This document shows, piece after piece, positions 1 through 64,000 of a DNA stretch of 64,000 bases. The stretch lies in NCBI RefSeq assembly GCF_036322625.1, contig NZ_AP027266.1, positions 1,739,001 to 1,803,000 of the forward strand, written 5' to 3'. Made by a program: the position numbers and the translations under genes. Each line of letters starts with the position of its first letter. Position 1 is the first letter of the stretch. This DNA comes from Roseicyclus marinus. GTDB taxonomy: Bacteria; Pseudomonadota; Alphaproteobacteria; Rhodobacterales; Rhodobacteraceae. The notes beneath the pieces were generated by a model, which worked only from the letters and a program-made list of their open reading frames with translations, did no database searches and was not told where the DNA came from.

Positions 1-2313
1 GTCGACCGTATCCGTGATCTCGGCCGTGGCGCTCGCCCCCGCAAGGCTCGTCGCCTCGAAGTTGCCCCCCGTGATCGCCGTCACCGTCGCCGTGATGGAG
101 CCTTCGTCCACGTAGACATCGGCATTGTCGAGGCCCGTCACTGTCAGGCTGCCGGTGCCCGAGGCGTCCAGCGCGACCGTGTATTCCGTGCCGCCAACAT
201 CCACCGTCAGGCTCGCCGGGGCACCCGCCTCGGGCGCGTTGCTCAGCGCGAAGTCGAAGGTCACCGAGGTCGCATCCTCGCTGATGTCGCTCGTCGTCAC
301 GCTCACCGTCGTCGTATCGACCGTGTCCGTGACCGAGACATCCACGCTCGCACCGGCGATATCCAGCGCCTCGTAATTGCCGCCGGAGGTCGAGGAGACC
401 GAGTAGCTCTGCGTCCCGCCATCGGCATAGACATCGTCGGTGTTGGGATTGGCGAAGGAGACAGACCCCGTCGTCTCACCCGCCCCGATCGTGATCTCCG
501 CACCATTGGACAAGGTCAGGACCAGGTCCGTCTCGGGCGCATGCGTCACGCTCGCCGTGATCGTGATGTCCGACCCTTCCGCAACCGGAGCCGCAGAGAG
601 CGTCACGCTGGTTGTGTCCACCGTATCCGTGACCGACACATCCACGCTCGCACCGGCAATATCCAGCGCCTCGTAATTGCCGCCCGAGGTCGAGGAGACC
701 GAGTAGCTCTGCGTTCCGCCATCGGCATAGACATCGTCGGTGTTGGGATTGGCGAAGGAGACAGACCCCGTCGTCTCACCCGCCCCGATCGTGATCTCCG
801 CGCCATTGGACAAGGTCAGAACCAGGTCCGTCTCGGGCGCATGCGTCACGCTCGCCGTGATCGTGATGTCGCTGCCTTCCGCGACAGGTGCCGCCGAGAG
901 CGTCACCGTCGTCGTGTCGACCGTATCCGTGATCTCGGCCGTAGCACTCGCCCCCTCAAGGCTCGTCGCCTCGAAGTTCCCGCCCGTGATCGCCGTCACA
1001 GTCGCCGTGATGGAGCCTTCGTCCACGTAGACATCGGCATTGTCGAGGCCCGTCACTGTCAGGCTGCCGGCCCCCGAGGCGTCCAGCGCGACCGTGTATT
1101 CCGTGCCGCCAACATCCACCGTCAGGCTCGCCGGGACACCCGCCTCGGGCGCGTTGCTCAGCGCGAAGTCGAAGGTCACCGAGGTCGCATCCTCGCTGAT
1201 GTCGCTCGTCGTCACGCTGACCGTCGTCGTATCGACCGTGTCCGGGACAGTGACGTCAACGCTCGCACCGGCGATATCCAGCGCCTCGTAATTGCCGCCC
1301 GAGGTCGCGCTGACCGAGTAGCTCTGCGTCCCGCCATCGGCATAGACATCGTCGGCATTCGGGTTCGTAAAGCTGACAGACCCCGTCGTCTGCCCCGCCC
1401 CGATCGTGATCTCCGCGCCATTGGACAAGGTCAGGACCAGGTCCGTCTCCGGCGCGTTCGTCACGCTCGCCGTGATCGTGATGTCCGACCCTTCCGCAAC
1501 CGGGGAAGCGGAGAGCGTCACGGCACCCGTCGGGCGGGGTGGTGCGGGAGGGGGTGTTTCCACCTCGACCTCAACCTCCGCCACGGGTGCGGGCGTGGGG
1601 TTGGGCTGGGGGTCAGGTTGTGGCGCCCTTGCGCGCGGCGCCCTTGGCGTCACGTCGTCCGTAAAGCGCTGCACATCGGCCGCGAAACCCGCGCCCGGCG
1701 CCGGTGCGGCAGGCTGAGCGGATGGCGTCGGTGCTGCAGCAGGTTGCCCCTGCCCCGGCTCCTGACCCTGTCCGTCTCCCTGGGCTTGGACAGCAGCCTC
1801 GCCCTGAGCCTCGGGCGCGTCATCTCCGGCGCCGCCCCCGGCGCGGCCCTGCGACCCCCTGCCGGACCGTTCGCCTGCATCCCCATCCCGCGCCCCGCCG
1901 GAACCGTCGGGCACGCCCGGAAGGCCGCCGCCACTTTGGGCCTGGCCCTCCACGACGATACCACCAGGCATAGGCAGGGACAGATCGCCCCCCTGCAGGG
2001 ACAGACCACCGTCCCCATCCTGGTCGGTCTGGCCATATTCATCGGCTTCGGCTTCCGTTTCCTCCTCGAGGCCGTCATCGGCGATCACGCGCGTATTGAC
2101 ATCCGTCTCCCCGCCGCGCCGGAAATCCGCGAGGCTGGGCGTATCCTGGGCCGGGGCGACGACGGTTTCCTCGCCGCCCGATCCGACTTGGACGGGGGCA
2201 TCGGGTAAATCGGTCTCGCCTACATCCTGCAATGAGGTAAGTTGATCAAAAATCTGACCTTCGGACTGATTTTCGCCACCAGCTTCTGTATCTTTGTTAT
2301 CGTCGTCGGCCAT
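1..2313 (-). CDS. Giant repeat adhesin, LapA/RTX type (partial, C-terminus outside window)
   Basis: Reading the minus strand from the ATG at 2313 gives an uninterrupted frame of 771 codons that runs off the window edge, so the C-terminus is missing. Residues 1 to about 260 are acidic and then Gly/Gln/Pro/Ala-rich low-complexity sequence without a Sec signal peptide. From about residue 262 come roughly 100-residue immunoglobulin-like or Calx-beta-like units of two kinds in the order A-B-A-A-B. A units contain VAEGSDITIT, NGAEITIGAG and DDVYADGGTQ; B units contain SEDATSVTFDF and DNADVYVDEGS; each ends near TDTVDTT. This architecture is typical of type I secreted surface adhesins involved in attachment and biofilm, which usually end in RTX repeats and a C-terminal secretion signal; those lie outside the window. 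Ribosome-binding site is weak (GGAAAA). Class confidence is high; the ligand is unknown. Confidence 0.85.
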   Translation of the reverse strand, partial: MADDDNKDTEAGGENQSEGQIFDQLTSLQDVGETDLPDAPVQVGSGGEETVVAPAQDTPSLADFRRGGETDVNTRVIADDGLEEETEAEADEYGQTDQDGDGGLSLQGGDLSLPMPGGIVVEGQAQSGGGLPGVPDGSGGARDGDAGERSGRGSQGRAGGGAGDDAPEAQGEAAVQAQGDGQGQEPGQGQPAAAPTPSAQPAAPAPGAGFAADVQRFTDDVTPRAPRARAPQPDPQPNPTPAPVAEVEVEVETPPPAPPRPTGAVTLSASPVAEGSDITITASVTNAPETDLVLTLSNGAEITIGAGQTTGSVSFTNPNADDVYADGGTQSYSVSATSGGNYEALDIAGASVDVTVPDTVDTTTVSVTTSDISEDATSVTFDFALSNAPEAGVPASLTVDVGGTEYTVALDASGAGSLTVTGLDNADVYVDEGSITATVTAITGGNFEATSLEGASATAEITDTVDTTTVTLSAAPVAEGSDITITASVTHAPETDLVLTLSNGAEITIGAGETTGSVSFANPNTDDVYADGGTQSYSVSSTSGGNYEALDIAGASVDVSVTDTVDTTSVTLSAAPVAEGSDITITASVTHAPETDLVLTLSNGAEITIGAGETTGSVSFANPNTDDVYADGGTQSYSVSSTSGGNYEALDIAGASVDVSVTDTVDTTTVSVTTSDISEDATSVTFDFALSNAPEAGAPASLTVDVGGTEYTVALDASGTGSLTVTGLDNADVYVDEGSITATVTAITGGNFEATSLAGASATAEITDTVD
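303..1531 (-). repeat. Tandem adhesin repeat units (A-B-A-A block)
   Basis: Within the adhesin gene the DNA is built of units of about 300 bp. Two adjacent A units (about 912-613 and 612-313) are nearly identical at DNA level with a period of exactly 300 bp. The B unit at about 1228-915 recurs at 313-1 with a shift of 915 bp and only a few substitutions. Such identity implies recent duplication or gene conversion and makes the region prone to copy-number change and assembly collapse. Confidence 0.85.
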
Positions 2314-2724
2314 AAAGATTTTCCGGACCTTATATGATGGTCATTCAATCTATTTAGCATGGCGATGTTAATTCCGAAAGATAACGCGGCCTCACTCTCA
2401 AGCGATCCGATATCAACTAAGGATTATTATATCAAACTAAAGTTTGTAATTGACCGCCCCGATATCAATTCGCGGCTTTCTCAATCAGGGCAATTCGCAA
2501 AATCGGACGCACGGGATAATCGCAATCCCGATCCGGACCTGAACGCAAGATTGGCGTGCCCGTCGCTGATCCCGACGCCACGCCGGGAACAGGCGGGACG
2601 AAAACCTGCCGGTCACCACGCGACCGCCACCGGCACAGCCCTTGATCACCCGGTCCCCCGCGCGCCCGCCCCCGACCGCGGAGGGACAAACCCCCTTCTG
2701 CCCCCGAGGGATCCGTCTTCGGGG
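2314..2724. other. Intergenic region upstream of adhesin; no gene seen
   Basis: 411 bp between the adhesin start and the end of the acyl-CoA ligase gene. The stretch from about 2314 to 2460 is clearly more AT-rich than the rest of the window and probably carries the adhesin promoter. It holds an inverted repeat CAAACT-AA-AGTTTG at 2433-2446. The GC-rich end (about 2702-2725) can form a CCCCGA/TCGGGG hairpin beside the ligase stop codon, possibly its terminator. No convincing coding frame was found. Confidence 0.5.
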
Positions 2725-4248
2725 CTACCCGGCCTTGTGCTGGAACACGCCCGCGAACCGCTGGCGCAGGTCGACCTTTTGCACCTTGCCCATCGTGTTG
2801 CGCGGCAACGCGTCCATGACCACGACATGGCGGGGGCGCTTGAACCCCGCCAGATTGGCGCGCACCGCCGCCTCGATCGCGGCAAGGTCGATTGTCTCGC
2901 CCGCCTCGGGCACCAGAACGGCCACGACGCTTTCGCCGAAATCGGGATGCGGTGCGCCGATGACCGCGCTTTCCTTGACGCCCGGTTGGTCGTCGAGGAA
3001 CATCTCGATCTCCTTGGGGTAGATGTTGTAGCCGCCCGAGATGATCAGGTCCTTGCCGCGTCCGACGATGGTCACATAGCCGTCGGTGTCGATCCGGGCC
3101 AGATCGCCGGTGATGAACCAGCCGTCTTCCTGCAATTCCTCGCGGGTTTTCTCGGGCATCTGCCAATAGCCCTTGAACACGTTGGGGCCGCGCACATGCA
3201 GCATGCCGATCTCGCCACGGGGCAGTTCGGTGCGGGTTTCGGGGTCGCAGACGCGCACCTCCACCCCGGGAAGCGGCAGGCCCACGGTGCCCGCGCGCCG
3301 GTCGCCCTCGTAGGGGTTCGAGGTGTTCATCGAGGTTTCCGTCATCCCGTAGCGTTCCAGGATACGGTGCCCCGTGCGCGCCTCGAAGGCCTTGTGGGTT
3401 TCGGCCAGAAGCGGCGCAGAGCCCGACACGAAGAGCCGCATATGCGCCGTCAGGTCGCGATCAAAGCGGGGATCGTCCAAAAGACGGGTGTAGAAGGTCG
3501 GAACGCCCATCATCGTCGTGGCCTGCGGCAAGAGCCGCAGAACCGCTTCGAGCTCGAATTTCGGCAAGAAGATCAGCGTGCCCCCTGCCAAAAGCGTCAC
3601 ATTGGTCGCCACGAACAGACCATGGGCGTGAAAGATCGGCAGGGCGTGCAGCAACACGTCATCGGCGGTGAAGCGCCAGCATTCGACCAGCGCCTGCGCA
3701 TTCGACAAGAGATTGCCTTGCGTCAGCATCGCGCCCTTGGACCGCCCCGTGGTGCCGGAGGTATAAAGAAGGGCGGCCAGATCGTTCAGATCCCGCGACA
3801 CGGGCGCGAAATGGTCGGATTGACCGGCGACCATATCGCTCAGGCTCCCCGCGCCATCCGGCCCCAGCGTCTTGAGCCTTGCGCCGACGGAGGCCGCGAT
3901 GGGGCCCATCGCCTCGGCCTCGGACGGGTCGCAGACGAAAAGCGCAGCGCCACTGTCGCCCACGAAATACTCCAGCTCGCGCGCGGTATAGGCGGTGTTG
4001 AGCGGCAAGAACACCACGCCCGCCTTGATGCAGGCCACATAAAGCGCCAGCGCCTGCGGCGATTTCTCGACATGGACGGCGACACGATCCCCCGGCGCAA
4101 CCCCGAGCGCCACGAGCGCATTGGCCGTCCGGTCCGCAAGACCCAGGAATTCCGCATAGCTCAGGCTTGCGCCATCGGGCAGATGCAAGAACACCTTGTC
4201 CGAGCCCTCATGCGGGGCGAACAGCGCGTCATGCAGCGGATTTGTCAT
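2725..4248 (-). CDS. matB: Malonyl-CoA synthetase-like acyl-CoA ligase (MatB family)
   Basis: 507-aa ANL-superfamily adenylate-forming enzyme. The ATP-binding loop YTSGTTGRSKG is at residues 162-172, followed by HALPIFHAHGLF, the YGMTET motif near residue 300, GDLARID, and the C-terminal lysine in NTMGKVQK. Length and the sequence around YGMTETSMNTSNPY resemble malonyl-CoA synthetases, which make malonyl-CoA from malonate, ATP and CoA; methylmalonate or a related short dicarboxylate is also possible. The start at 4248 is preferred over an upstream in-frame ATG at 4287 because AAGGAC precedes it and the upstream choice would overlap the regulator gene. It lies 35 bp downstream of a GntR/FCD gene on the same strand, a MatR-MatB-like arrangement. 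Family assignment is strong, substrate inferred. Confidence 0.82.
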   Translation of the reverse strand: MTNPLHDALFAPHEGSDKVFLHLPDGASLSYAEFLGLADRTANALVALGVAPGDRVAVHVEKSPQALALYVACIKAGVVFLPLNTAYTARELEYFVGDSGAALFVCDPSEAEAMGPIAASVGARLKTLGPDGAGSLSDMVAGQSDHFAPVSRDLNDLAALLYTSGTTGRSKGAMLTQGNLLSNAQALVECWRFTADDVLLHALPIFHAHGLFVATNVTLLAGGTLIFLPKFELEAVLRLLPQATTMMGVPTFYTRLLDDPRFDRDLTAHMRLFVSGSAPLLAETHKAFEARTGHRILERYGMTETSMNTSNPYEGDRRAGTVGLPLPGVEVRVCDPETRTELPRGEIGMLHVRGPNVFKGYWQMPEKTREELQEDGWFITGDLARIDTDGYVTIVGRGKDLIISGGYNIYPKEIEMFLDDQPGVKESAVIGAPHPDFGESVVAVLVPEAGETIDLAAIEAAVRANLAGFKRPRHVVVMDALPRNTMGKVQKVDLRQRFAGVFQHKAG

Positions 4249-4283
4249 GTCCTTGGTCCTTTGTTGCCGTCCTGGCCGCGCGC

Positions 4284-4982
4284 TCAATGGGCGGCGGCGG
4301 GGTCTTGGTCGATCATCGTCGTGTAGCGGGCAAAGCCGCCGGTGATATGGTCAAGCGCGGCCAACCGGGCTGCCTCTGCATCGGCGGCGGCGACGGCGCG
4401 GACGATCTTGTCATGCTCATCGATGGAGCGCGCGATATTGGTCGCGATCGACAGGCCCTTGCGCCGGAACAGATGCATCTCCTTGACCAGGTTGTCGTAC
4501 ATCACCTTGGCCTTGGGGTTGCCCGCGCCTTGCAGCAGCAGGTCGTGAAACTCGATGTTGAGCGCGTAATAGCGCGCGGTGTCGACCTTGGCGTGGACCG
4601 CGCGCATCTGGTCGAGATTGCGGTCAAGCGCCGTCACGAGCTTGGGTTCCTGCCCCAATCCCACCCGCCGCGCGGCCGCCGCACAGGCCATGCCGAAGAT
4701 CGCGCCGCGCAATTCATAGAGGTTTCGCACCTCGTCGAGCGTGGTCTCATGTACGAAAGCGCCCCGGTTGGCGATCAGGTCGATCAAGCCGCTGTCGGCC
4801 AGCGACCGGATCGCCTCGCGCACGGTGCCACGGCTGACGCCCATGGCATTGGACAGCGCCAGTTCGTTCAGCTTCTCACCGGCGGCCAATTCACCGTCGA
4901 CGATCATCCGCTCGATCTCGCCCCGCACCTCGACCGCCAGCGTCGCCCGCCTCGGCCCGATGTTTTTCACTCCGCTCATCAT
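4284..4982 (-). CDS. GntR family regulator, FCD subfamily (MatR-like)
   Basis: 232-aa regulator. The N-terminal winged helix includes NAMGVSRGTVREAIRSLADS at about residues 42-62; the C-terminal FCD effector domain has conserved Asp/His positions (NIEFHDLLL, DEHDKI). FCD regulators commonly sense small carboxylates or amino acids and usually repress adjacent genes. The start at 4982 is chosen because AGGTG lies just upstream; longer in-frame starts run into the operator region. It sits between matB (same strand) and the divergent CoA-transferase operon, so it probably controls both. The 111-bp divergent region holds TTGTCAACAA at 5011-5020, a good GntR half-site pair. Confidence 0.85.
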   Translation of the reverse strand: MMSGVKNIGPRRATLAVEVRGEIERMIVDGELAAGEKLNELALSNAMGVSRGTVREAIRSLADSGLIDLIANRGAFVHETTLDEVRNLYELRGAIFGMACAAAARRVGLGQEPKLVTALDRNLDQMRAVHAKVDTARYYALNIEFHDLLLQGAGNPKAKVMYDNLVKEMHLFRRKGLSIATNIARSIDEHDKIVRAVAAADAEAARLAALDHITGGFARYTTMIDQDPAAAH

Positions 4983-5010
4983 GTGCGCACCTGACCCTCC
5001 GTTCCATATT

Positions 5011-5055
5011 TTGTCAACAATTAACATTTTTATTGTCATGTATCAGCAGATGACA
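5011..5055. promoter_or_regulatory. Candidate GntR/FCD operator and divergent promoter region
   Basis: TTGTCAACAA (5011-5020) fits the TTGT-N2-ACAA layout of FCD-type operators. A second inverted repeat TGTCAT-N10-ATGACA lies at 5034-5055. The AT-rich island separates the regulator from the CoA-transferase operon. The same 10-mer recurs at 13813-13822 upstream of the second FCD regulator. Confidence 0.55.
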
Positions 5056-5093
5056 TACACCACCAATAGTGAGGACACCAAGGGGGAGACCGC

Positions 5094-6323
5094 ATGACAC
5101 CGCCGCCCGGACAGACCGCAACACGCGAGGCAGACGAGGCAGAAACCGCTGTTGCCAGCACCGCGCTCAAAGGGTTGCGCGTGCTGGATCTGACGCGGGT
5201 GCGCTCGGGCCCGACCTGTGTGCGGCAGCTGGCCGATTGGGGCGCCGATGTCATCAAGATCGAAGCGCCGGTGGACGAGGCCGAATTCGGCGGCCCCCGC
5301 CATGGCCCCGATTTCCAGAACCTGCACCGCAACAAGCGCTCGCTGACGCTGGATCTCAAATCCCCCGCCGGTCTGGCTGCCTTCAAGCGGTTGGCCGATA
5401 CCGCCGACATCATCGTAGAAAACTTCCGCCCCGGCGTGAAAAAGCGTCTCGGCATCGATTACGACAGCCTGAGCCAGACCAATCCCGGCCTGATCTATGC
5501 CTCCATTTCCGGCTTCGGTCAGGATGGGCCCTTGGCGGACCGCCCCGGTTTCGACCAGATCGCGCAGGGCATGGGGGGGCTGATGTCGATCACGGGCGAG
5601 CCCGGCACCGGGCCGATGCGCGTGGGCATCCCGATTGCGGATCTCTGCGCGGGGCTTTTCGCGGCCCAGGGCATCTTGATCGCGCTTTTCGAACGCCAGC
5701 ACTCCGGCCGGGGGCAATGGGTCCAGACCTCGCTCCTGCAGGCACAGGTCTTCATGCTCGATTTCCAGGCCGCGCGCTGGCTGATGGATGGGGTCGTGCC
5801 GAAACAGGCGGGCAACAACCACCCGACGACCATCCCGACCGGTGTCTTCAAATCCAGCGATGGGCACATGAACATCGCGGTCACCGGCAACGTGATCTGG
5901 GGCAAGTTCTGCGACGTGATGGGCCGCCCTGACTGGAAGGAGGATGCGCGCTACGCCACCGCCGCCGCGCGGTCCGAAAACCGCCATGCGCTGAACGCCG
6001 AGATCGAGGCGATCACCCTGACGCGGTCGACCGCCGACTGGATCGACGCCTTCAACGCTGCAGGCGTGCCCGCGGGCGAGATCAACGACATCTCCCAGGT
6101 ATTCGCCAATCCGCAGGTGCGCCACCTGGGCCTCGCCCAACCCGTCGTCAGCCAGGAACGCGGCGAAACCGAACTGGTGGGCCAGCCCATCATCATGAGC
6201 CGCACACCCAGCCACATCGCCAAGCCACCGCCGCTTGCAGGCCAGCACACCGCCGAGATCCTCGCCGAGATGGGCTATTCCGAGGCCGAGATCGCCGAAA
6301 TGAGGGCCGCAGGGGCCATCTGA
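5094..6323 (+). CDS. CaiB/BaiF family III CoA transferase
   Basis: 409-aa family III CoA transferase, which moves CoA between carboxylic acids through an enzyme-bound anhydride/thioester. Visible features are the N-terminal GLRVLDLTRVRSGPTCV, IKIEAP, the ENFRPG block at about residues 109-114, and the catalytic Asp183 in GIPIADLCAG. The start follows a strong GGGGGAG ribosome-binding site. It is the first gene of a tight operon with an enoyl-CoA hydratase-like protein, a thioesterase and a PLP enzyme. Acceptor and donor acids cannot be told from sequence; the context suggests a short dicarboxylate or hydroxy acid. Confidence 0.88.
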   Translation: MTPPPGQTATREADEAETAVASTALKGLRVLDLTRVRSGPTCVRQLADWGADVIKIEAPVDEAEFGGPRHGPDFQNLHRNKRSLTLDLKSPAGLAAFKRLADTADIIVENFRPGVKKRLGIDYDSLSQTNPGLIYASISGFGQDGPLADRPGFDQIAQGMGGLMSITGEPGTGPMRVGIPIADLCAGLFAAQGILIALFERQHSGRGQWVQTSLLQAQVFMLDFQAARWLMDGVVPKQAGNNHPTTIPTGVFKSSDGHMNIAVTGNVIWGKFCDVMGRPDWKEDARYATAAARSENRHALNAEIEAITLTRSTADWIDAFNAAGVPAGEINDISQVFANPQVRHLGLAQPVVSQERGETELVGQPIIMSRTPSHIAKPPPLAGQHTAEILAEMGYSEAEIAEMRAAGAI

Positions 6324-6347
6324 CAGACCCAAGGGACAGACAAGACC

Positions 6348-7133
6348 ATGACCGACAAGATCCTGACCGAGCAAAACGGCGACATCGCCCGGATCATCTT
6401 CAACCAGCCCGAAAAGCGCAACGCCGTCTCGCTCGAGATGTGGGAAGCGGTCGAGGCCGCGATGATCCGCTTTCAGGCCGACCCTTCGGTGCGCATCCTG
6501 ATCCTGTCGGGCGCGGGCGGAAAGGCTTTCGTCTCGGGGGCCGACATCTCCAAGTTCGAAAGCGAACGCGCCAGCGAAGAGGGCGTGGCGCGCTACAATG
6601 CCACGACCAAGCGCGTCTATGACATGGTCGAGGCTTTCCCCAAGCCCACCATCGCCCAGATCGACGGGTTCTGCGTGGGCGGCGGCGTGGCGCTGGCGCT
6701 GTGCTGCGACCTGCGCATCTGTGGCGAGGGCTCGCAATTCGCGGTCCCGGCAGCCAAGCTTGGCCTTGGCTACGGGTTCCCCGGCATCAAGCGGTTGGTG
6801 GACGTGGTCGGCCCCTCCTTCGCCAAGGAGATCTTCTTCACCGCCCGCCGCTTCACCGCCGAGGAAGCGCGCGTGATGGGCCTCGTGAACCGCGTCGTGC
6901 CCGATGACAAGGTCGGCGAAACCGCGCTGGAAACCGCGCAGATGATCGCCGAAAACGCGCCGATGACGGTGGCCTCGGTCAAATACATCGTGGGTCAGAC
7001 CGTCACCCCCGAAAGCCAGCGCGACCTGGCCGAATGCGATGCCCGCGTGAAAGCCTGCTTCGACAGCCAGGATTACATCGAGGGCCGTCGCGCCTTCATG
7101 GAAAAGCGCAAGCCGAATTTCATCGGCGCCTGA
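6348..7133 (+). CDS. Enoyl-CoA hydratase/isomerase superfamily, decarboxylase-like active site
   Basis: 261-aa crotonase-fold protein. The oxyanion-hole segments are GADISKF (65-71) and GFCVGGGVAL (107-116). Of the two catalytic glutamates of classical hydratases, the second is kept (Glu161 in AKEIFF), but the first is replaced by alanine in FAVPAAKLG (about residue 135). A tyrosine follows at 142 in LGLGYGFPG, the arrangement I recall from methylmalonyl-CoA decarboxylase (ScpB/YgfG), whose LGVPY segment aligns well. With a malonyl-CoA synthetase-like gene next door, decarboxylation of a malonyl-type CoA ester is plausible, although plain hydratase annotation is what a family search would give. 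Second gene of its operon. Confidence 0.8.
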   Translation: MTDKILTEQNGDIARIIFNQPEKRNAVSLEMWEAVEAAMIRFQADPSVRILILSGAGGKAFVSGADISKFESERASEEGVARYNATTKRVYDMVEAFPKPTIAQIDGFCVGGGVALALCCDLRICGEGSQFAVPAAKLGLGYGFPGIKRLVDVVGPSFAKEIFFTARRFTAEEARVMGLVNRVVPDDKVGETALETAQMIAENAPMTVASVKYIVGQTVTPESQRDLAECDARVKACFDSQDYIEGRRAFMEKRKPNFIGA

Positions 7134-7134
7134 G

Positions 7135-7590
7135 ATGGCGGGCAAGATCGACCATGACAGCGCCAGCGCGCGGCTGAAGGATGCGCTCGACACCCATGAA
7201 CAGGTGTTCGAGCGGTTCTTTCTCGCGCGCTTTCTGGACTTGTCCTTTGCCTATCTGCCCGACGCGGCCTCCGATGAGGCCAAGGAGGTGTGCCGCCTGA
7301 CCTTCCCGGTCACCGACATGTTGCGCAATCCGCAAGGCGCGCTGCATGGCGGGATCATGGCCAGCGCCATGGACATTTCCATGGGCCACCTGGTGGCCAA
7401 GGTCGCAGGCCCCGGCGCCACGATCGAGATGAAGGTGCAATTCCTGCGCCCCGTGATGGGCGGAACCGTGACCGTGGAGGGCAGCTTCACCCGGCGCGGG
7501 CGCAGCCTGTCCTTCATGGAAAGCAAGCTGTTCTCCGAGGATGGCAAACTGGCCGCGCACGCCACCGCGACATGGAAAATGCCCGGCTGA
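7135..7590 (+). CDS. PaaI-type hot-dog thioesterase
   Basis: 151-aa hot-dog-fold acyl-CoA thioesterase. The core motif PQGALHGGIMASAMDISMG (about residues 67-85) holds the His-Gly-Gly and acidic active-site positions of the PaaI/4HBT group, followed by TIEMKVQFLRPV and a final beta strand. It starts 1 bp after the stop of the hydratase-like gene, so the two are probably translationally coupled. It would hydrolyse a CoA thioester made in the same pathway or rescue CoA from dead-end products. Confidence 0.83.
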   Translation: MAGKIDHDSASARLKDALDTHEQVFERFFLARFLDLSFAYLPDAASDEAKEVCRLTFPVTDMLRNPQGALHGGIMASAMDISMGHLVAKVAGPGATIEMKVQFLRPVMGGTVTVEGSFTRRGRSLSFMESKLFSEDGKLAAHATATWKMPG

Positions 7591-7610
7591 GACTTGAAGG
7601 AGACCCCGAA

Positions 7611-8873
7611 ATGCTGACCGAAAAACCCGGCCTGATCGAGGCCGTGCGCGAGCGTTTCGCCCATGTCGACACCTGCCCCTTCGAAGGGCCGCGGGTGTTT
7701 TTCGAGAATGCGGGCGGCGCGCTGACGCTGAAATCGGTCGTGGACACATCGGCCAAGTTCGCGGCCATTCCCGACAACCAGGGCCGCGACAACCCCGCAG
7801 CCCATGCCCTTGTCGCGCTGATCGACAAGGCCAAGGAAGACATGCGCGTCTTTTTCAACGCGCCCGAGGGGCAGTTTTTCGTGGGCGAAAGCGGGACGGA
7901 GCTCTTGTTCCGGCTGATCCGCACGGCCATCGTGGGCACCGCGCCGGGCCGCGTTCTGGGATCGACGCTTGAGCATCCCGCCACCCGCAGCGCCGCCCAT
8001 CACTGGGCCGAGGTCGCAGGCAAGCCGCATGTGCTGGTCGCCCATGACAATGCCACGGGCCACGTGAACTCTGATGCCTATCTGCCTGAAATCACGCCAG
8101 ATACCCGCGTTGCCACGATCCTGCACACCTCGCCCGTCACCGGCATGGGCGTCGATGTCGCCAGCATCGCCCGCGCCATCCGCAAGATCGCGCCGGATTG
8201 CATCATCATCGTCGACGGCATCCAGCATGCGGCCCATGGGCGGCTCGACATCGCAAGCTATGACATCGACGGCTATGTCGTCTCGCCCTACAAGGTCTTT
8301 TCGCGCCATGGCTATGGCGTGGCCTGGGTCAGCGACAGGCTGCATGCCATCCGGCACGAACACCTGATCGACGCCCCGGGCAACCCGTGGGAATTCGGCA
8401 CGCGCGATACCGGGGCCTATGTGACCTTTTCCGACGTGGTCGATTACTTCGACTGGCTGGGCGGCGAGGTGTCGGAGGCCACCGACCGCCGCGCGCGCAT
8501 CGTCGCCGCAGGTGAGGCGATCCACGCCCATGAGGCGCATCTGGTCCATGCAATGCTGCATGGAACCGGCAACCTCAAGGGTCTGGCCGAAATGCCCGGT
8601 GTCACGATCATCGGTGGCCTCGACAATCCGCGCCGCGAGGGGCTGGTGTCGCTCACCGTCGCAGGGATGGAGGCGCCCGACGTGGTGACGGCGCTCCGCG
8701 CGCGCGGCATCCGCACCCATACCCGCAAGGCCGATCATTATTCGGGCAATATCCTGACGCCGCTGGGGCTTGGCAGCGCCGTGCGCGTCTCCATGTGCCA
8801 TTACAATACCGAAGGCGAAGTGGCCCAATTCCTTCAGGCGATGCGCGAGATCACCGAGGCTGCCTCCGCCTGA
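7611..8873 (+). CDS. Class V aminotransferase-fold PLP enzyme (cysteine-desulfurase-like)
   Basis: 420-aa fold type I PLP protein. Asp202-Gly-Ile-Gln-His206 matches the pyridine-nitrogen and stacking positions, and Lys228 in VSPYKVFSRHG is the expected Schiff-base lysine. FENAGGAL (31-38) and STLEHPATRS (118-127) are also typical. The start at 7611 is preceded by GAAGGAGA; the frame stays open further upstream only inside the thioesterase gene. No mobile persulfide-cysteine loop typical of IscS/SufS is evident, so it may act as an aminotransferase, a beta-eliminating lyase or a racemase. Last gene of the CoA-transferase operon; its presence suggests the pathway substrate carries an amino group. 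Confidence 0.78.
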   Translation: MLTEKPGLIEAVRERFAHVDTCPFEGPRVFFENAGGALTLKSVVDTSAKFAAIPDNQGRDNPAAHALVALIDKAKEDMRVFFNAPEGQFFVGESGTELLFRLIRTAIVGTAPGRVLGSTLEHPATRSAAHHWAEVAGKPHVLVAHDNATGHVNSDAYLPEITPDTRVATILHTSPVTGMGVDVASIARAIRKIAPDCIIIVDGIQHAAHGRLDIASYDIDGYVVSPYKVFSRHGYGVAWVSDRLHAIRHEHLIDAPGNPWEFGTRDTGAYVTFSDVVDYFDWLGGEVSEATDRRARIVAAGEAIHAHEAHLVHAMLHGTGNLKGLAEMPGVTIIGGLDNPRREGLVSLTVAGMEAPDVVTALRARGIRTHTRKADHYSGNILTPLGLGSAVRVSMCHYNTEGEVAQFLQAMREITEAASA

Positions 8874-8909
8874 CGAGGCCGAACTGAATGGACCGATCTG
8901 GCGGGCCCT

Positions 8910-9929
8910 TCAGCCCGCCAGCTCCTGCAATTCGTTCAGCAATCCCGCCGACAGGTCGATCCCCACCGCGCGCGCCTGTCTCAAGGCCGCCATGGCCCGT
9001 GCACCGGGCAAGCGCGGGGGCGCGCCCCCCGGCACGGGCGGCACCGCCCCAACGATCCCCGCCGCATGGTCGAGCCTTTGGGCCAGCACATCGGGCGGCA
9101 TCAGGCGCGCGGCATCGATCACCAGAAACATCTGCCCCACATCGGGACGCCGCGACGGGTCGGCATGGTTGTCACCCACATCCGACAGCATCGCCGCCCC
9201 CGCCAAACCCGCCGCCATCAGGTCGAGCGTGACGGCCAGCGCCGCCCCCTTTCGCCCACCGATGGCCTGCAACACGCCCTTGAGCGCGGCCTTGGGATCG
9301 GTCGTGGGCCGCCCCTCGGCATCGAGCGCCCAGCTGTCGGGCACCGTCTCCCCCCGCTCTGCCGCGCCACGCAGCTTGGATCGCGCGGCGACCGACAGCG
9401 CCATGTCGAGGATCACATGCCGCCCACCCATATGCGGCAAGCCGATCCCCGTCGGCGCATTGCCCACCGCCACGCCGCGCCCCCCGGGCGGGGCCAGCAT
9501 CGGCGCGCTGTTGGCGGTGACAAGGCTCGCGAACCCCACCTCTGCCGCGACAAGGCTCAAGGGGGCGATGGCCCCGAAATGGGTGGCGTTGCGCAGGAAA
9601 CAGGCCGCGATCCCGGTCTCGCGCGCGGCCTCCATCGTGCGCGCCAGCGCCAGTTGCGCCACCCCCGCACCCAGCCCCTGGGCGGCATCGCCCCGGATGA
9701 GCGCAGGCGCCACCGCCTCGAACGCGGGCCGCGCGCCCGCCTCGATCCCCCCTGCCCTTATGCGCCCGATATAGCTCGACACCCGCGACAACCCGTGGGT
9801 CGTGATCCCCATCATCTCGGTCAGCGTCAGATGCAGCGCCGCAGCCTCGGCCAGATCCGGGGCCACGCCCGCACGCAAAAAGGCGCGGGCCGTCACCGCC
9901 CGCGCCTCCTGTTCGGTCAGGACCGGCAT
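8910..9929 (-). CDS. Ldh2 family NAD(P)-dependent dehydrogenase (malate/lactate/ureidoglycolate type)
   Basis: 339-aa member of the malate/L-lactate dehydrogenase family 2, unrelated to Rossmann LDHs. The N-terminal GITTHGLSR (41-49) carries the catalytic His45; NATHFGA and TANSAPM follow, and the glycine-rich GGRKGAALAVTLDL is near residues 232-245. Relatives oxidise L-malate, L-sulfolactate, ureidoglycolate or delta-1-piperideine-type substrates. It is the last gene of the TctCBA operon, 4 bp after tctA, so it probably oxidises the imported 2-hydroxy acid. Confidence 0.83.
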   Translation of the reverse strand: MPVLTEQEARAVTARAFLRAGVAPDLAEAAALHLTLTEMMGITTHGLSRVSSYIGRIRAGGIEAGARPAFEAVAPALIRGDAAQGLGAGVAQLALARTMEAARETGIAACFLRNATHFGAIAPLSLVAAEVGFASLVTANSAPMLAPPGGRGVAVGNAPTGIGLPHMGGRHVILDMALSVAARSKLRGAAERGETVPDSWALDAEGRPTTDPKAALKGVLQAIGGRKGAALAVTLDLMAAGLAGAAMLSDVGDNHADPSRRPDVGQMFLVIDAARLMPPDVLAQRLDHAAGIVGAVPPVPGGAPPRLPGARAMAALRQARAVGIDLSAGLLNELQELAG

Positions 9930-9933
9930 GGCC

Positions 9934-11457
9934 TCAGCCGCCCGCCTTCTCGGCCTTGCCCGCGCTCGACCCGATCCGGCCCAGAAGCGGCAGCAGAACC
10001 AGAAGCGCCACCGTCAAGCAGATGATCCAGACCGACGCCGGCCGGTCGAGGAAGATGCCGAAAGACCCCCGCGAGATCGTCATCGTCTGGCGCAGCGCCT
10101 CCTCGGCCAGCGGCCCAAGAACCAGCGCAAGAACAAGGGCTGCGGGCGAGAAGCCGTAAAGCCGCATGAAAAAGCCCACGATCCCTGCCGCAAACATCAG
10201 GTACAGCTCGATGAAACTGGCGTGGACGGTAAAGGTCCCCAGCGCACAGATCACCACGATGCAAGGGCCAAGGATGCGGTAGGGCACCTTGATGATCTGC
10301 ACGAAGAGCGGGATGGCAAAGATCGAGATCGCCAGAAGCACCATGTTGCCCAGATACATCGACGCGATCAGGCCCCAGGCCATTTCCGGGTTCTGCTCCA
10401 TGAACAGCGGACCGGGCCGCAGCCCCCACAACAGGAAGGCCGCAAGCAAAACGGCGGTGGAGGCCGAACCCGGAATGCCCAGCGTCAGAAGCGGGATCAT
10501 CGCGCCCGAAGAGGCCGCGTTATTCGCCGTCTCGGGGGCCACCAGACCCGCCATCTCACCCTTGCCGAAGCGTTCGGGATGCTTGGATAGCGAGCGTTCG
10601 GTGGAATAGGCCATGAGCGAGGCGATGGTCGCCCCCGCACCGGGGATAACGCCCACGACAAAGCCCAGAACCGAGCCGCGCAGCATCGTCCAACGCGTCG
10701 AGATGTAATCCTCCGCCGTCGGCCAGAACCTCTGTTCCTTGCCGTATTGCACAAGCCCGCCCGACCCGTGCCGGTGCATGCCCGAATAAAAGGCGTAGAA
10801 CAGCTCGCCCAGGCCAAACAGACCGATGGCGATGGGAATGAAATAGATGCCCCCGATCAACTCGGCCGAGCCAAAGGTATAGCGCCCCTGCCCCGTCTCC
10901 AGATCGACGCCGACAGTGCCAAGCGCGAAACCGATCAGCGCCGAGATCACGCCGAGCTTCCAGTTGGATCCGATCATGACCAGGAGCGTCAGCATCCCCA
11001 TCATGGCCAGCAGGAAATATTCCGGCGGCCCGAAGCTGCGCGAGACCTGCGAGAACATCGGCGCAAGGATCGTGATCAGGATCACGCCCACCGTCCCCCC
11101 CACGAAGGAGGCGACCGCCTGCATCACCAGCGCAGGGCCCGCGCGCCCGTTCTTGGCCAGCGGATAGCCGTCAAAGGTCGAGGCGACGGTGGCGCTTTCA
11201 CCGGGCGTGTTGAGCAGGATCGACGTGATCGTGCCGCCATACATCGACCCGTAATAGATCGCGGCGAGCATCATGATCGCGCCCACCGGGTCCATCCCGA
11301 AGGTGACAGGCAAAAGGATCGCAAGCCCGGCCGAAGGGCCGAAACCGGGGATCACCCCCACGATCATCCCCACCATGGCCCCGATCAGCAGGTAGAGCAT
11401 GTTCATCGGCGTGATCGCGACCGACAGGCCCATCACGAGATCGGAAAAGATGTCCAT
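9934..11457 (-). CDS. tctA: Tripartite tricarboxylate transporter large permease
   Basis: 507-aa integral membrane protein with about 12 hydrophobic segments. The family signature GVIPGFGPSAGLAIL appears near residues 35-50, and a related glycine/proline-rich repeat (FVVGVIPGAGATIASLMAY) near 260, reflecting the internal duplication of TctA. With the periplasmic binder TctC and the small subunit TctB it forms a secondary, ion-driven carboxylate importer. It is followed 4 bp later by the Ldh2-type dehydrogenase. Confidence 0.92.
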   Translation of the reverse strand: MDIFSDLVMGLSVAITPMNMLYLLIGAMVGMIVGVIPGFGPSAGLAILLPVTFGMDPVGAIMMLAAIYYGSMYGGTITSILLNTPGESATVASTFDGYPLAKNGRAGPALVMQAVASFVGGTVGVILITILAPMFSQVSRSFGPPEYFLLAMMGMLTLLVMIGSNWKLGVISALIGFALGTVGVDLETGQGRYTFGSAELIGGIYFIPIAIGLFGLGELFYAFYSGMHRHGSGGLVQYGKEQRFWPTAEDYISTRWTMLRGSVLGFVVGVIPGAGATIASLMAYSTERSLSKHPERFGKGEMAGLVAPETANNAASSGAMIPLLTLGIPGSASTAVLLAAFLLWGLRPGPLFMEQNPEMAWGLIASMYLGNMVLLAISIFAIPLFVQIIKVPYRILGPCIVVICALGTFTVHASFIELYLMFAAGIVGFFMRLYGFSPAALVLALVLGPLAEEALRQTMTISRGSFGIFLDRPASVWIICLTVALLVLLPLLGRIGSSAGKAEKAGG

Positions 11458-11485
11458 TTCTGGCTCCCTTGGACGGACGAACCCG

Positions 11486-11959
11486 TCAGAACGGCAGATC
11501 GATGAGCGCGGGCGGCATGTTGGCGTTCAGCACCCGGTCGAACAGCAGGTAGACACAGGTCGGAAAGATCACCGCCACGAGCGTATTTTGCAGGAGTTTT
11601 CCGGGGTTCAGCAGCGCCAGCGCCACGCCAAGGTAGATGACGGTCGAGATGAACCCGCCAAAAAGCCGGATCAGCACGGCATAAGTCAGCGCCATCGCCA
11701 TCAACAGCACGAAATCCCGCCACCGGCCGTCTGGGGCGTCATCGGCACCGGGTGCGCCTCCGGCTGCCACCCGCGCGCGGTCGCGCAGCGCATCCAGAAT
11801 GGCCAAAAGCGTCATGCCCACCATCGCCAGCCCCACGATGCGCGGGAAAAAGCCCGGTCCCAACCGGCCCGTCCGCGTCATGAAGTTCAGATCGGCAAAG
11901 GCGATGTAGCTGTAGAAGATCGCCGCGCCCAGAAGCGCGACCAGAAAGACGATGCGCAT
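11486..11959 (-). CDS. tctB: Tripartite tricarboxylate transporter small subunit
   Basis: 157-aa membrane protein with four predicted helices: about residues 3-20, 45-60, 82-112 and 120-145. The GLGPGFFPRIVG-like segment (here RLGPGFFPRIVG) is the typical TctB motif. The ATG at 11959 is favoured by a GGGGTGG ribosome-binding site; a GTG two codons upstream at 11965 is possible. It lies between tctC and tctA as in other TTT operons. Confidence 0.87.
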   Translation of the reverse strand: MRIVFLVALLGAAIFYSYIAFADLNFMTRTGRLGPGFFPRIVGLAMVGMTLLAILDALRDRARVAAGGAPGADDAPDGRWRDFVLLMAMALTYAVLIRLFGGFISTVIYLGVALALLNPGKLLQNTLVAVIFPTCVYLLFDRVLNANMPPALIDLPF

Positions 11960-12030
11960 ATCCACCCCGATGCGTCAGAAGAAGGGGACCGGGCGCGAAA
12001 CTGCGCCCGGCCCTGTCGCGTATCGCGCGC

Positions 12031-13011
12031 TTACTGGATCGCGCCGACCGAGCGCAGCACTTCCTCGAAACCGTTCTGCGTGTTGGTCAGGAAGGTGCGG
12101 AACTCGTCACCGTAAAGAACGGTGGGCGTCAGCGTGTTGTTCTCGATATAGGCGGCCCATTCCGGGGTCTGGACCACGCGCTGCATGGTTTCGATCCAGA
12201 ATTGCTGGGCTTCCGCCGGGGCATCGGGCGGCAGGATCAGGCCGCGCGGCATCGACACGCCGATGTCATGGCCCACATCGCCCATCGTCGGCACGCCTTC
12301 GAGAGCGGCGGGGCTGGAGGCACCCGAATAGACCAGCGCGCGCAGATCGCCACTGTCGATCAGGCCGAGGATCTCGCCGGGGTTGCCCACCATGGCATCG
12401 ACCGAATCCGACAACAGCGCCGTGGTCTGGTCCGCCATCGAGTTGAACGAGACATATTCGAATTCGAAGCCCGCTTCCTGCGCGAAGAGCGTCGGCACGA
12501 TGAAGTCGACGTTGACCGTGCCCGTGCCCGCGATGGTGATCGGGTTGGCCTGCGCATAGGCGATGAATTCGTTGATGTCCTGGATCTCGGACGAGCCGTT
12601 CACGACCAGGACAAGGTCATCGGTCGCCAGAAGCGCCACGGGCGTGAAATCGGCCGGCTGCCAGGGCGTATCGGCCTGCAGCGGCGTGGTCACGAAGCTG
12701 CCCGAGGTGGTCGAGATGCCATAGCCCGACCCTGCCTGGCCAAACAGATAGCCCCAGCCCACGGCACCCGAGCCGCCGGCGCGGTTCTCGATCGAGATGT
12801 CGCCGGGATAGAGGTCATAGGTGTTCAGGATGTCGACGATGGTCCGCGCCATGATGTCGTTGCCGCCGCCGGGGCCAAAGGCGATGGTCCAATCCAGCGT
12901 CTGGGCCGGGTCGGGGTATTCCTGCGCGATGGCCGGCGTGGCCACCGCAAGCGGTGCGGCCAGCGCCAGCGTCATCGCGCCAAGGCGCAGCGTCGTGTCG
13001 AAGTTGGTCAT
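12031..13011 (-). CDS. tctC: Tripartite tricarboxylate transporter periplasmic substrate-binding protein
   Basis: 326-aa secreted binding protein. Residues 1-29 form a Sec signal peptide ending at ATPAIAQ. The mature part shows the TctC family landmarks WTIAFGPGGGNDIMAR (ligand carboxylate loop) and ENRAGGSGAVGWGYL. Relatives bind citrate and other di- or tricarboxylates, or amino acids. The ATG at 13011 overlaps the regulator stop (ATGA) and follows GGAGGA, so regulator, binder, permease and dehydrogenase are probably one transcript. Confidence 0.9.
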   Translation of the reverse strand: MTNFDTTLRLGAMTLALAAPLAVATPAIAQEYPDPAQTLDWTIAFGPGGGNDIMARTIVDILNTYDLYPGDISIENRAGGSGAVGWGYLFGQAGSGYGISTTSGSFVTTPLQADTPWQPADFTPVALLATDDLVLVVNGSSEIQDINEFIAYAQANPITIAGTGTVNVDFIVPTLFAQEAGFEFEYVSFNSMADQTTALLSDSVDAMVGNPGEILGLIDSGDLRALVYSGASSPAALEGVPTMGDVGHDIGVSMPRGLILPPDAPAEAQQFWIETMQRVVQTPEWAAYIENNTLTPTVLYGDEFRTFLTNTQNGFEEVLRSVGAIQ

Positions 13012-13784
13012 GTGATCCTCCCTAGATCGGTTTTCGGTTCCACGGCCCGCCCCTCTCCCGGGGCCGGAACCGCATGACCGGCCGGAGCGTGGCACGCGCC
13101 CCCCTCCTGCCGGAGCCTGTCGAGCAGCCGTTTCTTGCCGCTCGCGTGATGCGCGGCACCTGCCGTGCGCGCACCCTCCCCATCGCCCACCGCGATCGCC
13201 TCCACGATCCGGGCATGTTCCCTGTAGGATTGACGCAGCGCCTCGGGGCCGGTCAGCACCTTGAGCCGCATCAACCGCACTTCCTTGCCGAGCGAGACAT
13301 AGAGCGCGCGGGCACGCGGCAATCCCGCCGCCTCCGCGATCCGGTCGTGAAAGGCGAGGTTGAGGTCGAAATACTCCGCCTCCGCCCCCGCCTCCATCGC
13401 GCGGCCCATGGCGGCATGGAAATCCTGCAATTCGAGCGCGATCTCCGGGTCGCCCGCTTCGGCGACGGCGGCGCACAGATACCCCGCGATCATCGCCCGC
13501 AGATCGTAGAGCTCCAGACCGTCACGCGGCGACAGGCGGCGCACGTAGACGCCTTCATTGGCGACCGCCTCGACCAGCCCCTCGCGCTCCAGCGACCGGG
13601 CGGCCTCCCGCACGGGTCCACGGCTCACGCCCAATTGCTCGGCCAGCGCCGCCTCGTTCAGCCGCTCGCCCGCCGCGATCTCGCCGATCAGGATCATTTC
13701 TTCCAGCGCGTCGCGCACCTCCAGCACAAGCGGTCGCTGCCGCCGCCGCGCAAGGGATTCCCGGATGTCCTGCTTCAGATCCAT
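13008..13784 (-). CDS. GntR family regulator, FCD subfamily
   Basis: 258-aa FCD regulator. The winged-helix segment includes LAEQLGVSRGPVREAARSLE (about residues 46-65), followed by the FCD effector domain (YFDLNLAFHDRI, REHARIVEAI). It is the first gene of the minus-strand TctCBA-Ldh2 operon (ATGA overlap with tctC) and is divergent from an SDR-like gene, so it likely controls both directions in response to the transported acid. The ATG at 13784 is preferred over a GTG two codons upstream. The C-terminus has a charged extension of about 30 residues beyond the domain. Confidence 0.86.
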   Translation of the reverse strand: MDLKQDIRESLARRRQRPLVLEVRDALEEMILIGEIAAGERLNEAALAEQLGVSRGPVREAARSLEREGLVEAVANEGVYVRRLSPRDGLELYDLRAMIAGYLCAAVAEAGDPEIALELQDFHAAMGRAMEAGAEAEYFDLNLAFHDRIAEAAGLPRARALYVSLGKEVRLMRLKVLTGPEALRQSYREHARIVEAIAVGDGEGARTAGAAHHASGKKRLLDRLRQEGGACHAPAGHAVPAPGEGRAVEPKTDLGRIT

Positions 13785-13812
13785 GGCCACAGATCAGGCC
13801 ACAAATTGTCGA

Positions 13813-13833
13813 TTGTCAACAATATTCTGTTGA
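13813..13833. promoter_or_regulatory. Candidate GntR/FCD operator
   Basis: TTGTCAACAA at 13813-13822 is identical to the 10-mer at 5011-5020. It overlaps a perfect inverted repeat TCAACA-N6-TGTTGA (13816-13833). It lies about 30 bp upstream of the regulator start in the divergent region before the SDR-like gene. Confidence 0.55.
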
Positions 13834-13954
13834 ATACCCCGCCGCACGAGAGTACCGAAAGAGCGCGCGGCCTTGGGTCGAAATGCCCTGCACACAGGGA
13901 CAAAGACACCGCCAAAACATTGAATTCATTGCAATCCACGGGGGATATGACGCG

Positions 13955-14695
13955 ATGACCGACAAGGTTCTGACAGGCAAGACCGCCTTTGTTTCGGGCT
14001 CGGGGCAGAATATCGGGCGCGCCATCGCGCTGCGCCTGGCCGAGCTTGGCTGCACCGTCGTGGTCAATGGATCGAGCAATGCCGAGGCCTGCGAGGAAAC
14101 CGCCGCCCGCATCCGCGCCACGGGGGCAGAGGCACTCGTCGCCATGGGCGACATGGCCCGGCCCGAGGATGTGGCCCGCATCACCGCCGCAGCCCTCGAC
14201 CGGTTCGGCGCGATCGACATCCTTGTCAACAACGCCGCCCGTCGCCCCCACAAACCTTTCCTCGAGATGACCGAGGAAGACTGGCACGGCGTGGTCGACG
14301 TGGCGCTGACCGGGGCCTATCGCACCGCGCGGGCCTTCCTGCCCGGTATGGTCGACCGCAAATGGGGCCGCATCATCAATTTCGCAGGCATGAAAGCGAT
14401 GCGCGGCTATTTCGAGGGCGCGCCGATCTCGGCGGCCAAGCATGGCGTCTGGGGCCTGACCAAGGCGCTCTCGACCGAATTTGCCCCCCATGGCATCACC
14501 GCCAACGTGATCTCTCCCGGCCAGATCCGGGATGAGACCGCCACCGCCGACGACCCCAAGCGCACAGCCACGATCCCCGCAGGCTTCATGGGCAGGCCTG
14601 ACGACATCGCCTCCGTCGCGGCCTTCCTCGCCACGCCCGAGGCGCGCTTCGTCACCGGGCAGATGATCGCCGTGAACGGCGGGGAACAGACCTGA
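13955..14695 (+). CDS. Short-chain dehydrogenase/reductase-like protein lacking the canonical Ser/Tyr
   Basis: 246-aa Rossmann-fold SDR. The cofactor loop is an altered SGSGQNIGR (14-22); the structural NNAA is at 92-95. In the active site the usual Tyr-x-x-x-Lys is Ile158-Ser-Ala-Ala-Lys162, and the catalytic serine region reads INFAGMKAM (141-149), with no serine in place. Tyr152 lies six residues before the canonical tyrosine position. The fold is intact and the C-terminal Asn-Gly-Gly is present, so this is not a decayed gene; it may use another residue or have a non-reductase role. The ATG at 13955 follows GGGGGA. Divergent from the GntR-Tct operon and followed 13 bp later by the AbrB-like gene. 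Confidence 0.8.
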   Translation: MTDKVLTGKTAFVSGSGQNIGRAIALRLAELGCTVVVNGSSNAEACEETAARIRATGAEALVAMGDMARPEDVARITAAALDRFGAIDILVNNAARRPHKPFLEMTEEDWHGVVDVALTGAYRTARAFLPGMVDRKWGRIINFAGMKAMRGYFEGAPISAAKHGVWGLTKALSTEFAPHGITANVISPGQIRDETATADDPKRTATIPAGFMGRPDDIASVAAFLATPEARFVTGQMIAVNGGEQT

Positions 14696-14708
14696 GGGAA
14701 AGCGCATC

Positions 14709-15767
14709 ATGCGCCTGTCGCTTGGCCCCAAGGCCCCGCGCCTTGTCCTGACCATCGCCATCGGCTGTGTCGGCACCGGCCTCTTCCACGCGCTTGCCCT
14801 GCCCCTGCCCTTCCTGCTCGGGCCGCTCTTTGCCTGCCTTGTCGCGGCGCTGATCGGTGTGCCGGTCCGCGATGCGGGTGTCGCGGGCAAGGTCATGCGG
14901 ACGATCCTCGGCGTTGCCATCGGGGCCTCGATCACCCCCGATCTCGTCGCGCGCCTGCCGCAAATGGCCGTGACGCTCGCCATGGTGCCGCTTTACGTCG
15001 TGACCATAGCTGCCATCGGCGTGCCCTTTTTCCGCAAGCTCTACGGCTATGACCTGCCCACCGCCTGGTATGCCGCCATGCCCGGCGGCCTCGCCGACAT
15101 GACCCTCTTCGGGCAGGAGGCAGGCGCCAATGTCCGCAGCCTGACGCTGGTCCATGCCACCCGCGTGATCGTCATCGTCATGGCCACGCCCTTCCTGCTC
15201 GTCCATCTCTTCGATGCCGCGCTCGACAATCCGATCGGCGCGCCGGCCAGCACGCTGCCCCCGCATGAGCTGGTCATCATGGTCTTTGCCGCGCTTCTGG
15301 GCTGGAAGGCGGCCGAGCGGATCGGGCTTTTCGGCGCGCCGATCATCGGCCCCATGGTCCTGACCGCCGCCCTGTCGCTGGCCGACATCATCCATGTCCG
15401 CCCCCCGGCCGAAGCCATTCTGGCCGCGCAATTCTTCATCGGCCTGGGCCTTGGCGCGGGCTATGTCGGCATCACCATGGCCGAGGTGCGGCGCGACGTC
15501 GTGGCGGGGCTTCTCTTCGTCGTGATCGTGGCCGCCATGGCCGCGCTTTTCACCGAGGCGATCATCCTTCTGGGCCTTGCCCCGCCGCTTGACGGCTTTC
15601 TCGCCTTCGTGCCCGCGGGACAGGCGGAAATGGCGATCCTCGCCATCGTGGTCGGCGCGGATCTGGGCTATGTCGTGTTGCACCATGTCGCCCGCGTCTT
15701 CCTGATCATCCTGGGCGCGCCCGTCGCGGCCCGGCTCCTCGGCATCCGCAAGGCGCGCAGGCGCTGA
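14709..15767 (+). CDS. AbrB family membrane protein (ammonia monooxygenase-like, PF05145 type)
   Basis: 352-aa protein with about ten hydrophobic helices and two homologous halves, each holding a glycine-rich segment (LGVAIGASITPDLVARL near 75-90 and FFIGLGLGAGYVGITMAEV near 245-263). These are features of the inner-membrane AbrB family, often misnamed ammonia monooxygenase. The conserved AAMPGGLADMTLFG lies near residues 122-135. Function is not established; the family often sits next to TTT transporters, as here. It shares an operon with the SDR-like gene. Confidence 0.8.
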   Translation: MRLSLGPKAPRLVLTIAIGCVGTGLFHALALPLPFLLGPLFACLVAALIGVPVRDAGVAGKVMRTILGVAIGASITPDLVARLPQMAVTLAMVPLYVVTIAAIGVPFFRKLYGYDLPTAWYAAMPGGLADMTLFGQEAGANVRSLTLVHATRVIVIVMATPFLLVHLFDAALDNPIGAPASTLPPHELVIMVFAALLGWKAAERIGLFGAPIIGPMVLTAALSLADIIHVRPPAEAILAAQFFIGLGLGAGYVGITMAEVRRDVVAGLLFVVIVAAMAALFTEAIILLGLAPPLDGFLAFVPAGQAEMAILAIVVGADLGYVVLHHVARVFLIILGAPVAARLLGIRKARRR

Positions 15768-15863
15768 CCGGGCGGCGCGTGGCAACAAACAATCCCCCAC
15801 CCCCGATGTTGCCAGCACCGCGCCCCGGCCCTATCAAGATCGGGCCTGCCAGAAAGGACCATC

Positions 15864-17249
15864 ATGCTCGACGCCACCGCCCGCGACACCGCCATCACCC
15901 TCGCCCGCACCCTTGCCGAGGATGACGCCTTTCGCAGCGCCCTGTCCGACCTGATCGCCTTTCCCACCGATTCAAAATCGCCCGATGCGCCGCTGCACGC
16001 CTATCTTGCCCATGTCGCGCAGGGCTTCACCGCCATGGGCTTCACCACGCAGGGGCTGTCCGTCGAGGGCCGCCCCTTCCTGCTGGCCAGCCGCATCGAA
16101 GCGCCCGACCGCCCCACGATCCTCGGCTATGCCCATGGCGACACCGTGCCCGCCATGACAGGCCAATGGGCCGCCGACCGCGATCCCTGGACCCTGACCG
16201 AGGATGCGGAAACCGGCCGCTGGTACGGACGCGGCATCGCCGACAACAAGGGACAAATGCTGGTCAACATGACCGCGCTGCAGGCGGTCCTGGCCGCGCG
16301 GGGGTCCTTGGGCTTCAACACCCATGTGATCATCGAGATGGGCGAGGAAATCGGCTCCCCCGGCCTTGGACGGGTCTGCGAACGGCTCAAGGACCAGCTC
16401 AAGGCCGATCTGCTGATCGCCTCCGACGGCCCGCGCCTTGCCGCCGATCAGCCGACCATCTTCCTCGGCGCGCGCGGCGGCGCGACCTTCCGCCTGCGCC
16501 TCAACCGGCGCGAGGGCGGGCGGCATTCGGGCAATTTCGGCGGCGCGCTGCGCAATCCCGCGCTCGAACTTGCCCATGCGCTTGCCACCATCGCCACGCG
16601 GAACGGCGCGCTCCAGGTGCCGGGCTGGGTGCCCGCAGGCGTGCCCGATGCGGCGCGCGCGGCCCTTGCCGGTCTTACCCCCGCCGGGGGCGAGGTCGAT
16701 GCCGATTGGGGGGCCGAGGGTCTCACCCCCGCCGAACGCATCCACGCCTGGAATTCGGCCGAAATCCTCGCCTTCACCGCCGGAAACATCGCCCAGCCCG
16801 TCAATGCAATCCCCGATCAGGCCGAGGCGGTGGTGCAATTGCGCTATGTCCCCGGCATCGACGACACGCGGCTGGAACAGGCGCTGCGCGCCCATCTCGA
16901 CGCGCAGGGCCATCCCGATGTCACCATCACCCGCGAAGGGTCGCAATTCCGCGCCTCCGCCACGCCGGTCGACCACCCGGCTGCCCGTTTCGCCGCCGCC
17001 TCGCTCGCGCGCACCCATGGGGCGGCCCCCGTGGTCCTGCCCTCGCTGGGCGGCTCGCTGCCCAATGACATCTTCACCGAAATCCTTGCCCTGCCCACCG
17101 TCTGGGTGCCCCATTCCTATCCCGGCTGCTCGCAACATGCCCCGAACGAGCATCTGCCCCGCGCGCTCTTTCCCGAAGCGGTCGGGCTGATGGCGGGCCT
17201 TTACTGGGACCTCGGCGAAGTCTCGCGCGTCGAATTGCTCGGGACCTGA
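15864..17249 (+). CDS. M20 family metallopeptidase
   Basis: 461-aa zinc peptidase. Metal and catalytic motifs are clear: GYAHGDTVPAM (His and catalytic Asp), GRGIADNKGQM (bridging Asp), EMGEEIGSPGL (catalytic and metal Glu) and the C-terminal HAPNEHLPR (metal His). The middle section (GGRHSGNFGGAL) is the lid/dimerisation domain. M20 enzymes cleave dipeptides, N-acyl or N-carbamoyl amino acids. It lies 96 bp after the AbrB-like gene and may belong to the same catabolic block. Its last 49 bp overlap the convergent holin gene. Confidence 0.88.
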   Translation: MLDATARDTAITLARTLAEDDAFRSALSDLIAFPTDSKSPDAPLHAYLAHVAQGFTAMGFTTQGLSVEGRPFLLASRIEAPDRPTILGYAHGDTVPAMTGQWAADRDPWTLTEDAETGRWYGRGIADNKGQMLVNMTALQAVLAARGSLGFNTHVIIEMGEEIGSPGLGRVCERLKDQLKADLLIASDGPRLAADQPTIFLGARGGATFRLRLNRREGGRHSGNFGGALRNPALELAHALATIATRNGALQVPGWVPAGVPDAARAALAGLTPAGGEVDADWGAEGLTPAERIHAWNSAEILAFTAGNIAQPVNAIPDQAEAVVQLRYVPGIDDTRLEQALRAHLDAQGHPDVTITREGSQFRASATPVDHPAARFAAASLARTHGAAPVVLPSLGGSLPNDIFTEILALPTVWVPHSYPGCSQHAPNEHLPRALFPEAVGLMAGLYWDLGEVSRVELLGT

Positions 17250-17752
17250 TCCGCCGCCCCGTTCCGCCAGGCAGACAGCGCGGGGTTCACCGCCACGGGA
17301 TCATCGGCCGGGGCCTGCCGCAGACCGCCCCGCCGGAGCAGCCCGCCCACACGGGGGGCTGCCCGCGTGTAATGCAATTCCCGCGCGCCGAAATAGAAAC
17401 TGACGATGGCCCCGAGCAGCCACCACAGCGGCTCCGGCACCGCCTCGAGCCCCACCATCCGCCGGGCAAATCCCGCCGGATCGACCATCGCATAGACGAA
17501 CAATCCCAAGGTGCCCAAGGCCAGCATCGGGCGCGGCAGACGGTTCAACCCGTTGATCGCCCGGTCGAACAGGCCGGACCCGGCATATTGGAATTCCGCC
17601 CCCGCCGTCTCCATCGTCGCGCGATGGATCTCGGCATCAAGCTCCATCGCCCGCGTCGCATTGGCGACGAAAACCTCCGACAATCCCTGCGCCGCCTCGC
17701 CGATCGCCCCTGCCGCCTGCCCCATGCCCATGGCCCGCCCGATCAATCCCAT
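17201..17752 (-). CDS. Holin-like membrane protein (3TM-type phage holin family)
   Basis: 183-aa protein with an amphipathic N-terminal half and two clear membrane segments (about residues 75-90, PRPMLALGTLGLFVYAMV, and 106-124, EPLWWLLGAIVSFYFGA), then a basic Arg-rich C-terminus. It follows the endolysin gene with a 10-bp overlap. This matches the holin that accompanies GH108 muramidases in Rhodobacterales, known in Rhodobacter capsulatus as part of the gene transfer agent lysis pair. The 3' end overlaps the M20 gene by 49 bp on the opposite strand. Confidence 0.8.
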   Translation of the reverse strand: MGLIGRAMGMGQAAGAIGEAAQGLSEVFVANATRAMELDAEIHRATMETAGAEFQYAGSGLFDRAINGLNRLPRPMLALGTLGLFVYAMVDPAGFARRMVGLEAVPEPLWWLLGAIVSFYFGARELHYTRAAPRVGGLLRRGGLRQAPADDPVAVNPALSAWRNGAADQVPSNSTRETSPRSQ

Positions 17753-18354
17753 GCCGCCACCCTTGCCCGATGCTCCGCCTCGCTCAGGCGATAGCGCGGC
17801 GCGATGAAGCTTTCGGCCCGCGTGATCCAGCCGCCCTTGCCGCCATCGCGCCGCCTTGCGTATTTCCGGCTCGCAGGCCGCCGGTCGGCGAGCGCGTAAT
17901 AGAAATTCCGCCGCGCGATCCCATAGGCATCGACCAGGTGATCGGGCGCCATCTCCAGCGCCACTTGCGCCGCGCGCGCCGTCTCGGGCCCGATCACGCC
18001 ATCGACCGCGATCTCCAGCCCCATGTCGCGCAACAGCCGCTGCAAGATGCGGACCGCCTGCGCGCCGGCATTGACCTGCATGTCAAAGACAGAGGGCTGC
18101 AAGGCTTCGGGCAGCATCGCGATCCGGGGCCGCTCGAAATAGTCCCGCACGAAAATCTCGACCGCCTGCTGGCGCGTCAGCTGCCGCACATCGGCGGCAT
18201 CAACATCGCCATCTGCGTCCAGATCGAGGCCCAACCGCCGCGCGGTATGAATCGTCACGCCGAATTTCGTGGGTCCCCCGGGATCGTCGGGATCATCCAC
18301 ATAGCCGCCCTCGCGCGCCACGATCTCTTCCGCGATGGATCGAACCGACAGCAT
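17743..18354 (-). CDS. GH108 N-acetylmuramidase endolysin (holin-associated)
   Basis: 203-aa peptidoglycan hydrolase. Residues 14-32 (REGGYVDDPDDPGGPTKFG) carry the family signature, with Glu15 the expected catalytic acid. A calcium-loop-like DLDADGDVDAAD (44-55) follows, then a C-terminal peptidoglycan-binding part (VDGVIGPETARA near 120-131). No signal peptide is seen, so release needs the neighbouring holin. GAGGGGC precedes the start. No other phage gene is nearby, and a CtrA-like site lies upstream, which points to a domesticated lysis cassette such as that used by Rhodobacterales gene transfer agents. Confidence 0.88.
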   Translation of the reverse strand: MLSVRSIAEEIVAREGGYVDDPDDPGGPTKFGVTIHTARRLGLDLDADGDVDAADVRQLTRQQAVEIFVRDYFERPRIAMLPEALQPSVFDMQVNAGAQAVRILQRLLRDMGLEIAVDGVIGPETARAAQVALEMAPDHLVDAYGIARRNFYYALADRRPASRKYARRRDGGKGGWITRAESFIAPRYRLSEAEHRARVAAWD

Positions 18355-18407
18355 GGGTTCGCCCCTCCCTGCTCCGGTTTCGATGCGGCAACACTAGGGC
18401 CTGAGCC

Positions 18408-18422
18408 CTAACAACCCGTTAA
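18408..18422. promoter_or_regulatory. Candidate CtrA binding site
   Basis: On the minus strand the sequence reads TTAA-N7-TTAG, one base away from the full CtrA consensus TTAA-N7-TTAA. It lies about 54 bp upstream of the endolysin start codon, a good promoter position. CtrA controls gene transfer agent and lysis genes in Rhodobacterales. Confidence 0.55.
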
Positions 18423-18425
18423 GAG

Positions 18426-18485
18426 CCTTCTCTGTTTCAAAAATATCCCGGGGGGGTCGCCAAAGGCGACGGGGGCAGAGCCCCC
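18426..18485. repeat. Intergenic palindromic repeat element, copy 1
   Basis: The core TCTGTTTCAAAAATATCCCG (18431-18450) is followed by a G run, a GTCGCC/GGCGAC hairpin and GGGGGC-AGA-GCCCCC. The same 20-base core with a different first hairpin occurs at 37998-38058. Both copies lie between operons; they may act as bidirectional terminators or REP-like elements. Confidence 0.6.
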
Positions 18486-18548
18486 TTACTTTGGAATCGT
18501 CGCCTCTGGCGACGGGGCCAGGGCCCCCTCAATTCCCCCAAATCCCCC

Positions 18549-21500
18549 CTATTCCGCCGCCGCCGCCAATCCCGGCCCCGCCCGCAACCGCGCCAGGATC
18601 TCGTCGCGCCGCAGCGCCGCCTTGGCGGCATTGGCCTCCTTCACCGGGCCAAAGCCCCGCACCGATAGCGGCAGTTCCGCCAGCGCCACCAGCGCATCGG
18701 GATCGACCGCGCCCGCCTTGGGCAGCCATTTTGCCATGTCGGCCTCATATTGCGCGATCAGCGCTCGTTCCATCCGCCGTTCCGCCGTATGGCCGAACGG
18801 GTTCAACACCGTCCCGCGCAACACCTTCATCCGCGCGAGCAGCGGGTAGACCCGCATCATCCAGCCGCCGAACTCCCGCTTCTTCGGCCGCCCCGCGCCA
18901 TCCCTGCCCGGCAACAGCGGCGGGGCGAGGTGGAATTTCATCTTGAAATCCCCCTCGAAACTCTCGCGCGCCTTGGCCTCGGTCGCCAGATGCAGGCGCG
19001 CCACCTCGAATTCATCCTTGTAGGCCAGCGCCTTGTGATAGCCCTTGGCCACCGCCTCCTTCAGCTTTGGATCGGCGATGCCATCGACCATCCGCCGGTA
19101 GCGCCGCGCCAGCCGCTTGCCCTGGTAGGCGACAAGATGGCTCTCGCGGAAGGCGATCTTTTCCTCGAGCGACCTGGGCTTTTCCACGACCTCCGCCCGC
19201 AGCATGCGGTCTGCCGCCTCCGGGTTCAGCGCCGCCCAACGGCCCATCTCGAAAGCCTGCGCGTTGCGCTCGACCGCCGCACCATTCAGCACGATGGCCT
19301 GCGAAATCGCCGCATGGCTCAAGGGGATCACCCCCATCTGCCAGGCCGCGCCAAAGACCATCATGTTGGAATAGATCGAATCCCCCAACAGGATGCGGGA
19401 CAATTCGGTCGCGTCGAACAGCGCCAGCCTGTCCTGCACCCGCGCCTGGATGGCGACCTGCAAATCCTTGCCCGGAATGCGGAATTCGGTGTCGCGGGTG
19501 AACTCGCCGGTGATGATCTCGTGGCTGTTGACCGCGGCCCCCGTCTGGCCCGTCCGCATCAGCCCCAGCGTCTTGGCCCCGCCGGTGACCACCAGATCGC
19601 CCCCGATGACGGCATGGGCCTCCCCCAATCCGACCCGGATCGCCGAGATTTCCTCAGGCCGCTCCGCCAGACGCAGATGGATCCAGACCGCGCCACCCTT
19701 CTGGGCAAGCCCCGCCATCTCGATCATGCCCACGCCCTTGCCGTCGATCTGGGCCGCCTGCGCCATCACCGCGCCAATCGTCACCACACCCGTGCCGCCC
19801 ACACCCGTCACCAGTACGTTATGCGTGCCCTCGATCCTTGGCAGGACCGGCGCGGGCAGGCCCGACAGATCGACCTCGGCCGTCGCCTGCTTGCGGATCT
19901 TCGCCCCCTCCAGCGTCACGAAACTGGGGCAGAACCCCTTGAGACAGCTGAAATCCTTGTTGCACGAGGATTGGTCGATGGCCCGCTTGCGGCCCAGCTC
20001 CGTCTCCACCGGCACGATGGACACGCAATTGGACTGCACCCCGCAATCCCCGCAGCCCTCGCAGACATCGGTGTTGATGAAGACGCGCCGGTCCGGGTCG
20101 GGGAACTTGCCGCGCTTGCGGCGACGCCGCTTTTCGGCGGCGCAGGTCTGGACATAGATGATCGCCGAAACCCCCTCGATCTCCTGAAAGCGCTCCTGCA
20201 CCGCCATCAGATCGTCGCGCGGATGCTGTTCGAGCCCGGCGGGATAGGTGGACCAATCGATCTCTTCCTTGGGGTCGTAGATCAGCGCGATATGGTTGAC
20301 CCCCATCGCCTGAACCTCGCGCGCGATCCGCGCCGGGTCCAGATCCCCCTCGTTGTGCTGCCCGCCCGTCATGGCCACGGCATCGTTGAACAGGATCTTG
20401 TAGGTGATGTTGGCCTTGGCTGCGACGGCGGCCCGGATCGCCAATATCCCCGAATGGTTATAGGTCCCCTCGCCGATATTCTGGAACACGTGCTTGCGCG
20501 TCGAAAACGGCGCTTCCCCGATCCAGTTCGCGCCCTCGCCGCCCATATGGGTAAAGGCCTCGGTGTTGCGGTCCATCCATTTCACCATGAAATGGCAGCC
20601 GATGCCTGCGCCTGCCCGCGCGCCCTCGGGCACCTTGGTGCTGGTGTTGTGCGGACAGCCCGAACAGAACCACGGCGTGCGCACGGCCAGATCGGGCGCA
20701 TTGCCCGCGCGCGCGGCCTCCTCCACCCTTGCCACGCCCGCCCGGATACGGTCGGTCTCGCGCCCCTCCTCGATCAGGATACGACCCAGCTTCAGCGCGA
20801 TATCGGCCGGGTCCAACGCGAAATGCGCGGGGAACAGCGTCTCGCCCCCCTTGCGATGGCCATAGACGCGCCGCCCCCGCCGGTCATCGAAGATCGCTTC
20901 CTTGACCTGCACCTCGATCAGCTTGCGCTTTTCCTCGACCACCACGATCAGGTCGAGCCCCTCGGCCCAGGCGGCAAAGCCCGTCATGTCCAGCGGCCAG
21001 ACCTGGCCCACCTTGTAGGTCGTCACCCCCAGCCGTTCGGCCTCGGCCCCGTCGATCCCCAGGGTCGCCATGGCCGACATCAGGTCGAGCCAGTTCTTGC
21101 CGGCGGCAACAAAGCCGATCTTTGCCCCCGCCTTGCCATGGACGCGGCGGTCGATCCCGTTGGCATGGGCAAAGGCTTCGGCGGCATAGCGCTTGTGCTC
21201 GACCAGCCGTTCCTCCTGCACGATCCAGTGATCGCCAAGCCGGATGTTCAGCCCGCCCTCGGGCATCGCGAATTCGGGCAAGACGAATTGCATCCGGTCG
21301 GCCCGGCCATCGACAACCGCCGTCGCCTCGACCGTGTCCTTCATCGTCTTCAGACCCACCCAGACCCCGGCAAAGCGGCTCAGCGCATAGCCATAAAGCC
21401 CGTAATCAAGGATTTCCTGCACACCCGCCGGGCTGATCACCGGCATATGGGCATCAACCAGCGCCCAATCCGATTGGTGACAGACGGTCGAGCTTTCGCC

Positions 21501-21947
21501 CGTGTGGTCATCGCCCATCGCCATCAGCACGCCGCCATGGCGCGATGTGCCCGCCATGTTCACATGGCGCATCACGTCGCCCGAGCGGTCCACACCCGGC
21601 CCCTTGCCATACCACAGGCCGAATACGCCCTCGAACCGCCCCTCGCCGCGCAATTCCGCCTGCTGGCTGCCCCAGAGCGCCGTTGCCGCCAGATCCTCGT
21701 TCAACCCCGGCTGGAACACGATATCGGCCGCATCGAGATGCTTTTTCGCCCGCGCCATCTGCATGTCGACCGCCCCCAGCGGCGATCCGCGATAGCCCGT
21801 GACCAGACCGGCCGTGTTCAACCCCGCCGCCCAATCGCGCGCCTTTTGCATCAGCATCAGCCGCACCAGCGCCTGCGTGCCGTTGAGCAAAACCGGCGAT
21901 TTCGTCAGGTCGAAACGGTCCTCCAGCGATACCTGCTGCACCCCCAT
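18549..21947 (-). CDS. Indolepyruvate ferredoxin oxidoreductase, fused alpha-beta-gamma subunits
   Basis: 1132-aa single-chain 2-oxoacid:ferredoxin oxidoreductase. N-terminal pyrimidine-binding domain (GYRGSPLGAVDMQM, about 48-61); TPP-binding segment GEGTYNHSG...NDAVAMTGGQ (about 495-535); two-cluster ferredoxin-like stretch CEGCGDCGVQSNC ... CNKDFSCLKGFC (about 640-690); then the gamma domain beginning LVTGVGGTGVVTIG (about 725). These enzymes oxidatively decarboxylate aryl-pyruvates from aromatic amino acids to acyl-CoA with ferredoxin reduction. GGGAGGG precedes the start. Divergent from a LysR gene 189 bp away, with a perfect inverted repeat between them. Confidence 0.92.
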   Translation of the reverse strand: MGVQQVSLEDRFDLTKSPVLLNGTQALVRLMLMQKARDWAAGLNTAGLVTGYRGSPLGAVDMQMARAKKHLDAADIVFQPGLNEDLAATALWGSQQAELRGEGRFEGVFGLWYGKGPGVDRSGDVMRHVNMAGTSRHGGVLMAMGDDHTGESSTVCHQSDWALVDAHMPVISPAGVQEILDYGLYGYALSRFAGVWVGLKTMKDTVEATAVVDGRADRMQFVLPEFAMPEGGLNIRLGDHWIVQEERLVEHKRYAAEAFAHANGIDRRVHGKAGAKIGFVAAGKNWLDLMSAMATLGIDGAEAERLGVTTYKVGQVWPLDMTGFAAWAEGLDLIVVVEEKRKLIEVQVKEAIFDDRRGRRVYGHRKGGETLFPAHFALDPADIALKLGRILIEEGRETDRIRAGVARVEEAARAGNAPDLAVRTPWFCSGCPHNTSTKVPEGARAGAGIGCHFMVKWMDRNTEAFTHMGGEGANWIGEAPFSTRKHVFQNIGEGTYNHSGILAIRAAVAAKANITYKILFNDAVAMTGGQHNEGDLDPARIAREVQAMGVNHIALIYDPKEEIDWSTYPAGLEQHPRDDLMAVQERFQEIEGVSAIIYVQTCAAEKRRRRKRGKFPDPDRRVFINTDVCEGCGDCGVQSNCVSIVPVETELGRKRAIDQSSCNKDFSCLKGFCPSFVTLEGAKIRKQATAEVDLSGLPAPVLPRIEGTHNVLVTGVGGTGVVTIGAVMAQAAQIDGKGVGMIEMAGLAQKGGAVWIHLRLAERPEEISAIRVGLGEAHAVIGGDLVVTGGAKTLGLMRTGQTGAAVNSHEIITGEFTRDTEFRIPGKDLQVAIQARVQDRLALFDATELSRILLGDSIYSNMMVFGAAWQMGVIPLSHAAISQAIVLNGAAVERNAQAFEMGRWAALNPEAADRMLRAEVVEKPRSLEEKIAFRESHLVAYQGKRLARRYRRMVDGIADPKLKEAVAKGYHKALAYKDEFEVARLHLATEAKARESFEGDFKMKFHLAPPLLPGRDGAGRPKKREFGGWMMRVYPLLARMKVLRGTVLNPFGHTAERRMERALIAQYEADMAKWLPKAGAVDPDALVALAELPLSVRGFGPVKEANAAKAALRRDEILARLRAGPGLAAAAE

Positions 21948-21996
21948 GGCGTGCCCTCCCGTGCTGGCCGTGGTCGTTGTATCTGCGACGAAGTAT

Positions 21997-22015
21997 AGGT
22001 CATTAATGTTGACCT
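21997..22015. promoter_or_regulatory. Inverted repeat AGGTCA-N7-TGACCT upstream of the oxidoreductase
   Basis: A perfect 6-bp inverted repeat with AT-rich 7-bp spacer lies 50 bp upstream of the oxidoreductase start and about 120 bp upstream of the LysR start. Position and symmetry suit an operator; the cognate regulator may or may not be the adjacent LysR protein. Confidence 0.5.
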
Positions 22016-22136
22016 GTCGACGCTTTTTCCGGCGCCGAACCCGCCGCTTTCATGAAACCTTTGGAAAATATTGCTTTCCCTCTTTGCAAGCGCTTTGGGG
22101 ATTGCATATCCTCTGGACCGAAGCAGGAGACTTTAG

Positions 22137-23051
22137 ATGGATTGGGACAAGCTGCGGATCTTTCACGCGGTGGCCGATGCGGGCAGCCTGACCCATGCGG
22201 GCGATACGCTGCACCTGTCGCAATCCGCTGTCAGCCGCCAGATTCGCGCGCTCGAAGAAGGGTTGAACACCACCCTCTTCCATCGCCATGCGCGCGGGCT
22301 GATCCTGACCGAACAGGGCGAATTGCTGTTCGACGCCACCCGCCACATGTCCAAGCGGCTCGAAGCCGCCGCCGCCCGCATCCGCGACAGCGAGGAAGAA
22401 GTCTTCGGCGAATTGCGCGTGACCACGACCATCGGCTTCGGCTCGCTCTGGCTCGCGCCGCGCCTGCCCGCGCTCTATGAAAAATACCCCGATCTCAAGA
22501 TCGACCTGATGCTCGAGGAACGCCTCCTCGACCTGCCCATGCGCGAGGCCGATGTCGCCATCCGCATGAAGGAACCCAGCCAGGCCGACCTGATCCGCCG
22601 CCGCTTGATGACGATCAACATGCGGCTCTACGCGACACCGCGCTATCTCGAAACGCACGGCACCCCCCAAACGCTGGAGGATTTCGCCACCCACCGCCTG
22701 ATCAGCCAGAACGCCACCTCCGCCCAGGTCAGCGCGGGCGCGATCCTCGTGCGCGAACTCATGGCCCATACGATCGGCTCGCGGCTCACCGTGAACAATT
22801 ACTTCGGCGTGCTTCAGGCCGTGATCCACGATCTGGGCATCGGCGTCCTGCCCGATTACCTGACGCAGGATTTTCCCGATCTCGTGCGCGTCCTGCCCGA
22901 TGTGCAATCCGCCGAAGTGCCCGTTTTCCTCGCCTATCCCGAGGAATTGCGCCAATCCAAGCGGGTGGAGGTCTTCCGCGATTTCGTCGCCGAGGAAGTC
23001 ATCGCCTACCGCCGCCGCCAAAAGGAAAGCGATGCCATCCCGCTGACCTGA
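22137..23051 (+). CDS. LysR family transcriptional regulator
   Basis: 304-aa LysR-type regulator. The N-terminal helix-turn-helix includes GDTLHLSQSAVSRQIRALE (22-40); a linker helix rich in Arg/Glu follows and then the periplasmic-binding-protein-like effector domain. AGGAGA precedes the ATG at 22137. It is transcribed away from the ferredoxin oxidoreductase gene and may regulate it, though LysR genes next to housekeeping genes also act elsewhere. It is followed by a 230-bp gap with a candidate small RNA. Confidence 0.88.
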   Translation: MDWDKLRIFHAVADAGSLTHAGDTLHLSQSAVSRQIRALEEGLNTTLFHRHARGLILTEQGELLFDATRHMSKRLEAAAARIRDSEEEVFGELRVTTTIGFGSLWLAPRLPALYEKYPDLKIDLMLEERLLDLPMREADVAIRMKEPSQADLIRRRLMTINMRLYATPRYLETHGTPQTLEDFATHRLISQNATSAQVSAGAILVRELMAHTIGSRLTVNNYFGVLQAVIHDLGIGVLPDYLTQDFPDLVRVLPDVQSAEVPVFLAYPEELRQSKRVEVFRDFVAEEVIAYRRRQKESDAIPLT

Positions 23052-23143
23052 CCCCTCCGAAAAAGGCCGCAAACGACCTGCCCCTGTCTGTGTGTTATGC
23101 GCCACAGGCATAGCCGCTTTGCGGCATTGCGGCAGGTTTTGCC

Positions 23144-23172
23144 TTGAACGACTCCAAACTGCCGCATATTTC
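23144..23172 (+). promoter_or_regulatory. Candidate sigma70-type promoter of small RNA
   Basis: TTGAAC (23144-23149) and TATTTC (23167-23172) are separated by 17 bp. This would start transcription near 23179, exactly at the base of the first hairpin of the candidate sRNA. Confidence 0.4.
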
Positions 23173-23178
23173 GGCAGC

Positions 23179-23257
23179 CATGGAACGCAGGCGAGTGATC
23201 GCTGTTCCATTACCTCCCTGTTGGACTTCGGCCGAGATTCGTCTCGGCCTTTTTTTT
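23179..23257 (+). ncRNA. Candidate trans-acting small RNA (MmgR/suhB, alpha-r8-like)
   Basis: About 79 nt. The first hairpin pairs ATGGAAC (23180-23186) with GTTCCAT (23204-23210) and has an inner GCGA/TCGC stem. An unpaired TACCTCCCTGTTGGACTT (23211-23228) follows, whose CCTCCCT could pair with ribosome-binding sites. A strong intrinsic terminator ends it. Length, layout and the CCTCCCT-containing linker match what I recall of the alphaproteobacterial MmgR family (Rfam suhB, about 77 nt in Sinorhizobium). No reading frame of note is present. Confidence 0.6.
23230..23257 (+). terminator. Rho-independent terminator
   Basis: GGCCGAGA (23230-23237), loop TTCG, TCTCGGCC (23242-23249), then eight T residues. 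It has a perfect 8-bp stem with a stable tetraloop and is the clearest intrinsic terminator in the window. Confidence 0.9.
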
Positions 23258-23281
23258 GGCAAAACCACAGGGAAACCCGGC

Positions 23282-23758
23282 ATGACTGTTTCCAATGTCG
23301 AAACGAATCCAGCCGATTTCGCCGATATCGCGGCGATTCACAGCTTATTATCCACGGAATTCGCCTATATGGCGGCCCGGATCGATCCGCCTTCCTCCAT
23401 GACGCGGCTCACGCCCGAGGATTTGCTGGGCAAGATGGCGCAAGAGGATCTGTTCCTCATCCGCGACGACGACGCCCCCATCGCCTGCCTCTTCGGCGCG
23501 GCCCATCCCGACCACTACTATATCGGCAAGCTCGCCGTCGCTGCAGCGCAGCGTCGCCGCGGCCATGCCACAGCCCTGGTCGAGGCCGCGGCCCGCCAGG
23601 CACGCACCCTCGCCCTGCCCGCTCTCGTCTTGCAAAGCCGGGTGGAACTGGTGGAAAACCACGCCGCTTTCACCGCCATGGGCTTTGACTTGATCGCCCG
23701 CACCGCCCATCCCGGCTACGACCGCCCGACCTCCCTCACCTTCCGCCGCGCGCTCTGA
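23282..23758 (+). CDS. GNAT family N-acetyltransferase
   Basis: 158-aa GNAT acyltransferase. The acetyl-CoA binding loop is AAAQRRRGHATALVEAA (about residues 81-97), preceded by the beta-4 strand YIGKLAVA; the C-terminal NHAAFTAMGFDLIARTAH is also typical. AGGGAAA precedes the ATG at 23282; the frame is open upstream but only across the sRNA terminator. The acceptor substrate is unknown. It lies 79 bp upstream of purL but is probably transcribed separately. Confidence 0.85.
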   Translation: MTVSNVETNPADFADIAAIHSLLSTEFAYMAARIDPPSSMTRLTPEDLLGKMAQEDLFLIRDDDAPIACLFGAAHPDHYYIGKLAVAAAQRRRGHATALVEAAARQARTLALPALVLQSRVELVENHAAFTAMGFDLIARTAHPGYDRPTSLTFRRAL

Positions 23759-23837
23759 CGCGGGGCTCCGGGCGGCGCGGCCCCTTCCCCCTGCCCCCCA
23801 CCTGCCGTAAAGAGCGGCCAAACGGGGGAATATTGCC

Positions 23838-25997
23838 ATGACCGAGCCAGCCATCACGCCCGATCTGATCGCCGCCCACGGGCTCAAGCCGGACGAATAC
23901 GACCGCATTCTGGAAATCATCGGGCGCGAGCCGACCTTCACGGAACTCGGCATCTTCTCGGCCATGTGGAACGAGCATTGTTCCTACAAATCCTCCAAGA
24001 AATGGTTGCGCACCCTGCCGACCAAGGGCCCGCAGGTGATCTGCGGCCCGGGCGAGAACGCGGGCGTCGTCGATATCGGCGACGGACAAGCGGTCGTCTT
24101 CAAGATGGAAAGCCACAACCACCCCTCCTACATCGAACCCTACCAGGGGGCGGCGACCGGTGTGGGCGGCATCTTGCGCGATGTCTTCACCATGGGCGCG
24201 CGCCCCATCGCGGCAATGAACGCGCTCTCCTTCGGGGAAAAGGACCATCCCAAAACCCGCCAGCTCGTCCATGGCGTGGTCGAGGGCGTGGGCGGCTACG
24301 GCAATTGCTTCGGCGTCCCCAACGTGGGGGGCGAGGTGCGCTTTCACCGCGCCTATAACGGCAATTGCCTCGTGAATGCCTTTGCCGCCGGTCTCGCCGA
24401 GGCCGACAGCATCTTCTATTCGGCCGCCTCGGGCGTCGGCATGCCCGTGGTCTACCTCGGCGCGAAAACCGGCCGCGACGGGGTCGGCGGGGCCACCATG
24501 GCCAGCGCCGAATTCGACGACACGATCGAGGAAAAGCGCCCCACCGTGCAGGTCGGCGACCCCTTCACCGAAAAGCGCCTGCTCGAAGCCTGTCTCGAAT
24601 TGATGGCCTCGGGCGCCGTCATCTCGATCCAGGACATGGGGGCTGCGGGCCTGACCTGTTCGGCGGTCGAAATGGGCGACAAGGGCCATCTCGGCATCAA
24701 GCTCACGCTCGACCACGTGCCCCAGCGCGAAACGAACATGACCGCCTACGAGATGATGCTATCCGAAAGCCAGGAGCGGATGCTCATGGTCCTCAAGCCC
24801 GAAAAAGAGGCCGAGGCCCGCGCCATTTTCGAGAAATGGGACCTCGATTTCGCCATCGTCGGCGAAACCATTCCAGAGGACCGTTTCCTCATTCTCCACG
24901 GCAACGAGGTGAAAGCCGATCTGCCGCTGTCCAAACTCTCCTCCGAGGCGCCCGAATACGACCGCCCCTGGGTGCCCACCGATCCCGCCGCCGCGATGGA
25001 CCCGGTCCCCGAGGTCGATGCCATCGACGCGCTCAAGGCGCTGATTTCCTCGCCCAATTACTGCTCGCGCGCCTGGGTCTATGAACAATACGACCACATG
25101 GTCATGGCCGACACGATCCGCGCGCCGGGCCTTGGTGCCGGTGTCGTGCGCGTCCATGGCACGGACAAGGCGCTGGCCTTCACCTCCGACGTGACGCCGC
25201 GCTACGTCAAGGCCAACCCCGTCGAGGGCGGCAAACAGGCCGTGGCCGAAGCCTATCGCAACCTGATCGCCGTCGGCGCGCGCCCCTTGGCCACCACCGA
25301 CAACCTCAATTTCGGCAATCCCGAAAAGCCCGAGATCATGGGCCAGTTCGTGGGCGCGATCCAGGGCATCGGGCAGGCCTGCGCGGCGCTCGACATGCCC
25401 ATCGTCTCGGGCAATGTCAGCCTTTACAACGAAACCGACGGACAGGCGATCCTGCCCACCCCCACGATCGGCGCGGTGGGGCTCCTCGATCGTCTTGACG
25501 ATCTCATCGCAGGTACCATCCGCGACGGCCATGTCCTCATGGTCCTGGGCGCGACACAGGGGCACCTGGGGCAATCCGCGCTGCTGGCCGAGGTTTTCAA
25601 CCGCGAAGAGGGTGACGCGCCCCCCGTGGATCTCGCCGCCGAACGCGCGGCGGGCGACTTCATCCTCGCCAACCGCCAATGGATCACCGCCTGCACCGAT
25701 CTGTCGGACGGGGGCCTGGCCCTTGCCGCCTTCGAGATGGCGGTCGCGGGCGATGTGGGCCTGACCCTCGATGCGGGCGATATCGCCACGCTCTATGGCG
25801 AGGATCAGGGCCGCTACCTGATCGCCACGAATTTCGACAAGGCCGAGGCGCTGATGGTCGCCGCAGGCCAGGCGGGCCTTGCGCTCACCAGCGTCGGCAA
25901 GGCAGGCGGCGACCGCATCCGCATGGGCGGGTCCGAGGCCCCCCTCGCCGAACTGGCCGCCCTCTGGCGCGCAGCCTTCGCCACGCATTTCGCCTGA
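23838..25997 (+). CDS. purL: Phosphoribosylformylglycinamidine synthase subunit PurL
   Basis: 719-aa small-type PurL, which with PurQ and PurS converts FGAR, glutamine and ATP to FGAM in de novo purine synthesis. Landmarks are [45 protein letters not shown] (about 91-109) and the second-half [17 protein letters not shown] (about 479-495). Length fits the bacterial form that lacks the glutaminase domain. Followed by bolA and grxD on the same strand, an order common in Rhodobacterales. Confidence 0.96.
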
Positions 25998-26062
25998 GAC
26001 CCCCGCTTGCGGCGCGCCCGCAAGCGGCCTAGATTTCCGACAAGAACAGTCGAGGACCGATC

Positions 26063-26299
26063 ATGCCCATCACCGCCCGCGAGATCGAGGAGATGCTCCG
26101 CGAAAGCTTTCCCAAGGCGCAGATCACCGTCGAAGGCGACGATGGCGCGCATTTCGCGGCGCAGGTCGTCGACGAAAGCTTCCGCGGCCAGAACCGCGTC
26201 CAGCAGCAGCGCGCGGTCTATGCCGCGCTGAAAGGCAAGATGGATGGCAGCCACGGTGAGCTGCATGCCCTTGCCCTGACCACCAAAGCCCCCGATTGA
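26063..26299 (+). CDS. BolA family protein
   Basis: 78-aa protein with a class II KH-like fold. The region SFRGQNRVQQQRAVYAALKG (about 40-59) matches the BolA RVxxHR-like segment, with Gln replacing His as in many IbaG/BolA2-like proteins. It lies 14 bp upstream of a monothiol glutaredoxin gene; BolA and CGFS glutaredoxins form [2Fe-2S] heterodimers that act in iron-sulfur trafficking. Confidence 0.9.
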   Translation: MPITAREIEEMLRESFPKAQITVEGDDGAHFAAQVVDESFRGQNRVQQQRAVYAALKGKMDGSHGELHALALTTKAPD

Positions 26300-26313
26300 A
26301 AGGGAATCCCCCG

Positions 26314-26673
26314 ATGAGCGCCGAAGACACCATCCGCAAGACCGTGACCGAGAATGACGTGGTCCTGTTCATGAAGGGCACGAAATCCATGCCCCAATGC
26401 GGCTTTTCCAGCCGCGTCGCGGGCGTCTTGAACTACATGGGCGTCGAATTCGCCGATGTGAACGTGCTGGCCGATGAAACCATCCGCCAGGGCATCAAGG
26501 ATTATTCCGACTGGCCGACGATCCCCCAGCTCTACGTGAAGGGCGAATTCGTCGGCGGCTGCGATATCGTGACCGAGATGACGCTCTCGGGCGAGTTGGA
26601 CACGCTGTTCGCGGAAAACGGCATCGCCTTCGACAAGGATGCCGCCGACAAGATCCGCGAAGCCAACGCCTGA
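26314..26673 (+). CDS. grxD: Monothiol glutaredoxin (Grx4 type)
   Basis: 119-aa CGFS glutaredoxin. The active site MPQCGFSSRV (about 27-36) carries the single cysteine; FMKGTK, DWPTIPQLYVKGEFVGGCDI give the glutathione-binding TVP-type loop and Gly-Gly-Cys-Asp. It carries a [2Fe-2S] cluster with glutathione and BolA. The ATG at 26314 with AGGGAA upstream is preferred over an in-frame TTG at 26296. Probably co-transcribed with the bolA-like gene. Confidence 0.93.
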   Translation: MSAEDTIRKTVTENDVVLFMKGTKSMPQCGFSSRVAGVLNYMGVEFADVNVLADETIRQGIKDYSDWPTIPQLYVKGEFVGGCDIVTEMTLSGELDTLFAENGIAFDKDAADKIREANA

Positions 26674-26711
26674 GAAAGCGCGGGCTTTGCCCCCTCCCCG
26701 TCGTGAATGAT

Positions 26712-26732
26712 GCGAGGGGCTCTGCCCCTCGC
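26712..26732. terminator. Hairpin between convergent grxD and der
   Basis: GCGAGGGGC-TCT-GCCCCTCGC is a perfect 9-bp stem with a 3-nt loop, without a T run. It is followed by GAGTTTTTGGCCAAGATGAA (26741-26760), a common intergenic motif that recurs in variant form at 41521-41540. Confidence 0.55.
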
Positions 26733-26781
26733 GCTCCCCGGAGTTTTTGGCCAAGATGAAGGGGCGGGCCGAGGGCCTGCC

Positions 26782-28254
26782 TCAACCCTTCTTCTTCGTC
26801 GCCCCGCTGCGGACATGTTTGGACAGCCGCGAGGGGATGGATTTCTTGCGATCCTTGAACGGATTCTGATCCGCCTGTGACCGCATCCAGAGCCGGATCG
26901 GCGTGCCGGGCATGTCGAAATCATCGCGCAACCCGTTGACAAGGTAGCGCGAATAGCTTTCGGGCAGCTTGTCGGGCTGCGAACACATCACCACGAAGCC
27001 GGGCGGCCTTGTCTTGGCCTGCGTCATGTAGCGCAGCCGGATGCGCCGCCCCGAGGGTGCGGGCGGCGGATGCGCCTCGATCATGGCCCCGAGCCAGCGG
27101 TTGAGCTGCGCGGTCGTCACGCGGCGGTTCCAGACCTCATGCGCCTTCAGGATCGCGGCCTGCAACCGGTCCAGCCCCCGCCCCGTCTTGGCCGACACCG
27201 TGACAAGCGGCGCGCCGCGCAGCTGCGGCAGGTGGAGTTCGAACATCTCCTTGAGCGCGCGCAGCTTGTCCTGTTTCTCGTCCTCGAGATCCCATTTGTT
27301 GACCGCGACGACCACGGCGCGCCCCTCGCGCTCGGCCAGATCGGCGATACGCAGATCCTGCGTCTCGAAGGGGATGGCCGCATCGAGCAGCACCACCACG
27401 ACTTCCGCGAATTTGATCGCGCGCAGACCATCGGCGACCGACAGCTTTTCGAGCTTTTCCTGCACCTTGGCCTTTTTGCGCATCCCCGCCGTGTCGAAGA
27501 TGCGCATCGGCGTGCCGTCCCAGGTGAAGGGCACGGCGATGGCATCGCGCGTGATCCCCGCCTCGGGCCCGGTCAAGAGCCGGTCCTGCCCGATGATGCG
27601 ATTGATCAGCGTGGACTTGCCCGCATTGGGCCGCCCCACGATGGCGATCTGCAAGGGACGTGAGGGGGTTATGAGGCGTTCTTCATCCGATGCATCCCCA
27701 TCGGCATCGACATCCACATCCGTCTCCGCCTCTTCGATCGCGGCGAGTTTTTCCTCGGCCGCCTCGATGAGGGGGGCCAGCGCCACGGCCAGTTCGCCCA
27801 TCCCCTCGCCATGTTCGGCCGAAAGCGCGATGGGCTCACCCAGGCCAAGCGCATAGGCTTCCAGAACGCCCGCCTCGCCCTGCCGCCCCTCGGCCTTGTT
27901 CACGCCCAGGATGACGGGCCGCCCCGACCGGCGCAGGATTTCGGCAAACATCTGGTCATTGGGCGTGATCCCCGCCCGCGCATCGATCAGGAAGAGGCTG
28001 GCATCCGCCATCTCGACCGCGCGCTCGGTCAGGCGCCGCATCCGGCCCTGCAGGCTGTCGTCCGTCGCATCCTCGAGCCCCGCGGTGTCCAGCACGGTAA
28101 AGCGCAGATCGCCCAACCGCGCCGCCCCCTCGCGCAGGTCGCGGGTGACGCCGGGTTGGTCATCGACCAGCGCCAGTTTCTTGCCCACCAGCCGGTTGAA
28201 CAGCGTGGATTTGCCGACATTGGGGCGGCCGACGATGGCGAGGGTAAAGCTCAT
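26782..28254 (-). CDS. der: Ribosome-associated GTPase Der (EngA)
   Basis: 490-aa GTPase with two G domains. First: GRPNVGKST (8-16), DTAGLED, NKAEG. Second: GRPNAGKST (about 211-219), [19 protein letters not shown]-terminal KH-like domain follows ([21 protein letters not shown]). Der is essential for 50S subunit maturation. A charged insert rich in Asp/Glu lies between the G domains (about 172-200). The minus-strand start at 28254 is 54 bp downstream of yaiI. Confidence 0.96.
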
Positions 28255-28308
28255 GGGATCAATTCCGGGATGGCGAAGGCGCGCAGATACCGCATGGACC
28301 CGGTTCCA

Positions 28309-28755
28309 TCAAGCCCCGAGCGTTCTGAGCGCCCGGTCGAGCGCCTGCAAAAACGCGCTGCGGTCGGATTTGGAAAAGGGGCGCGGCCCGCCAAGGGTCT
28401 GTCCCTCCAGCCCCCCGCGCAGATCGGCCAGCAGATCGCGGGTGGCCAGCTTGCCGCCGATATTGGCCGCCGTCAGCGCCTCGCCCCGATGCGTCATCAC
28501 CTGCGCCCCCGCCTTGATCGCGCGATCGGCGAGCGGCAGATCGGCGGTGATGACGAGCATCCCCGGCCCCGCCGCCTCCGCGATCAGGTCATCGGCGGCG
28601 TCAAAGGCATCGCCCGCCATGGTCATGGAAATCAGCGGATGATCGGGATGGCGCAGGTATTGGCCCGCGAAGAGCCGCACCGGGGTCTTGTGGCGAAAGG
28701 CGACGGTATAGATCTCCTCCTTCACCGGGCAGGCATCGGCATCGACGAGGATCAT
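28309..28755 (-). CDS. YaiI/YqxD family protein (DUF188)
   Basis: 148-aa protein of the UPF0178 family, with a PIN-like nuclease fold of unknown cellular role. Signatures are MILVDADACPVKEEIY (1-16), DAADDLI, VITADLPLADRAI and HRGEALTAANIG. Its ATG at 28755 overlaps the stop codon of the last of three nine-codon mini-ORFs (ATGA), each carrying a GGAGGGG ribosome-binding site. Translation is therefore likely coupled to the upstream mutarotase-like gene through the mini-ORF chain. Confidence 0.9.
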   Translation of the reverse strand: MILVDADACPVKEEIYTVAFRHKTPVRLFAGQYLRHPDHPLISMTMAGDAFDAADDLIAEAAGPGMLVITADLPLADRAIKAGAQVMTHRGEALTAANIGGKLATRDLLADLRGGLEGQTLGGPRPFSKSDRSAFLQALDRALRTLGA

Positions 28756-28833
28756 GGCCGCCCCTCCGGGTCGAGGATCATGGCCGCCCCTCCGGGTCGA
28801 GAATCATGTCCGCCCCTCCAGTCCGAGGATCAT
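28747..28833 (-). repeat. 26-bp tandem repeat creating three chained nine-codon mini-ORFs
   Basis: Units begin at 28747, 28773 and 28799, with a partial fourth at 28825. On the minus strand each unit holds a GGAGGGG ribosome-binding site and ATGATCCTCG. This yields mini-ORFs 28833-28804 (MILGLEGRT), 28807-28778 and 28781-28752 (both MILDPEGRP), each ending in TGA overlapped by the next ATG. The first ATG overlaps the stop of the mutarotase-like gene and the last stop overlaps the yaiI start. A 26-bp period is exactly what keeps each ATGA overlap. Confidence 0.85.
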
Positions 28834-29867
28834 GGAAAGAATCCCCCGTCGAAAGCCACCGACATATGCACCCCACCCGCTTCGGTCAGGGTCAGCGCAT
28901 CGCCCGCCACCGCGACCTCCACCACCTCCGCCCAGCCCTTGGGGCGGGGCAACGCGACCATGGCGTGGCGGATCACCTGCTCGCCTCCAAGCGGCAGCGC
29001 AGTGGCCACACCCATCGCGGCAAAGGGATTGTCCGACAAGGAGGCCGCAAACCCAAGCCCCCCCGCCGCACATCCATCCTCGATCCCTAGAACGCCCCTG
29101 TGCCGCCCGTTCCAGGGCGAAAACTCCCGGCCCCCATTCGACACCCAAAGCATCGTCACCGGCATCGCCCGCGCGTCTTTCAGCACGACCAGCATGTCGT
29201 CCTCGGCCTCGCGCATCAGGACGCTCCAACCGATCCGCGCGCCCTCCGCCTCCACCAGCGTGCAGAAATCCTCGACCGTCTCGCCCTCGGGATAATGCCG
29301 CAGGTCCCAGTCGCCGCCGCCCTCCCGCGCGAGCATCAGCCCCGGCACGCATTGCCCCAGCGCCCAGAGGTTCCGCCCCTCCCGCTGCGCCACCGGATCG
29401 GTCAGGACCGCGCGCTTGGGCGAAAAGGACAGCCGCCCCCCCGCCGCCATCCGCGCCATCGGGTGATGGGCGAAACTGACCGCGCCCTGCCCGCCCGTCA
29501 CCACGTGGCGTTGATACAGAACCGGTCCCGCGATCCGCAGATGCTTGTCCACCACGGCCCCTTGCACCGGCACGGACAGGCGCAGATGGGCATGGGCCGC
29601 GCCCACCTCCATCACCTCCCAGGGCGCATTGGCCGTTGCCCCGTGGATCGGTCCGCCCGTCACGTCATCGCGTCCAAACGGCATGCACAGGAAATCGCCC
29701 GCCAGCCGCTTGTTGACCTGCGGGATGGCGGGGTCGGCCTGCACCTCCGGCTCGTCGCGCCAGGGCGCGGCATGAAGGATATCTCGCCCCTCCACCCGCC
29801 AGAACGGCAGGTTGCCCACGCTCTCGTCGATGCCAAGCTTGGCCGCCCCATCGGAAAGCGTGATCAC
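28830..29867 (-). CDS. Uncharacterised protein, possible aldose-mutarotase-like fold
   Basis: 345-aa protein without a signal peptide or membrane segments. I do not recognise a named family with certainty. The pattern PFWRVEGRDILH near the start, PFGRDDVTGGPIHGATANAPW (about 92-112) and VSNGGREFSPWNGRHRGVLG (about 262-281) recall galactose mutarotase/aldose-1-epimerase-like beta-sandwich proteins. The GTG start at 29867 overlaps the stop of the upstream aldolase gene (GTGA). Its own stop overlaps the first mini-ORF before yaiI. The operon context suggests sugar or hydroxy-keto-acid metabolism. Confidence 0.6.
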   Translation of the reverse strand: MITLSDGAAKLGIDESVGNLPFWRVEGRDILHAAPWRDEPEVQADPAIPQVNKRLAGDFLCMPFGRDDVTGGPIHGATANAPWEVMEVGAAHAHLRLSVPVQGAVVDKHLRIAGPVLYQRHVVTGGQGAVSFAHHPMARMAAGGRLSFSPKRAVLTDPVAQREGRNLWALGQCVPGLMLAREGGGDWDLRHYPEGETVEDFCTLVEAEGARIGWSVLMREAEDDMLVVLKDARAMPVTMLWVSNGGREFSPWNGRHRGVLGIEDGCAAGGLGFAASLSDNPFAAMGVATALPLGGEQVIRHAMVALPRPKGWAEVVEVAVAGDALTLTEAGGVHMSVAFDGGFFP

Positions 29868-30625
29868 GTCTCGCTCCGCGCAAGGGCCCCCAGCGTTGCC
29901 GTCATCAGCGCCGCATCCGCCCCAAGGCTCAGGAACGTGACGCCCGCCGCCACCATCTCGGCGTTGCGGTCTGGCGGCGCGAAAATGCCCGCCGCCTTGC
30001 CCGCCGCCCGGATCACGCCGATCCCGCGCTTGATCTCCTCCCAGAATTCGGGCGCGGTGGGATTGTCGCGATAGCCCAGATCGGCGGCCAGATCGGCGGG
30101 GCCGAAAAGCACGCAATCCACCCCCTCGACGGCGGCGATCTCGGCGAGATTGTCCAAGGCCGCCCGCGTCTCGGCCTGCACGATCACGCAGATCTCGGCA
30201 TTGGCGCTCGAGGCATAGCCGGGCACCGCTCCATAACCGCTCGCCCGCATCGTGTAGCCGCCATCGCCCCGAATGCCCTCAGGCGGATAAAGACAGGCGC
30301 GCACGGCGGCCCGCGCTTCCTCGGCGCTGTTGACCATGGGCACCATGATTGTTTGCGCGCCCACATCCAGCACCTGTTTCAGGATCCAGTCCTGGTTGCC
30401 CGGCGCGCGCACCACGGCGGGCGTCCCGGTGTTTTCCAGCGTGATGAGCTGCCGCCGGATCATCGCCGGGTCAAAGGGCGCGTGTTCCCCATCGACAAGG
30501 CACCAGTCAAAGCCTGCCCGCCCCGCGATCTCGGTCACGGGTTCGGACCCCAGCGCCAGCCACAGCCCGCGCAACAGCCGCCCCTCGGCCATCGCCTGTT
30601 TCAACACGTTCTTCGGTGCCGGCAT
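29864..30625 (-). CDS. HpcH/HpaI family class II aldolase
   Basis: 253-aa TIM-barrel aldolase acting on 4-hydroxy-2-oxo acids. Metal and substrate residues: DWCLVDGEHAPFD (about 40-52), RAPGND-like RAPGNQDW, IMVPMVNSAEEA, the metal Glu in IVQAETRAALDN and metal Asp in VLFGPADLAADLG. GGGAGGG precedes the ATG. It likely splits a 4-hydroxy-2-oxo acid into pyruvate and an aldehyde. It lies 25 bp downstream of puuD and overlaps the next gene by GTGA. Confidence 0.9.
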   Translation of the reverse strand: MPAPKNVLKQAMAEGRLLRGLWLALGSEPVTEIAGRAGFDWCLVDGEHAPFDPAMIRRQLITLENTGTPAVVRAPGNQDWILKQVLDVGAQTIMVPMVNSAEEARAAVRACLYPPEGIRGDGGYTMRASGYGAVPGYASSANAEICVIVQAETRAALDNLAEIAAVEGVDCVLFGPADLAADLGYRDNPTAPEFWEEIKRGIGVIRAAGKAAGIFAPPDRNAEMVAAGVTFLSLGADAALMTATLGALARSET

Positions 30626-30650
30626 TCCACCCTCCCCTGACCGATGTGTC

Positions 30651-31877
30651 CTAAAGCGCCCCGCCCACGGCCTCGCGGTACCAGCGGCGGATCAGCGCCC
30701 GGTCCTCTTCCGTCAGAAAGGCGAAATTGCCGGGCGGCATCGCATGGCTTGCGCCCGCCTGCAGGTAGATCGCCTGCGCCTGGCCCACGATCAGATCGTC
30801 GCGGTCCAGAACCACGCCACCGGGCGCGGCGGCGAGCCCCGGCATCATCACCTCGGAGGCATGGCAGGACGCGCAATTGCCATAGACCAGATCGGCCACG
30901 GCCGGAAAATCCCCATGCGCCACAAAGCGTTCCAGCCCCGGCGACAGACGCGCCTCCCCCTCCGCCTCCTCGCCCGCCAAGGGCAGGACCGACAGCCAGA
31001 CGATCACCGCGAAAATCGCCGCCGTCGCCCCCCAGGTCCACCAGCGATAGCCGCCGCGCGCATGCATCGTGTTGAAGAAATGCCGGATCGTCACCCCCAT
31101 CAGGAAGACAAGCCCCGCGATGAGCCAGTTCCATTCGCTCGCAAAGGCCAGCGGGTAATGGTTCGACAGCATCAGGAAGATGACAGGCAGCGTCAGGTAA
31201 TTGTTGTGGGTCGAGCGCAGCTTGGCGATCTTGCCGTATTTCGGATCGGGCGTGCGCCCCGCCTTCAGGTCCGCCACAACGATCTTCTGGTTGGGGATGA
31301 TGATCATCGCCACATTGGCCGTCATGATCGTCGCGGTCAGCGCCCCCAGGTGCAACAGCGCCGCACGCCCCGAAAAGACCTGCGTATACCCCCAGGCCAG
31401 CACGACAAGGATGACAAAGAGCAAGACCATCAACAGCGTCGGGTTCTCGCCCAGCTTCGACTTGCACAAGAGATCATAGGCGACCCAGCCCACGACCAGC
31501 GACGCGGCCGATATCGCCACCGCCTGGGCTTGCGACAGCTCCATCACCCGCCAGTCGATCAGGTACATCTCCGCGCCCACCCAGTAGAGCAGCGCCAAAA
31601 GCGCCACCCCCGACAGCCATGTCGCGTAGCTTTCCCATTTGAACCAGGTCAGATGCTCGGGCATCGCGGCAGGGGCCACCATGTATTTCTGGATATGGTA
31701 GAAGCCCCCGCCATGGACCTGCCATTCCTCGCCATCGGCGGGGCCTTGGATGTTGCGGTTCAGACCCAGGTCCAGCGCGATGAAATAGAAACTCGACCCG
31801 ATCCAGGCGATGGCGGTGATCACATGCAGCCAGCGCGCGGCGAATTCTGCCCAATGCAACAGGATCGTGGCGTCCAT
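30651..31877 (-). CDS. puuD: Urate hydroxylase PuuD (membrane urate oxidase with cytochrome c domain)
   Basis: 408-aa protein with about eight membrane helices in residues 10-315 (AWIGSSFYFIALD near 22-34; TMHARGGYRWWTWG near 268-281) and a C-terminal cytochrome c domain with heme motif CASCH (about 344-348) and distal Met in HAMPPGNFAFL. PuuD oxidises urate to 5-hydroxyisourate with electrons leaving via the heme domain. No other purine-ring genes are adjacent, although the divergent ABC operon and a distant dihydropyrimidinase-like gene exist. GAGGGA precedes the start. Confidence 0.92.
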   Translation of the reverse strand: MDATILLHWAEFAARWLHVITAIAWIGSSFYFIALDLGLNRNIQGPADGEEWQVHGGGFYHIQKYMVAPAAMPEHLTWFKWESYATWLSGVALLALLYWVGAEMYLIDWRVMELSQAQAVAISAASLVVGWVAYDLLCKSKLGENPTLLMVLLFVILVVLAWGYTQVFSGRAALLHLGALTATIMTANVAMIIIPNQKIVVADLKAGRTPDPKYGKIAKLRSTHNNYLTLPVIFLMLSNHYPLAFASEWNWLIAGLVFLMGVTIRHFFNTMHARGGYRWWTWGATAAIFAVIVWLSVLPLAGEEAEGEARLSPGLERFVAHGDFPAVADLVYGNCASCHASEVMMPGLAAAPGGVVLDRDDLIVGQAQAIYLQAGASHAMPPGNFAFLTEEDRALIRRWYREAVGGAL

Positions 31878-32199
31878 CTTTTCCCTCGGTGTCCCTTGGT
31901 GGTGGGCGCCTGTCGCATCGGCGCGGCGCGGGCGTGACCATCCGACGAAACACCGCCCGATGGCAAGGCCGCCCGCGCTTGCGCCCTGCCTCCCGGCCGC
32001 GACCGGACGGCCACCCCCGCCGCGCAGGAAGATCGCCTGAAAAGCGCAATCCTGCGGGCCATTGTCCCGCCATCAGCGGGGCGGAACAGGACAAGATCAG
32101 ATTGACGCCATGGCACGCGGATATCTCTTTTCTTCGCCTTTGCCTGCCGCTACCGTGCCACGCCATAAGACAGAAACTGTCCAACCTGGGAGACCATCC
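31878..32199. other. Divergent intergenic region puuD / liv-type binding protein
   Basis: 322 bp between divergent starts. It should hold promoters for both operons; TTGACG at 32102-32107 could be a -35 box, but no convincing -10 at proper spacing was seen. No clear operator, repeat or coding frame was identified. Confidence 0.4.
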
Positions 32200-33387
32200 A
32201 TGAAGAAAATCCTTCTGGCCTCTGCGGCCACTCTCGCGCTGACCGGCGCGTCGCAGGCGCAGGAAAGCATCTCGCTCGGCGTGATCCTCGGCTTCACCGG
32301 CCCGCTCGAATCGCTGGCACCCGGTATGGCCAGCGGTGCCGAACTGGCGATTGCCGAAGTGTCGGGCTCGGGCCTGCTGCTCGGCGGCACGACCGTGACG
32401 CCGGTGCGCGGCGACTCGACCTGCATCGACGCCTCCGCCGCGACCGCCGCCGCCGAGCGTCTGATCACCTCTGACGGCGTCTCGGGCATCGTCGGCGCAG
32501 ATTGCTCGGGCGTGACCACCGCTGTCCTGACCAACGTGGCCGTCCCCAACGGCATGGTCATGATCTCGCCCTCGGCCACCTCGCCCGCGCTCTCGACCGC
32601 CGAAGACAACGGCCTGTTCTTCCGCACCGCCCCCTCCGACGCACGTCAGGGCGTGGTGATGTCGGAAATCATCCTGGGCCGTGGCATCGACACCGTCGCC
32701 GTGACCTATACCAACAACGACTACGGCCTCGGCCTTGCCGACAGCTTCCAGGCGGCCTTCACCGAAATGGGCGGCACCGTGACCCTCGTCGCAGCCCATG
32801 AAGACGGCCGCGCCGATTACTCGGCCGAAGTGGGCGCACTGGCCTCCGCCGGTGGCGACGCGCTCGTCGTGGCGGGCTATGTCGACCAGGGCGGCTCGGG
32901 CATCGTTCAGGCCGCGCTCGACTCGGGTGCATTTGAGACCTTCGTCTTCCCCGACGGCATGGTCAGCCAGGCGCTCGTCGACAATTTCGGCGCGGATATC
33001 GACGGCTCCTTCGGCCAGAACCCCGGCACCGACAGCGAAGGTGCGGCGATCTTCCAGGGCATGGCGACGGCAGCCGGCTTCGACGGCACCTCGCCCTTCT
33101 CGGCAGAAGCCTATGACGCCGCAGCCCTGATCCTGCTCGCCATGCAGGCCGCAGGCTCGACCGTTCCCTCCGAATACGCAGGCAGCGTGATGGATGTCGC
33201 CAACGCTCCGGGCGAGCCGATCCTGCCGGGCGAACTGGCCCGCGGCCTCGAACTGCTCGCAGCCGGTCAGGACATCGACTATGTCGGCGCCTCGGCGGTG
33301 GAACTGATCGGTGCCGGCGAAAGCGCCGGCAACTACCGCGAGATCGAGATCCAGGGCGGCGCCCTGACCGTGGTCGGCTTCCGCTGA
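32200..33387 (+). CDS. Branched-chain-amino-acid-type ABC transporter substrate-binding protein
   Basis: 395-aa periplasmic binding protein of the Leu/Ile/Val (peripla_BP_6) family. Signal peptide 1-20 (KKILLASAATLALTGASQA). The mature chain begins ESISLGVILGFTGPLESLAPGM and includes IVGADCSGVTTAV and SPSATSPALS, ligand-loop segments typical for this family. GGGAGA precedes the ATG at 32200. A perfect hairpin after the stop separates it from the ATPase genes, allowing higher expression of the binder. The ligand could be an amino acid, amide, urea or purine; unknown. Confidence 0.88.
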   Translation: MKKILLASAATLALTGASQAQESISLGVILGFTGPLESLAPGMASGAELAIAEVSGSGLLLGGTTVTPVRGDSTCIDASAATAAAERLITSDGVSGIVGADCSGVTTAVLTNVAVPNGMVMISPSATSPALSTAEDNGLFFRTAPSDARQGVVMSEIILGRGIDTVAVTYTNNDYGLGLADSFQAAFTEMGGTVTLVAAHEDGRADYSAEVGALASAGGDALVVAGYVDQGGSGIVQAALDSGAFETFVFPDGMVSQALVDNFGADIDGSFGQNPGTDSEGAAIFQGMATAAGFDGTSPFSAEAYDAAALILLAMQAAGSTVPSEYAGSVMDVANAPGEPILPGELARGLELLAAGQDIDYVGASAVELIGAGESAGNYREIEIQGGALTVVGFR

Positions 33388-33414
33388 TCGCCTCGCAACC
33401 TGACTGACAGGCAG

Positions 33415-33439
33415 ACAGCCCGGTCCAGAACCGGGCTGT
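33415..33439 (+). terminator. Intercistronic hairpin (partial terminator/attenuator)
   Basis: ACAGCCCGGT (33415-33424), 5-nt loop, ACCGGGCTGT (33430-33439): a perfect 10-bp stem followed by only a short T-rich tail. It lies between the binding-protein gene and livG-like gene, a usual place for an element that raises binder mRNA over the rest. Confidence 0.6.
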
Positions 33440-33464
33440 TTCGCACCCAAGGGGGCCATGCCGC

Positions 33465-34256
33465 ATGATCATCGTTCAAGACCTGCACAAGCATTTCGGC
33501 GGCTTCCACGCGGTGGACGGTGCCAGCCTCACGATCGAAACGGGCTCCATCACCGCCCTGATCGGCCCCAATGGCGCAGGCAAGACCACGCTCTTCAACG
33601 TCATCGCAGGCGTGCTGCCGCCCACCTCGGGCCGCGTCGTGATGGATGGCGAGGACATCACCGGCCTGCCCCCCCATGTGCTCTTTTCCAAGGGGCTTCT
33701 GCGCACCTTCCAGATCGCGCATGAGTTTCATTCCATGACCTGCCGCGAGAACCTGATGATGGTGCCCGCCGGTCAATCGGGCGAAACGCTCTGGAACACC
33801 TGGTTCGGGCGCAAACGCATCGCCGACGAGGAACGCGCCCTCCGCGCCAAGGCCGACGAGGTGCTCGAATTCCTCACCATCGAACACCTGGCCGACCACC
33901 CGGCGGGCCAGGTTTCGGGCGGGCAGAAGAAACTCCTCGAACTTGGCCGCACCATGATGGTCGACGCCAAGATCGTCTTTCTGGACGAGGTCGGCGCAGG
34001 CGTGAACCGCACGCTCCTCAACACGATCGGCGACGCGATCATCCGCCTGAACCGCGAACGCGGCTACACCTTTTGCGTGATCGAACACGACATGGATTTC
34101 ATCGGCCGCCTCTGCGACCCCGTCATCGTCATGGCCGAGGGCAAGGTTCTCGCCCAAGGCACCATCGACGAGATCAAGGCAGACGAGGCCGTGATCGAGG
34201 CCTATCTGGGCACCGGCCTGAAAAACAAGGACAAGCTCGAAGGGGCAGAGGCATGA
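33465..34256 (+). CDS. ABC transporter ATP-binding protein, LivG type
   Basis: 263-aa ATPase. Walker A is GPNGAGKTT (35-43), the ABC signature VSGGQKK (about 147-153), Walker B IVFLDEVGAGV (about 166-176; the D-E pair is followed by V rather than the usual P), and the switch His in VIEHDMDFI. The Q-loop region reads LLRTFQIAHEF. It is one of the two ATPases of the liv-type importer and overlaps the next gene by ATGA. Confidence 0.93.
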   Translation: MIIVQDLHKHFGGFHAVDGASLTIETGSITALIGPNGAGKTTLFNVIAGVLPPTSGRVVMDGEDITGLPPHVLFSKGLLRTFQIAHEFHSMTCRENLMMVPAGQSGETLWNTWFGRKRIADEERALRAKADEVLEFLTIEHLADHPAGQVSGGQKKLLELGRTMMVDAKIVFLDEVGAGVNRTLLNTIGDAIIRLNRERGYTFCVIEHDMDFIGRLCDPVIVMAEGKVLAQGTIDEIKADEAVIEAYLGTGLKNKDKLEGAEA

Positions 34257-35080
34257 GCGATACCTCCAACCCCTACCAGAACGACCGCGGCAACAAGGAC
34301 CTGTCCATCACCCGCCCCGGCACCGGCACGCTCTCCTCCAGCCCCGGCACGGGGCATGCGATGAACACGAGCCAGGCCTTTCTCATCGGCGACACGATGA
34401 CCGGCGGCTATGGCAACGGCCCCGACATCCTGCACGATTGCACCATCGCCGTGAACCCGGGCGAGATCGCCGTGATCGTCGGCCCCAACGGCGCGGGCAA
34501 ATCCACCGCGATGAAGGCCGTCTTCGGCATGCTCAACGTGCGCCAGGGCTCCGTCCGCCTCGATGGCGAGGATATCACCGACCTCACGCCCCAGGCCCGC
34601 GTCGCCAAGGGCATGGGCTTCGTGCCCCAGACCAACAACATCTTCGCCTCCATGACGGTCGAGGAAAACCTCGAGATGGGGGCCTTCATCCGCCGCGACG
34701 ACATCCGCGAGACGATGGAACAGGTCTATGACCTCTTCCCCATCCTCAAGGACAAGCGCCGCCAGCCCGCGGGCGAATTGTCGGGCGGCCAGCGCCAGCA
34801 GGTCGCCGTGGGCCGCGCGCTGATGACCCGCCCCAAGGTGCTCATGCTCGACGAACCCACCGCCGGCGTCTCTCCCATCGTGATGGACGAGCTGTTCGAC
34901 CGCATCATCGAGGTCAGCCGCACCGGCATCCCGATCCTGATGGTCGAACAAAACGCCCGCCAGGCGCTCGAGATCGCCGACAAGGGCTATGTGCTCGTGC
35001 AGGGCCGCAACGCCCATACCGGCACCGGCAAGGAACTGCTGGCCGATCCGCAGGTCCGCCGCAGCTTCCTGGGCGGCTGA
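34253..35080 (+). CDS. ABC transporter ATP-binding protein, LivF type
   Basis: 275-aa ATPase with Walker A GPNGAGKST (about 80-88), signature LSGGQRQQVAVGRAL, Walker B VLMLDEPTAGVSP and switch region LMVEQNARQAL. The N-terminus is about 40 residues longer than usual LivF proteins, with a Ser/Thr/Gly-rich segment before MNTSQAFLIGDTMTGGYG; an internal start at 34361 would give normal length, but the 34253 ATG overlaps the upstream stop. Its own stop overlaps the next ATG. Confidence 0.92.
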   Translation: MSDTSNPYQNDRGNKDLSITRPGTGTLSSSPGTGHAMNTSQAFLIGDTMTGGYGNGPDILHDCTIAVNPGEIAVIVGPNGAGKSTAMKAVFGMLNVRQGSVRLDGEDITDLTPQARVAKGMGFVPQTNNIFASMTVEENLEMGAFIRRDDIRETMEQVYDLFPILKDKRRQPAGELSGGQRQQVAVGRALMTRPKVLMLDEPTAGVSPIVMDELFDRIIEVSRTGIPILMVEQNARQALEIADKGYVLVQGRNAHTGTGKELLADPQVRRSFLGG

Positions 35081-35448
35081 TGCCCATGCGCTGGCTGCCC
35101 GCCCTCCTCTGCCTCACAGCCGCCCCCGCCCTGGCCGAGCCCTGGGCCTGCGCCTTCACGGTGGAATGCAACGTGACCGAGGGTTGCGACAGCACCGGCT
35201 TCCAGGCCCAGGTGATCGCCGCCGACCATGCGGGCGACCTCTTCTTGCGCACCGCCATGGGGGCAAGCCCCCTCACCCGTCTGACGCCCGAAGGCGCGCT
35301 TCCCGTCAGCTATGCGGGCGCCACCCATGACGGCATCGCCGAGCTTCTGACGATCGAGGCCGACCGCACCGCGATCCTGACGCTGCACATGTTCGACGGC
35401 ACCGCCGCCGCCATCACCCATTTCGGAACCTGCGAGGAGATGACCTGA
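35080..35448 (+). CDS. Small secreted protein of unknown function inside the liv-type operon
   Basis: 122-aa protein. Residues 1-19 are a Sec signal peptide (LPALLCLTAAPALA). The mature chain has four cysteines (WACAF, VECN, EGCD, GTCEE) that could form two disulfides. No family was recognised. Its ATG overlaps the livF-like stop (TGATG) and its stop directly abuts the permease start, so it is translated as part of the transporter operon. It may be a periplasmic accessory of this importer; that is inference from position only. Confidence 0.75.
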   Translation: MPMRWLPALLCLTAAPALAEPWACAFTVECNVTEGCDSTGFQAQVIAADHAGDLFLRTAMGASPLTRLTPEGALPVSYAGATHDGIAELLTIEADRTAILTLHMFDGTAAAITHFGTCEEMT

Positions 35449-36459
35449 ATGGACATCCTCAACGCCTTCGTGACGTTGCTCAACTTCGTCATCATCCCGG
35501 CCACCGCCTATGGCGCGCAGCTCGCGCTTGGCGCGCTGGGCGTGACGCTGATCTACGGCATCTTGCGCTTCTCCAATTTCGCCCATGGCGACACGATGGC
35601 CTTCGGCACGATGGTCGTGATCCTGTGCACCTGGGGCCTTCAGGGCGCGGGCATCACGCTCGGGCCGCTGCCCACCGCGCTTCTGGCGCTGCCCGTGGGC
35701 ATCGCGATCACCGGGCTTCTGGTCATCGGCACCGACCGCGCCGTCTACCGCTTCTACCGCGCGAAAAAGGCCAAACCCGTCATCTTCGTCATCGCGTCGC
35801 TTGGCGTGATGTTCATCATGAACGGCATCGTGCGCTTCATCATCGGCGTCGATGACCAACGCTTCGCCGATGGCGAACGCTTCATCATCTCGGCCCGCAC
35901 CTTCCGCGACATGACCGGCCTCGAGGAAGGTCTGGCCTTCCGCACCTCGCAGGGCCTCACCATCGTCGTGGCGATCATCGCCGTGGTGCTCCTGTTCTGG
36001 TTCCTCAACCGCACCCGCACCGGCAAATCCATGCGCGCCTTTTCCGACAACGAGGATCTGGCGCTCCTGTCGGGGATCAATCCCGAACGGGTCGTGATGA
36101 TCACCTGGCTGATCGTCGCGGCACTCGCCACCACGGCGGGCACGCTCTACGGCCTCGACAAATCGTTCAAGGCCTTCACCTATTTCCAACTGCTCCTGCC
36201 GATCTTCGCCGCCGCCATCGTGGGCGGCTTGGGCAACCCGGTCGGCGCGATCCTGGGCGGCTTTCTCATCGCCTTTTCCGAGGTCGGCGTGACCTATGCC
36301 TTCCGCAAGGTCGTGGAATATCTCGCCCCCGGTGACTGGCAGCCCGAGGGGCTTTTGCAGCTCCTGTCCACCGACTACAAATTCGCGGTCAGCTTCGCGA
36401 TCCTGCTCATCGTCCTCCTGTTCCGGCCCACCGGCATCATGAAGGGGAAATCGGTATGA
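35449..36459 (+). CDS. Branched-chain-type ABC transporter permease, LivH type
   Basis: 336-aa inner-membrane permease with about eight helices. The segment LGALGVTLIYGILRFSNFAHGD (about 25-46) is the family hallmark, and the cytoplasmic coupling loop includes MRAFSDNEDLALLSGINPERV (about 193-213). It pairs with the LivM-type permease that it overlaps by ATGA at 36456-36459. Confidence 0.92.
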   Translation: MDILNAFVTLLNFVIIPATAYGAQLALGALGVTLIYGILRFSNFAHGDTMAFGTMVVILCTWGLQGAGITLGPLPTALLALPVGIAITGLLVIGTDRAVYRFYRAKKAKPVIFVIASLGVMFIMNGIVRFIIGVDDQRFADGERFIISARTFRDMTGLEEGLAFRTSQGLTIVVAIIAVVLLFWFLNRTRTGKSMRAFSDNEDLALLSGINPERVVMITWLIVAALATTAGTLYGLDKSFKAFTYFQLLLPIFAAAIVGGLGNPVGAILGGFLIAFSEVGVTYAFRKVVEYLAPGDWQPEGLLQLLSTDYKFAVSFAILLIVLLFRPTGIMKGKSV

Positions 36460-37808
36460 CCACGACACCTGACACCGCGCGCGGCCCCGCCATGGCCCCG
36501 GCCAAACGCGTCGACACCCGCGCCATCCTGCTCTTCGCCTTCGTGGCCTGCCTCTTTGTCGGCACGGGCGTGCTGCAATCGTGGAACACGACGCTCTCGA
36601 TCTTCAACATGGCCCTTGTCGGCGCGATCATGGCCTTGGGCGTGAACATGCAATGGGGCTATGCGGGCCTGTTCAACGTGGGCGTGATGGGCTTCGTGGC
36701 GCTCGGCGGGCTTGCCGCCGTCCTCGTCTCCATGGACCCGGTGGACGAGGCCTGGGCCGCAGGCGGCCTCCAGATCCTCCTCGCCCTCGTCCTTGGCGCC
36801 GCGACCATTGTCCTCGCGATCCTCGCCTATGCGCGCCTTGCGGCCGGTCCGCTGCGCACGCTCGCGATGCTCGTCATCCTGATCGGCGGTTTCTTCCTCT
36901 TCCGCGCCGTCTTCGACCCCGCCGTCGCCCGGGTGGAGGCGGTCAATCCCGCCTCCACCGGCTATCTCGGGGGCCTCGGCCTGCCCGTGATCCTGGCCTG
37001 GCCCATGGGTGGCGTTCTGGCCGCAGGGGCCGCCTGGCTCATCGGCAAGACCGCGCTGGGCCTGCGCTCCGATTACCTCGCCATCGCGACGCTCGGCATC
37101 GCCGAAATCATCATCGCCGTGATGAAGAACGAGGATTGGCTCGCGCGCGGCGTCAAGAACGTCACCACCATCCCCCGCCCCGTCCCCTACGAGGTCGATC
37201 TCCAGCAATCGCAATGGTTCATCGATCTGGCGGACAGGCTCGGGGCCGATGTGATCACCTTCTCCTCGATCTTCGTCAAACTCTGCTATGCCTCGCTCTT
37301 CATCGTGGTTCTTCTCGCGCTGATCTGGCTCTCGGAAAAGGCGTGGAATTCGCCCTGGGGCCGGATGATGCGCGCGATCCGCGACAACGAGGTTTCGGCC
37401 TCCGCCATGGGCAAGGACGTCAAGGCGCGCCACCTGCAGGTCTTCGTCCTCGGCTCCGCGGTGATCGGCATGGCGGGCGCGATGATGACCACGCTCGACA
37501 GCCAGCTCGTGCCCGGGACCTACCAGCCCCTGCGCTTCACCTTCCTCGTCTGGGTGATGGTGATCGTCGGCGGCTCGGGCAACAACTGGGGTGCGGTCCT
37601 GGGCGGCTTCCTGATCTGGTGGCTCTGGATCCAGGTGGAACCGCTCGGCGCACTCCTGATGCAGGGCATCACGGCGGGCATGGATGCCGACAGCTGGCTG
37701 CGCGCCCATCTGCTCGACTCCGTCGCCCATATGCGGCTCCTGACGATGGGGCTCATCTTGCTCCTCGTCCTGCGCTTCAGCCCGCGCGGCCTCATCCCCG
37801 AGCGCTGA
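36456..37808 (+). CDS. Branched-chain-type ABC transporter permease, LivM type
   Basis: 450-aa permease, longer than a usual LivM (about 320-420), owing to extra hydrophobic segments around residues 105-160. Conserved parts are MALGVNMQWGYAGLFNVG (about 64-81), ALGLRSDYLAIATLGIAEI and the coupling loop MMRAIRDNEVSASAMGKDV (about 305-323). Last gene of the transporter operon and followed by a 13-bp-stem hairpin terminator. Confidence 0.92.
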   Translation: MTTTPDTARGPAMAPAKRVDTRAILLFAFVACLFVGTGVLQSWNTTLSIFNMALVGAIMALGVNMQWGYAGLFNVGVMGFVALGGLAAVLVSMDPVDEAWAAGGLQILLALVLGAATIVLAILAYARLAAGPLRTLAMLVILIGGFFLFRAVFDPAVARVEAVNPASTGYLGGLGLPVILAWPMGGVLAAGAAWLIGKTALGLRSDYLAIATLGIAEIIIAVMKNEDWLARGVKNVTTIPRPVPYEVDLQQSQWFIDLADRLGADVITFSSIFVKLCYASLFIVVLLALIWLSEKAWNSPWGRMMRAIRDNEVSASAMGKDVKARHLQVFVLGSAVIGMAGAMMTTLDSQLVPGTYQPLRFTFLVWVMVIVGGSGNNWGAVLGGFLIWWLWIQVEPLGALLMQGITAGMDADSWLRAHLLDSVAHMRLLTMGLILLLVLRFSPRGLIPER

Positions 37809-37819
37809 AACCGACAAGA

Positions 37820-37852
37820 AAGGGTGAAGGCCCGAACCCGGCCTTTACCCTT
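37820..37852 (+). terminator. Hairpin terminator of the liv-type operon
   Basis: Positions 37820-37832 pair completely with 37840-37852 (13-bp stem, one G-T wobble, 7-nt loop), 12 bp after the livM-like stop. There is only a short pyrimidine tail. Confidence 0.7.
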
Positions 37853-37905
37853 CCTCAACCCTCCAAGGCCGCCGCGCCGCGCCCCCCAAAGCCGCGCCTG
37901 CGCAA

Positions 37906-37998
37906 TTAACCCTTCGACAAGCTTCGCCGCGCGATCTTAACCTCCCGGCAAGAAACGCCCCGCACCGTTAACCCCGCATCAAGGTTAACGCCCTGCCC
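37906..37998. repeat. Degenerate 31-bp tandem array of TTAACC-N6-CAAG
   Basis: TTAACC occurs at 37906, 37937 and 37968, exactly 31 bp apart, each followed after six bases by CAAG. The third copy is part of a perfect inverted repeat CGTTAACC-N9-GGTTAACG (37966-37990). The array lies in the noncoding gap between convergent operons. Confidence 0.6.
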
Positions 37999-38058
37999 TT
38001 CTCTGTTTCAAAAATATCCCGGGGGAGGCGCGCAAAGCGCGCCGGGGGCAGAGCCCCC
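37998..38058. repeat. Intergenic palindromic repeat element, copy 2
   Basis: It shares the 20-base core TCTGTTTCAAAAATATCCCG with 18431-18450, then has a GGCGCGC/GCGCGCC hairpin and GGGGGC-AGA-GCCCCC. A further partial GGGCAGAGCCCCC follows at about 38072-38084. Together with the hairpin and 31-bp array it fills the 300-bp gap 37809-38108, which has no coding frame. Confidence 0.6.
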
Positions 38059-38108
38059 AACCTACAGCCCCGGGCAGAGCCCCCCTACTTGTAATGCCCG
38101 AACCGGCC

Positions 38109-38885
38109 CTACCGCCCCTCGAACCGCGCCGGCCGCTTCTCGAGAAAAGCCAGAACGCCTTCCTTGAAATCGCGCGTGCGCCCGCAGTCGCCCTGCAATT
38201 GCCCTTCCATAAGAAATTGTTCTTCAAGGGAATTTCCCGCGCTCGCCTGCATCACCTTCTTGATCTTGCGATAGGCTTCGGTGGGCCCCGTGGCCAGATG
38301 CTCGGCCCTTGCGCGCCAGGTGCCCTCGAATTCCGCCTCGGGAACCGCCTCCCAGATCATGCCCCATTGGGCCGCCTGCGACGCGCTGATCTTATCGGCA
38401 AAGAGCGCCGCCCCCATCGCCCGCTGCATCCCGATCATGCGCGGCAAAACCCATGTCCCACCCGCGTCAGGGATCAGGCCGATCCGCGTAAAGGCTTGAA
38501 TGAACGACGCATTTTCCGCAGCGATCACGATGTCACAGATCAGCGCCAGGTTCGCGCCCGCCCCCGCCGCCGTCCCGTTCACCGCCGCGATCACCGGCAC
38601 GGGACAATCCACGATGGCCATCAGCATCGGGATATATTCATCCCTCAGCGTCCGCTCCAGGTTCATGTCCGAAACGGCCGCCTTGTCGCCCAGGTCCTGC
38701 CCGGAACAAAAGGCGCGACCGGTCCCGGTCAGCACCACGACCCGCGCAGTTTTCCCTGCATCTTCAACGGCATGGGTAATCTCGGCGCGCATCTGCGCAT
38801 TGAGCGCATTCATCACCTCGGGCCGGTTCAGCGTGATCACCGCCATCCCGTCCCGGTCCATCCGCGTGATCGTCTGATACTCCAT
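38109..38885 (-). CDS. Enoyl-CoA hydratase/isomerase, PaaG-like
   Basis: 258-aa crotonase-fold enzyme. Oxyanion-hole segments are FCSGQDL (about 58-64) and AVNGTAAGAGANLAL (about 100-114). The active-site region RIGLIPDAGGTWVLPRM carries the Asp typical of PaaG, the ring-1,2-epoxyphenylacetyl-CoA isomerase, rather than the paired Glu of hydratases. No other phenylacetate genes are adjacent; it lies 73 bp downstream of ccmH on the same strand. PaaG-like isomerases also act on unsaturated fatty acyl-CoAs, so the substrate is open. Confidence 0.82.
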   Translation of the reverse strand: MEYQTITRMDRDGMAVITLNRPEVMNALNAQMRAEITHAVEDAGKTARVVVLTGTGRAFCSGQDLGDKAAVSDMNLERTLRDEYIPMLMAIVDCPVPVIAAVNGTAAGAGANLALICDIVIAAENASFIQAFTRIGLIPDAGGTWVLPRMIGMQRAMGAALFADKISASQAAQWGMIWEAVPEAEFEGTWRARAEHLATGPTEAYRKIKKVMQASAGNSLEEQFLMEGQLQGDCGRTRDFKEGVLAFLEKRPARFEGR

Positions 38886-38958
38886 GCGCCGCTCCCCGTT
38901 TGCCTTGCGGCAGACTAGACGCGAGACTTGGCGGCGAAAAGCGCAAACGCGGCGTCAC

Positions 38959-39414
38959 TCAGTCCCGCAAAAGGTCCTTGAGCCGCGCTTCCTCCTCGGC
39001 GCTCAGCGCCGCTTCGGTCGGTGCCGGGCTTTGCGCGCGGCGGCGGACATAGACCGCCGCAAGCCCCGCCCCCAACACCAACAGCAGCGCGGGCGCGAGC
39101 CACAGCACGATGTTCGATCCCGTAAGCGTCGGACGCAAAAGGACATATTCGCCATAGCGGTCGACGATGAAGGACACGACCTCTTCGTCGCTGTCGCCCG
39201 CGACCAGCCGTTCCCGCACCAAAAGCCGCAGGTCGCGCGCCAGTGTCGCGTTGGATTCGTCGATGGATTCATTGCGGCAGACAAGGCACCGCAAGCCCGC
39301 CGAAATATCCCGCGCGCGCTCCTCCATCACCGGATCGGGCAGCACCTCATCGGGCTGGACCGCCAGCGCCGGGCTTGCCAGCGCCAGCATGACGCCAAGG
39401 AAAAGCGCCCTCAT
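38959..39414 (-). CDS. ccmH: Cytochrome c maturation protein CcmH
   Basis: 151-aa membrane-anchored periplasmic thiol oxidoreductase. Signal peptide about 1-18; the redox motif [14 protein letters not shown] (about 41-54) holds the Cys-x-x-Cys that reduces apocytochrome heme-binding thiols; a membrane helix lies at about 103-122 and a short acidic tail follows. Its start overlaps the ccmF stop by 4 bp. Confidence 0.95.
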
Positions 39415-41396
39415 TCCGCAGGCACCCCGTCCATCGTCGCCCGCGCCTTGGCCGCACCGGCGGCAAAGCGGTAGCGCCGGTCGCTCAGGCTCAGGAAACC
39501 GCCAAGCGCCATGATGATCGCACCACTCCAGATCCAGTTGGCAAAGGGCTTGAGCCAGACACGCAGCGCCCAGCCGCCACCCGCCTGCGGCTCGCCCAGG
39601 GTGACATAGACATCGCGGGTAAAGCCGTTGTCGATCCCGGCCTCGGTCGTCGGCATGCCCGCCACCGGGTAGATGCGCCGCTCGGGATGCAGGAGCGCGA
39701 TCTGGGTGCCGTCTTCATCCCGCACGGCGACATGGCCCATGGTCGAGATGTAATTGGGCCCCCGCACGTTTTGTTCGACCGACAAAAGCTCGATCTCGTA
39801 GGCGCCGACCTGGTAGGGCTCGCCGGGTTGGGCGACGCGGATATCTTCGGTCTGGTAGCCCGTCAGCGCCACGACACCGAACATGGTGACGCCCACGCCC
39901 GCATGGGCGATCGTCTTGCCCCAATCGGCGCGCGGCAAGCGCCAGAGCCGCGCGAAACGTCCCGCGACATCGCCGCGCCCGGTGCGCGACCACAGATCGA
40001 CGACAGCGCCCGCCATGAGCCAGACCGCCAGTCCGATCCCGATGGGCGAGAGCGCCGAGGAGCCGGTGAAGACCGCATAGGCCAAAAGCCCAAGCGCCAC
40101 GGCCAGCACCATCGCGGGCACCAGCGCCCGCACCGCCCGGCCAAGGCCTGCGCGTTTCCACGGCAGCATCGCCCCGATGGGCAGTGCGATGGCCAGCCCG
40201 AACATGAAGGGCGTGAAGGCCGCGTTGAAAAACGGCGGGCCGACCGACAGCGTCCGGTCCCAGATCATTTCCGCGATGAGCGGCCAGATCGTGCCGATGA
40301 AGACGACAAAGGTCGACACCGCAAGAAGCAGGTTGTTCACCACCAGCCCGCTTTCGCGGCTCACGGTGGAGAAGACGCCCTTGGCCTCCATCGTGCCGGC
40401 GCGAAACGCGAAGAGCAACAGCGCGCCGCCCATGAAGAAGGCAAGGATCATCAGGATGAACACGCCCCGTTCGGGATCATTGGCAAAGGCATGCACGCTC
40501 GTCAGAACGCCCGAGCGCACGATGAAGGTGCCGATGAGCGAAAACCCGAAGGCGAGAATGGCCAGAAGGATCGTCCAGCTTTTCAGCGCCTCGCGCTTTT
40601 CCACCACGATGGCCGAATGCAATAGCGCCGCCGCGATCAGCCAGGGCATGAGCGAGGCATTCTCGACCGGGTCCCAGAACCAGAACCCGCCCCAGCCCAG
40701 CTCGTAATAGGCCCACCACGACCCAAGCCCGATGCCGATGGTCAGAAAGACCCAGGCCGCCAGCGTCCAGGGCCGCACCCAGCGGCCCCAGGCGGCATCG
40801 ACCCGCCCCTCGATCAGGGCGGCCACGGCAAAGGAGAAGGCCATCGAGAGCCCGACATAGCCGAGATAGAGGAAGGGCGGGTGAAAGGCCAAACCGGGGT
40901 CTTGCAGCAGCGGGTTCAGATCCTGCCCGTCGAAAGGCGGAATTTCCAGCCGGAGAAACGGGTTGGAGGTGAAGAGGATGAAGGCGAAAAAGGCCGCCGC
41001 GACCGAGGATTGCACGGCCAGCACGCGGGCCTTGAGCGTCGGGGGCAGATTGGACCCGAACCAGGCGGCGCAGGCCCCGAAGAGCGTCAGGATCAGCACC
41101 CAGAGCAGGAGCGAGCCTTCGTGATTCCCCCAGACACCCGAGATCTTGTAGAGCAAGGGCTTGTCGGTATGGGAATTGGCCACAACGAGGTTGAGCGAGA
41201 AATCCGAGGTCACGAAAGCCCATGTCAGCGCCGCGAAGCTGAAGGCCGTGAGCAGGAATTGCGTGGTCGCGGCGGGGTCCGCCACGGCCATCCACGCGGC
41301 ATTGCCACGCTGCGCGCCGATCAGCGGCACGATCATCTGGAAGATCGCCACCATGAAGGCGAGGATCAGGGCGAAATGTCCGAGTTCTGTGATCAT
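39411..41396 (-). CDS. ccmF: Cytochrome c heme lyase subunit CcmF
   Basis: 661-aa integral membrane protein with about 14-15 helices. The tryptophan-rich heme-handling segment is [20 protein letters not shown] (about 235-254), with conserved histidines before and after (for example [11 protein letters not shown] near 91-101). CcmF with CcmH attaches heme to apocytochromes c. The minus-strand operon continues to ccmH. Its ribosome-binding site is weak. Confidence 0.96.
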
Positions 41397-41559
41397 GGCG
41401 CAAGTCTATGTCGATCGGGACGACGCGCCAATAGGATGCGACACCGCTTCACATCGGATTGACCGTGTCAAAGGCGCACGCCCCATGCCCGGCCGCCTGT
41501 GGGGGGCGGCCGGGCCTGCATATTTTTGGAAAGATGAAGCCCAAGGGCGCGGAGGGGCC
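41397..41559. other. Intergenic gap ccmF / aldo-keto reductase
   Basis: 163 bp with no coding frame. It contains TATTTTTGGAAAGATGAAGC (41521-41540), a variant of the motif at 26741-26760, preceded by a GGCCGCCT/GGGCGGCC-like hairpin; probably a terminator-associated repeat for the aldo/keto reductase gene. Confidence 0.4.
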
Positions 41560-42462
41560 TCAGGCGACCTCGCGGCCCAGGGCGGCTGTATAGATCTCGA
41601 ACCAGGTCTGCCGGTCGAGCGTGACGCGCGCGGCATCGCCAAGGGCTGCGATCCGCGCAAGGCTGTTGGTGCCCATGACCGGCAGGATGCGCGCGGGATG
41701 CCGCAAGAGCCAGGCCACCGCGACAGCCTCGGCCGCGACGCCCTGGTCCTGCCCGATGCGGTCAAGGACGGCGCGGACAGCCGCACCCTCCGCCCCGAAA
41801 AGCCGCCCGCCCGCCAGCGGCGACCAGGCCATGATCGGGACGGATCTTTCCTGCATCCAGGCCACCTCGCCATCGGTGAGCGGTGCGTGATGCAGGACGC
41901 TCAGTTCGATCTGGTTGGTGGCCAGCGGCGTTTCCATCGCCGATTGCAGAAGCGACCAATCGTGGCGCTTGAAATTCGACACACCCACGGCCCGCACCTT
42001 GCCCGCCGCGACCAGCGTGTCGAGGGCGCGGCCCGTTTCCTCGTGGTCCATCAGCGGATCGGGGCGGTGGATCAGGAGAAGGTCGATCACCTCGATCCCC
42101 ATCGCCGTGAGCGATTGTTCGACCGAGGCCGTGATATGGGGCGCGGACGTGTCGTAATACTTGACCCGCCGGTCGGAATAGCGGCCGACGGGCGCGATGA
42201 TGTCGCATTTCGTGACGATCTCGATCCTGTCACGAAGGCCCGGAGCGTTGCGCAGGGCATCGCCAAGGATCGCCTCGGCGGTGTAGCCGCCATAGATATC
42301 GGCCTGGTCCATCGTGGTGATGCCTAAGGCGAGACAGGCCTCGATCTTGGCCTGGACATGCGCGGGCGAGGTATCGGCGTCATCGCCAAGCCGCCACATC
42401 CCATAGACGATGCGCGACAGGTCGAGCGGCCCGACATTGATCCGATCCACGTGAGAGGCCAT
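41560..42462 (-). CDS. Aldo/keto reductase family oxidoreductase
   Basis: 300-aa TIM-barrel NADPH-dependent reductase of the YdhF-like group. The N-terminal VYGMWRLGDD leads to the catalytic Asp/Tyr in TTMDQADIYGGYTAE (about 49-63), Lys in IVTKCDI and His in LLIHRPDPLMD. The ATG at 42462 shares its A with the stop of the upstream monooxygenase gene (TGATG), so the two are translationally coupled. The pairing suggests it reduces an aldehyde or keto product released by the monooxygenase. Confidence 0.87.
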   Translation of the reverse strand: MASHVDRINVGPLDLSRIVYGMWRLGDDADTSPAHVQAKIEACLALGITTMDQADIYGGYTAEAILGDALRNAPGLRDRIEIVTKCDIIAPVGRYSDRRVKYYDTSAPHITASVEQSLTAMGIEVIDLLLIHRPDPLMDHEETGRALDTLVAAGKVRAVGVSNFKRHDWSLLQSAMETPLATNQIELSVLHHAPLTDGEVAWMQERSVPIMAWSPLAGGRLFGAEGAAVRAVLDRIGQDQGVAAEAVAVAWLLRHPARILPVMGTNSLARIAALGDAARVTLDRQTWFEIYTAALGREVA

Positions 42463-43616
42463 CAGCGTCTTTCTCCTGTTCCCAAGGGCGTTGCGGGCGC
42501 GGTCGCGGGGACGCGGCCATAGGCATGGGGCAAGGAGCAGGTCTTGAGCTCCGGCATCACCAGCCGCCCGAAATGATCGCATTCCTCCATATGCGGATAG
42601 CCGGAAAAGATGAAGGCCCGGATGCCCATCTTGCGATAGGCCTCGATCTCGGACAGGACCTGGTCGGCAGACCCCACCAGCGCCGCCCCGCAGCCCGAGC
42701 GCGCGCGCCCGATCCCGGTCCAGAGATGGCGTTCGACATAGCCGAATTTATCCGCAAGCTCCCGCGCCTTGGCCTGGTGGCTCACGCCCAGCGATCCGCT
42801 GTCCAGCGCCCGCTCGCGGATCAGCTTGCCCAGCTCGTCGTCGAGTTTCGAGACGAGATGTTCGGCATATTCCCGCGCCTCGGCCTCGGTGTCGCGCACG
42901 ATCATGTGGACGCGCAGCCCGTAATCGAGCGTGCGCCCATAGCGTTCGGCCACGGCGTTCACCGCGCGCATGCGCTCGGCGATCTGTTCCTTGGGTTCGG
43001 GCCACATCAGGTAGACGTCGCAATGCTGGCCGCACAGCTCCAGCGCATCGGGCGAATAGCCCCCGAAATACAGGAGCGGGCCACCCGTCTGGTAGGGGCG
43101 CGCGGGGTCGGTCGTCAGACCCTTGAACCGGTAGACCTGCCCCTCGTAGTCGATCGTGTCGCGGGTCCAGGCCTGCTTGAGGATCTCCACCACCTCGCGC
43201 GAGCGTTGGTAGCGATAGGCGCTGTCGGCGACCTCCCCCGGAAAATCGGAGGAGATGATGTTCACCGTCAGCCGCCCCTCCAGCATGTGGTCGAGCGTGG
43301 CGATGGTGCGCGCCAGCATGATCGGCTGCATCTCGCCGCAGCGCACGGCGGCAAGGAAATTGATCTTGTCGGTGATCGGCGCGCAGCCCGCGACGAAGCT
43401 CAGCGTATCCTGGCCCACCTGGTAGGAGGAGGGGCAGAGGATGTTGCGAAACCCGTTCGCCTCGGCACGTTGCACGATGCCCGAACAATGCGCCCAGCTT
43501 GACCGCAGCCTGCCATCGGGCACGCCGAGGTATTCGTAATCATCCGAACAGAGCGCGGCGAACCAGCTGACCTCGGCGGCGTCGAGATCGGCGGAGGTGA
43601 CGGGGACGATGGACAT
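42462..43616 (-). CDS. LLM class flavin-dependent monooxygenase (SsuD-like)
   Basis: 384-aa bacterial-luciferase-like FMNH2-dependent monooxygenase. SsuD-type landmarks: NILCPSSYQVGQDTLSF (about 58-74), LAAVRCGEMQPIMLARTIATLDHM, RLTVNIISSDFPGEVADS and the long ELCGQHCDVYLMWPEP segment. Relatives cleave C-S bonds of alkanesulfonates or sulfo-sugars, or oxidise other carbons; a flavin reductase partner is needed and is not in the window. The ATG at 43616 with GGGAGG upstream is chosen over a longer frame that crosses the operator repeats. Coupled to an aldo/keto reductase and divergent from a GntR regulator. Confidence 0.86.
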   Translation of the reverse strand: MSIVPVTSADLDAAEVSWFAALCSDDYEYLGVPDGRLRSSWAHCSGIVQRAEANGFRNILCPSSYQVGQDTLSFVAGCAPITDKINFLAAVRCGEMQPIMLARTIATLDHMLEGRLTVNIISSDFPGEVADSAYRYQRSREVVEILKQAWTRDTIDYEGQVYRFKGLTTDPARPYQTGGPLLYFGGYSPDALELCGQHCDVYLMWPEPKEQIAERMRAVNAVAERYGRTLDYGLRVHMIVRDTEAEAREYAEHLVSKLDDELGKLIRERALDSGSLGVSHQAKARELADKFGYVERHLWTGIGRARSGCGAALVGSADQVLSEIEAYRKMGIRAFIFSGYPHMEECDHFGRLVMPELKTCSLPHAYGRVPATAPATPLGTGERR

Positions 43617-43643
43617 CTGGCAGGCCCTCCCAAGCCCGTGGTC

Positions 43644-43694
43644 TGGACAAATTCCGAGTAGGCAGAATTCATGTGGACAAATTCCGTGTAGACA
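43644..43694. promoter_or_regulatory. Paired direct repeats upstream of the monooxygenase
   Basis: Two 21-bp near-identical direct repeats with core TGGACAAATTCCG start at 43644 and 43674, exactly 30 bp apart (about three helical turns). They differ at two positions. A further pair of shorter direct repeats TATATCAATGG/TGTATCAATCC lies at about 43718-43738, just before the GntR gene. Confidence 0.6.
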
Positions 43695-43751
43695 AGGGTT
43701 AGCGCTCACGGCATCGTATATCAATGGTGTATCAATCCAAGGTATGACCGG

Positions 43752-44453
43752 ATGCGCGGCGCGCTGCCCACCTATCTGCGGATCGCCGAGCGGCTGACGC
43801 GCGATATCGTGGCGGGGCGCCTGCGACCGGGCGACCGCCTGCCCCCCGAACGCCGGATGGCCGCCGACCTGGGCGTGACCGTCACGACGCTGCGCAAGGC
43901 GCTGGCGGTGCTGACCGAACGGGGGCTCCTGGACCGGCGGCAGGGGTCGGGGAACACGATCACGGCGGGCGACACGGGCCGGGGGGTCTATGCGCTATTC
44001 CGGCTCGAACGGCCCGAGGGCGGGGGCTTGCCCACGGCGGATCTGTTGTCGGTGTCGCTCGAGGACAAACCCACCGATCTGCCCGACCTGGGCAGCGCCG
44101 TGCCGCAAGCCTGGCACATGCGCCGCCTGCGTCATCTGGACGGCGTGCCGGTCGCGGTCGAGGATATCTGGCTCGATGCCCGCTTTCCGGGGCGGCTGGC
44201 GCCCGAGACGATCTCGGAATCGCTCTATCGCAGCTACCGCGAGCTTCTGGGGCTGACCATCGCGCGGGCCGAGGATCGACTGGGCGCGGGCCCCCTGCCC
44301 GATTGGGCAACGAGTCTTTTGCCGGGCCATGCGCCGGGGCGCGTCATGGCCCTTGCCCGCCGCCGCGCATTCGATGCAGATGGGCGACCAGCCGAGGTCT
44401 CGTCCACATGGTTCGACCCCGACCGCGCGACCTATGTGGCGCGCCTTCCGTGA
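43752..44453 (+). CDS. GntR family regulator, HutC/UTRA subfamily
   Basis: 233-aa regulator with an N-terminal winged helix (RMAADLGVTVTTLRKALAVL, about 36-55) and a C-terminal UTRA effector domain (YRSYRELLGLTIARAEDRL, near 156-174). UTRA regulators often bind sugars, amino sugars or histidine-type ligands and repress nearby catabolic genes. It is divergent from the monooxygenase/reductase pair and 28 bp upstream of the Gfo/Idh/MocA gene, so it likely controls both sides through the repeats in the 135-bp divergent region. Confidence 0.87.
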   Translation: MRGALPTYLRIAERLTRDIVAGRLRPGDRLPPERRMAADLGVTVTTLRKALAVLTERGLLDRRQGSGNTITAGDTGRGVYALFRLERPEGGGLPTADLLSVSLEDKPTDLPDLGSAVPQAWHMRRLRHLDGVPVAVEDIWLDARFPGRLAPETISESLYRSYRELLGLTIARAEDRLGAGPLPDWATSLLPGHAPGRVMALARRRAFDADGRPAEVSSTWFDPDRATYVARLP

Positions 44454-44481
44454 TGCGAGACAGACAGAGAAAGAGACGCGC

Positions 44482-45567
44482 ATGACCCGCTACGGCATCA
44501 TCGGTTCCGGCATGATGGGGCAGGAACATATCCGCAACATCGCGCTTTTGCCCGGCGCGACGGTCACGGGCTTCGTGGAACCCGATGACAAGATGGCGGC
44601 GGCGACGCTTGCGCTCATGCCGCAGGCGGTGCGTTGCCCCGATATCGAGACGCTTCTGTCGCGCGAGGATCTGGACGCGCTCGTGATCGCCTCGCCCAAC
44701 CATTGCCATGTGGGACAGCTGACCGAGATCGCGGCGCGCCGCCCCCTGCCCGTCCTGGTGGAAAAGCCGCTCTACACCGACGAGGCGCAGCTGCCCGCGC
44801 TGGAGCAGATCGCCCGTGATTTCCCCGCGCCGATCTGGGTGGCGATGGAATATCGCTACATGCCGCCCGTGCAGGTCCTGCGCGACATGGCCGAGACGGC
44901 GACAGGCGGCATCCAGATGCTGACGATCCGCGAGCATCGCTTCCCTTTCCTCGAAAAGGTCGGCGACTGGAACCGCTTCAACCGCAACACCGGGGGCACG
45001 TTGGTCGAGAAATGCTGCCATTTCTTCGACCTGATGCGCCTGATCCTGGCCGATGACCCGGTGCGGGTGATGGCCAGCGCCGGGCAGGCGGTGAACCATC
45101 TGGACGAACGCTATGGCGGCGAACGACCCGACATCTGGGATCATGGCTATGTGATCGTCGATTTCGCCCGTGGCACGCGCGCCATGCTCGAATTGTGCAT
45201 GTTCGCCGAAGGCTCCCGCTACCAGGAAGAGATTTCGGCCGTCGGCCCCACCGGCAAGATCGAGGCGCTGGTGCCCGGGCCCACCCGGTTCTGGAACAAG
45301 GATCTCGGCCCCGCGCCCGTGCCCCGCGTCATCGTCAGCCCGCGCAACCCGACAGGTCCCGTGGAACATGACGTGCCGGTCGATCCGCGCCTTCTGGCGG
45401 CGGGCGATCACAACGGCTCCACCTTCTATCAGCATGAACGTTTCCGCGAGGTGGTCCATGGCCGCGCGCGGCCCGAAGTGACGCTGGCCGATGGCGCGGC
45501 CGCCGTGCGCATGGGGCGTGCCGCACAGGAAAGTGCCGCCACCGGTCAGGCCGTTTCGCTTGCCTGA
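44482..45567 (+). CDS. Gfo/Idh/MocA family oxidoreductase
   Basis: 361-aa NAD(P)-dependent sugar or cyclitol dehydrogenase. The Rossmann loop is GIIGSGMMGQEH (5-16), the family EKPL motif is at about 97-100 (VEKPLYTD), and the catalytic-lysine-containing C-terminal half includes NTGGTLVEKCCHFFDLMR. It lies between a UTRA-type regulator and an amino-sugar kinase-like gene, consistent with oxidation of a sugar-type substrate. Confidence 0.88.
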   Translation: MTRYGIIGSGMMGQEHIRNIALLPGATVTGFVEPDDKMAAATLALMPQAVRCPDIETLLSREDLDALVIASPNHCHVGQLTEIAARRPLPVLVEKPLYTDEAQLPALEQIARDFPAPIWVAMEYRYMPPVQVLRDMAETATGGIQMLTIREHRFPFLEKVGDWNRFNRNTGGTLVEKCCHFFDLMRLILADDPVRVMASAGQAVNHLDERYGGERPDIWDHGYVIVDFARGTRAMLELCMFAEGSRYQEEISAVGPTGKIEALVPGPTRFWNKDLGPAPVPRVIVSPRNPTGPVEHDVPVDPRLLAAGDHNGSTFYQHERFREVVHGRARPEVTLADGAAAVRMGRAAQESAATGQAVSLA

Positions 45568-45588
45568 CAAAAGGTTTAGCCTGCGGGC

Positions 45589-46431
45589 ATGACAGGGCGC
45601 ATCGACATCGGGATAGACGGGGGCGGCACGGGATGCCGGGTGGCACTCTCCGTTGACGGTGGCACGCCGGTGGAAACGCGCGGCGGGCCCGCCAATATCG
45701 TCAGCGATCCCGCCGGGGCCGAGGCCGCGATCCGCCTTGCCCTGACCGAAGCGCTGTCTGCCCATGGTCTGGGCCTGGACGCGATGCCCCATGCGCGGGT
45801 CTGCGCGGGGCTGGCGGGCGGGCGCCTGCCGGGGGCGGCGGATGCCTTTGCCACCCGCCTGCCCTTTCTCGCCTATGTCGTCGATGACAGCGTGACGGCG
45901 CTTGAAGGCGCGCTCGAAGGGGCGGATGGCACCTTGGCGAGCCTCGGCACCGGCAGTTTCTTCATCCGCAAGGCGGGTGGCGTCACGCGGCATATCGGCG
46001 GCTGGGGTTTCCGGCTGGGCGACGAGGGCTCGGCCGCATGGGCCGGGCGCATGGCCCTGTCGCTCGCCCTGCGCGTGGCCGATGGCCGCCTGCCCCCCGA
46101 TCCGCTGGCCGAGGCGCTGGTCACGGCCTGCCCGCCCCACCCCGTGCTCTGGACCGCCACGGCCACGCCGGGCGATTTCGCGCAGCTCGTGCGGATCGTC
46201 ATGGCCCATCCCCAAAGCCCCATCGCGGTGCGGGTGCGCGATGCGATCCTCGCCGCGCTGGAGGAGGGTCTGGCGGATCTGGGCCATCAGCCCGGCGCGG
46301 CCCTGGTCGTGACCGGGGGGCTGGGCGAGATGCTGGTCCCCATGCTACCCCACAGGCTCACATCCGGGCTGCGGCCCGCAATCGGCCGTCCGCTCGATGG
46401 GGCGCTCCGGCTTGCAAGGGGGTTGCCGTGA
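45589..46431 (+). CDS. BadF/BadG/BcrA/BcrD family ATPase, probable N-acetylglucosamine-type kinase
   Basis: 280-aa ASKHA-fold protein. Phosphate-1 motif DIGIDGGGTGCRVAL (6-20), phosphate-2 SLGTGSFFIRKAGG (about 122-135), adenosine motif VVTGGLGEMLVP. The single-domain size fits the amino-sugar kinases of this family rather than benzoyl-CoA reductase activators, which carry iron-sulfur cysteines not seen here. It overlaps nagA by GTGA, so it probably makes the phosphorylated N-acetyl sugar that NagA deacetylates. Confidence 0.83.
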   Translation: MTGRIDIGIDGGGTGCRVALSVDGGTPVETRGGPANIVSDPAGAEAAIRLALTEALSAHGLGLDAMPHARVCAGLAGGRLPGAADAFATRLPFLAYVVDDSVTALEGALEGADGTLASLGTGSFFIRKAGGVTRHIGGWGFRLGDEGSAAWAGRMALSLALRVADGRLPPDPLAEALVTACPPHPVLWTATATPGDFAQLVRIVMAHPQSPIAVRVRDAILAALEEGLADLGHQPGAALVVTGGLGEMLVPMLPHRLTSGLRPAIGRPLDGALRLARGLP

Positions 46432-47516
46432 CGCTCTACACCGGGCTCGATTGTCTTGATGGCGACGGCCTGCGCCCCGACATGGTCCTGCGGATCGAGG
46501 GGGGGCTGATCACCGAACTGCGCCCGCGCAAAGCCGAAGACGAGGACGGGGCCAAGGACCTGTCGCAGGACGGCACGCGCGCGCTGATCTGTCCGGGCCT
46601 CATCGATCTTCAGGTCAACGGCGGCAATGGGCGGATGCTGGGCGACTGTCGCACAGCCGCCGATGTCTCGGCGCTGGCTGCGGCCCATCGCGCGGGCGGG
46701 GCGCTGTCGATCCTGCCGACGCTGATCTCCGACAGCCCCGAGCAAACCGCGCGGATCATTGCGCTGGTCGCTGAAGCAGCCTCGAGCGATCCCGCCATCC
46801 TCGGCCTGCATCTGGAGGGGCCGCATCTTTCCATCGCGGGCGCGCATGATGCCGCGCAGTTGCGCCCACTGACGGAGGATGATGTCGCCCTCTATGCGAA
46901 AGCCGCGCAAAGCCTGCCCCATCTGATCCTCACGCTTGCCCCCGAACAGGCCGCCCCCCGGCAGATCACCGCACTGGCCGAGGCGGGCGTGATCGTGGCG
47001 CTCGGCCATTCCGCGGCCAGCCATGATGCCGCCAAAGCCGCCTATGCGGCGGGGGCGCGCATGGCGACGCATCTCTTCAATGCCATGTCGGGCCTGCATC
47101 ACCGCGAACCGGGCATGGTGGGCGCGGCCTTTGACCATGCGCCATGGATCGGGCTGATCGCCGATGGCGTCCATGTGCATGACGCGGCCCTTCGGCTGGC
47201 CTATCGCGCCGCGCGCGACCGGCTGATCCTTGTCACCGATACCATGGCCGTCGCCGGGACGCAGGACAAGGATTTCACGCTTGCGGGGCGGAAGATCACC
47301 CGTGCGAACGGACGGCTGACGCTGGCTGATGGCACCTTGGCCGGGGCCGACATCACCCTGCTCGACGCTGTGCGCCACATGGTGCGGGCGACCGGCGCGC
47401 CCCTGACCCAGATCCTGCCCTTGGCCTTCGACACGCCCCATCGCCTGCTCAAGGGCGCGCCGAACCGGCTGGCCCCCGGCATGCCGGCCACGCTCCTGTG
47501 CCTCAAGGGGGCATGA
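46428..47516 (+). CDS. nagA: N-acetylglucosamine-6-phosphate deacetylase
   Basis: 362-aa amidohydrolase. Metal and catalytic residues appear in GLHLEGPHLS (Glu), ALGHSAASHDAAKAAY (His), THLFNAMSGLHHREPG (His) and the catalytic Asp in LVTDTMAVAG. It starts with GTG overlapping the kinase stop. The product would be glucosamine-6-phosphate; NagB is not in the window. The operon regulator, oxidoreductase, kinase, deacetylase points to an amino-sugar route. Confidence 0.92.
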   Translation: MTLYTGLDCLDGDGLRPDMVLRIEGGLITELRPRKAEDEDGAKDLSQDGTRALICPGLIDLQVNGGNGRMLGDCRTAADVSALAAAHRAGGALSILPTLISDSPEQTARIIALVAEAASSDPAILGLHLEGPHLSIAGAHDAAQLRPLTEDDVALYAKAAQSLPHLILTLAPEQAAPRQITALAEAGVIVALGHSAASHDAAKAAYAAGARMATHLFNAMSGLHHREPGMVGAAFDHAPWIGLIADGVHVHDAALRLAYRAARDRLILVTDTMAVAGTQDKDFTLAGRKITRANGRLTLADGTLAGADITLLDAVRHMVRATGAPLTQILPLAFDTPHRLLKGAPNRLAPGMPATLLCLKGA

Positions 47517-47546
47517 CCGGCCCGCGATGGGATCGCCAAAGGCCTG

Positions 47547-48620
47547 CTACAGACAACCCGCCAGTGTTGTCGCCAGCCCGCGCATCATGGCCGGGTAAAG
47601 CGCCGATCCCGGTTCCAGCGCCGTGCCCAAAGGATCGAGAACGGCGGTCCTGGCCTCGGTGCCCTCCATCACCACGGCGACGATGCCGGGGTTGAACTGG
47701 GGCTCGGACAGGACGCAGGCGATCCCTTCTTCGGCCACGCGGGCCTGGATCTCGGCGATCCGCGCGGGGCTCGGGTCCGTCGCATCCGACAGCGAAATCG
47801 CGCCAGAGGCCGGGAAATCAAAAGCCGCCTCGAAATACTGGTAGGCGTCGTGGAACACGACGAACCGCCCGCCGCGCACCGGATCAAGGATCGCCCCGAT
47901 CTCGGTTTCCAAGGCACCCAGCTCGGCCTTGCCCGCGGCGGCATTGGCGAAATAGGCCCCCGCATTGGCCGGATCCGCCGCAGACAACCGCGCCGCGATC
48001 AGGTCGAGCCAAAGGGCGGCATTGGCAGGCGACAGCCAGACATGCGGGTCATTGGCCCCATGGCCATGGTCGTCATGGGCATGCTCTTCGTGGCCATGGT
48101 CGTCATGTGCGTGACCGTCGTGGCCATGGTCATCATGACCATGCTCGCCATGTCCGTGGTCATCATGGCCATGCTCGCCATGCCCATGGTCCTCGTGCCC
48201 GTGGTCATCATGACCGTGCTCGCCATGACCGTGCGCGTCATGCCCATGCACATGCGCCTCGAACAGCGCGCCTTCGCGGAAGGGCAACAGAACCGTGCCC
48301 TCCGCCTGCATCAGCGTCAGTTGCGCCGCACCGCCTGCCAGCGTCTCGACCGCATCCTGCATCCAGGGCGTCAGTTCGGGGCCGACCCAGACCACGACAT
48401 CGGCCTCCTGCAAAAGCGCCGCCTCGGAGGGGCGGAGGTTGTATTCATGCGGCGAAGCGCCTGGCTGCAGGATCAATCCCGGCTCCCCCACCCCGTCCAT
48501 CACGCGGGCCACCAGCGAATGGACAGGCGCGATATCGACGGCCACGCGCGGCACCTCGGCCATCGCCGTCCCCGACAAAAGCATGGCGGCAACGGACAGG
48601 GAAAACAGCTTTCTGGACAT
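47547..48620 (-). CDS. znuA: Zinc ABC transporter substrate-binding protein ZnuA with His-rich loop
   Basis: 357-aa cluster A-I (metal-binding) solute receptor. Signal peptide 1-21. Zinc ligands expected in VHSLVARVM, DPHVWLSPANA and VVFHDAYQYFE. Residues about 122-190 are a His/Asp/Gly/Glu-rich loop of some 70 residues, mostly HGHDDHGHGEHG-like, which collects zinc. It is longer than in many ZnuA proteins. Divergent from zur with candidate Zur boxes between them. Confidence 0.95.
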   Translation of the reverse strand: MSRKLFSLSVAAMLLSGTAMAEVPRVAVDIAPVHSLVARVMDGVGEPGLILQPGASPHEYNLRPSEAALLQEADVVVWVGPELTPWMQDAVETLAGGAAQLTLMQAEGTVLLPFREGALFEAHVHGHDAHGHGEHGHDDHGHEDHGHGEHGHDDHGHGEHGHDDHGHDGHAHDDHGHEEHAHDDHGHGANDPHVWLSPANAALWLDLIAARLSAADPANAGAYFANAAAGKAELGALETEIGAILDPVRGGRFVVFHDAYQYFEAAFDFPASGAISLSDATDPSPARIAEIQARVAEEGIACVLSEPQFNPGIVAVVMEGTEARTAVLDPLGTALEPGSALYPAMMRGLATTLAGCL

Positions 48621-48632
48621 CGGCGTGACCTC

Positions 48633-48681
48633 GTGATCTTATAACGTTGCACATCGGTTACTTGAAATGAGATAACATGAC
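48633..48681. promoter_or_regulatory. Two candidate Zur boxes in the znuA-zur divergent region
   Basis: GTGATCTTATAACGTTGCAC (48633-48652) and GAAATGAGATAACATGAC (48664-48681) resemble the alphaproteobacterial Zur consensus with a central ATAAC. The second includes the annotated zur start codon, implying autorepression or that the true start is slightly downstream. Confidence 0.6.
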
Positions 48682-49198
48682 AAGAGGCCCCGCCTCCGAC
48701 ATCGCCCCTGAGGCCGAACCCCTGGGCTTCGACGCCCATGACCATGGCCATTGCGTCAAGACCGCGCTGACGGCGGCCGAGGTGCATTGCAGCGAAAACG
48801 GCCTGCGTTTCACACCGGTGCGGCGCGCGGCGCTCGAAATCCTTCTGGGCGAACACCGCGCCATGGGGGCCTATGACCTTCTCGACCGGCTTCATGCGGC
48901 AGGCTTTGGCGCGCAACCGCCCGTGGCCTATCGCGCGCTCGATTTCCTTGTCGCCAACGGCTTTGCCCACAAGATCGAGCGGCTGAACGCCTTCATCGCC
49001 TGCGCCCATCCCGGTGCGAGCCATGCGCCCGCCTTCCTCATCTGTCGCAATTGCGATGCCGTGGCCGAAACGCACAGCGCCGGGGCCTCGGGCGGCACCC
49101 TCGGACAGGCCGCGAAAGCCACCGGTTTCCAGATCGAACGCACCGTGATCGAGGCGCTGGGCCTCTGCCCCGGCTGCGCCGAAAAGGCGGACGCATGA
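48677..49198 (+). CDS. zur: Zinc uptake regulator Zur (Fur family)
   Basis: 173-aa Fur-family repressor. The DNA-binding winged helix covers about 30-100 (RFTPVRRAALEILL, QPPVAYRALDFLV). Structural zinc site CRNC (about 120-123) with CPGC (about 165-168) gives the two Cys-x-x-Cys pairs; FDAHDHGHC near residue 20 is a His-rich N-terminus. It overlaps znuC by ATGA, giving operon zur-znuC-znuB. The start codon lies inside a Zur-like box and has no strong ribosome-binding site. Confidence 0.9.
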   Translation: MTRGPASDIAPEAEPLGFDAHDHGHCVKTALTAAEVHCSENGLRFTPVRRAALEILLGEHRAMGAYDLLDRLHAAGFGAQPPVAYRALDFLVANGFAHKIERLNAFIACAHPGASHAPAFLICRNCDAVAETHSAGASGGTLGQAAKATGFQIERTVIEALGLCPGCAEKADA

Positions 49199-50001
49199 GC
49201 CTCATTACCGTCGATCACCTCGGCGTCCGCTTCGGCGCGACCGAGGTTCTGCGCGATGTGAGCCTGGCCATCGACCCGGGCGAGATCGTGACCATCGTCG
49301 GCCCGAACGGATCGGGCAAGACCACGCTCCTGCGTGCCATCCTGGGTGCCGTTCCGGCGGTGACGGGCCGGGTCCGGCGCGGCGCAGGGCTTGTGTTGGG
49401 CTATGTGCCGCAACGGTTGCATGTCGACCCGACCCTGCCCATCACGGTGGAACGCTTCTTGCGCCTGCCCGGCGGGGCCAGGGCCACCGACATCGATGCC
49501 GCGCTGGCGCGCGCGGGTGTGCCGGATCTCCACCGCCGCCAGATGTCCGACCTGTCGGGCGGGCAGATGCAGCGCGTCCTTCTGGCCCGGGCCCTTGTCG
49601 CGCGCCCCACGCTCCTGATGCTGGACGAGCCGACGGCAGGCCTTGACCAACCCGGATCGGCGGCCTTCTACCGCACCATCGACGAGGTGCGCCGCGAGAC
49701 CGGTTGCGCGGTCCTGATGATAAGCCACGAATTGCACGTGGTCATGGCGGCCTCCGACAGGGTGATCTGCCTCAACGGCCATGTCTGCTGCCATGGCACG
49801 CCGGAACATGTGTCATCGGCCCCGGAATACCGGGCGCTTTTCGGCACCGGCACGGGCGGGGCGCTGGCGCTTTACCGGCATGAACATGACCACAGCCACG
49901 GGCCCGGCGATCCGCTGGGACCGGGGCATCGCCACGGCCCCGGCTGCGACCATGACCATGACCATGACCATGACCACACGAAAACCGAGGCTGCCGAGTG
50001 A
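49195..50001 (+). CDS. znuC: Zinc ABC transporter ATP-binding protein ZnuC
   Basis: 268-aa ATPase. Walker A GPNGSGKTT (37-45), signature LSGGQMQRVLLARAL (about 121-135), Walker B LLMLDEPTAGLDQ. The C-terminal 40 residues are rich in histidine (HEHDHSHG ... DHDHDHDHDH), an extra metal-binding tail found in some ZnuC proteins. It overlaps zur (ATGA) and znuB (TGATG). Confidence 0.95.
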   Translation: MSLITVDHLGVRFGATEVLRDVSLAIDPGEIVTIVGPNGSGKTTLLRAILGAVPAVTGRVRRGAGLVLGYVPQRLHVDPTLPITVERFLRLPGGARATDIDAALARAGVPDLHRRQMSDLSGGQMQRVLLARALVARPTLLMLDEPTAGLDQPGSAAFYRTIDEVRRETGCAVLMISHELHVVMAASDRVICLNGHVCCHGTPEHVSSAPEYRALFGTGTGGALALYRHEHDHSHGPGDPLGPGHRHGPGCDHDHDHDHDHTKTEAAE

Positions 50002-50801
50002 TGCTCGATGATTTCATGACCCGCGCCACGCTTGCGGGCATCGGTGTCGCCCTTGCCGCCGCCCCCTTGGGCAGTTTCGTGGTCTGGCGGCGCATGGCCT
50101 ATTTCGGCGATGCGACGGCCCATGCCGCGATCCTGGGCGTGGCCCTGTCGCTCGCGCTTGAAATCTCGATCTTTCCCGGTGCCGTCGCCATCGCGCTCCT
50201 GATGGCGCTGACCGTCTCCACCCTCAGCGGGCGGGGCTATGCGATGGATACGCTTCTGGGCGTTCTGGCCCATTCGGCACTCGCCTTCGGGCTTGTCGCC
50301 GTCTCCTTTCTGCAGGGCATCCGGATCGACCTGATGGCCTATCTCTTCGGCGATATCCTTGCCGTGTCGCGGACCGATCTGTCCGTGATCTGGGGCGGGG
50401 CGGTGTTGGTCGCAGGCCTGATCGCATGGCGGTGGTCGGCGCTTTTGACCGCGACGCTCAACGCCGAACTGGCCTATGCAAGCGGCATCGACCCCAAACG
50501 CGAACAACTGGTCCTGACACTGGCGCTGGCCATCACGGTGGCGGTCGCGATCAAGGTCGTGGGCGTGCTGCTGATTGCCGCCATGCTCATCATCCCCGCC
50601 GCCGCCGCACGACCGCTCGCCCGCACGCCCGAAGCGATGGCGCTCATCGCGGCCTGTATCGGGGCGGGTTCCGCCGTGATCGGCCTGCGCGCGGCCTATG
50701 TGCTCGACACGCCGGCGGGTCCGTCCATCGTCTGCGTGGCGGCGCTCGCCTTTGCCGCCACAAGCCTCCTGCGGCTGCTCGGCCGGACCGCCACCCGCTA
50801 G
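50001..50801 (+). CDS. znuB: Zinc ABC transporter permease ZnuB
   Basis: 266-aa inner-membrane permease with about eight helices. Family segment VVWRRMAYFGDATAHAAILGVAL (about 27-49) and IKVVGVLLIAAMLIIPAAAARPLA (about 184-207). The ATG at 50001 overlaps the znuC stop; a GTG one codon upstream is possible. Its last bases overlap the stop of the convergent racemase gene by 4 bp. Confidence 0.94.
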   Translation: MLDDFMTRATLAGIGVALAAAPLGSFVVWRRMAYFGDATAHAAILGVALSLALEISIFPGAVAIALLMALTVSTLSGRGYAMDTLLGVLAHSALAFGLVAVSFLQGIRIDLMAYLFGDILAVSRTDLSVIWGGAVLVAGLIAWRWSALLTATLNAELAYASGIDPKREQLVLTLALAITVAVAIKVVGVLLIAAMLIIPAAAARPLARTPEAMALIAACIGAGSAVIGLRAAYVLDTPAGPSIVCVAALAFAATSLLRLLGRTATR

Positions 50802-51436
50802 GCCTGCACTGCCCCCAAGGCCATGGCGCAGGCGGCCTGCACCGGGTCGATCACGGCAATCCCCAGCGCCTCTTCCAACGCCCGCCTGCGCGGCGCGAAA
50901 CCGGCGCAGCCCGGCACCAGCGCCCCCGCCCCCATGTCGCGCAAATGCGCGCCGATCTCGACCGTGCGCGCGAAAACCTCATCCGACGTGCCCGCATCCT
51001 CGGCGCTGACCCCGCCAAGGTCCAATTCCCCCGCCAGCCGCCCCAGCACGCCCATCGCGCGCATCTTGCGCATGTGGCGGGGGATGGATTTCGGCCCCAG
51101 CGCCACGATCCCGAACCGGTCGGCGCGCGCCAGTGCCGTCAGGATGCCCGCCTCCTGTATTCCGATCACGGGCTTGGCCGTCAGGCTGCGGCCAAGGTCG
51201 AGACCGGGGTCCGAGAAACAGGCGATGACATAGGCATCCGCGCCGGGATCGGCCTTGATGCGGTCGGCCACATGCAGGCCCGCGCGGGCCACATCCTCCT
51301 CCGTCAGGATGGTCGCGGGCCCCTCGGGGATATCGATGCAATCGAACCGCACCCCCGAAAACCCCGCAAGCGCTGCGCGCAAGCCCGCCGTCACGCCGCC
51401 CGACGAATTTGGATTGATGACCAGAATGCGCGTCAT
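50798..51436 (-). CDS. Asp/Glu/hydantoin racemase family protein
   Basis: 212-aa cofactor-independent racemase. The start MTRILVINPNSSGGVTAGL is the hydantoin-racemase signature; the two catalytic cysteines lie in VIACFSDPGLD (about 72-82) and VPGCAGFAPRR (about 177-187). It overlaps the dihydropyrimidinase-like gene (ATGA), so it likely racemises the hydantoin or related substrate opened by that enzyme. Confidence 0.88.
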   Translation of the reverse strand: MTRILVINPNSSGGVTAGLRAALAGFSGVRFDCIDIPEGPATILTEEDVARAGLHVADRIKADPGADAYVIACFSDPGLDLGRSLTAKPVIGIQEAGILTALARADRFGIVALGPKSIPRHMRKMRAMGVLGRLAGELDLGGVSAEDAGTSDEVFARTVEIGAHLRDMGAGALVPGCAGFAPRRRALEEALGIAVIDPVQAACAMALGAVQA

Positions 51437-52890
51437 GGCCGGATCATCGCCCCGAAATTCGTGGCGGGGTCCATCTCGGGCACCACTGGCGCGGTCGCGG
51501 GCACCGCATAGGGCGCGCGGGCGACGAACCGCCCCCTGCCCCGTTCGGCCCGCAACTCTCCCCCCTCGACGATCGTTTCGCCCCGGCTCATCACATGGAC
51601 CGGCCAACCCGTCAGCCGCATCCCCTCGAACGGCGTGTAATCCATCGCGTCATGCTGATCGGCCACGGTCACGATACGGCTTTCCTCCGCATCCCAGATG
51701 GCGATATCGGCGTCATATCCGGGCAGGATCGCCCCCTTGCGCTCCATCCCGAACACCCGCGCGGCATTGGAGGACGACAGCGCAACGAAGTGCTGCAGAC
51801 TGATGCGGCCCGCCACCACCCCTTCGGAAAACAGGTAGGGCAGCCGCGCGGCGATCCCCGGCATCCCGTTGGAAATCGCCGTATAGGGCGGCGCGTCGCC
51901 CTTGGCGAATTTGCCGCTTGCGTCGAAGCGATAGGGCGCATGGTCCGACGACACGCTGTCGAATGTGCCGATCCGTGCATGCCGCCACAGCACATCCTGC
52001 GTCGCCGCATCGCGCAAGGGGGGGGAACAGATGTATTTCGCCCCCTCCATCCCCGGACGGTCGAGGTCTTGCCGGGTAAAGGCCAGGTATTGCGGACAGG
52101 TCTCGGCATGGATGGGCAGGCCCGCAGCTCTTGCGCGCGCCACCAGCTCCGCCCCCTCGGGCGTCGAGACATGGACGATGAAGAGCCCCGCACCGACCAG
52201 CGTGGCCAGCGATATCGCGCGGTTGATGGCTTCGGCCTCCGCGATGCCGGGGCGGGATACGGCATGGTATTTCGGTTCCGTCAGCCCGGCTTCGGCCAGC
52301 CGTGCGTTCATCCATTTGACCATGTCGTTGTTTTCGGCATGGACCATGGTCAGCGCGCCATGTTTCCGCGCCACCGTCAGGATATCGAGCATCCCCCGGT
52401 CACCCAAATTCATCAGGTCATAGGTCATGAAGACCTTGAACGACGTGATCCCGCGGGCGAAGGCGCGCGGCAATTCCTCCTCCAGCACCTTTGGCGACGG
52501 GTCCGAGATGATCAGGTGATAGGAATAATCCAGAACCGAATGCGGGGCCGCGCGCCCGTCATAGGTGGCGATGACCTCGTCCACCGATTGCCCGCGATGC
52601 TGGGCGGCAAAGGGGATGAAACTGGAATTCCCCCCAAACGCCGCCGAGACGGAGCCGGTGTAATAATCATCGGCCGTCATCAACCCGGTAGAGCTTTCTT
52701 GCGCGATATGGGCATGGGCCTCGATCCCCCCGGGCAGAACCAGCCGACCGCCCGCATCCACCCGCCGCGCGCCGCCCGCGATCCGCTCAGCCATTGCCGC
52801 GATGCGCCCGCCCGCGATGCCGATATCGCCCTGCCAGCTTTCATTGGGCGTGACGATGGTGCCGCCGTGAATGACCGTGTCGAATTCCAT
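51433..52890 (-). CDS. Dihydropyrimidinase/hydantoinase-like cyclic amidohydrolase
   Basis: 485-aa amidohydrolase. Metal motif GGIEAHAHIAQ (about 54-64) with His-x-His, the carbamylated lysine in GITSFKVFMTY (about 145-155), then HAENND (His), IVHVSTPEG (His) and SSDHAPY (Asp). These match dihydropyrimidinase, D-hydantoinase and phenylhydantoinase; allantoinase is less likely. AGGGGG precedes the start. A racemase follows in the same operon, a classical hydantoin arrangement, but no carbamoylase is next to them. Confidence 0.88.
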   Translation of the reverse strand: MEFDTVIHGGTIVTPNESWQGDIGIAGGRIAAMAERIAGGARRVDAGGRLVLPGGIEAHAHIAQESSTGLMTADDYYTGSVSAAFGGNSSFIPFAAQHRGQSVDEVIATYDGRAAPHSVLDYSYHLIISDPSPKVLEEELPRAFARGITSFKVFMTYDLMNLGDRGMLDILTVARKHGALTMVHAENNDMVKWMNARLAEAGLTEPKYHAVSRPGIAEAEAINRAISLATLVGAGLFIVHVSTPEGAELVARARAAGLPIHAETCPQYLAFTRQDLDRPGMEGAKYICSPPLRDAATQDVLWRHARIGTFDSVSSDHAPYRFDASGKFAKGDAPPYTAISNGMPGIAARLPYLFSEGVVAGRISLQHFVALSSSNAARVFGMERKGAILPGYDADIAIWDAEESRIVTVADQHDAMDYTPFEGMRLTGWPVHVMSRGETIVEGGELRAERGRGRFVARAPYAVPATAPVVPEMDPATNFGAMIRP

Positions 52891-52968
52891 GTGCCGCCCC
52901 CTGTCGCCTGCACGCCGATCATGCGACAGCCGCGCGCCCGGTGCAAAGCGCCTTTCGTTGCCACCCCG

Positions 52969-55482
52969 TCAGGCGGCGGGGGCCAGATCGGGCAGCACCT
53001 CGCCCGGATCGATCCCGCGCTTGTCGGCGCTGGCGCGCACGGCCTCGCGCAGCGCGGCACTCCGCGTCAAAAGCCGCCGGAACCGCGCCTCGTCCAGCAC
53101 CAGAAGCGTCGAGGGCGCGATGGCCCGAACCTCGGCCCGCCGCGACCGTTTCAGCAAGATCGCCATCTGCCCGAACATCTCCCCCCGGCCCAGACGCCAT
53201 TCCTGCCCCGCAACCTCCAGCTCCACCGCGCCCGAGGCGATGAAGAACACGCGTTTCGCCGGACTGTCCTTTTGCAGCAGCACATCGCCCGCATTCACGT
53301 ATCTCGTGCGGAAGGCCCGGCACAGCCGCTCCAGCGTCGCCTCGTCCAGATCGGAGAAGAGCGCGAACTGGCGCACCAATTCGTCGCGGCGCAGCGTGAT
53401 GTCGAGCTTGGGGCGCGCCTCGGCCACGGCGCGGCGCGCGGCCAGATCGGCCATCAGCGTCGTATGCACCTCCGCCCCGATCAGACCATCCTCGCGCATC
53501 GCCGCATATTCGCGTTCCTCCAGCCGCAGCGCGGTGCGCCGGATGAACCGCCGCTCCAATTCCTCGGCATAGCCGGGATATTGCAACCGCAAGCCGTCCA
53601 GCGCGGTCTCCACCGCCTCGACCCGGCGCGACAACAGTTCCTGCAGCAATTCGGCCACCCGGCGGCCATGGATGCGGCGGATGCGGGCGTCGATGAACCC
53701 GTCCAGATCGCGCAGGATCAGCCGTTGCGCGAGCAGGCGCTCGAACCGGTCCGCCGTGAGCCGCGCGAGCGGCCCCGACAGGCCGAACCGGCTGTGCAAC
53801 AGAACGGTGGCCCGGAACCCCTGCCCATAGGCGACACTGCGGCGCGCCGCCCGCTGATAGCCCAGCCGCCCGCCCGTCCGCGCAGCCTCGATCAGCCGGT
53901 CGGCATCGGACAGGACCTGTTCGGCCATGCGCGAGGAAATCGTGCGCTCGCGCACCCGGGCCAGGATCGTGTCGCGCTCATGGCCCGCCAGCGCGATCAA
54001 GCCCAGCGTGATCCGGTCGCGGTCCAGGATATCGGCGCTTTCCTCGGCGGCATGCACGGCCTGATCCAGCCTTTCGCCAAAGCGCTTGGCCTCCGACCGG
54101 ACAACCTCGCGCGGCAATTCGTAGTTTTCCGTGGTCCGCGCCACATCCTCGCGCACGGTCTGCAGCGCGACGGCGACCACCTGCCGCGACAGCGCCTCGT
54201 CGATGGGCGACAGCTTGTCCAGCCCCAGCCGCCGGATCACCCAGCGCAGCGTCGTGCCCTGCACGAGCAGCGTATACAGCGTGAAACCCGTGGCCAGGAT
54301 ACCCACCACCCGCTTCACCTCCACCGGCACCCGCAGGCTTTCGGTCACCGCCAGCGCCAGCGCAAGCGTGACCGCCCCGCGCAATCCCCCCCACAAGATC
54401 GCCACCCGGTAGGGCCGCTCGACCGGCGGCGACAGCCGCAACAGCGTGAGCATCGGCAACAGCCCGAACAAGATCACAAGCCGCGCCGCGATGGCCGCCA
54501 CGATCACCACAAGGATCAGCGCGAAATCCCCCGGCCTGACCCCTTCCAGCAAGCGCGGGATCAACAACGCGGCCAGGATGAAGATCAGCGCGCTCGCCCA
54601 ATAGGCCAACAGGTCCCAGACCTCGCGCAGATTGGCCCAGGCCTGCGGCGGCAGGCGCCCCGGCCCGGTCAGGTTCAGCGTCAGCCCGGCGGCCACCACC
54701 GCGATCACGCCCGAGGCGCCCACCGCCTGCTCCGCCCCGATATAGGCGAGATACGGCAACGCGACGGAGATCGAGATCTGCGCCCGCTCATGCCTCGCGA
54801 ATTGCGCCATCACCCGCACCGCCAGCCTTGCCGCAAGCCAGCCGGTCAGCGCGCCCCCCACGATCAGCAACGGGAACCGGCCCAGCGCCGCGCCCAGATC
54901 GGGATCGGGCACGCCCAGCATGACAAAGCCCATGAACAGGCCGAAGAGCGCAATCGCCGCCGCATCGTTGAGCAGGCTCTCGCCCTCGATGATCCGCGCA
55001 AGCCTGCGCGGCGCGGAAATCGAGCGAAAGATCGACACGACCGCCGAGGGGTCTGTGGTCGACACGATCGCGCCCACCAACAGACAGGCCGCCAACGGCA
55101 GCGCGCTCACCCAGGACAGCGCATAGCCGACCCCCAGCGTGGCCACCACGACCGCCACCACCGCCAGCACAAGGATCGGTACCCAATCGTCGATCATCCG
55201 CCGCAGGTTCATGCCCAGCGTCGCCTGGAACAGCAGCGTGGGCAGAAAGACGTAGAGAAACACGTTCGACCGGATCGGCAGACCAAGGATCGCTTCGGCC
55301 ACGGGGTTCAAGGCATCGGTCAGATCGGTCCTGAGGAAAAACGCGGCCCCCACCCCGATCAATATGCCCAAAGCCGCCAGGATCACGCTTTGCGGCAGAC
55401 CCAGCCGCGCGGCCAAAGGCTCGGACGCGCCGATGACAAGAAACAGGGAGGCAATGACCGTGGTGACAAGAACGATATCCAT
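52969..55482 (-). CDS. Na+/H+ (cation:proton) antiporter with C-terminal cyclic-nucleotide-binding-like domain
   Basis: 837-aa protein. Residues 1 to about 430 form 12-13 helices of the CPA1/NhaP type, with the ion-site motif VSTTDPSAVVSIFRS (about 141-155) and EGESLLNDAAAIALF (about 165-179). A helical cytoplasmic stretch follows (about 430-710) and then a cNMP-binding-like domain (about 712-820; AGDVLLQKDSPAKRVFFIASG, GRGEMFGQMAILL). In the phosphate cassette the usual FGE is FGQ, so nucleotide binding may be altered. AGGGAG precedes the start. It would extrude Na+ or K+ in exchange for protons. Confidence 0.9.
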   Translation of the reverse strand: MDIVLVTTVIASLFLVIGASEPLAARLGLPQSVILAALGILIGVGAAFFLRTDLTDALNPVAEAILGLPIRSNVFLYVFLPTLLFQATLGMNLRRMIDDWVPILVLAVVAVVVATLGVGYALSWVSALPLAACLLVGAIVSTTDPSAVVSIFRSISAPRRLARIIEGESLLNDAAAIALFGLFMGFVMLGVPDPDLGAALGRFPLLIVGGALTGWLAARLAVRVMAQFARHERAQISISVALPYLAYIGAEQAVGASGVIAVVAAGLTLNLTGPGRLPPQAWANLREVWDLLAYWASALIFILAALLIPRLLEGVRPGDFALILVVIVAAIAARLVILFGLLPMLTLLRLSPPVERPYRVAILWGGLRGAVTLALALAVTESLRVPVEVKRVVGILATGFTLYTLLVQGTTLRWVIRRLGLDKLSPIDEALSRQVVAVALQTVREDVARTTENYELPREVVRSEAKRFGERLDQAVHAAEESADILDRDRITLGLIALAGHERDTILARVRERTISSRMAEQVLSDADRLIEAARTGGRLGYQRAARRSVAYGQGFRATVLLHSRFGLSGPLARLTADRFERLLAQRLILRDLDGFIDARIRRIHGRRVAELLQELLSRRVEAVETALDGLRLQYPGYAEELERRFIRRTALRLEEREYAAMREDGLIGAEVHTTLMADLAARRAVAEARPKLDITLRRDELVRQFALFSDLDEATLERLCRAFRTRYVNAGDVLLQKDSPAKRVFFIASGAVELEVAGQEWRLGRGEMFGQMAILLKRSRRAEVRAIAPSTLLVLDEARFRRLLTRSAALREAVRASADKRGIDPGEVLPDLAPAA

Positions 55483-55632
55483 CTCCCTGACATAGCACAG
55501 GTTTTGCCTGCCGCACCGCAGAAAGGGGCTTTTTTGCCCCCGCCCGAACGCTCCCGCCTCGACAGTGCCGCCGCATCATGCTTGCCTTGCCCCCGGCACA
55601 TCCGCCCCCCGACCGTCCCGAGACCTGACGCC

Positions 55633-56685
55633 ATGAGCATTCCCTTTTTCGACGGCCACAACGATCTGCTCCTGCGGCTCTCCCGCAGGCCAGAGGCGCG
55701 CCATGACCTGTGGCTCGGCGATACCGGCGCGGGGCATCTCGATCTGGCCCGGATGCGCAGGGCGGGCTTTGCGGGCGGCTTTTTCGCGATCTTCGTCCCC
55801 TCGCCCAGTTCGGGGCCGCCGCAGCCCTTCACCATGCCCGATCCGCCCTATCAAAAGCCCTTGCCGCCCCTGATGGACCATGTCGCGGCCCAGCCGCCCG
55901 CGCTGGCCATGGCGGGGATCCTGCACTGGATGGACCGCAGCAGCCCCGATGATTTCCGCCTCTGCCGCAGCGCCCCCGACCTGCGCGCCGCCATCGCCGC
56001 GGGCCGGATCGCGGCCCTCATGCATCTCGAAGGGGCCGAAGCCATCGGCCCCGATCTCGACGCGCTGCATCTTTGGCACGCAATGGGCCTGCGCTCGCTC
56101 GGCCCGGTCTGGAGCAGGCCCACGATCTTCGGCCATGGCGTGCCCATGGCCTACCCGGGCCACCCCGATACCGGGCCGGGTCTGACCCAGACGGGCAAGG
56201 ATCTGGTGCGGCTCTGCGACGAGATGGGCATCCTCATCGACCTGTCGCATCTGAACGAGAAAGGCTTCGACGATGTGGCCCGCCACAGCCGCGCACCGCT
56301 GATCGCCACCCATTCCAACGCTCATGCCATCTGCCCCTCCACCCGCAACCTGACGGATCGGCAGCTGCACATGATCCGCGAACGCGGCGGCATGGTGGGG
56401 CTGAATTTCGCGACCTTCTTTCTCAACCCCGACGGGCGGGCCGATCCCGGCACGGGTTTCGAGCCGATGCTGCGCCATCTCGATCACCTGATCACCCATC
56501 TGGGCGAGGATCATGTCGGCCTCGGCTCCGATTTCGACGGCTGCACCCTGCCCGATGTCATCGGCGACGTGACCGGCGTGCCGCGCCTGTTCAACGCCAT
56601 GGTGGCCCATGGCTATGACGATGCCCTGATAGCCAAGCTTGCGCGCGAGAACTGGCTTGCGCTCCTCGACCGCGCCCTGCCCTGA
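55633..56685 (+). CDS. Membrane dipeptidase family protein (peptidase M19)
   Basis: 350-aa zinc dipeptidase of the renal-dipeptidase family. Metal motifs: FFDGHNDLLLRL (His-x-Asp), HLEGAEAI (bridging Glu), IDLSHLNEKG and ATHSNAHAI (two His), and GLGSDFDG (Asp). The fold is a TIM barrel. Substrates are dipeptides, often with a C-terminal D-residue. The start at 55633 is chosen because the dipeptidase homology begins there; the frame is open for 4 kb upstream only as a shadow of minus-strand genes. Confidence 0.9.
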   Translation: MSIPFFDGHNDLLLRLSRRPEARHDLWLGDTGAGHLDLARMRRAGFAGGFFAIFVPSPSSGPPQPFTMPDPPYQKPLPPLMDHVAAQPPALAMAGILHWMDRSSPDDFRLCRSAPDLRAAIAAGRIAALMHLEGAEAIGPDLDALHLWHAMGLRSLGPVWSRPTIFGHGVPMAYPGHPDTGPGLTQTGKDLVRLCDEMGILIDLSHLNEKGFDDVARHSRAPLIATHSNAHAICPSTRNLTDRQLHMIRERGGMVGLNFATFFLNPDGRADPGTGFEPMLRHLDHLITHLGEDHVGLGSDFDGCTLPDVIGDVTGVPRLFNAMVAHGYDDALIAKLARENWLALLDRALP

Positions 56686-56744
56686 CCGGCGCTGTCACCG
56701 ATCCCGCTTGACTTTGGCCCAAACATGACACTGATATCATATTC

Positions 56745-57386
56745 ATGTCACAGGCACCCGGCATCCCCTTCCCCGACTGGCTCGCGCAGGGCCGCGATGC
56801 CTTGCCCAAGGGCGAACGCACCCGCCGGGACCTGATGATCGCGGGGGCCGAGCTTTTGGCCAGCCAGCCGCTCGAGGCGCTGACGGTCGCCGCCACCTGC
56901 GCGCGCACGGGCGTGGCGCATGGCACCTTCTACATCCATTTCCCCAACCGCAACGCGCTGGCGGGCGCGGTGCTGCAGGCTTTCGTCGATTACCTGCAGG
57001 ACCTGATGCGCGCCGCCGCCCGTGGCGCCCCCGACCCGGTGCGCGCGACGACCGCCGCCTACATGCACCTCTTTGCCGAGAATGCGGGGCTGATGCGCTG
57101 CCTCCTGACCGGGGGCGATGCCCTGCCCGCAGCCCAGGCCGCCTTCCAGCGGCTCAACCACGACTGGGCCGCGACGGTGGCCGCCGCCGCCCGCCGCCGC
57201 CATGGGTCCGCCGCTCGGCCCGAGCCTGACCTGATGCGCCGCGCGCTCGCCCTTGGCGGCATGGTCGATCAATACCTGACCGCGCTCCACGTGACGGGGG
57301 ACCCCCAGATCATCGCCCTCTCGCAAGACCCCGACACGCTTCTCGACCTGTTCACCGACCTCTGGACAAAAGGCATGGCCCCATGA
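56745..57386 (+). CDS. TetR family transcriptional regulator
   Basis: 213-aa TetR-type regulator. The helix-turn-helix is LTVAATCARTGVAHGTFYIHFPN (about 46-68); the C-terminal ligand domain is alpha-helical. The start lies in a sequence with TGACA (56726-56730) and TGTCA (56746-56750) arms around a TGATATCA palindrome, a possible self-operator. It overlaps the downstream ligase gene by ATGA, so it probably regulates its own acyl-CoA operon. Confidence 0.87.
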   Translation: MSQAPGIPFPDWLAQGRDALPKGERTRRDLMIAGAELLASQPLEALTVAATCARTGVAHGTFYIHFPNRNALAGAVLQAFVDYLQDLMRAAARGAPDPVRATTAAYMHLFAENAGLMRCLLTGGDALPAAQAAFQRLNHDWAATVAAAARRRHGSAARPEPDLMRRALALGGMVDQYLTALHVTGDPQIIALSQDPDTLLDLFTDLWTKGMAP

Positions 57387-58684
57387 GCCTGATCCAAGAC
57401 GCCCACAAGATCCCGCAAGCCGATCTCGCCCCCCACCGCCAGACGGCTTGGGAAATCCAACGCGCCCATGTGATGACCTCGCCCTTCTACCAGGCGCTCT
57501 GGGACGGGCAGGTGCCCCCCGAACGGCTCGAGGACTTGGCCATCCTGCCCCTGTCGGACAAGGCGGGCCTGCGCCTGTCACAAGCGGCCCATCCGCCCTT
57601 CGGCGATTACCTGGCGACGCCACGCGACCGCGTCTCCCGCGTGCACCGCACCTCCGGCACCACCGGGCAGGCGATGACGCTGGCCCTTTCCGCCCGCGAT
57701 TGCGAGATCACCGAGATTGTCGGCGCGCGCGCCCAATCCCTCGCCGGTCTTGGCCCCGGCATGACGGTCGTCCATTGCCTGAATTACCAGATGTGGATGG
57801 GGGGCCTGACCGATCACATGACGCTCGAACGGACGGGCGCCACCGTCGTCCCCTTCGGCGTCGGCTCCACGGCCCTTCTGGTGCGCACGATCCGCGAGGT
57901 GGGCATCACCGCGATCTCCTGCACGCCTTCCTACCCCGCCGTTCTCGAACGCGTGCTCGCCGAACACTTCCCCGGGCTTGCCCCCGCCGATCTGGGCCTG
58001 AAACTGGGTCTTTTCGGCGGCGAGCCGGGCCTTGACGATCCCGCCCTCCGCGCCCGTCTCAAGGCCACATGGGGGTTGGAGCCGCGCAACGCCAATTACG
58101 GCGTCTCGGACGTGTTTTGCAACTTCGCCTCGCAATGCGACCACGACACCGACCTGCATTTCGTGGCCCATGACGTGCTCCATGTCGAACTGATCGACCC
58201 CGACACGGCCGCGCCCATCCCGCTTGACGCCGGGGCCACGGGGGAGCTGGTCCTGACCCACCTCGCCCGCGACTGCCAGCCGCTCGTGCGCTTTCGCACA
58301 GGCGATATCGTGACGATCACCGGCACCGACGCTTGCGCCTGCGGCTGCACGGGCTTGCGCTTCCGCGTCGTGGGGCGCAGCGACGACATGGTGGTCGTGC
58401 GCGGGCTCAACATGTTCCCCACGATGGTCGCCGCCGTCCTGACCGGCTTTCCCGAATTGTCGGGCGATTACCGGATCATGCTCGACACACCCCCACCCTA
58501 TGACAACCTGCCCGTCCATGCCGAACTGGCCCGCGGCGCACAGGACGACGGCACCCTCGCCCCCCGCATCGCCGCCGCCCTCAAGGCGCAACTGGGCGCC
58601 ACGGCAACAATCACCCTCCTGCCCCCGGGCAGCTTTCCCGTCACCGAGGGCAAGACCGCCCGCGTCATCAGGGCCAAACCATGA
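57383..58684 (+). CDS. Phenylacetate-CoA ligase-like AMP-forming enzyme
   Basis: 433-aa ANL-superfamily enzyme of the PaaK group. ATP loop RVHRTSGTTGQAMTL (about 86-100); mid-domain NYGVSDVF; the late motif VRFRTGDIVTITG and a Cys-rich ACACGCTGLRFRVVGRSDDMVVVRGLNMFP (about 309-338) typical of PaaK-like proteins; C-terminal Lys in TEGKTARVIR. It would activate an aromatic or other carboxylate with ATP and CoA. Middle gene of TetR-ligase-hydratase, overlapping both neighbours by 4 bp. Confidence 0.88.
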   Translation: MSLIQDAHKIPQADLAPHRQTAWEIQRAHVMTSPFYQALWDGQVPPERLEDLAILPLSDKAGLRLSQAAHPPFGDYLATPRDRVSRVHRTSGTTGQAMTLALSARDCEITEIVGARAQSLAGLGPGMTVVHCLNYQMWMGGLTDHMTLERTGATVVPFGVGSTALLVRTIREVGITAISCTPSYPAVLERVLAEHFPGLAPADLGLKLGLFGGEPGLDDPALRARLKATWGLEPRNANYGVSDVFCNFASQCDHDTDLHFVAHDVLHVELIDPDTAAPIPLDAGATGELVLTHLARDCQPLVRFRTGDIVTITGTDACACGCTGLRFRVVGRSDDMVVVRGLNMFPTMVAAVLTGFPELSGDYRIMLDTPPPYDNLPVHAELARGAQDDGTLAPRIAAALKAQLGATATITLLPPGSFPVTEGKTARVIRAKP

Positions 58685-59439
58685 CAGATTTCACCTATTC
58701 CACCGTCCTCTCCACCCTCACCGGCGACGGCGTGCGGACCGTCTCGCTCAACCGCCCCGGATCGCTCAACGCGATGAACCGCCGCCTGATCGACGATCTG
58801 GCCCGCGCCGTGGATGACGCCAACGCCTGCCCCGACACGGGTGCCATCATCCTCACCGGCGAAGGCCGCGCCTTTTGCGCGGGCGATGACCGGCGCGAAC
58901 ATGTCCACCCCGAGACCGAGGCCGAGGCCCGCGACCATGTCGACGCGATCCAGGCTGTCACCCGCGCCCTCGTTCTGGGCGAGAAACCCGTTGTGGGCGC
59001 GATCAACGGCTGGGCCGTGGGCGGCGGCTTCGAATGGGCGCTCAACTGCGATTTCCCGATCTGGGCCGAAAGCGCGCGGGCGTTTTTCCCCGAGGTCTCG
59101 CTCAATGTCTTCGTGACAGGGGCCGTCACCACGATCCTGCCCGCCATCGTCGGCCCCATCAAGGCGCGCGAGATGCTCTATCTCGGCGAACGCTACAGCG
59201 CAGCCGAGCTCAAGGCCTGCGGCGTCGCGTGGAAAGTCGTGCCCGATGCCGACCTGATGGCCGAGGCACAGGCCACCGCCGCCCGCCTCGCCGCCCTGCC
59301 GCCCCTGTCCGCCCGCGCCATGAAGCGCGTCCTGACGCAGGCGGCTGGCCACATCGACCGCGCACTGGACCTGGAAACCGAGGCGACCATCGCCTGTTTC
59401 CTCGATCCTGAAACGACCCGGCGGATAACCGCCTTCTGA
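58681..59439 (+). CDS. Enoyl-CoA hydratase/isomerase family protein
   Basis: 252-aa crotonase-fold enzyme. Oxyanion segments AFCAGDDRREH (about 63-73) and AINGWAVGGGFEWAL (about 105-119). Both catalytic glutamates seem present, in FFPEVSLNVF and AREMLYLG, unlike the paralog at 6348. It overlaps the PaaK-like ligase gene (ATGA) and completes a TetR-controlled acyl-CoA operon. The acyl group is unknown. Confidence 0.86.
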   Translation: MTDFTYSTVLSTLTGDGVRTVSLNRPGSLNAMNRRLIDDLARAVDDANACPDTGAIILTGEGRAFCAGDDRREHVHPETEAEARDHVDAIQAVTRALVLGEKPVVGAINGWAVGGGFEWALNCDFPIWAESARAFFPEVSLNVFVTGAVTTILPAIVGPIKAREMLYLGERYSAAELKACGVAWKVVPDADLMAEAQATAARLAALPPLSARAMKRVLTQAAGHIDRALDLETEATIACFLDPETTRRITAF

Positions 59440-59460
59440 ACCGGGCCTCACCGCAATTGC

Positions 59461-59504
59461 GATGCGGACGGGACGGAAACGTGCTAGGGGGTGCTGTCCG
59501 CATC
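59461..59504. repeat. Inverted repeat GATGCGGAC-N26-GTCCGCATC
   Basis: A perfect 9-bp inverted repeat (59461-59469 and 59496-59504) with 26-nt spacer lies 22 bp after the hydratase stop. It may be a terminator without a T run or a regulatory stem upstream of the 60-aa gene. Confidence 0.45.
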
Positions 59505-59566
59505 CGATCCATCGGCTGCGGGGTCATCCGGGCGACCCGCCCGGACCGTCCTTGAAAGGACCGCCC

Positions 59567-59749
59567 ATGACCTCCTCGAAACCGATCAAGAACCGGGCCG
59601 CGACGGCGGGCCGGATCGACGCCCTGACACAGTCGTGGAAAAAAGCCTTCGACACGCGCATCCGCGACGCGGCCCTGACCCGCCGGATGCCGCCCGGTCG
59701 CCGCCCGGCAAAGCCGCAAGCGCCGCTGCCAAAGACAGCCCGGAAATAA
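59567..59749 (+). CDS. Small basic protein of unknown function
   Basis: 60-aa protein, strongly basic (many Arg and Lys) and Pro/Ala-rich at the C-terminus (RRMPPGRRPAKPQAP). GAAAGGA stands seven bases upstream of the ATG, a good ribosome-binding site, and it sits between the hydratase and cold-shock genes. No domain was recognised. The high basicity is compatible with nucleic-acid binding, but that is only a suggestion. Confidence 0.55.
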   Translation: MTSSKPIKNRAATAGRIDALTQSWKKAFDTRIRDAALTRRMPPGRRPAKPQAPLPKTARK

Positions 59750-59929
59750 ACAGGCGCGCGCGGCCCGCCGCCCCTTGTGCCGGACCGACAAAGCGCCCAT
59801 GTGTCAGGGGCTAACGTTATTCTATTCGAACCGCTGCTTCCCGTTCATCCGGCTCTCAGTTGATCGATCCAGACTGATATTGCCGAGTTGCCGCATCCTG
59901 CGGGCATCACAGAACAGGAGTCCACGGAC
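59750..59929 (+). promoter_or_regulatory. Promoter and long 5' leader of cold-shock gene
   Basis: 180 bp without a convincing gene. The lower-GC stretch from about 59812 to 59885 probably carries the promoter. A long untranslated leader is usual for cspA-type genes, where it controls translation with temperature. AGGAG at 59916-59920 is the ribosome-binding site. Confidence 0.4.
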
Positions 59930-60136
59930 ATGGCCAATGGCACCGTGAAATGGTTCAACAATACCAAAGGTTTCGGCTTCATCGAGCCCGCGAATGGCGG
60001 GCGTGATGTCTTCGTCCACATCTCTGCCGTCGAACGCGCGGGCCTCACCGGGCTTGCCGATGCGCAAAAGGTGACCTTCGACATGGAACAGGGCCGCGAC
60101 GGCCGCGAAAGCGCGATCAACATCGCTCTCGCCTGA
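59930..60136 (+). CDS. Cold-shock protein (CspA family)
   Basis: 68-aa single OB-fold RNA chaperone. RNP1-type GFGFIEP (15-21) and RNP2-type DVFVHIS (26-32) motifs are intact, after the typical start MANGTVKWFNNTKG. AGGAG precedes the ATG. A hairpin follows the gene. It binds single-stranded RNA or DNA and melts secondary structure, at low temperature or constitutively depending on the paralog. Confidence 0.95.
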   Translation: MANGTVKWFNNTKGFGFIEPANGGRDVFVHISAVERAGLTGLADAQKVTFDMEQGRDGRESAINIALA

Positions 60137-60146
60137 TCCGACGGGA

Positions 60147-60172
60147 ACGGGCCTCCGGAACCGGGGGCCCGT
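60147..60172 (+). terminator. Hairpin downstream of the cold-shock gene
   Basis: Positions 60147-60157 pair with 60162-60172 (11-bp GC-rich stem, one G-T wobble, GAAC loop), 10 bp after the stop codon. No T run follows. Confidence 0.65.
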
Positions 60173-60223
60173 CACCCACAAAAGACCCCGGGGGCCTGTA
60201 GCCCTCCCGTACTGCGACTTTGC

Positions 60224-60994
60224 CTACCTGTCGCCGGCAAAGACCTCCAGCCGCACCCCCGCCCCCTCCAGCGCCGCGCGCAGGTCGCGGGCAAGCTTGA
60301 CCGCCTCCGCCCCGTCCCCATGAAGGCAGATCGTGTCGATCCGCGTGGGCAGCCTCTTGCCGCTTTCGACAATGATGGCGCCGTCCTCCAGCATCTTAAG
60401 GATACGGTTCGCGGCCAGGGCCCCGTCATGGATCACCGCACCGGGCTTGCGCCGGTCCACGAGCCGCCCATCGTCTTCATAGGCGCGGTCGGCAAAGATC
60501 TCGCAGGCGATGCGCGCCCCCAGATCCCGCGCCGCCACCTCCTGCGCCGTGCCCGCCAGAACCATCACGATGATCTCGGGGTCCACCGCCAGCGCCGCCT
60601 CGTAACAGGCCCGCGCCAGCCCCTCATCCTCCGATGCCATGTTGGCCAGCGCCCCGTGCAGCTTCAGATGCCGCACCTGTCCGCCCGCCGCCTGCGCCAT
60701 CCCCCTTGCCGCGCCCAGCTGATAGGCCACCGCATGGCCAAGGCTCCGCCGGTCCATGTCGATCCGCCGCCGCCCGAAACCCTGCAGATCGGCAAAGCCC
60801 GGATGCGCGCCGATCCCCACCCCCTTGGCCACGGCTTCGGCCATCGCGCCCGCCATCACATCCGGGTCACCCGCATGAAACCCGCAGGCGATATTGGCCG
60901 AGGTCACGATGCCAAGCAGCGCCGCATCATCCCCCATGCGCCAGGGGCCAAAGCTTTCGCCCATATCCGCGTTCAGATCGACCGAAGCCTGCAT
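60224..60994 (-). CDS. pxpA: 5-oxoprolinase subunit PxpA (LamB/YcsF family)
   Basis: 256-aa protein. The signature SVDLNADMGESFG (3-15), ANIACGFHAGDP, GAHPGFADLQGFGRR and VRHLKLHGALANMA identify the family. PxpA with PxpB and PxpC hydrolyses 5-oxoproline to glutamate using ATP. The ATG at 60994 follows GGGGGAG, 4 bp after pxpC; longer in-frame starts lie inside pxpC. Last gene of pxpB-pxpC-pxpA. Confidence 0.94.
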   Translation of the reverse strand: MQASVDLNADMGESFGPWRMGDDAALLGIVTSANIACGFHAGDPDVMAGAMAEAVAKGVGIGAHPGFADLQGFGRRRIDMDRRSLGHAVAYQLGAARGMAQAAGGQVRHLKLHGALANMASEDEGLARACYEAALAVDPEIIVMVLAGTAQEVAARDLGARIACEIFADRAYEDDGRLVDRRKPGAVIHDGALAANRILKMLEDGAIIVESGKRLPTRIDTICLHGDGAEAVKLARDLRAALEGAGVRLEVFAGDR

Positions 60995-60998
60995 GTCT

Positions 60999-62003
60999 TC
61001 ACTCCCCCGCCGTGACGCCGCTGATAAGTTGATAGGATAACAGATCGCGCATGTCCCAGGGATCGCGCACCAGCCGCGTGATCCGTCCGGGCAGCGCGCG
61101 CAACGCCTCTGCCGCCTTGCGTTCCACAGCCAAGGCCTCCGCCCGGTCGACAAAGCGGATGCGCATCTCCGCCCCCGCAGGCGCCTGCGCCGCGCGCGCC
61201 AGATCGCAAGGCAGGATCGTTCCGATCCTCGGGTAACCGCCCGTGGTCTGGCATTCCGTCAGCAACACCATCGGCACCCCGTCGCCGGTGATCTGGATAT
61301 CGCCCGGCACCACGATTTCCGACACGATGGACAGACCCGCCCGGCTCTGGAACCCCGCCCCATCGGGGACCAGGCGCAGGCCCATCCGGTTGCCCCGCGC
61401 ATCGCGCGCAAACCTTGTCGCCTCGAACCGTTCCAGATCCTCGGGCGAAAACATCGCCGTCTGCGGCCCATGGACCGCGCGCAGCACGCCACCGGCGAAC
61501 CGATCCTCGGGCGGCAGGCACAGCCCCACCTCGCCCCCAGGATCAACGCCTGCAGAGAGCCTGTCGCCCGTGGCCAGAACCCGCCCGATCCCGGCGGACA
61601 GATGCGCGCCCCGCGCCCCCAGAACCTCTGGCCCGTCAAACCCGCCGCCCACATGCAGATAGCCATAGACCCCGGAAAGAACCGGTCCGATCTCCAGCAC
61701 CTGGCCCGCCCGCACCAGATGCGTGGCCCCCCATGCCAGGGGCGCACCCTCCAGGCTCGCCCGCATCGGCGCGCCGGTCAGCGCGATCCGCAGATCGCCC
61801 ACCGCCTCGAACGCACCGCCCATCCCCGCCATCTCGATGGCAGCCAGATCGCCGCCCTGCCCCAAGAGCGCCGCCCCCTCGGCCAGCGCGCGGGCATCAG
61901 CCGCCCCGCCCCGCGACAACCCCTGCCCCAAAAGCCCCGGTCGCCCGGGGTCTTGCAGGCTCATCGCAGGCCCCGCCCGCCTGACCACCAAGGCCCGGCT
62001 CAT
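60999..62003 (-). CDS. pxpC: 5-oxoprolinase subunit PxpC (KipA/allophanate hydrolase C-like)
   Basis: 334-aa protein of the biotin-dependent-carboxyltransferase-like family. Signatures are AGPAMSLQDPGRPG (10-23), GGAADARALAEGAALLG and TECQTTGGYPRIGTI (about 250-264). GGAGGT precedes the ATG, which overlaps the pxpB stop (ATGA). Forms the 5-oxoprolinase complex with PxpA and PxpB. Confidence 0.93.
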   Translation of the reverse strand: MSRALVVRRAGPAMSLQDPGRPGLLGQGLSRGGAADARALAEGAALLGQGGDLAAIEMAGMGGAFEAVGDLRIALTGAPMRASLEGAPLAWGATHLVRAGQVLEIGPVLSGVYGYLHVGGGFDGPEVLGARGAHLSAGIGRVLATGDRLSAGVDPGGEVGLCLPPEDRFAGGVLRAVHGPQTAMFSPEDLERFEATRFARDARGNRMGLRLVPDGAGFQSRAGLSIVSEIVVPGDIQITGDGVPMVLLTECQTTGGYPRIGTILPCDLARAAQAPAGAEMRIRFVDRAEALAVERKAAEALRALPGRITRLVRDPWDMRDLLSYQLISGVTAGE

Positions 62004-62752
62004 GGCAAAACCTCCGCCACCGCGCCGCCCTGCGGATCGCCTTGCAACCGCTCGAACACCTCGCGGTCCACCGGCTCGAACACCACCTCGTCACCCGGTC
62101 GCAATACGAAAGGCTCCGCACGGTCCGGCTGAAACGGGCGCAGCGCCGTGCGCGCCACCTGCCGCCAGCCCGTGGGCGCGGCCGTCGAAAACAGCGTCAA
62201 CTGCCGGATCGCCACCACCAGCGCCCCAACCTCGGCACGCGGCGTCAGCTCAGTCTGGCGCGGGATGTCCCAATGCGCAGGCAATTCCCCCAAGTAGGGT
62301 TGCCCCGGCGCAAACCCGATTGTCTGGACGCGGAGCCGCTTTCCCGCGATCTCGGAAACGGCCTGCTCGGGGCTCACCCCCGCCAGCGCCGCCGCCTCCG
62401 CCAGTTGCGGCGACAAGTCCCCACCGAACACCGCAGGCACCCGCCAGATCCTTCGCCCCCCCGGCAGCGGCTCCCCGCTCCAATCCCGGCTTGCGACCAG
62501 ATCCTCCAACCGCGCCCTCAGCGCGTCCGCATCGACGTGAAGCGCATCGAACCGCAGATAGGTCGAGACCAGGGCCCCCGTCACCTCCTCCACCCCCGGC
62601 CAATCCTCGCGCAAGATCGCATGGCGCAGCGCCAGCGCCGCCCGGTTCGCAGGCTCGCTCAAGGCATCGCCGAACCGCACCAGCAGCCCGTCGAGCCCCA
62701 GCCAATCGATGCGCGGAATGCCCGCGCCGGAATGTCGTGATGCCTGTCCCAT
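62000..62752 (-). CDS. pxpB: 5-oxoprolinase subunit PxpB (KipI-like)
   Basis: 250-aa protein of the KipI/allophanate hydrolase subunit 1 family. GLDGLLVRFGDALSEPANRA near the N-terminus and GFAPGQPYLGELPAHWDIPRQ (about 151-171) with STAAPTGWRQVART (about 188-201) are diagnostic. The ATG at 62752 with GAGGAT upstream is chosen over a longer frame. First gene of the pxp operon. Confidence 0.93.
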   Translation of the reverse strand: MGQASRHSGAGIPRIDWLGLDGLLVRFGDALSEPANRAALALRHAILREDWPGVEEVTGALVSTYLRFDALHVDADALRARLEDLVASRDWSGEPLPGGRRIWRVPAVFGGDLSPQLAEAAALAGVSPEQAVSEIAGKRLRVQTIGFAPGQPYLGELPAHWDIPRQTELTPRAEVGALVVAIRQLTLFSTAAPTGWRQVARTALRPFQPDRAEPFVLRPGDEVVFEPVDREVFERLQGDPQGGAVAEVLP

Positions 62753-62812
62753 ATCCTCGGCGCACAGGCTATCGCAGCCATCCGCCAAGGAACAGGGGCA
62801 GAAGCCGCCCCC

Positions 62813-63607
62813 TCAGCCCAGAAAGCCGAAATCGGGATGCAGCGCGAACCGCCAGTTCCGCCGCGGTCCCGCCATGACGTTCAGGTAATACATCTCGATC
62901 CCATGCGGCGCGGCACAGGGGTGATGCCCCCGTGGCACCAGGACCACGTCGTGATCGGCCACAGCCATGGTCTGATCGAGGCTCAGATCATCGGTGAACA
63001 CCCGCTGGATGCCGAAGCCCTGCGCCGGGTTCAACCGATGGTAATAGGTCTCTTCGAGGTAGGTGATGTTCGGGAAATCATCCACGTCATGGCGATGCGG
63101 CGGGTAGGAGGACCAATGCCCGCCCGGCGTATAGACCTCCGTCACCAGCAGCCTGTCGGCCACATCGCGGCCCTCCATCGCGATATTGTGGATATGGCGC
63201 AGGTTGGTCCCCTCCCCCCGATCCTCCAACGCGATGCCCACGGGGCCTAGCCTTTGCGCGGGCCGCCCGCCGGGGCTGGGCGCGGTGCAGAGTGCCAGAA
63301 CGCAATCGGTCGTGGCCACGGCCCGCCACGCGCTGCCCGGTGGGGCGTAAAGCGCATGCGGGGGAATGCGCTCGAAGACGCTCAACCGCTCCCCCATCTC
63401 GCCGAAATCGACGCCCGCCGCCGTCACGCTGGCGCGCCCCTCGACCAGCACGAGGATCGCCTCCCGCCCCTCCAGCCGCCCCTGCGCGACCTCGCCCGGT
63501 GCAAGCCGCCACAGATCGAACCCGACATACTCCCATCCCGCCGCCTCGGGCGTGATCGCATGAACCTGCCCCGATTGCCCCATGGGCCTGCGCAACAAAT
63601 CCGCCAT
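62813..63607 (-). CDS. iolB: 5-deoxy-glucuronate isomerase
   Basis: 264-aa double-cupin protein. Cupin landmarks: FERIPPHALYAPPGSAW (about 85-101) and the metal-binding SSYPPHRHDVDDFPNITYLEETYYHRL (about 161-187), then DHDVVLVPRGHHPCAAPHG and a C-terminal NVMAGPRRNWRF. IolB converts 5-deoxy-D-glucuronate to 5-deoxy-2-keto-gluconate in myo-inositol breakdown. The ATG at 63607 shares a base with the stop of the upstream gene (TGATG). It implies that an iol cluster extends beyond the window edge. Confidence 0.93.
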   Translation of the reverse strand: MADLLRRPMGQSGQVHAITPEAAGWEYVGFDLWRLAPGEVAQGRLEGREAILVLVEGRASVTAAGVDFGEMGERLSVFERIPPHALYAPPGSAWRAVATTDCVLALCTAPSPGGRPAQRLGPVGIALEDRGEGTNLRHIHNIAMEGRDVADRLLVTEVYTPGGHWSSYPPHRHDVDDFPNITYLEETYYHRLNPAQGFGIQRVFTDDLSLDQTMAVADHDVVLVPRGHHPCAAPHGIEMYYLNVMAGPRRNWRFALHPDFGFLG

Positions 63608-64000
63608 CACGGTCTCCGCTTGGCCGCATGGGCCCGAAGGGCGTCCTCGAAGGCCTCCGCCGCCCATCCCTCCTCCAGCGCGCGCGCCATCAGCGCCGCC
63701 TGCGTTTCGGGGGCAAGCCCCCCCACAGGCGGGTCGGTGTCGAGATTGGTGGGAAAGGCATAACCCTCCGCCGCCGCCCCGATGGCTGCCGCAATCCCCG
63801 CCGCATCCAGCCGCCCCTCGGCCTTGAGCCGCGTAAGCGCGGGATACAGCGCGCGGCACATGGCCATGCGGTCCACCGCCTCCATCGCCCGCCCAAAGGC
63901 GGAACTCACCTGAACAAGGTTCGCCATCCGGTTGATATCGCGCGAGACATTGTCCCCCGCCGCATGGTAGAGCGCGGGATTGAAAAACAGCGCATCGCCC
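63607..64000 (-). CDS. Phytanoyl-CoA dioxygenase family protein (partial, N-terminus outside window)
   Basis: The frame is open to the window edge; the visible 130 C-terminal residues begin GDALFFNPALYHAAGDNVSR and continue DINRMANLVQVSSAFGR. The distal metal His (LYHAAG) and the 2-oxoglutarate-binding Arg region fit the end of a PhyH-type Fe(II)/2-oxoglutarate dioxygenase. The internal ATG at 63927 is not the likely start because homology extends upstream of it. It is coupled to iolB (TGATG), so it may act on an inositol-related substrate or be an accessory of the iol locus. Confidence 0.72.
   Translation of the reverse strand, partial: GDALFFNPALYHAAGDNVSRDINRMANLVQVSSAFGRAMEAVDRMAMCRALYPALTRLKAEGRLDAAGIAAAIGAAAEGYAFPTNLDTDPPVGGLAPETQAALMARALEEGWAAEAFEDALRAHAAKRRP

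Follow-up and report, generated by a model that had tools for sequence, protein, structure and literature searches.

Between a mutarotase-like gene and yaiI of Roseicyclus marinus lies an array of three imperfect 26-bp repeats (28756-28833, minus strand), given here in coordinates of the window, the whole 64,000-nucleotide stretch of DNA that was analysed. On balance, we consider it probable that a 26-bp termination-reinitiation module has undergone tandem expansion specifically at this locus, and that it keeps coupling across the insert and gives yaiI a strong Shine-Dalgarno sequence. Every unit is a nine-codon ORF with GGAGGGG inside it, and its TGA overlaps the next ATG as ATGA. From the mutarotase-like gene to yaiI there are four -4 junctions in succession, each within the overlaps (-4, -1 or -8) by which a termination-reinitiation pair is recognized. 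All features are on the minus strand. Unit 1 (28808-28833; 26 bp, ATGATCCTCGGACTGGAGGGGCGGAC) contains the mini-ORF MILGLEGRT (28804-28833 including the stop), while unit 2 (28782-28807; 26 bp, ATGATTCTCGACCCGGAGGGGCGGCC) and unit 3 (28756-28781; 26 bp, ATGATCCTCGACCCGGAGGGGCGGCC) both encode MILDPEGRP, at 28778-28807 and 28752-28781 with their stops. The Shine-Dalgarno-like GGAGGGG of unit 1 (28813-28819) precedes the start of unit 2 with a predicted duplex energy of -9.8 kcal/mol, and those of unit 2 (28787-28793, ahead of unit 3) and unit 3 (28761-28767, ahead of yaiI) are each predicted at -10.0 kcal/mol. These energies are for ViennaRNA duplexes with ACCUCCUUU. The ACCTCC-bearing 16S-like tail has one occurrence in the genome and is presumed, from its motif, to be that of 16S rRNA; an Rfam SSU search of the genome gave no match.

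An earlier note on this DNA had described three coupled nine-codon mini-ORFs formed by a 26-bp tandem repeat and linking the mutarotase-like stop to the yaiI start. Our reading confirms this chain as an unbroken start-stop relay. When 52 positions were compared at one lag, 48 matched, against a maximum of 34 across 300 dinucleotide shuffles of the surrounding 2 kb, and TRF reported 28746-28835 with a period of 26, 3.5 copies and 89% matches. Units 2 and 3 are identical at 25 of 26 positions, unit 1 differs from them at 5 and 4 positions, respectively, and the single unit closest to unit 1 is that of Roseicyclus marinus CCMM001 (24/26 identical). The sequence that the earlier note had attributed to the start of unit 2 was misread, as this unit begins ATGATTCTCG and not ATGATCCTCG. 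Nor is a period of 26 required, as had been claimed: the ATGA overlap persists at every period equal to 2 modulo 3, provided that no stop falls within the unit, so that 26 is not special, and relays of 8 bp (L008) and 11 bp (L014) occur in relatives. The first 10 bases of each unit copy the yaiI start, and the corresponding first 10 bases of yaiI itself form a fourth, partial copy. Compared by eye, the unit's Shine-Dalgarno half matched neither the end of the mutarotase-like gene nor early yaiI.

The array belongs to a minus-strand block (28309-30625) that consists of an HpcH/HpaI aldolase gene, a gene for a 345-aa protein, the array and yaiI, followed by der at 26782-28254. The yaiI gene (28309-28755, minus strand, 148 aa) has its ATG at 28755, directly after unit 3, and its product passes the curated cut-off for membership in the YaiI/YqxD family (DUF188; NCBIfam NF001095, Pfam PF02639 at 5.5e-37). 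The upstream gene (28830-29867, minus strand) has a GTG start, which is overlapped by the aldolase TGA, and a stop (28832-28830) that overlaps the ATG of unit 1. Its 345-aa product has no match in Pfam, NCBIfam or PDB sequences. The mutarotase-like label that it had been given earlier is nevertheless reasonable at the level of fold, because the predicted model (mean pLDDT 77) best matches galactose mutarotases and aldose epimerases (E 1e-10, TM about 0.56). The region was also checked for a sigma-70-type promoter or terminator, and neither found support. The genome is a single 3.55-Mb contig, and its nearest named relative is R. marinus CCMM001, with a YaiI identity of 98%.

The earlier note had suggested that repeat number be compared among strains; the comparison made here is between related species, one genome each, and across these the number does differ, from 0 to 3 units. 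The yaiI gene was present in 12 of the 13 genomes in the genus sample, and 11 had a readable junction, with G009 (contig ends within yaiI) and G010 (no match) dropped. The counts were 3, 2, 1, 1, 1, 1, 0, 0, 0, 0 and 0: three units in the window, two in L005, and one each in L002, L006, L007 and L003, the last with an additional off-length 28-bp copy. The loci with no unit are themselves varied. L008 has a three-codon relay (GTGACCCGATGA), L091 and L092 have a direct ATGA junction, L013 has a direct TTGA and L012 has an in-frame extension; in L012, L013 and L092 the mutarotase-like gene was also undetected in the stretch searched. Copy number can differ between near relatives, as the window has three units and L002 has one while their YaiI proteins are 98% identical. 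L007, with one unit, and L091, with none and a clean ATGA junction, are sisters (support 99) that differ by exactly one 26-bp unit, as would be expected if a unit had been lost or gained between short ATGATTCT repeats. The simplest history may be a single gain at the base of the genus followed by losses and expansions, but this is tentative because support for the other branches of the genus tree is weak (45 to 69 along the backbone).

Among the nine units of six genomes, the ATGA and the Shine-Dalgarno core are best conserved, rather than the peptide. ATGA is invariant at all nine starts, as are T8, G10 and AGGGGC, and there is no internal stop in any unit. Invariant columns account for 9 of 11 positions in ATGA and GGAGGGG versus 3 of 15 elsewhere (Fisher p 0.0027, with columns picked after the sequence was seen and units related by descent). 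The third base of GGG, a four-fold degenerate position, is constant in all nine units, while the mini-ORF peptides vary (MILGLEGRT, MSVEPEGRA, MILAPKGRL and others). The units give yaiI a strong predicted Shine-Dalgarno sequence that is missing in most relatives without units. In five of the six unit-bearing genomes the predicted energy ahead of yaiI is -9.8 to -10.0 kcal/mol, with L003 at -7.6; at 13 unit-less loci it is -2.5 to -7.3 kcal/mol, the values for L011, L037 and L038 having been taken at an internal GTG or TTG. This comparison omits L004, where the measured position is not a start codon, and L024 is described separately below.

Coupling at this junction extends beyond the units. 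In the window's family, all 52 loci with a close upstream gene, that is, a same-strand ORF of at least 230 codons ending within 150 nt of yaiI, have an unbroken stop-start path into yaiI, and outside the family 10 of 25 do. The survey placed 110 distinct loci, near-identical duplicates having first been removed, of which 33 had no qualifying upstream ORF; L004, which carries a Maritalea name, was counted in the family by tree position. Forty-four of the family paths enter yaiI in frame from an overlapping start, and eight run through mini-ORFs (the window, L002, L005, L006, L007, L008, L014 and L024). Outside the family, L035 has a four-codon relay. In L024, from another genus, there is a single 26-nt nine-codon relay before yaiI, upstream of position 2501. 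Its mini-ORF matches the best unit at 13 of the 22 bases after ATGA (shuffle p 0.009) and has a poor Shine-Dalgarno sequence (-1.7), a resemblance that is only suggestive of homology to the array unit. Another genus has yaiI in 13 of 13 genomes, and in the 13 loci read the upstream stop and the yaiI core are separated by distances that differ in multiples of three. These include a 24-bp array, about 5.6 copies long, at the same junction (L016:2338-2475, the same sequence as L214), which was among the loci left out of the survey. Its period is a multiple of three, and it therefore enters yaiI in frame, beginning at a TTG that overlaps the upstream stop and forming an N-terminal extension of repeats, which may suggest that the junction tolerates only insertions that keep coupling.

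An intact relay is in itself weak evidence of selection inside the unit, since spacers shuffled at fixed length usually keep a path. One was kept in 86-96% of shuffles for the four 22-nt spacers (L002, L006, L007 and L024), in 100% for L008, in 99% for L014 and in 60% for the three units of the window; for L005 one was kept in only 7%. The reason is that yaiI starts with ATGAT and that stops are rare in GC-rich spacers. The case for selection on the unit interior, as read from intact relays, is weakened by these results; stronger evidence comes from the conservation of the ATGA and Shine-Dalgarno columns and from coupling throughout the family.

In each unit, a start codon overlapping the stop before it is followed by six open codons, then by a strong Shine-Dalgarno sequence and a stop overlapping the next start. 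We infer that ribosomes finishing the mutarotase-like gene would restart at unit 1, translate nine codons and stop, then restart at unit 2, at unit 3 and finally at yaiI. In E. coli and Haloferax reporters, according to the available part of one study, reinitiation is almost lost across gaps of about 20 nt and needs no more than the final 15 nt of the upstream gene, although other studies cited there report reinitiation across long gaps (PMC10666635). If the gap effect holds here, a simple insertion of 78 bp would be expected to uncouple yaiI, and a chain of mini-ORFs would not necessarily do so, so that coupling would outlast 78 bp of inserted DNA otherwise expected to break it. The role of the Shine-Dalgarno sequence at overlapping junctions differs from gene to gene, as far as the accessible text of PMC6728339 indicates. 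We also infer that slippage or recombination between the repeats is the probable cause of changes in copy number, and such change looks largely tolerated because gain or loss of a whole unit keeps each ATGA junction. It is doubtful, though conceivable, that the array is a copy-number-variable relay, in which whole modules, each preserving operon coupling, come and go by slippage and 0 to 3 steps set the fraction of ribosomes leaving the mutarotase-like gene that reach yaiI. If so, a dose series would exist naturally among the species of a single genus.

The repeats could instead be neutral, with translation of yaiI initiated de novo at the last GGAGGGG and the upstream mini-ORFs an unused by-product of tandem duplication. 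We regard this as possible, though less probable than an expanded reinitiation module. The last unit alone gives the predicted -10.0 kcal/mol, one-unit relays mostly survive shuffling, and five of the 11 genus genomes have no unit, which counts against a relay function. Mini-ORF relays also occur about as often as chance predicts in the quarter of the genome that was sampled (864 kb, home-made gene calls): of 172 same-strand gaps measuring 4-150 nt, 15 carried one, versus 14.3 (sd 2.3) in 100 shuffles. However, neutrality accounts poorly for the invariant ATGA at nine unit starts, the lack of internal stops, and the path from upstream stop to yaiI that is retained in 52 of 52 family loci. An adaptive rheostat, in which more units raise or lower yaiI translation and the changes are selected, appears unlikely. 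It would fit the difference in copy number between the window and L002, and in Mycobacterium tuberculosis longer repeats before fpg1 accompanied more mRNA, but in the part of that report available the effect is at the mRNA level and reinitiation is not demonstrated as its cause (PMC2734929).

The three GGAGGGG motifs, with their regular spacing, might also suggest a regulatory RNA or a protein-binding site (e.g. repeated GGA motifs), or the nine-residue peptides might themselves act. This is quite improbable: an Rfam search of 27000-31000 gave no match, the array region folds no better than its shuffles (z 0.83), and the variation of the peptides between units leaves a functional peptide without support. 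An assembly or sequencing artefact is hardly credible, even with one genome per species as the basis. Assembly error is unlikely because the units differ from one another, unit 1 departing from both others, and because relatives carry related units, with 26-bp units in five other genus genomes, one of them having two copies; furthermore, the assembly consists of one contig, and 78 bp is a short stretch.

The earlier note had taken the layout to be undescribed, but mycobacterial interspersed repetitive units (MIRUs) are a close precedent, the closest one identified, and the array resembles these known repeats. MIRUs insert at start codons in such a way that an ORF within the unit is coupled at -4 nt to the gene at that site (PMC12548453, a review available in part). 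Those of senX3-regX3 comprise three 77-bp units in one strain and two 77-bp units plus one of 53 bp in another, according to the portion of PMC4213456 at hand. Like the array, they are tandem units between same-strand genes with a variable copy number (PMC12548453, PMC4213456; both in part), and their 77- and 53-bp lengths are, like 26, equal to 2 modulo 3. The array shares the internal ORF coupled at -4 to the flanking gene, as the review defines it, and also the variable copy number, here between species (0 to 3 in 11 readable genus genomes). It differs in unit size and dispersal. The excerpted text of PMC2734929 gives MIRUs a unit size of 40-100 bp and 41 places in H37Rv, and they are dispersed and thought mobile, while the array unit is 26 bp and was found only before yaiI, by a pattern that diverged units would escape. 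Judged against descriptions of MIRUs, not their sequences, the array unit is further set apart by its strong Shine-Dalgarno sequence and its copy of the downstream gene's first 10 bases. In the repeat region of M. tuberculosis fpg1, variable repeats likewise lie at an operon junction and end at a start codon, but the units are 55 and 79 bp, the proposed mechanism is transcriptional and the available part of the paper describes no mini-ORF chain (PMC2734929). Natural overlapping gene pairs have the same ATGA junction, often with a Shine-Dalgarno sequence within the upstream ORF (PMC6728339, in part). What distinguishes the array from such pairs is the three nine-codon ORFs interposed in tandem. 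Bicistronic design, as first published, reportedly used a short upstream ORF with an internal ribosome binding site. The nfORF, in the accessible text of PMC13255528, similarly puts a short ORF, which has a strong ribosome binding site inside it next to the stop, ahead of a target gene, but both designs are engineered and single while the array is natural and repeated. In a search of open-licence literature, none of the papers among the matches listed dealt with a tandem array of mini-ORFs, either in Roseicyclus or ahead of yaiI.

If translated as proposed, the array would be a compact natural test of serial terminations and restarts by the bacterial ribosome, nine codons apart. Related species supply 0, 1, 2 and 3 steps at one junction, from which the loss per step would be measurable. 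It would also illustrate how the gap between two genes of a coupled operon can lengthen while coupling is preserved, and by a different route from that of dispersed elements of the MIRU type.

A dispersed MIRU-like family was not found with the unit pattern used, which diverged units would escape, including those of G003 and G007. Within one mismatch, this pattern had 22 matches in 13 genus genomes, 7 of them at the yaiI array; none of the other 15 had DTGA 26 bp upstream, and their identity to the unit was 12-17/26. A screen of 864 kb of this genome, in 41 stretches that include the window, gave 1,512 short ORFs bounded by DTGA at both ends, and the only successive, highly similar units among them are those of the yaiI array, the next best being a 17-bp pair at 0.71. 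A similar screen of 121 relatives' loci (558,601 bases) returned as chains the yaiI arrays of L005 and L003 and a 17-bp pair in L051. Other kinds of tandem repeat were seen as well. A 300-bp repeat occurs in about 44 copies at L202:6580-19901 (G000:C1:1706580-1719901) and, with a similar consensus unit, in 2.1 copies at 303-932 of the window; possibly this is one giant repetitive surface or adhesin-like gene. The window also has a 15-bp repeat at 48059-48248 (12.7 copies, 70% matches), and a 58-bp repeat (2.9 copies, 99% matches) lies at the edge of a called ORF at L200:15107-15273. Finally, L184:4345-4411 and L203:4327-4393 each have about 2.5 copies of a 27-bp repeat, with similar GGGCARAGCCCCC motifs at the two places, and these are perhaps a dispersed intergenic repeat.
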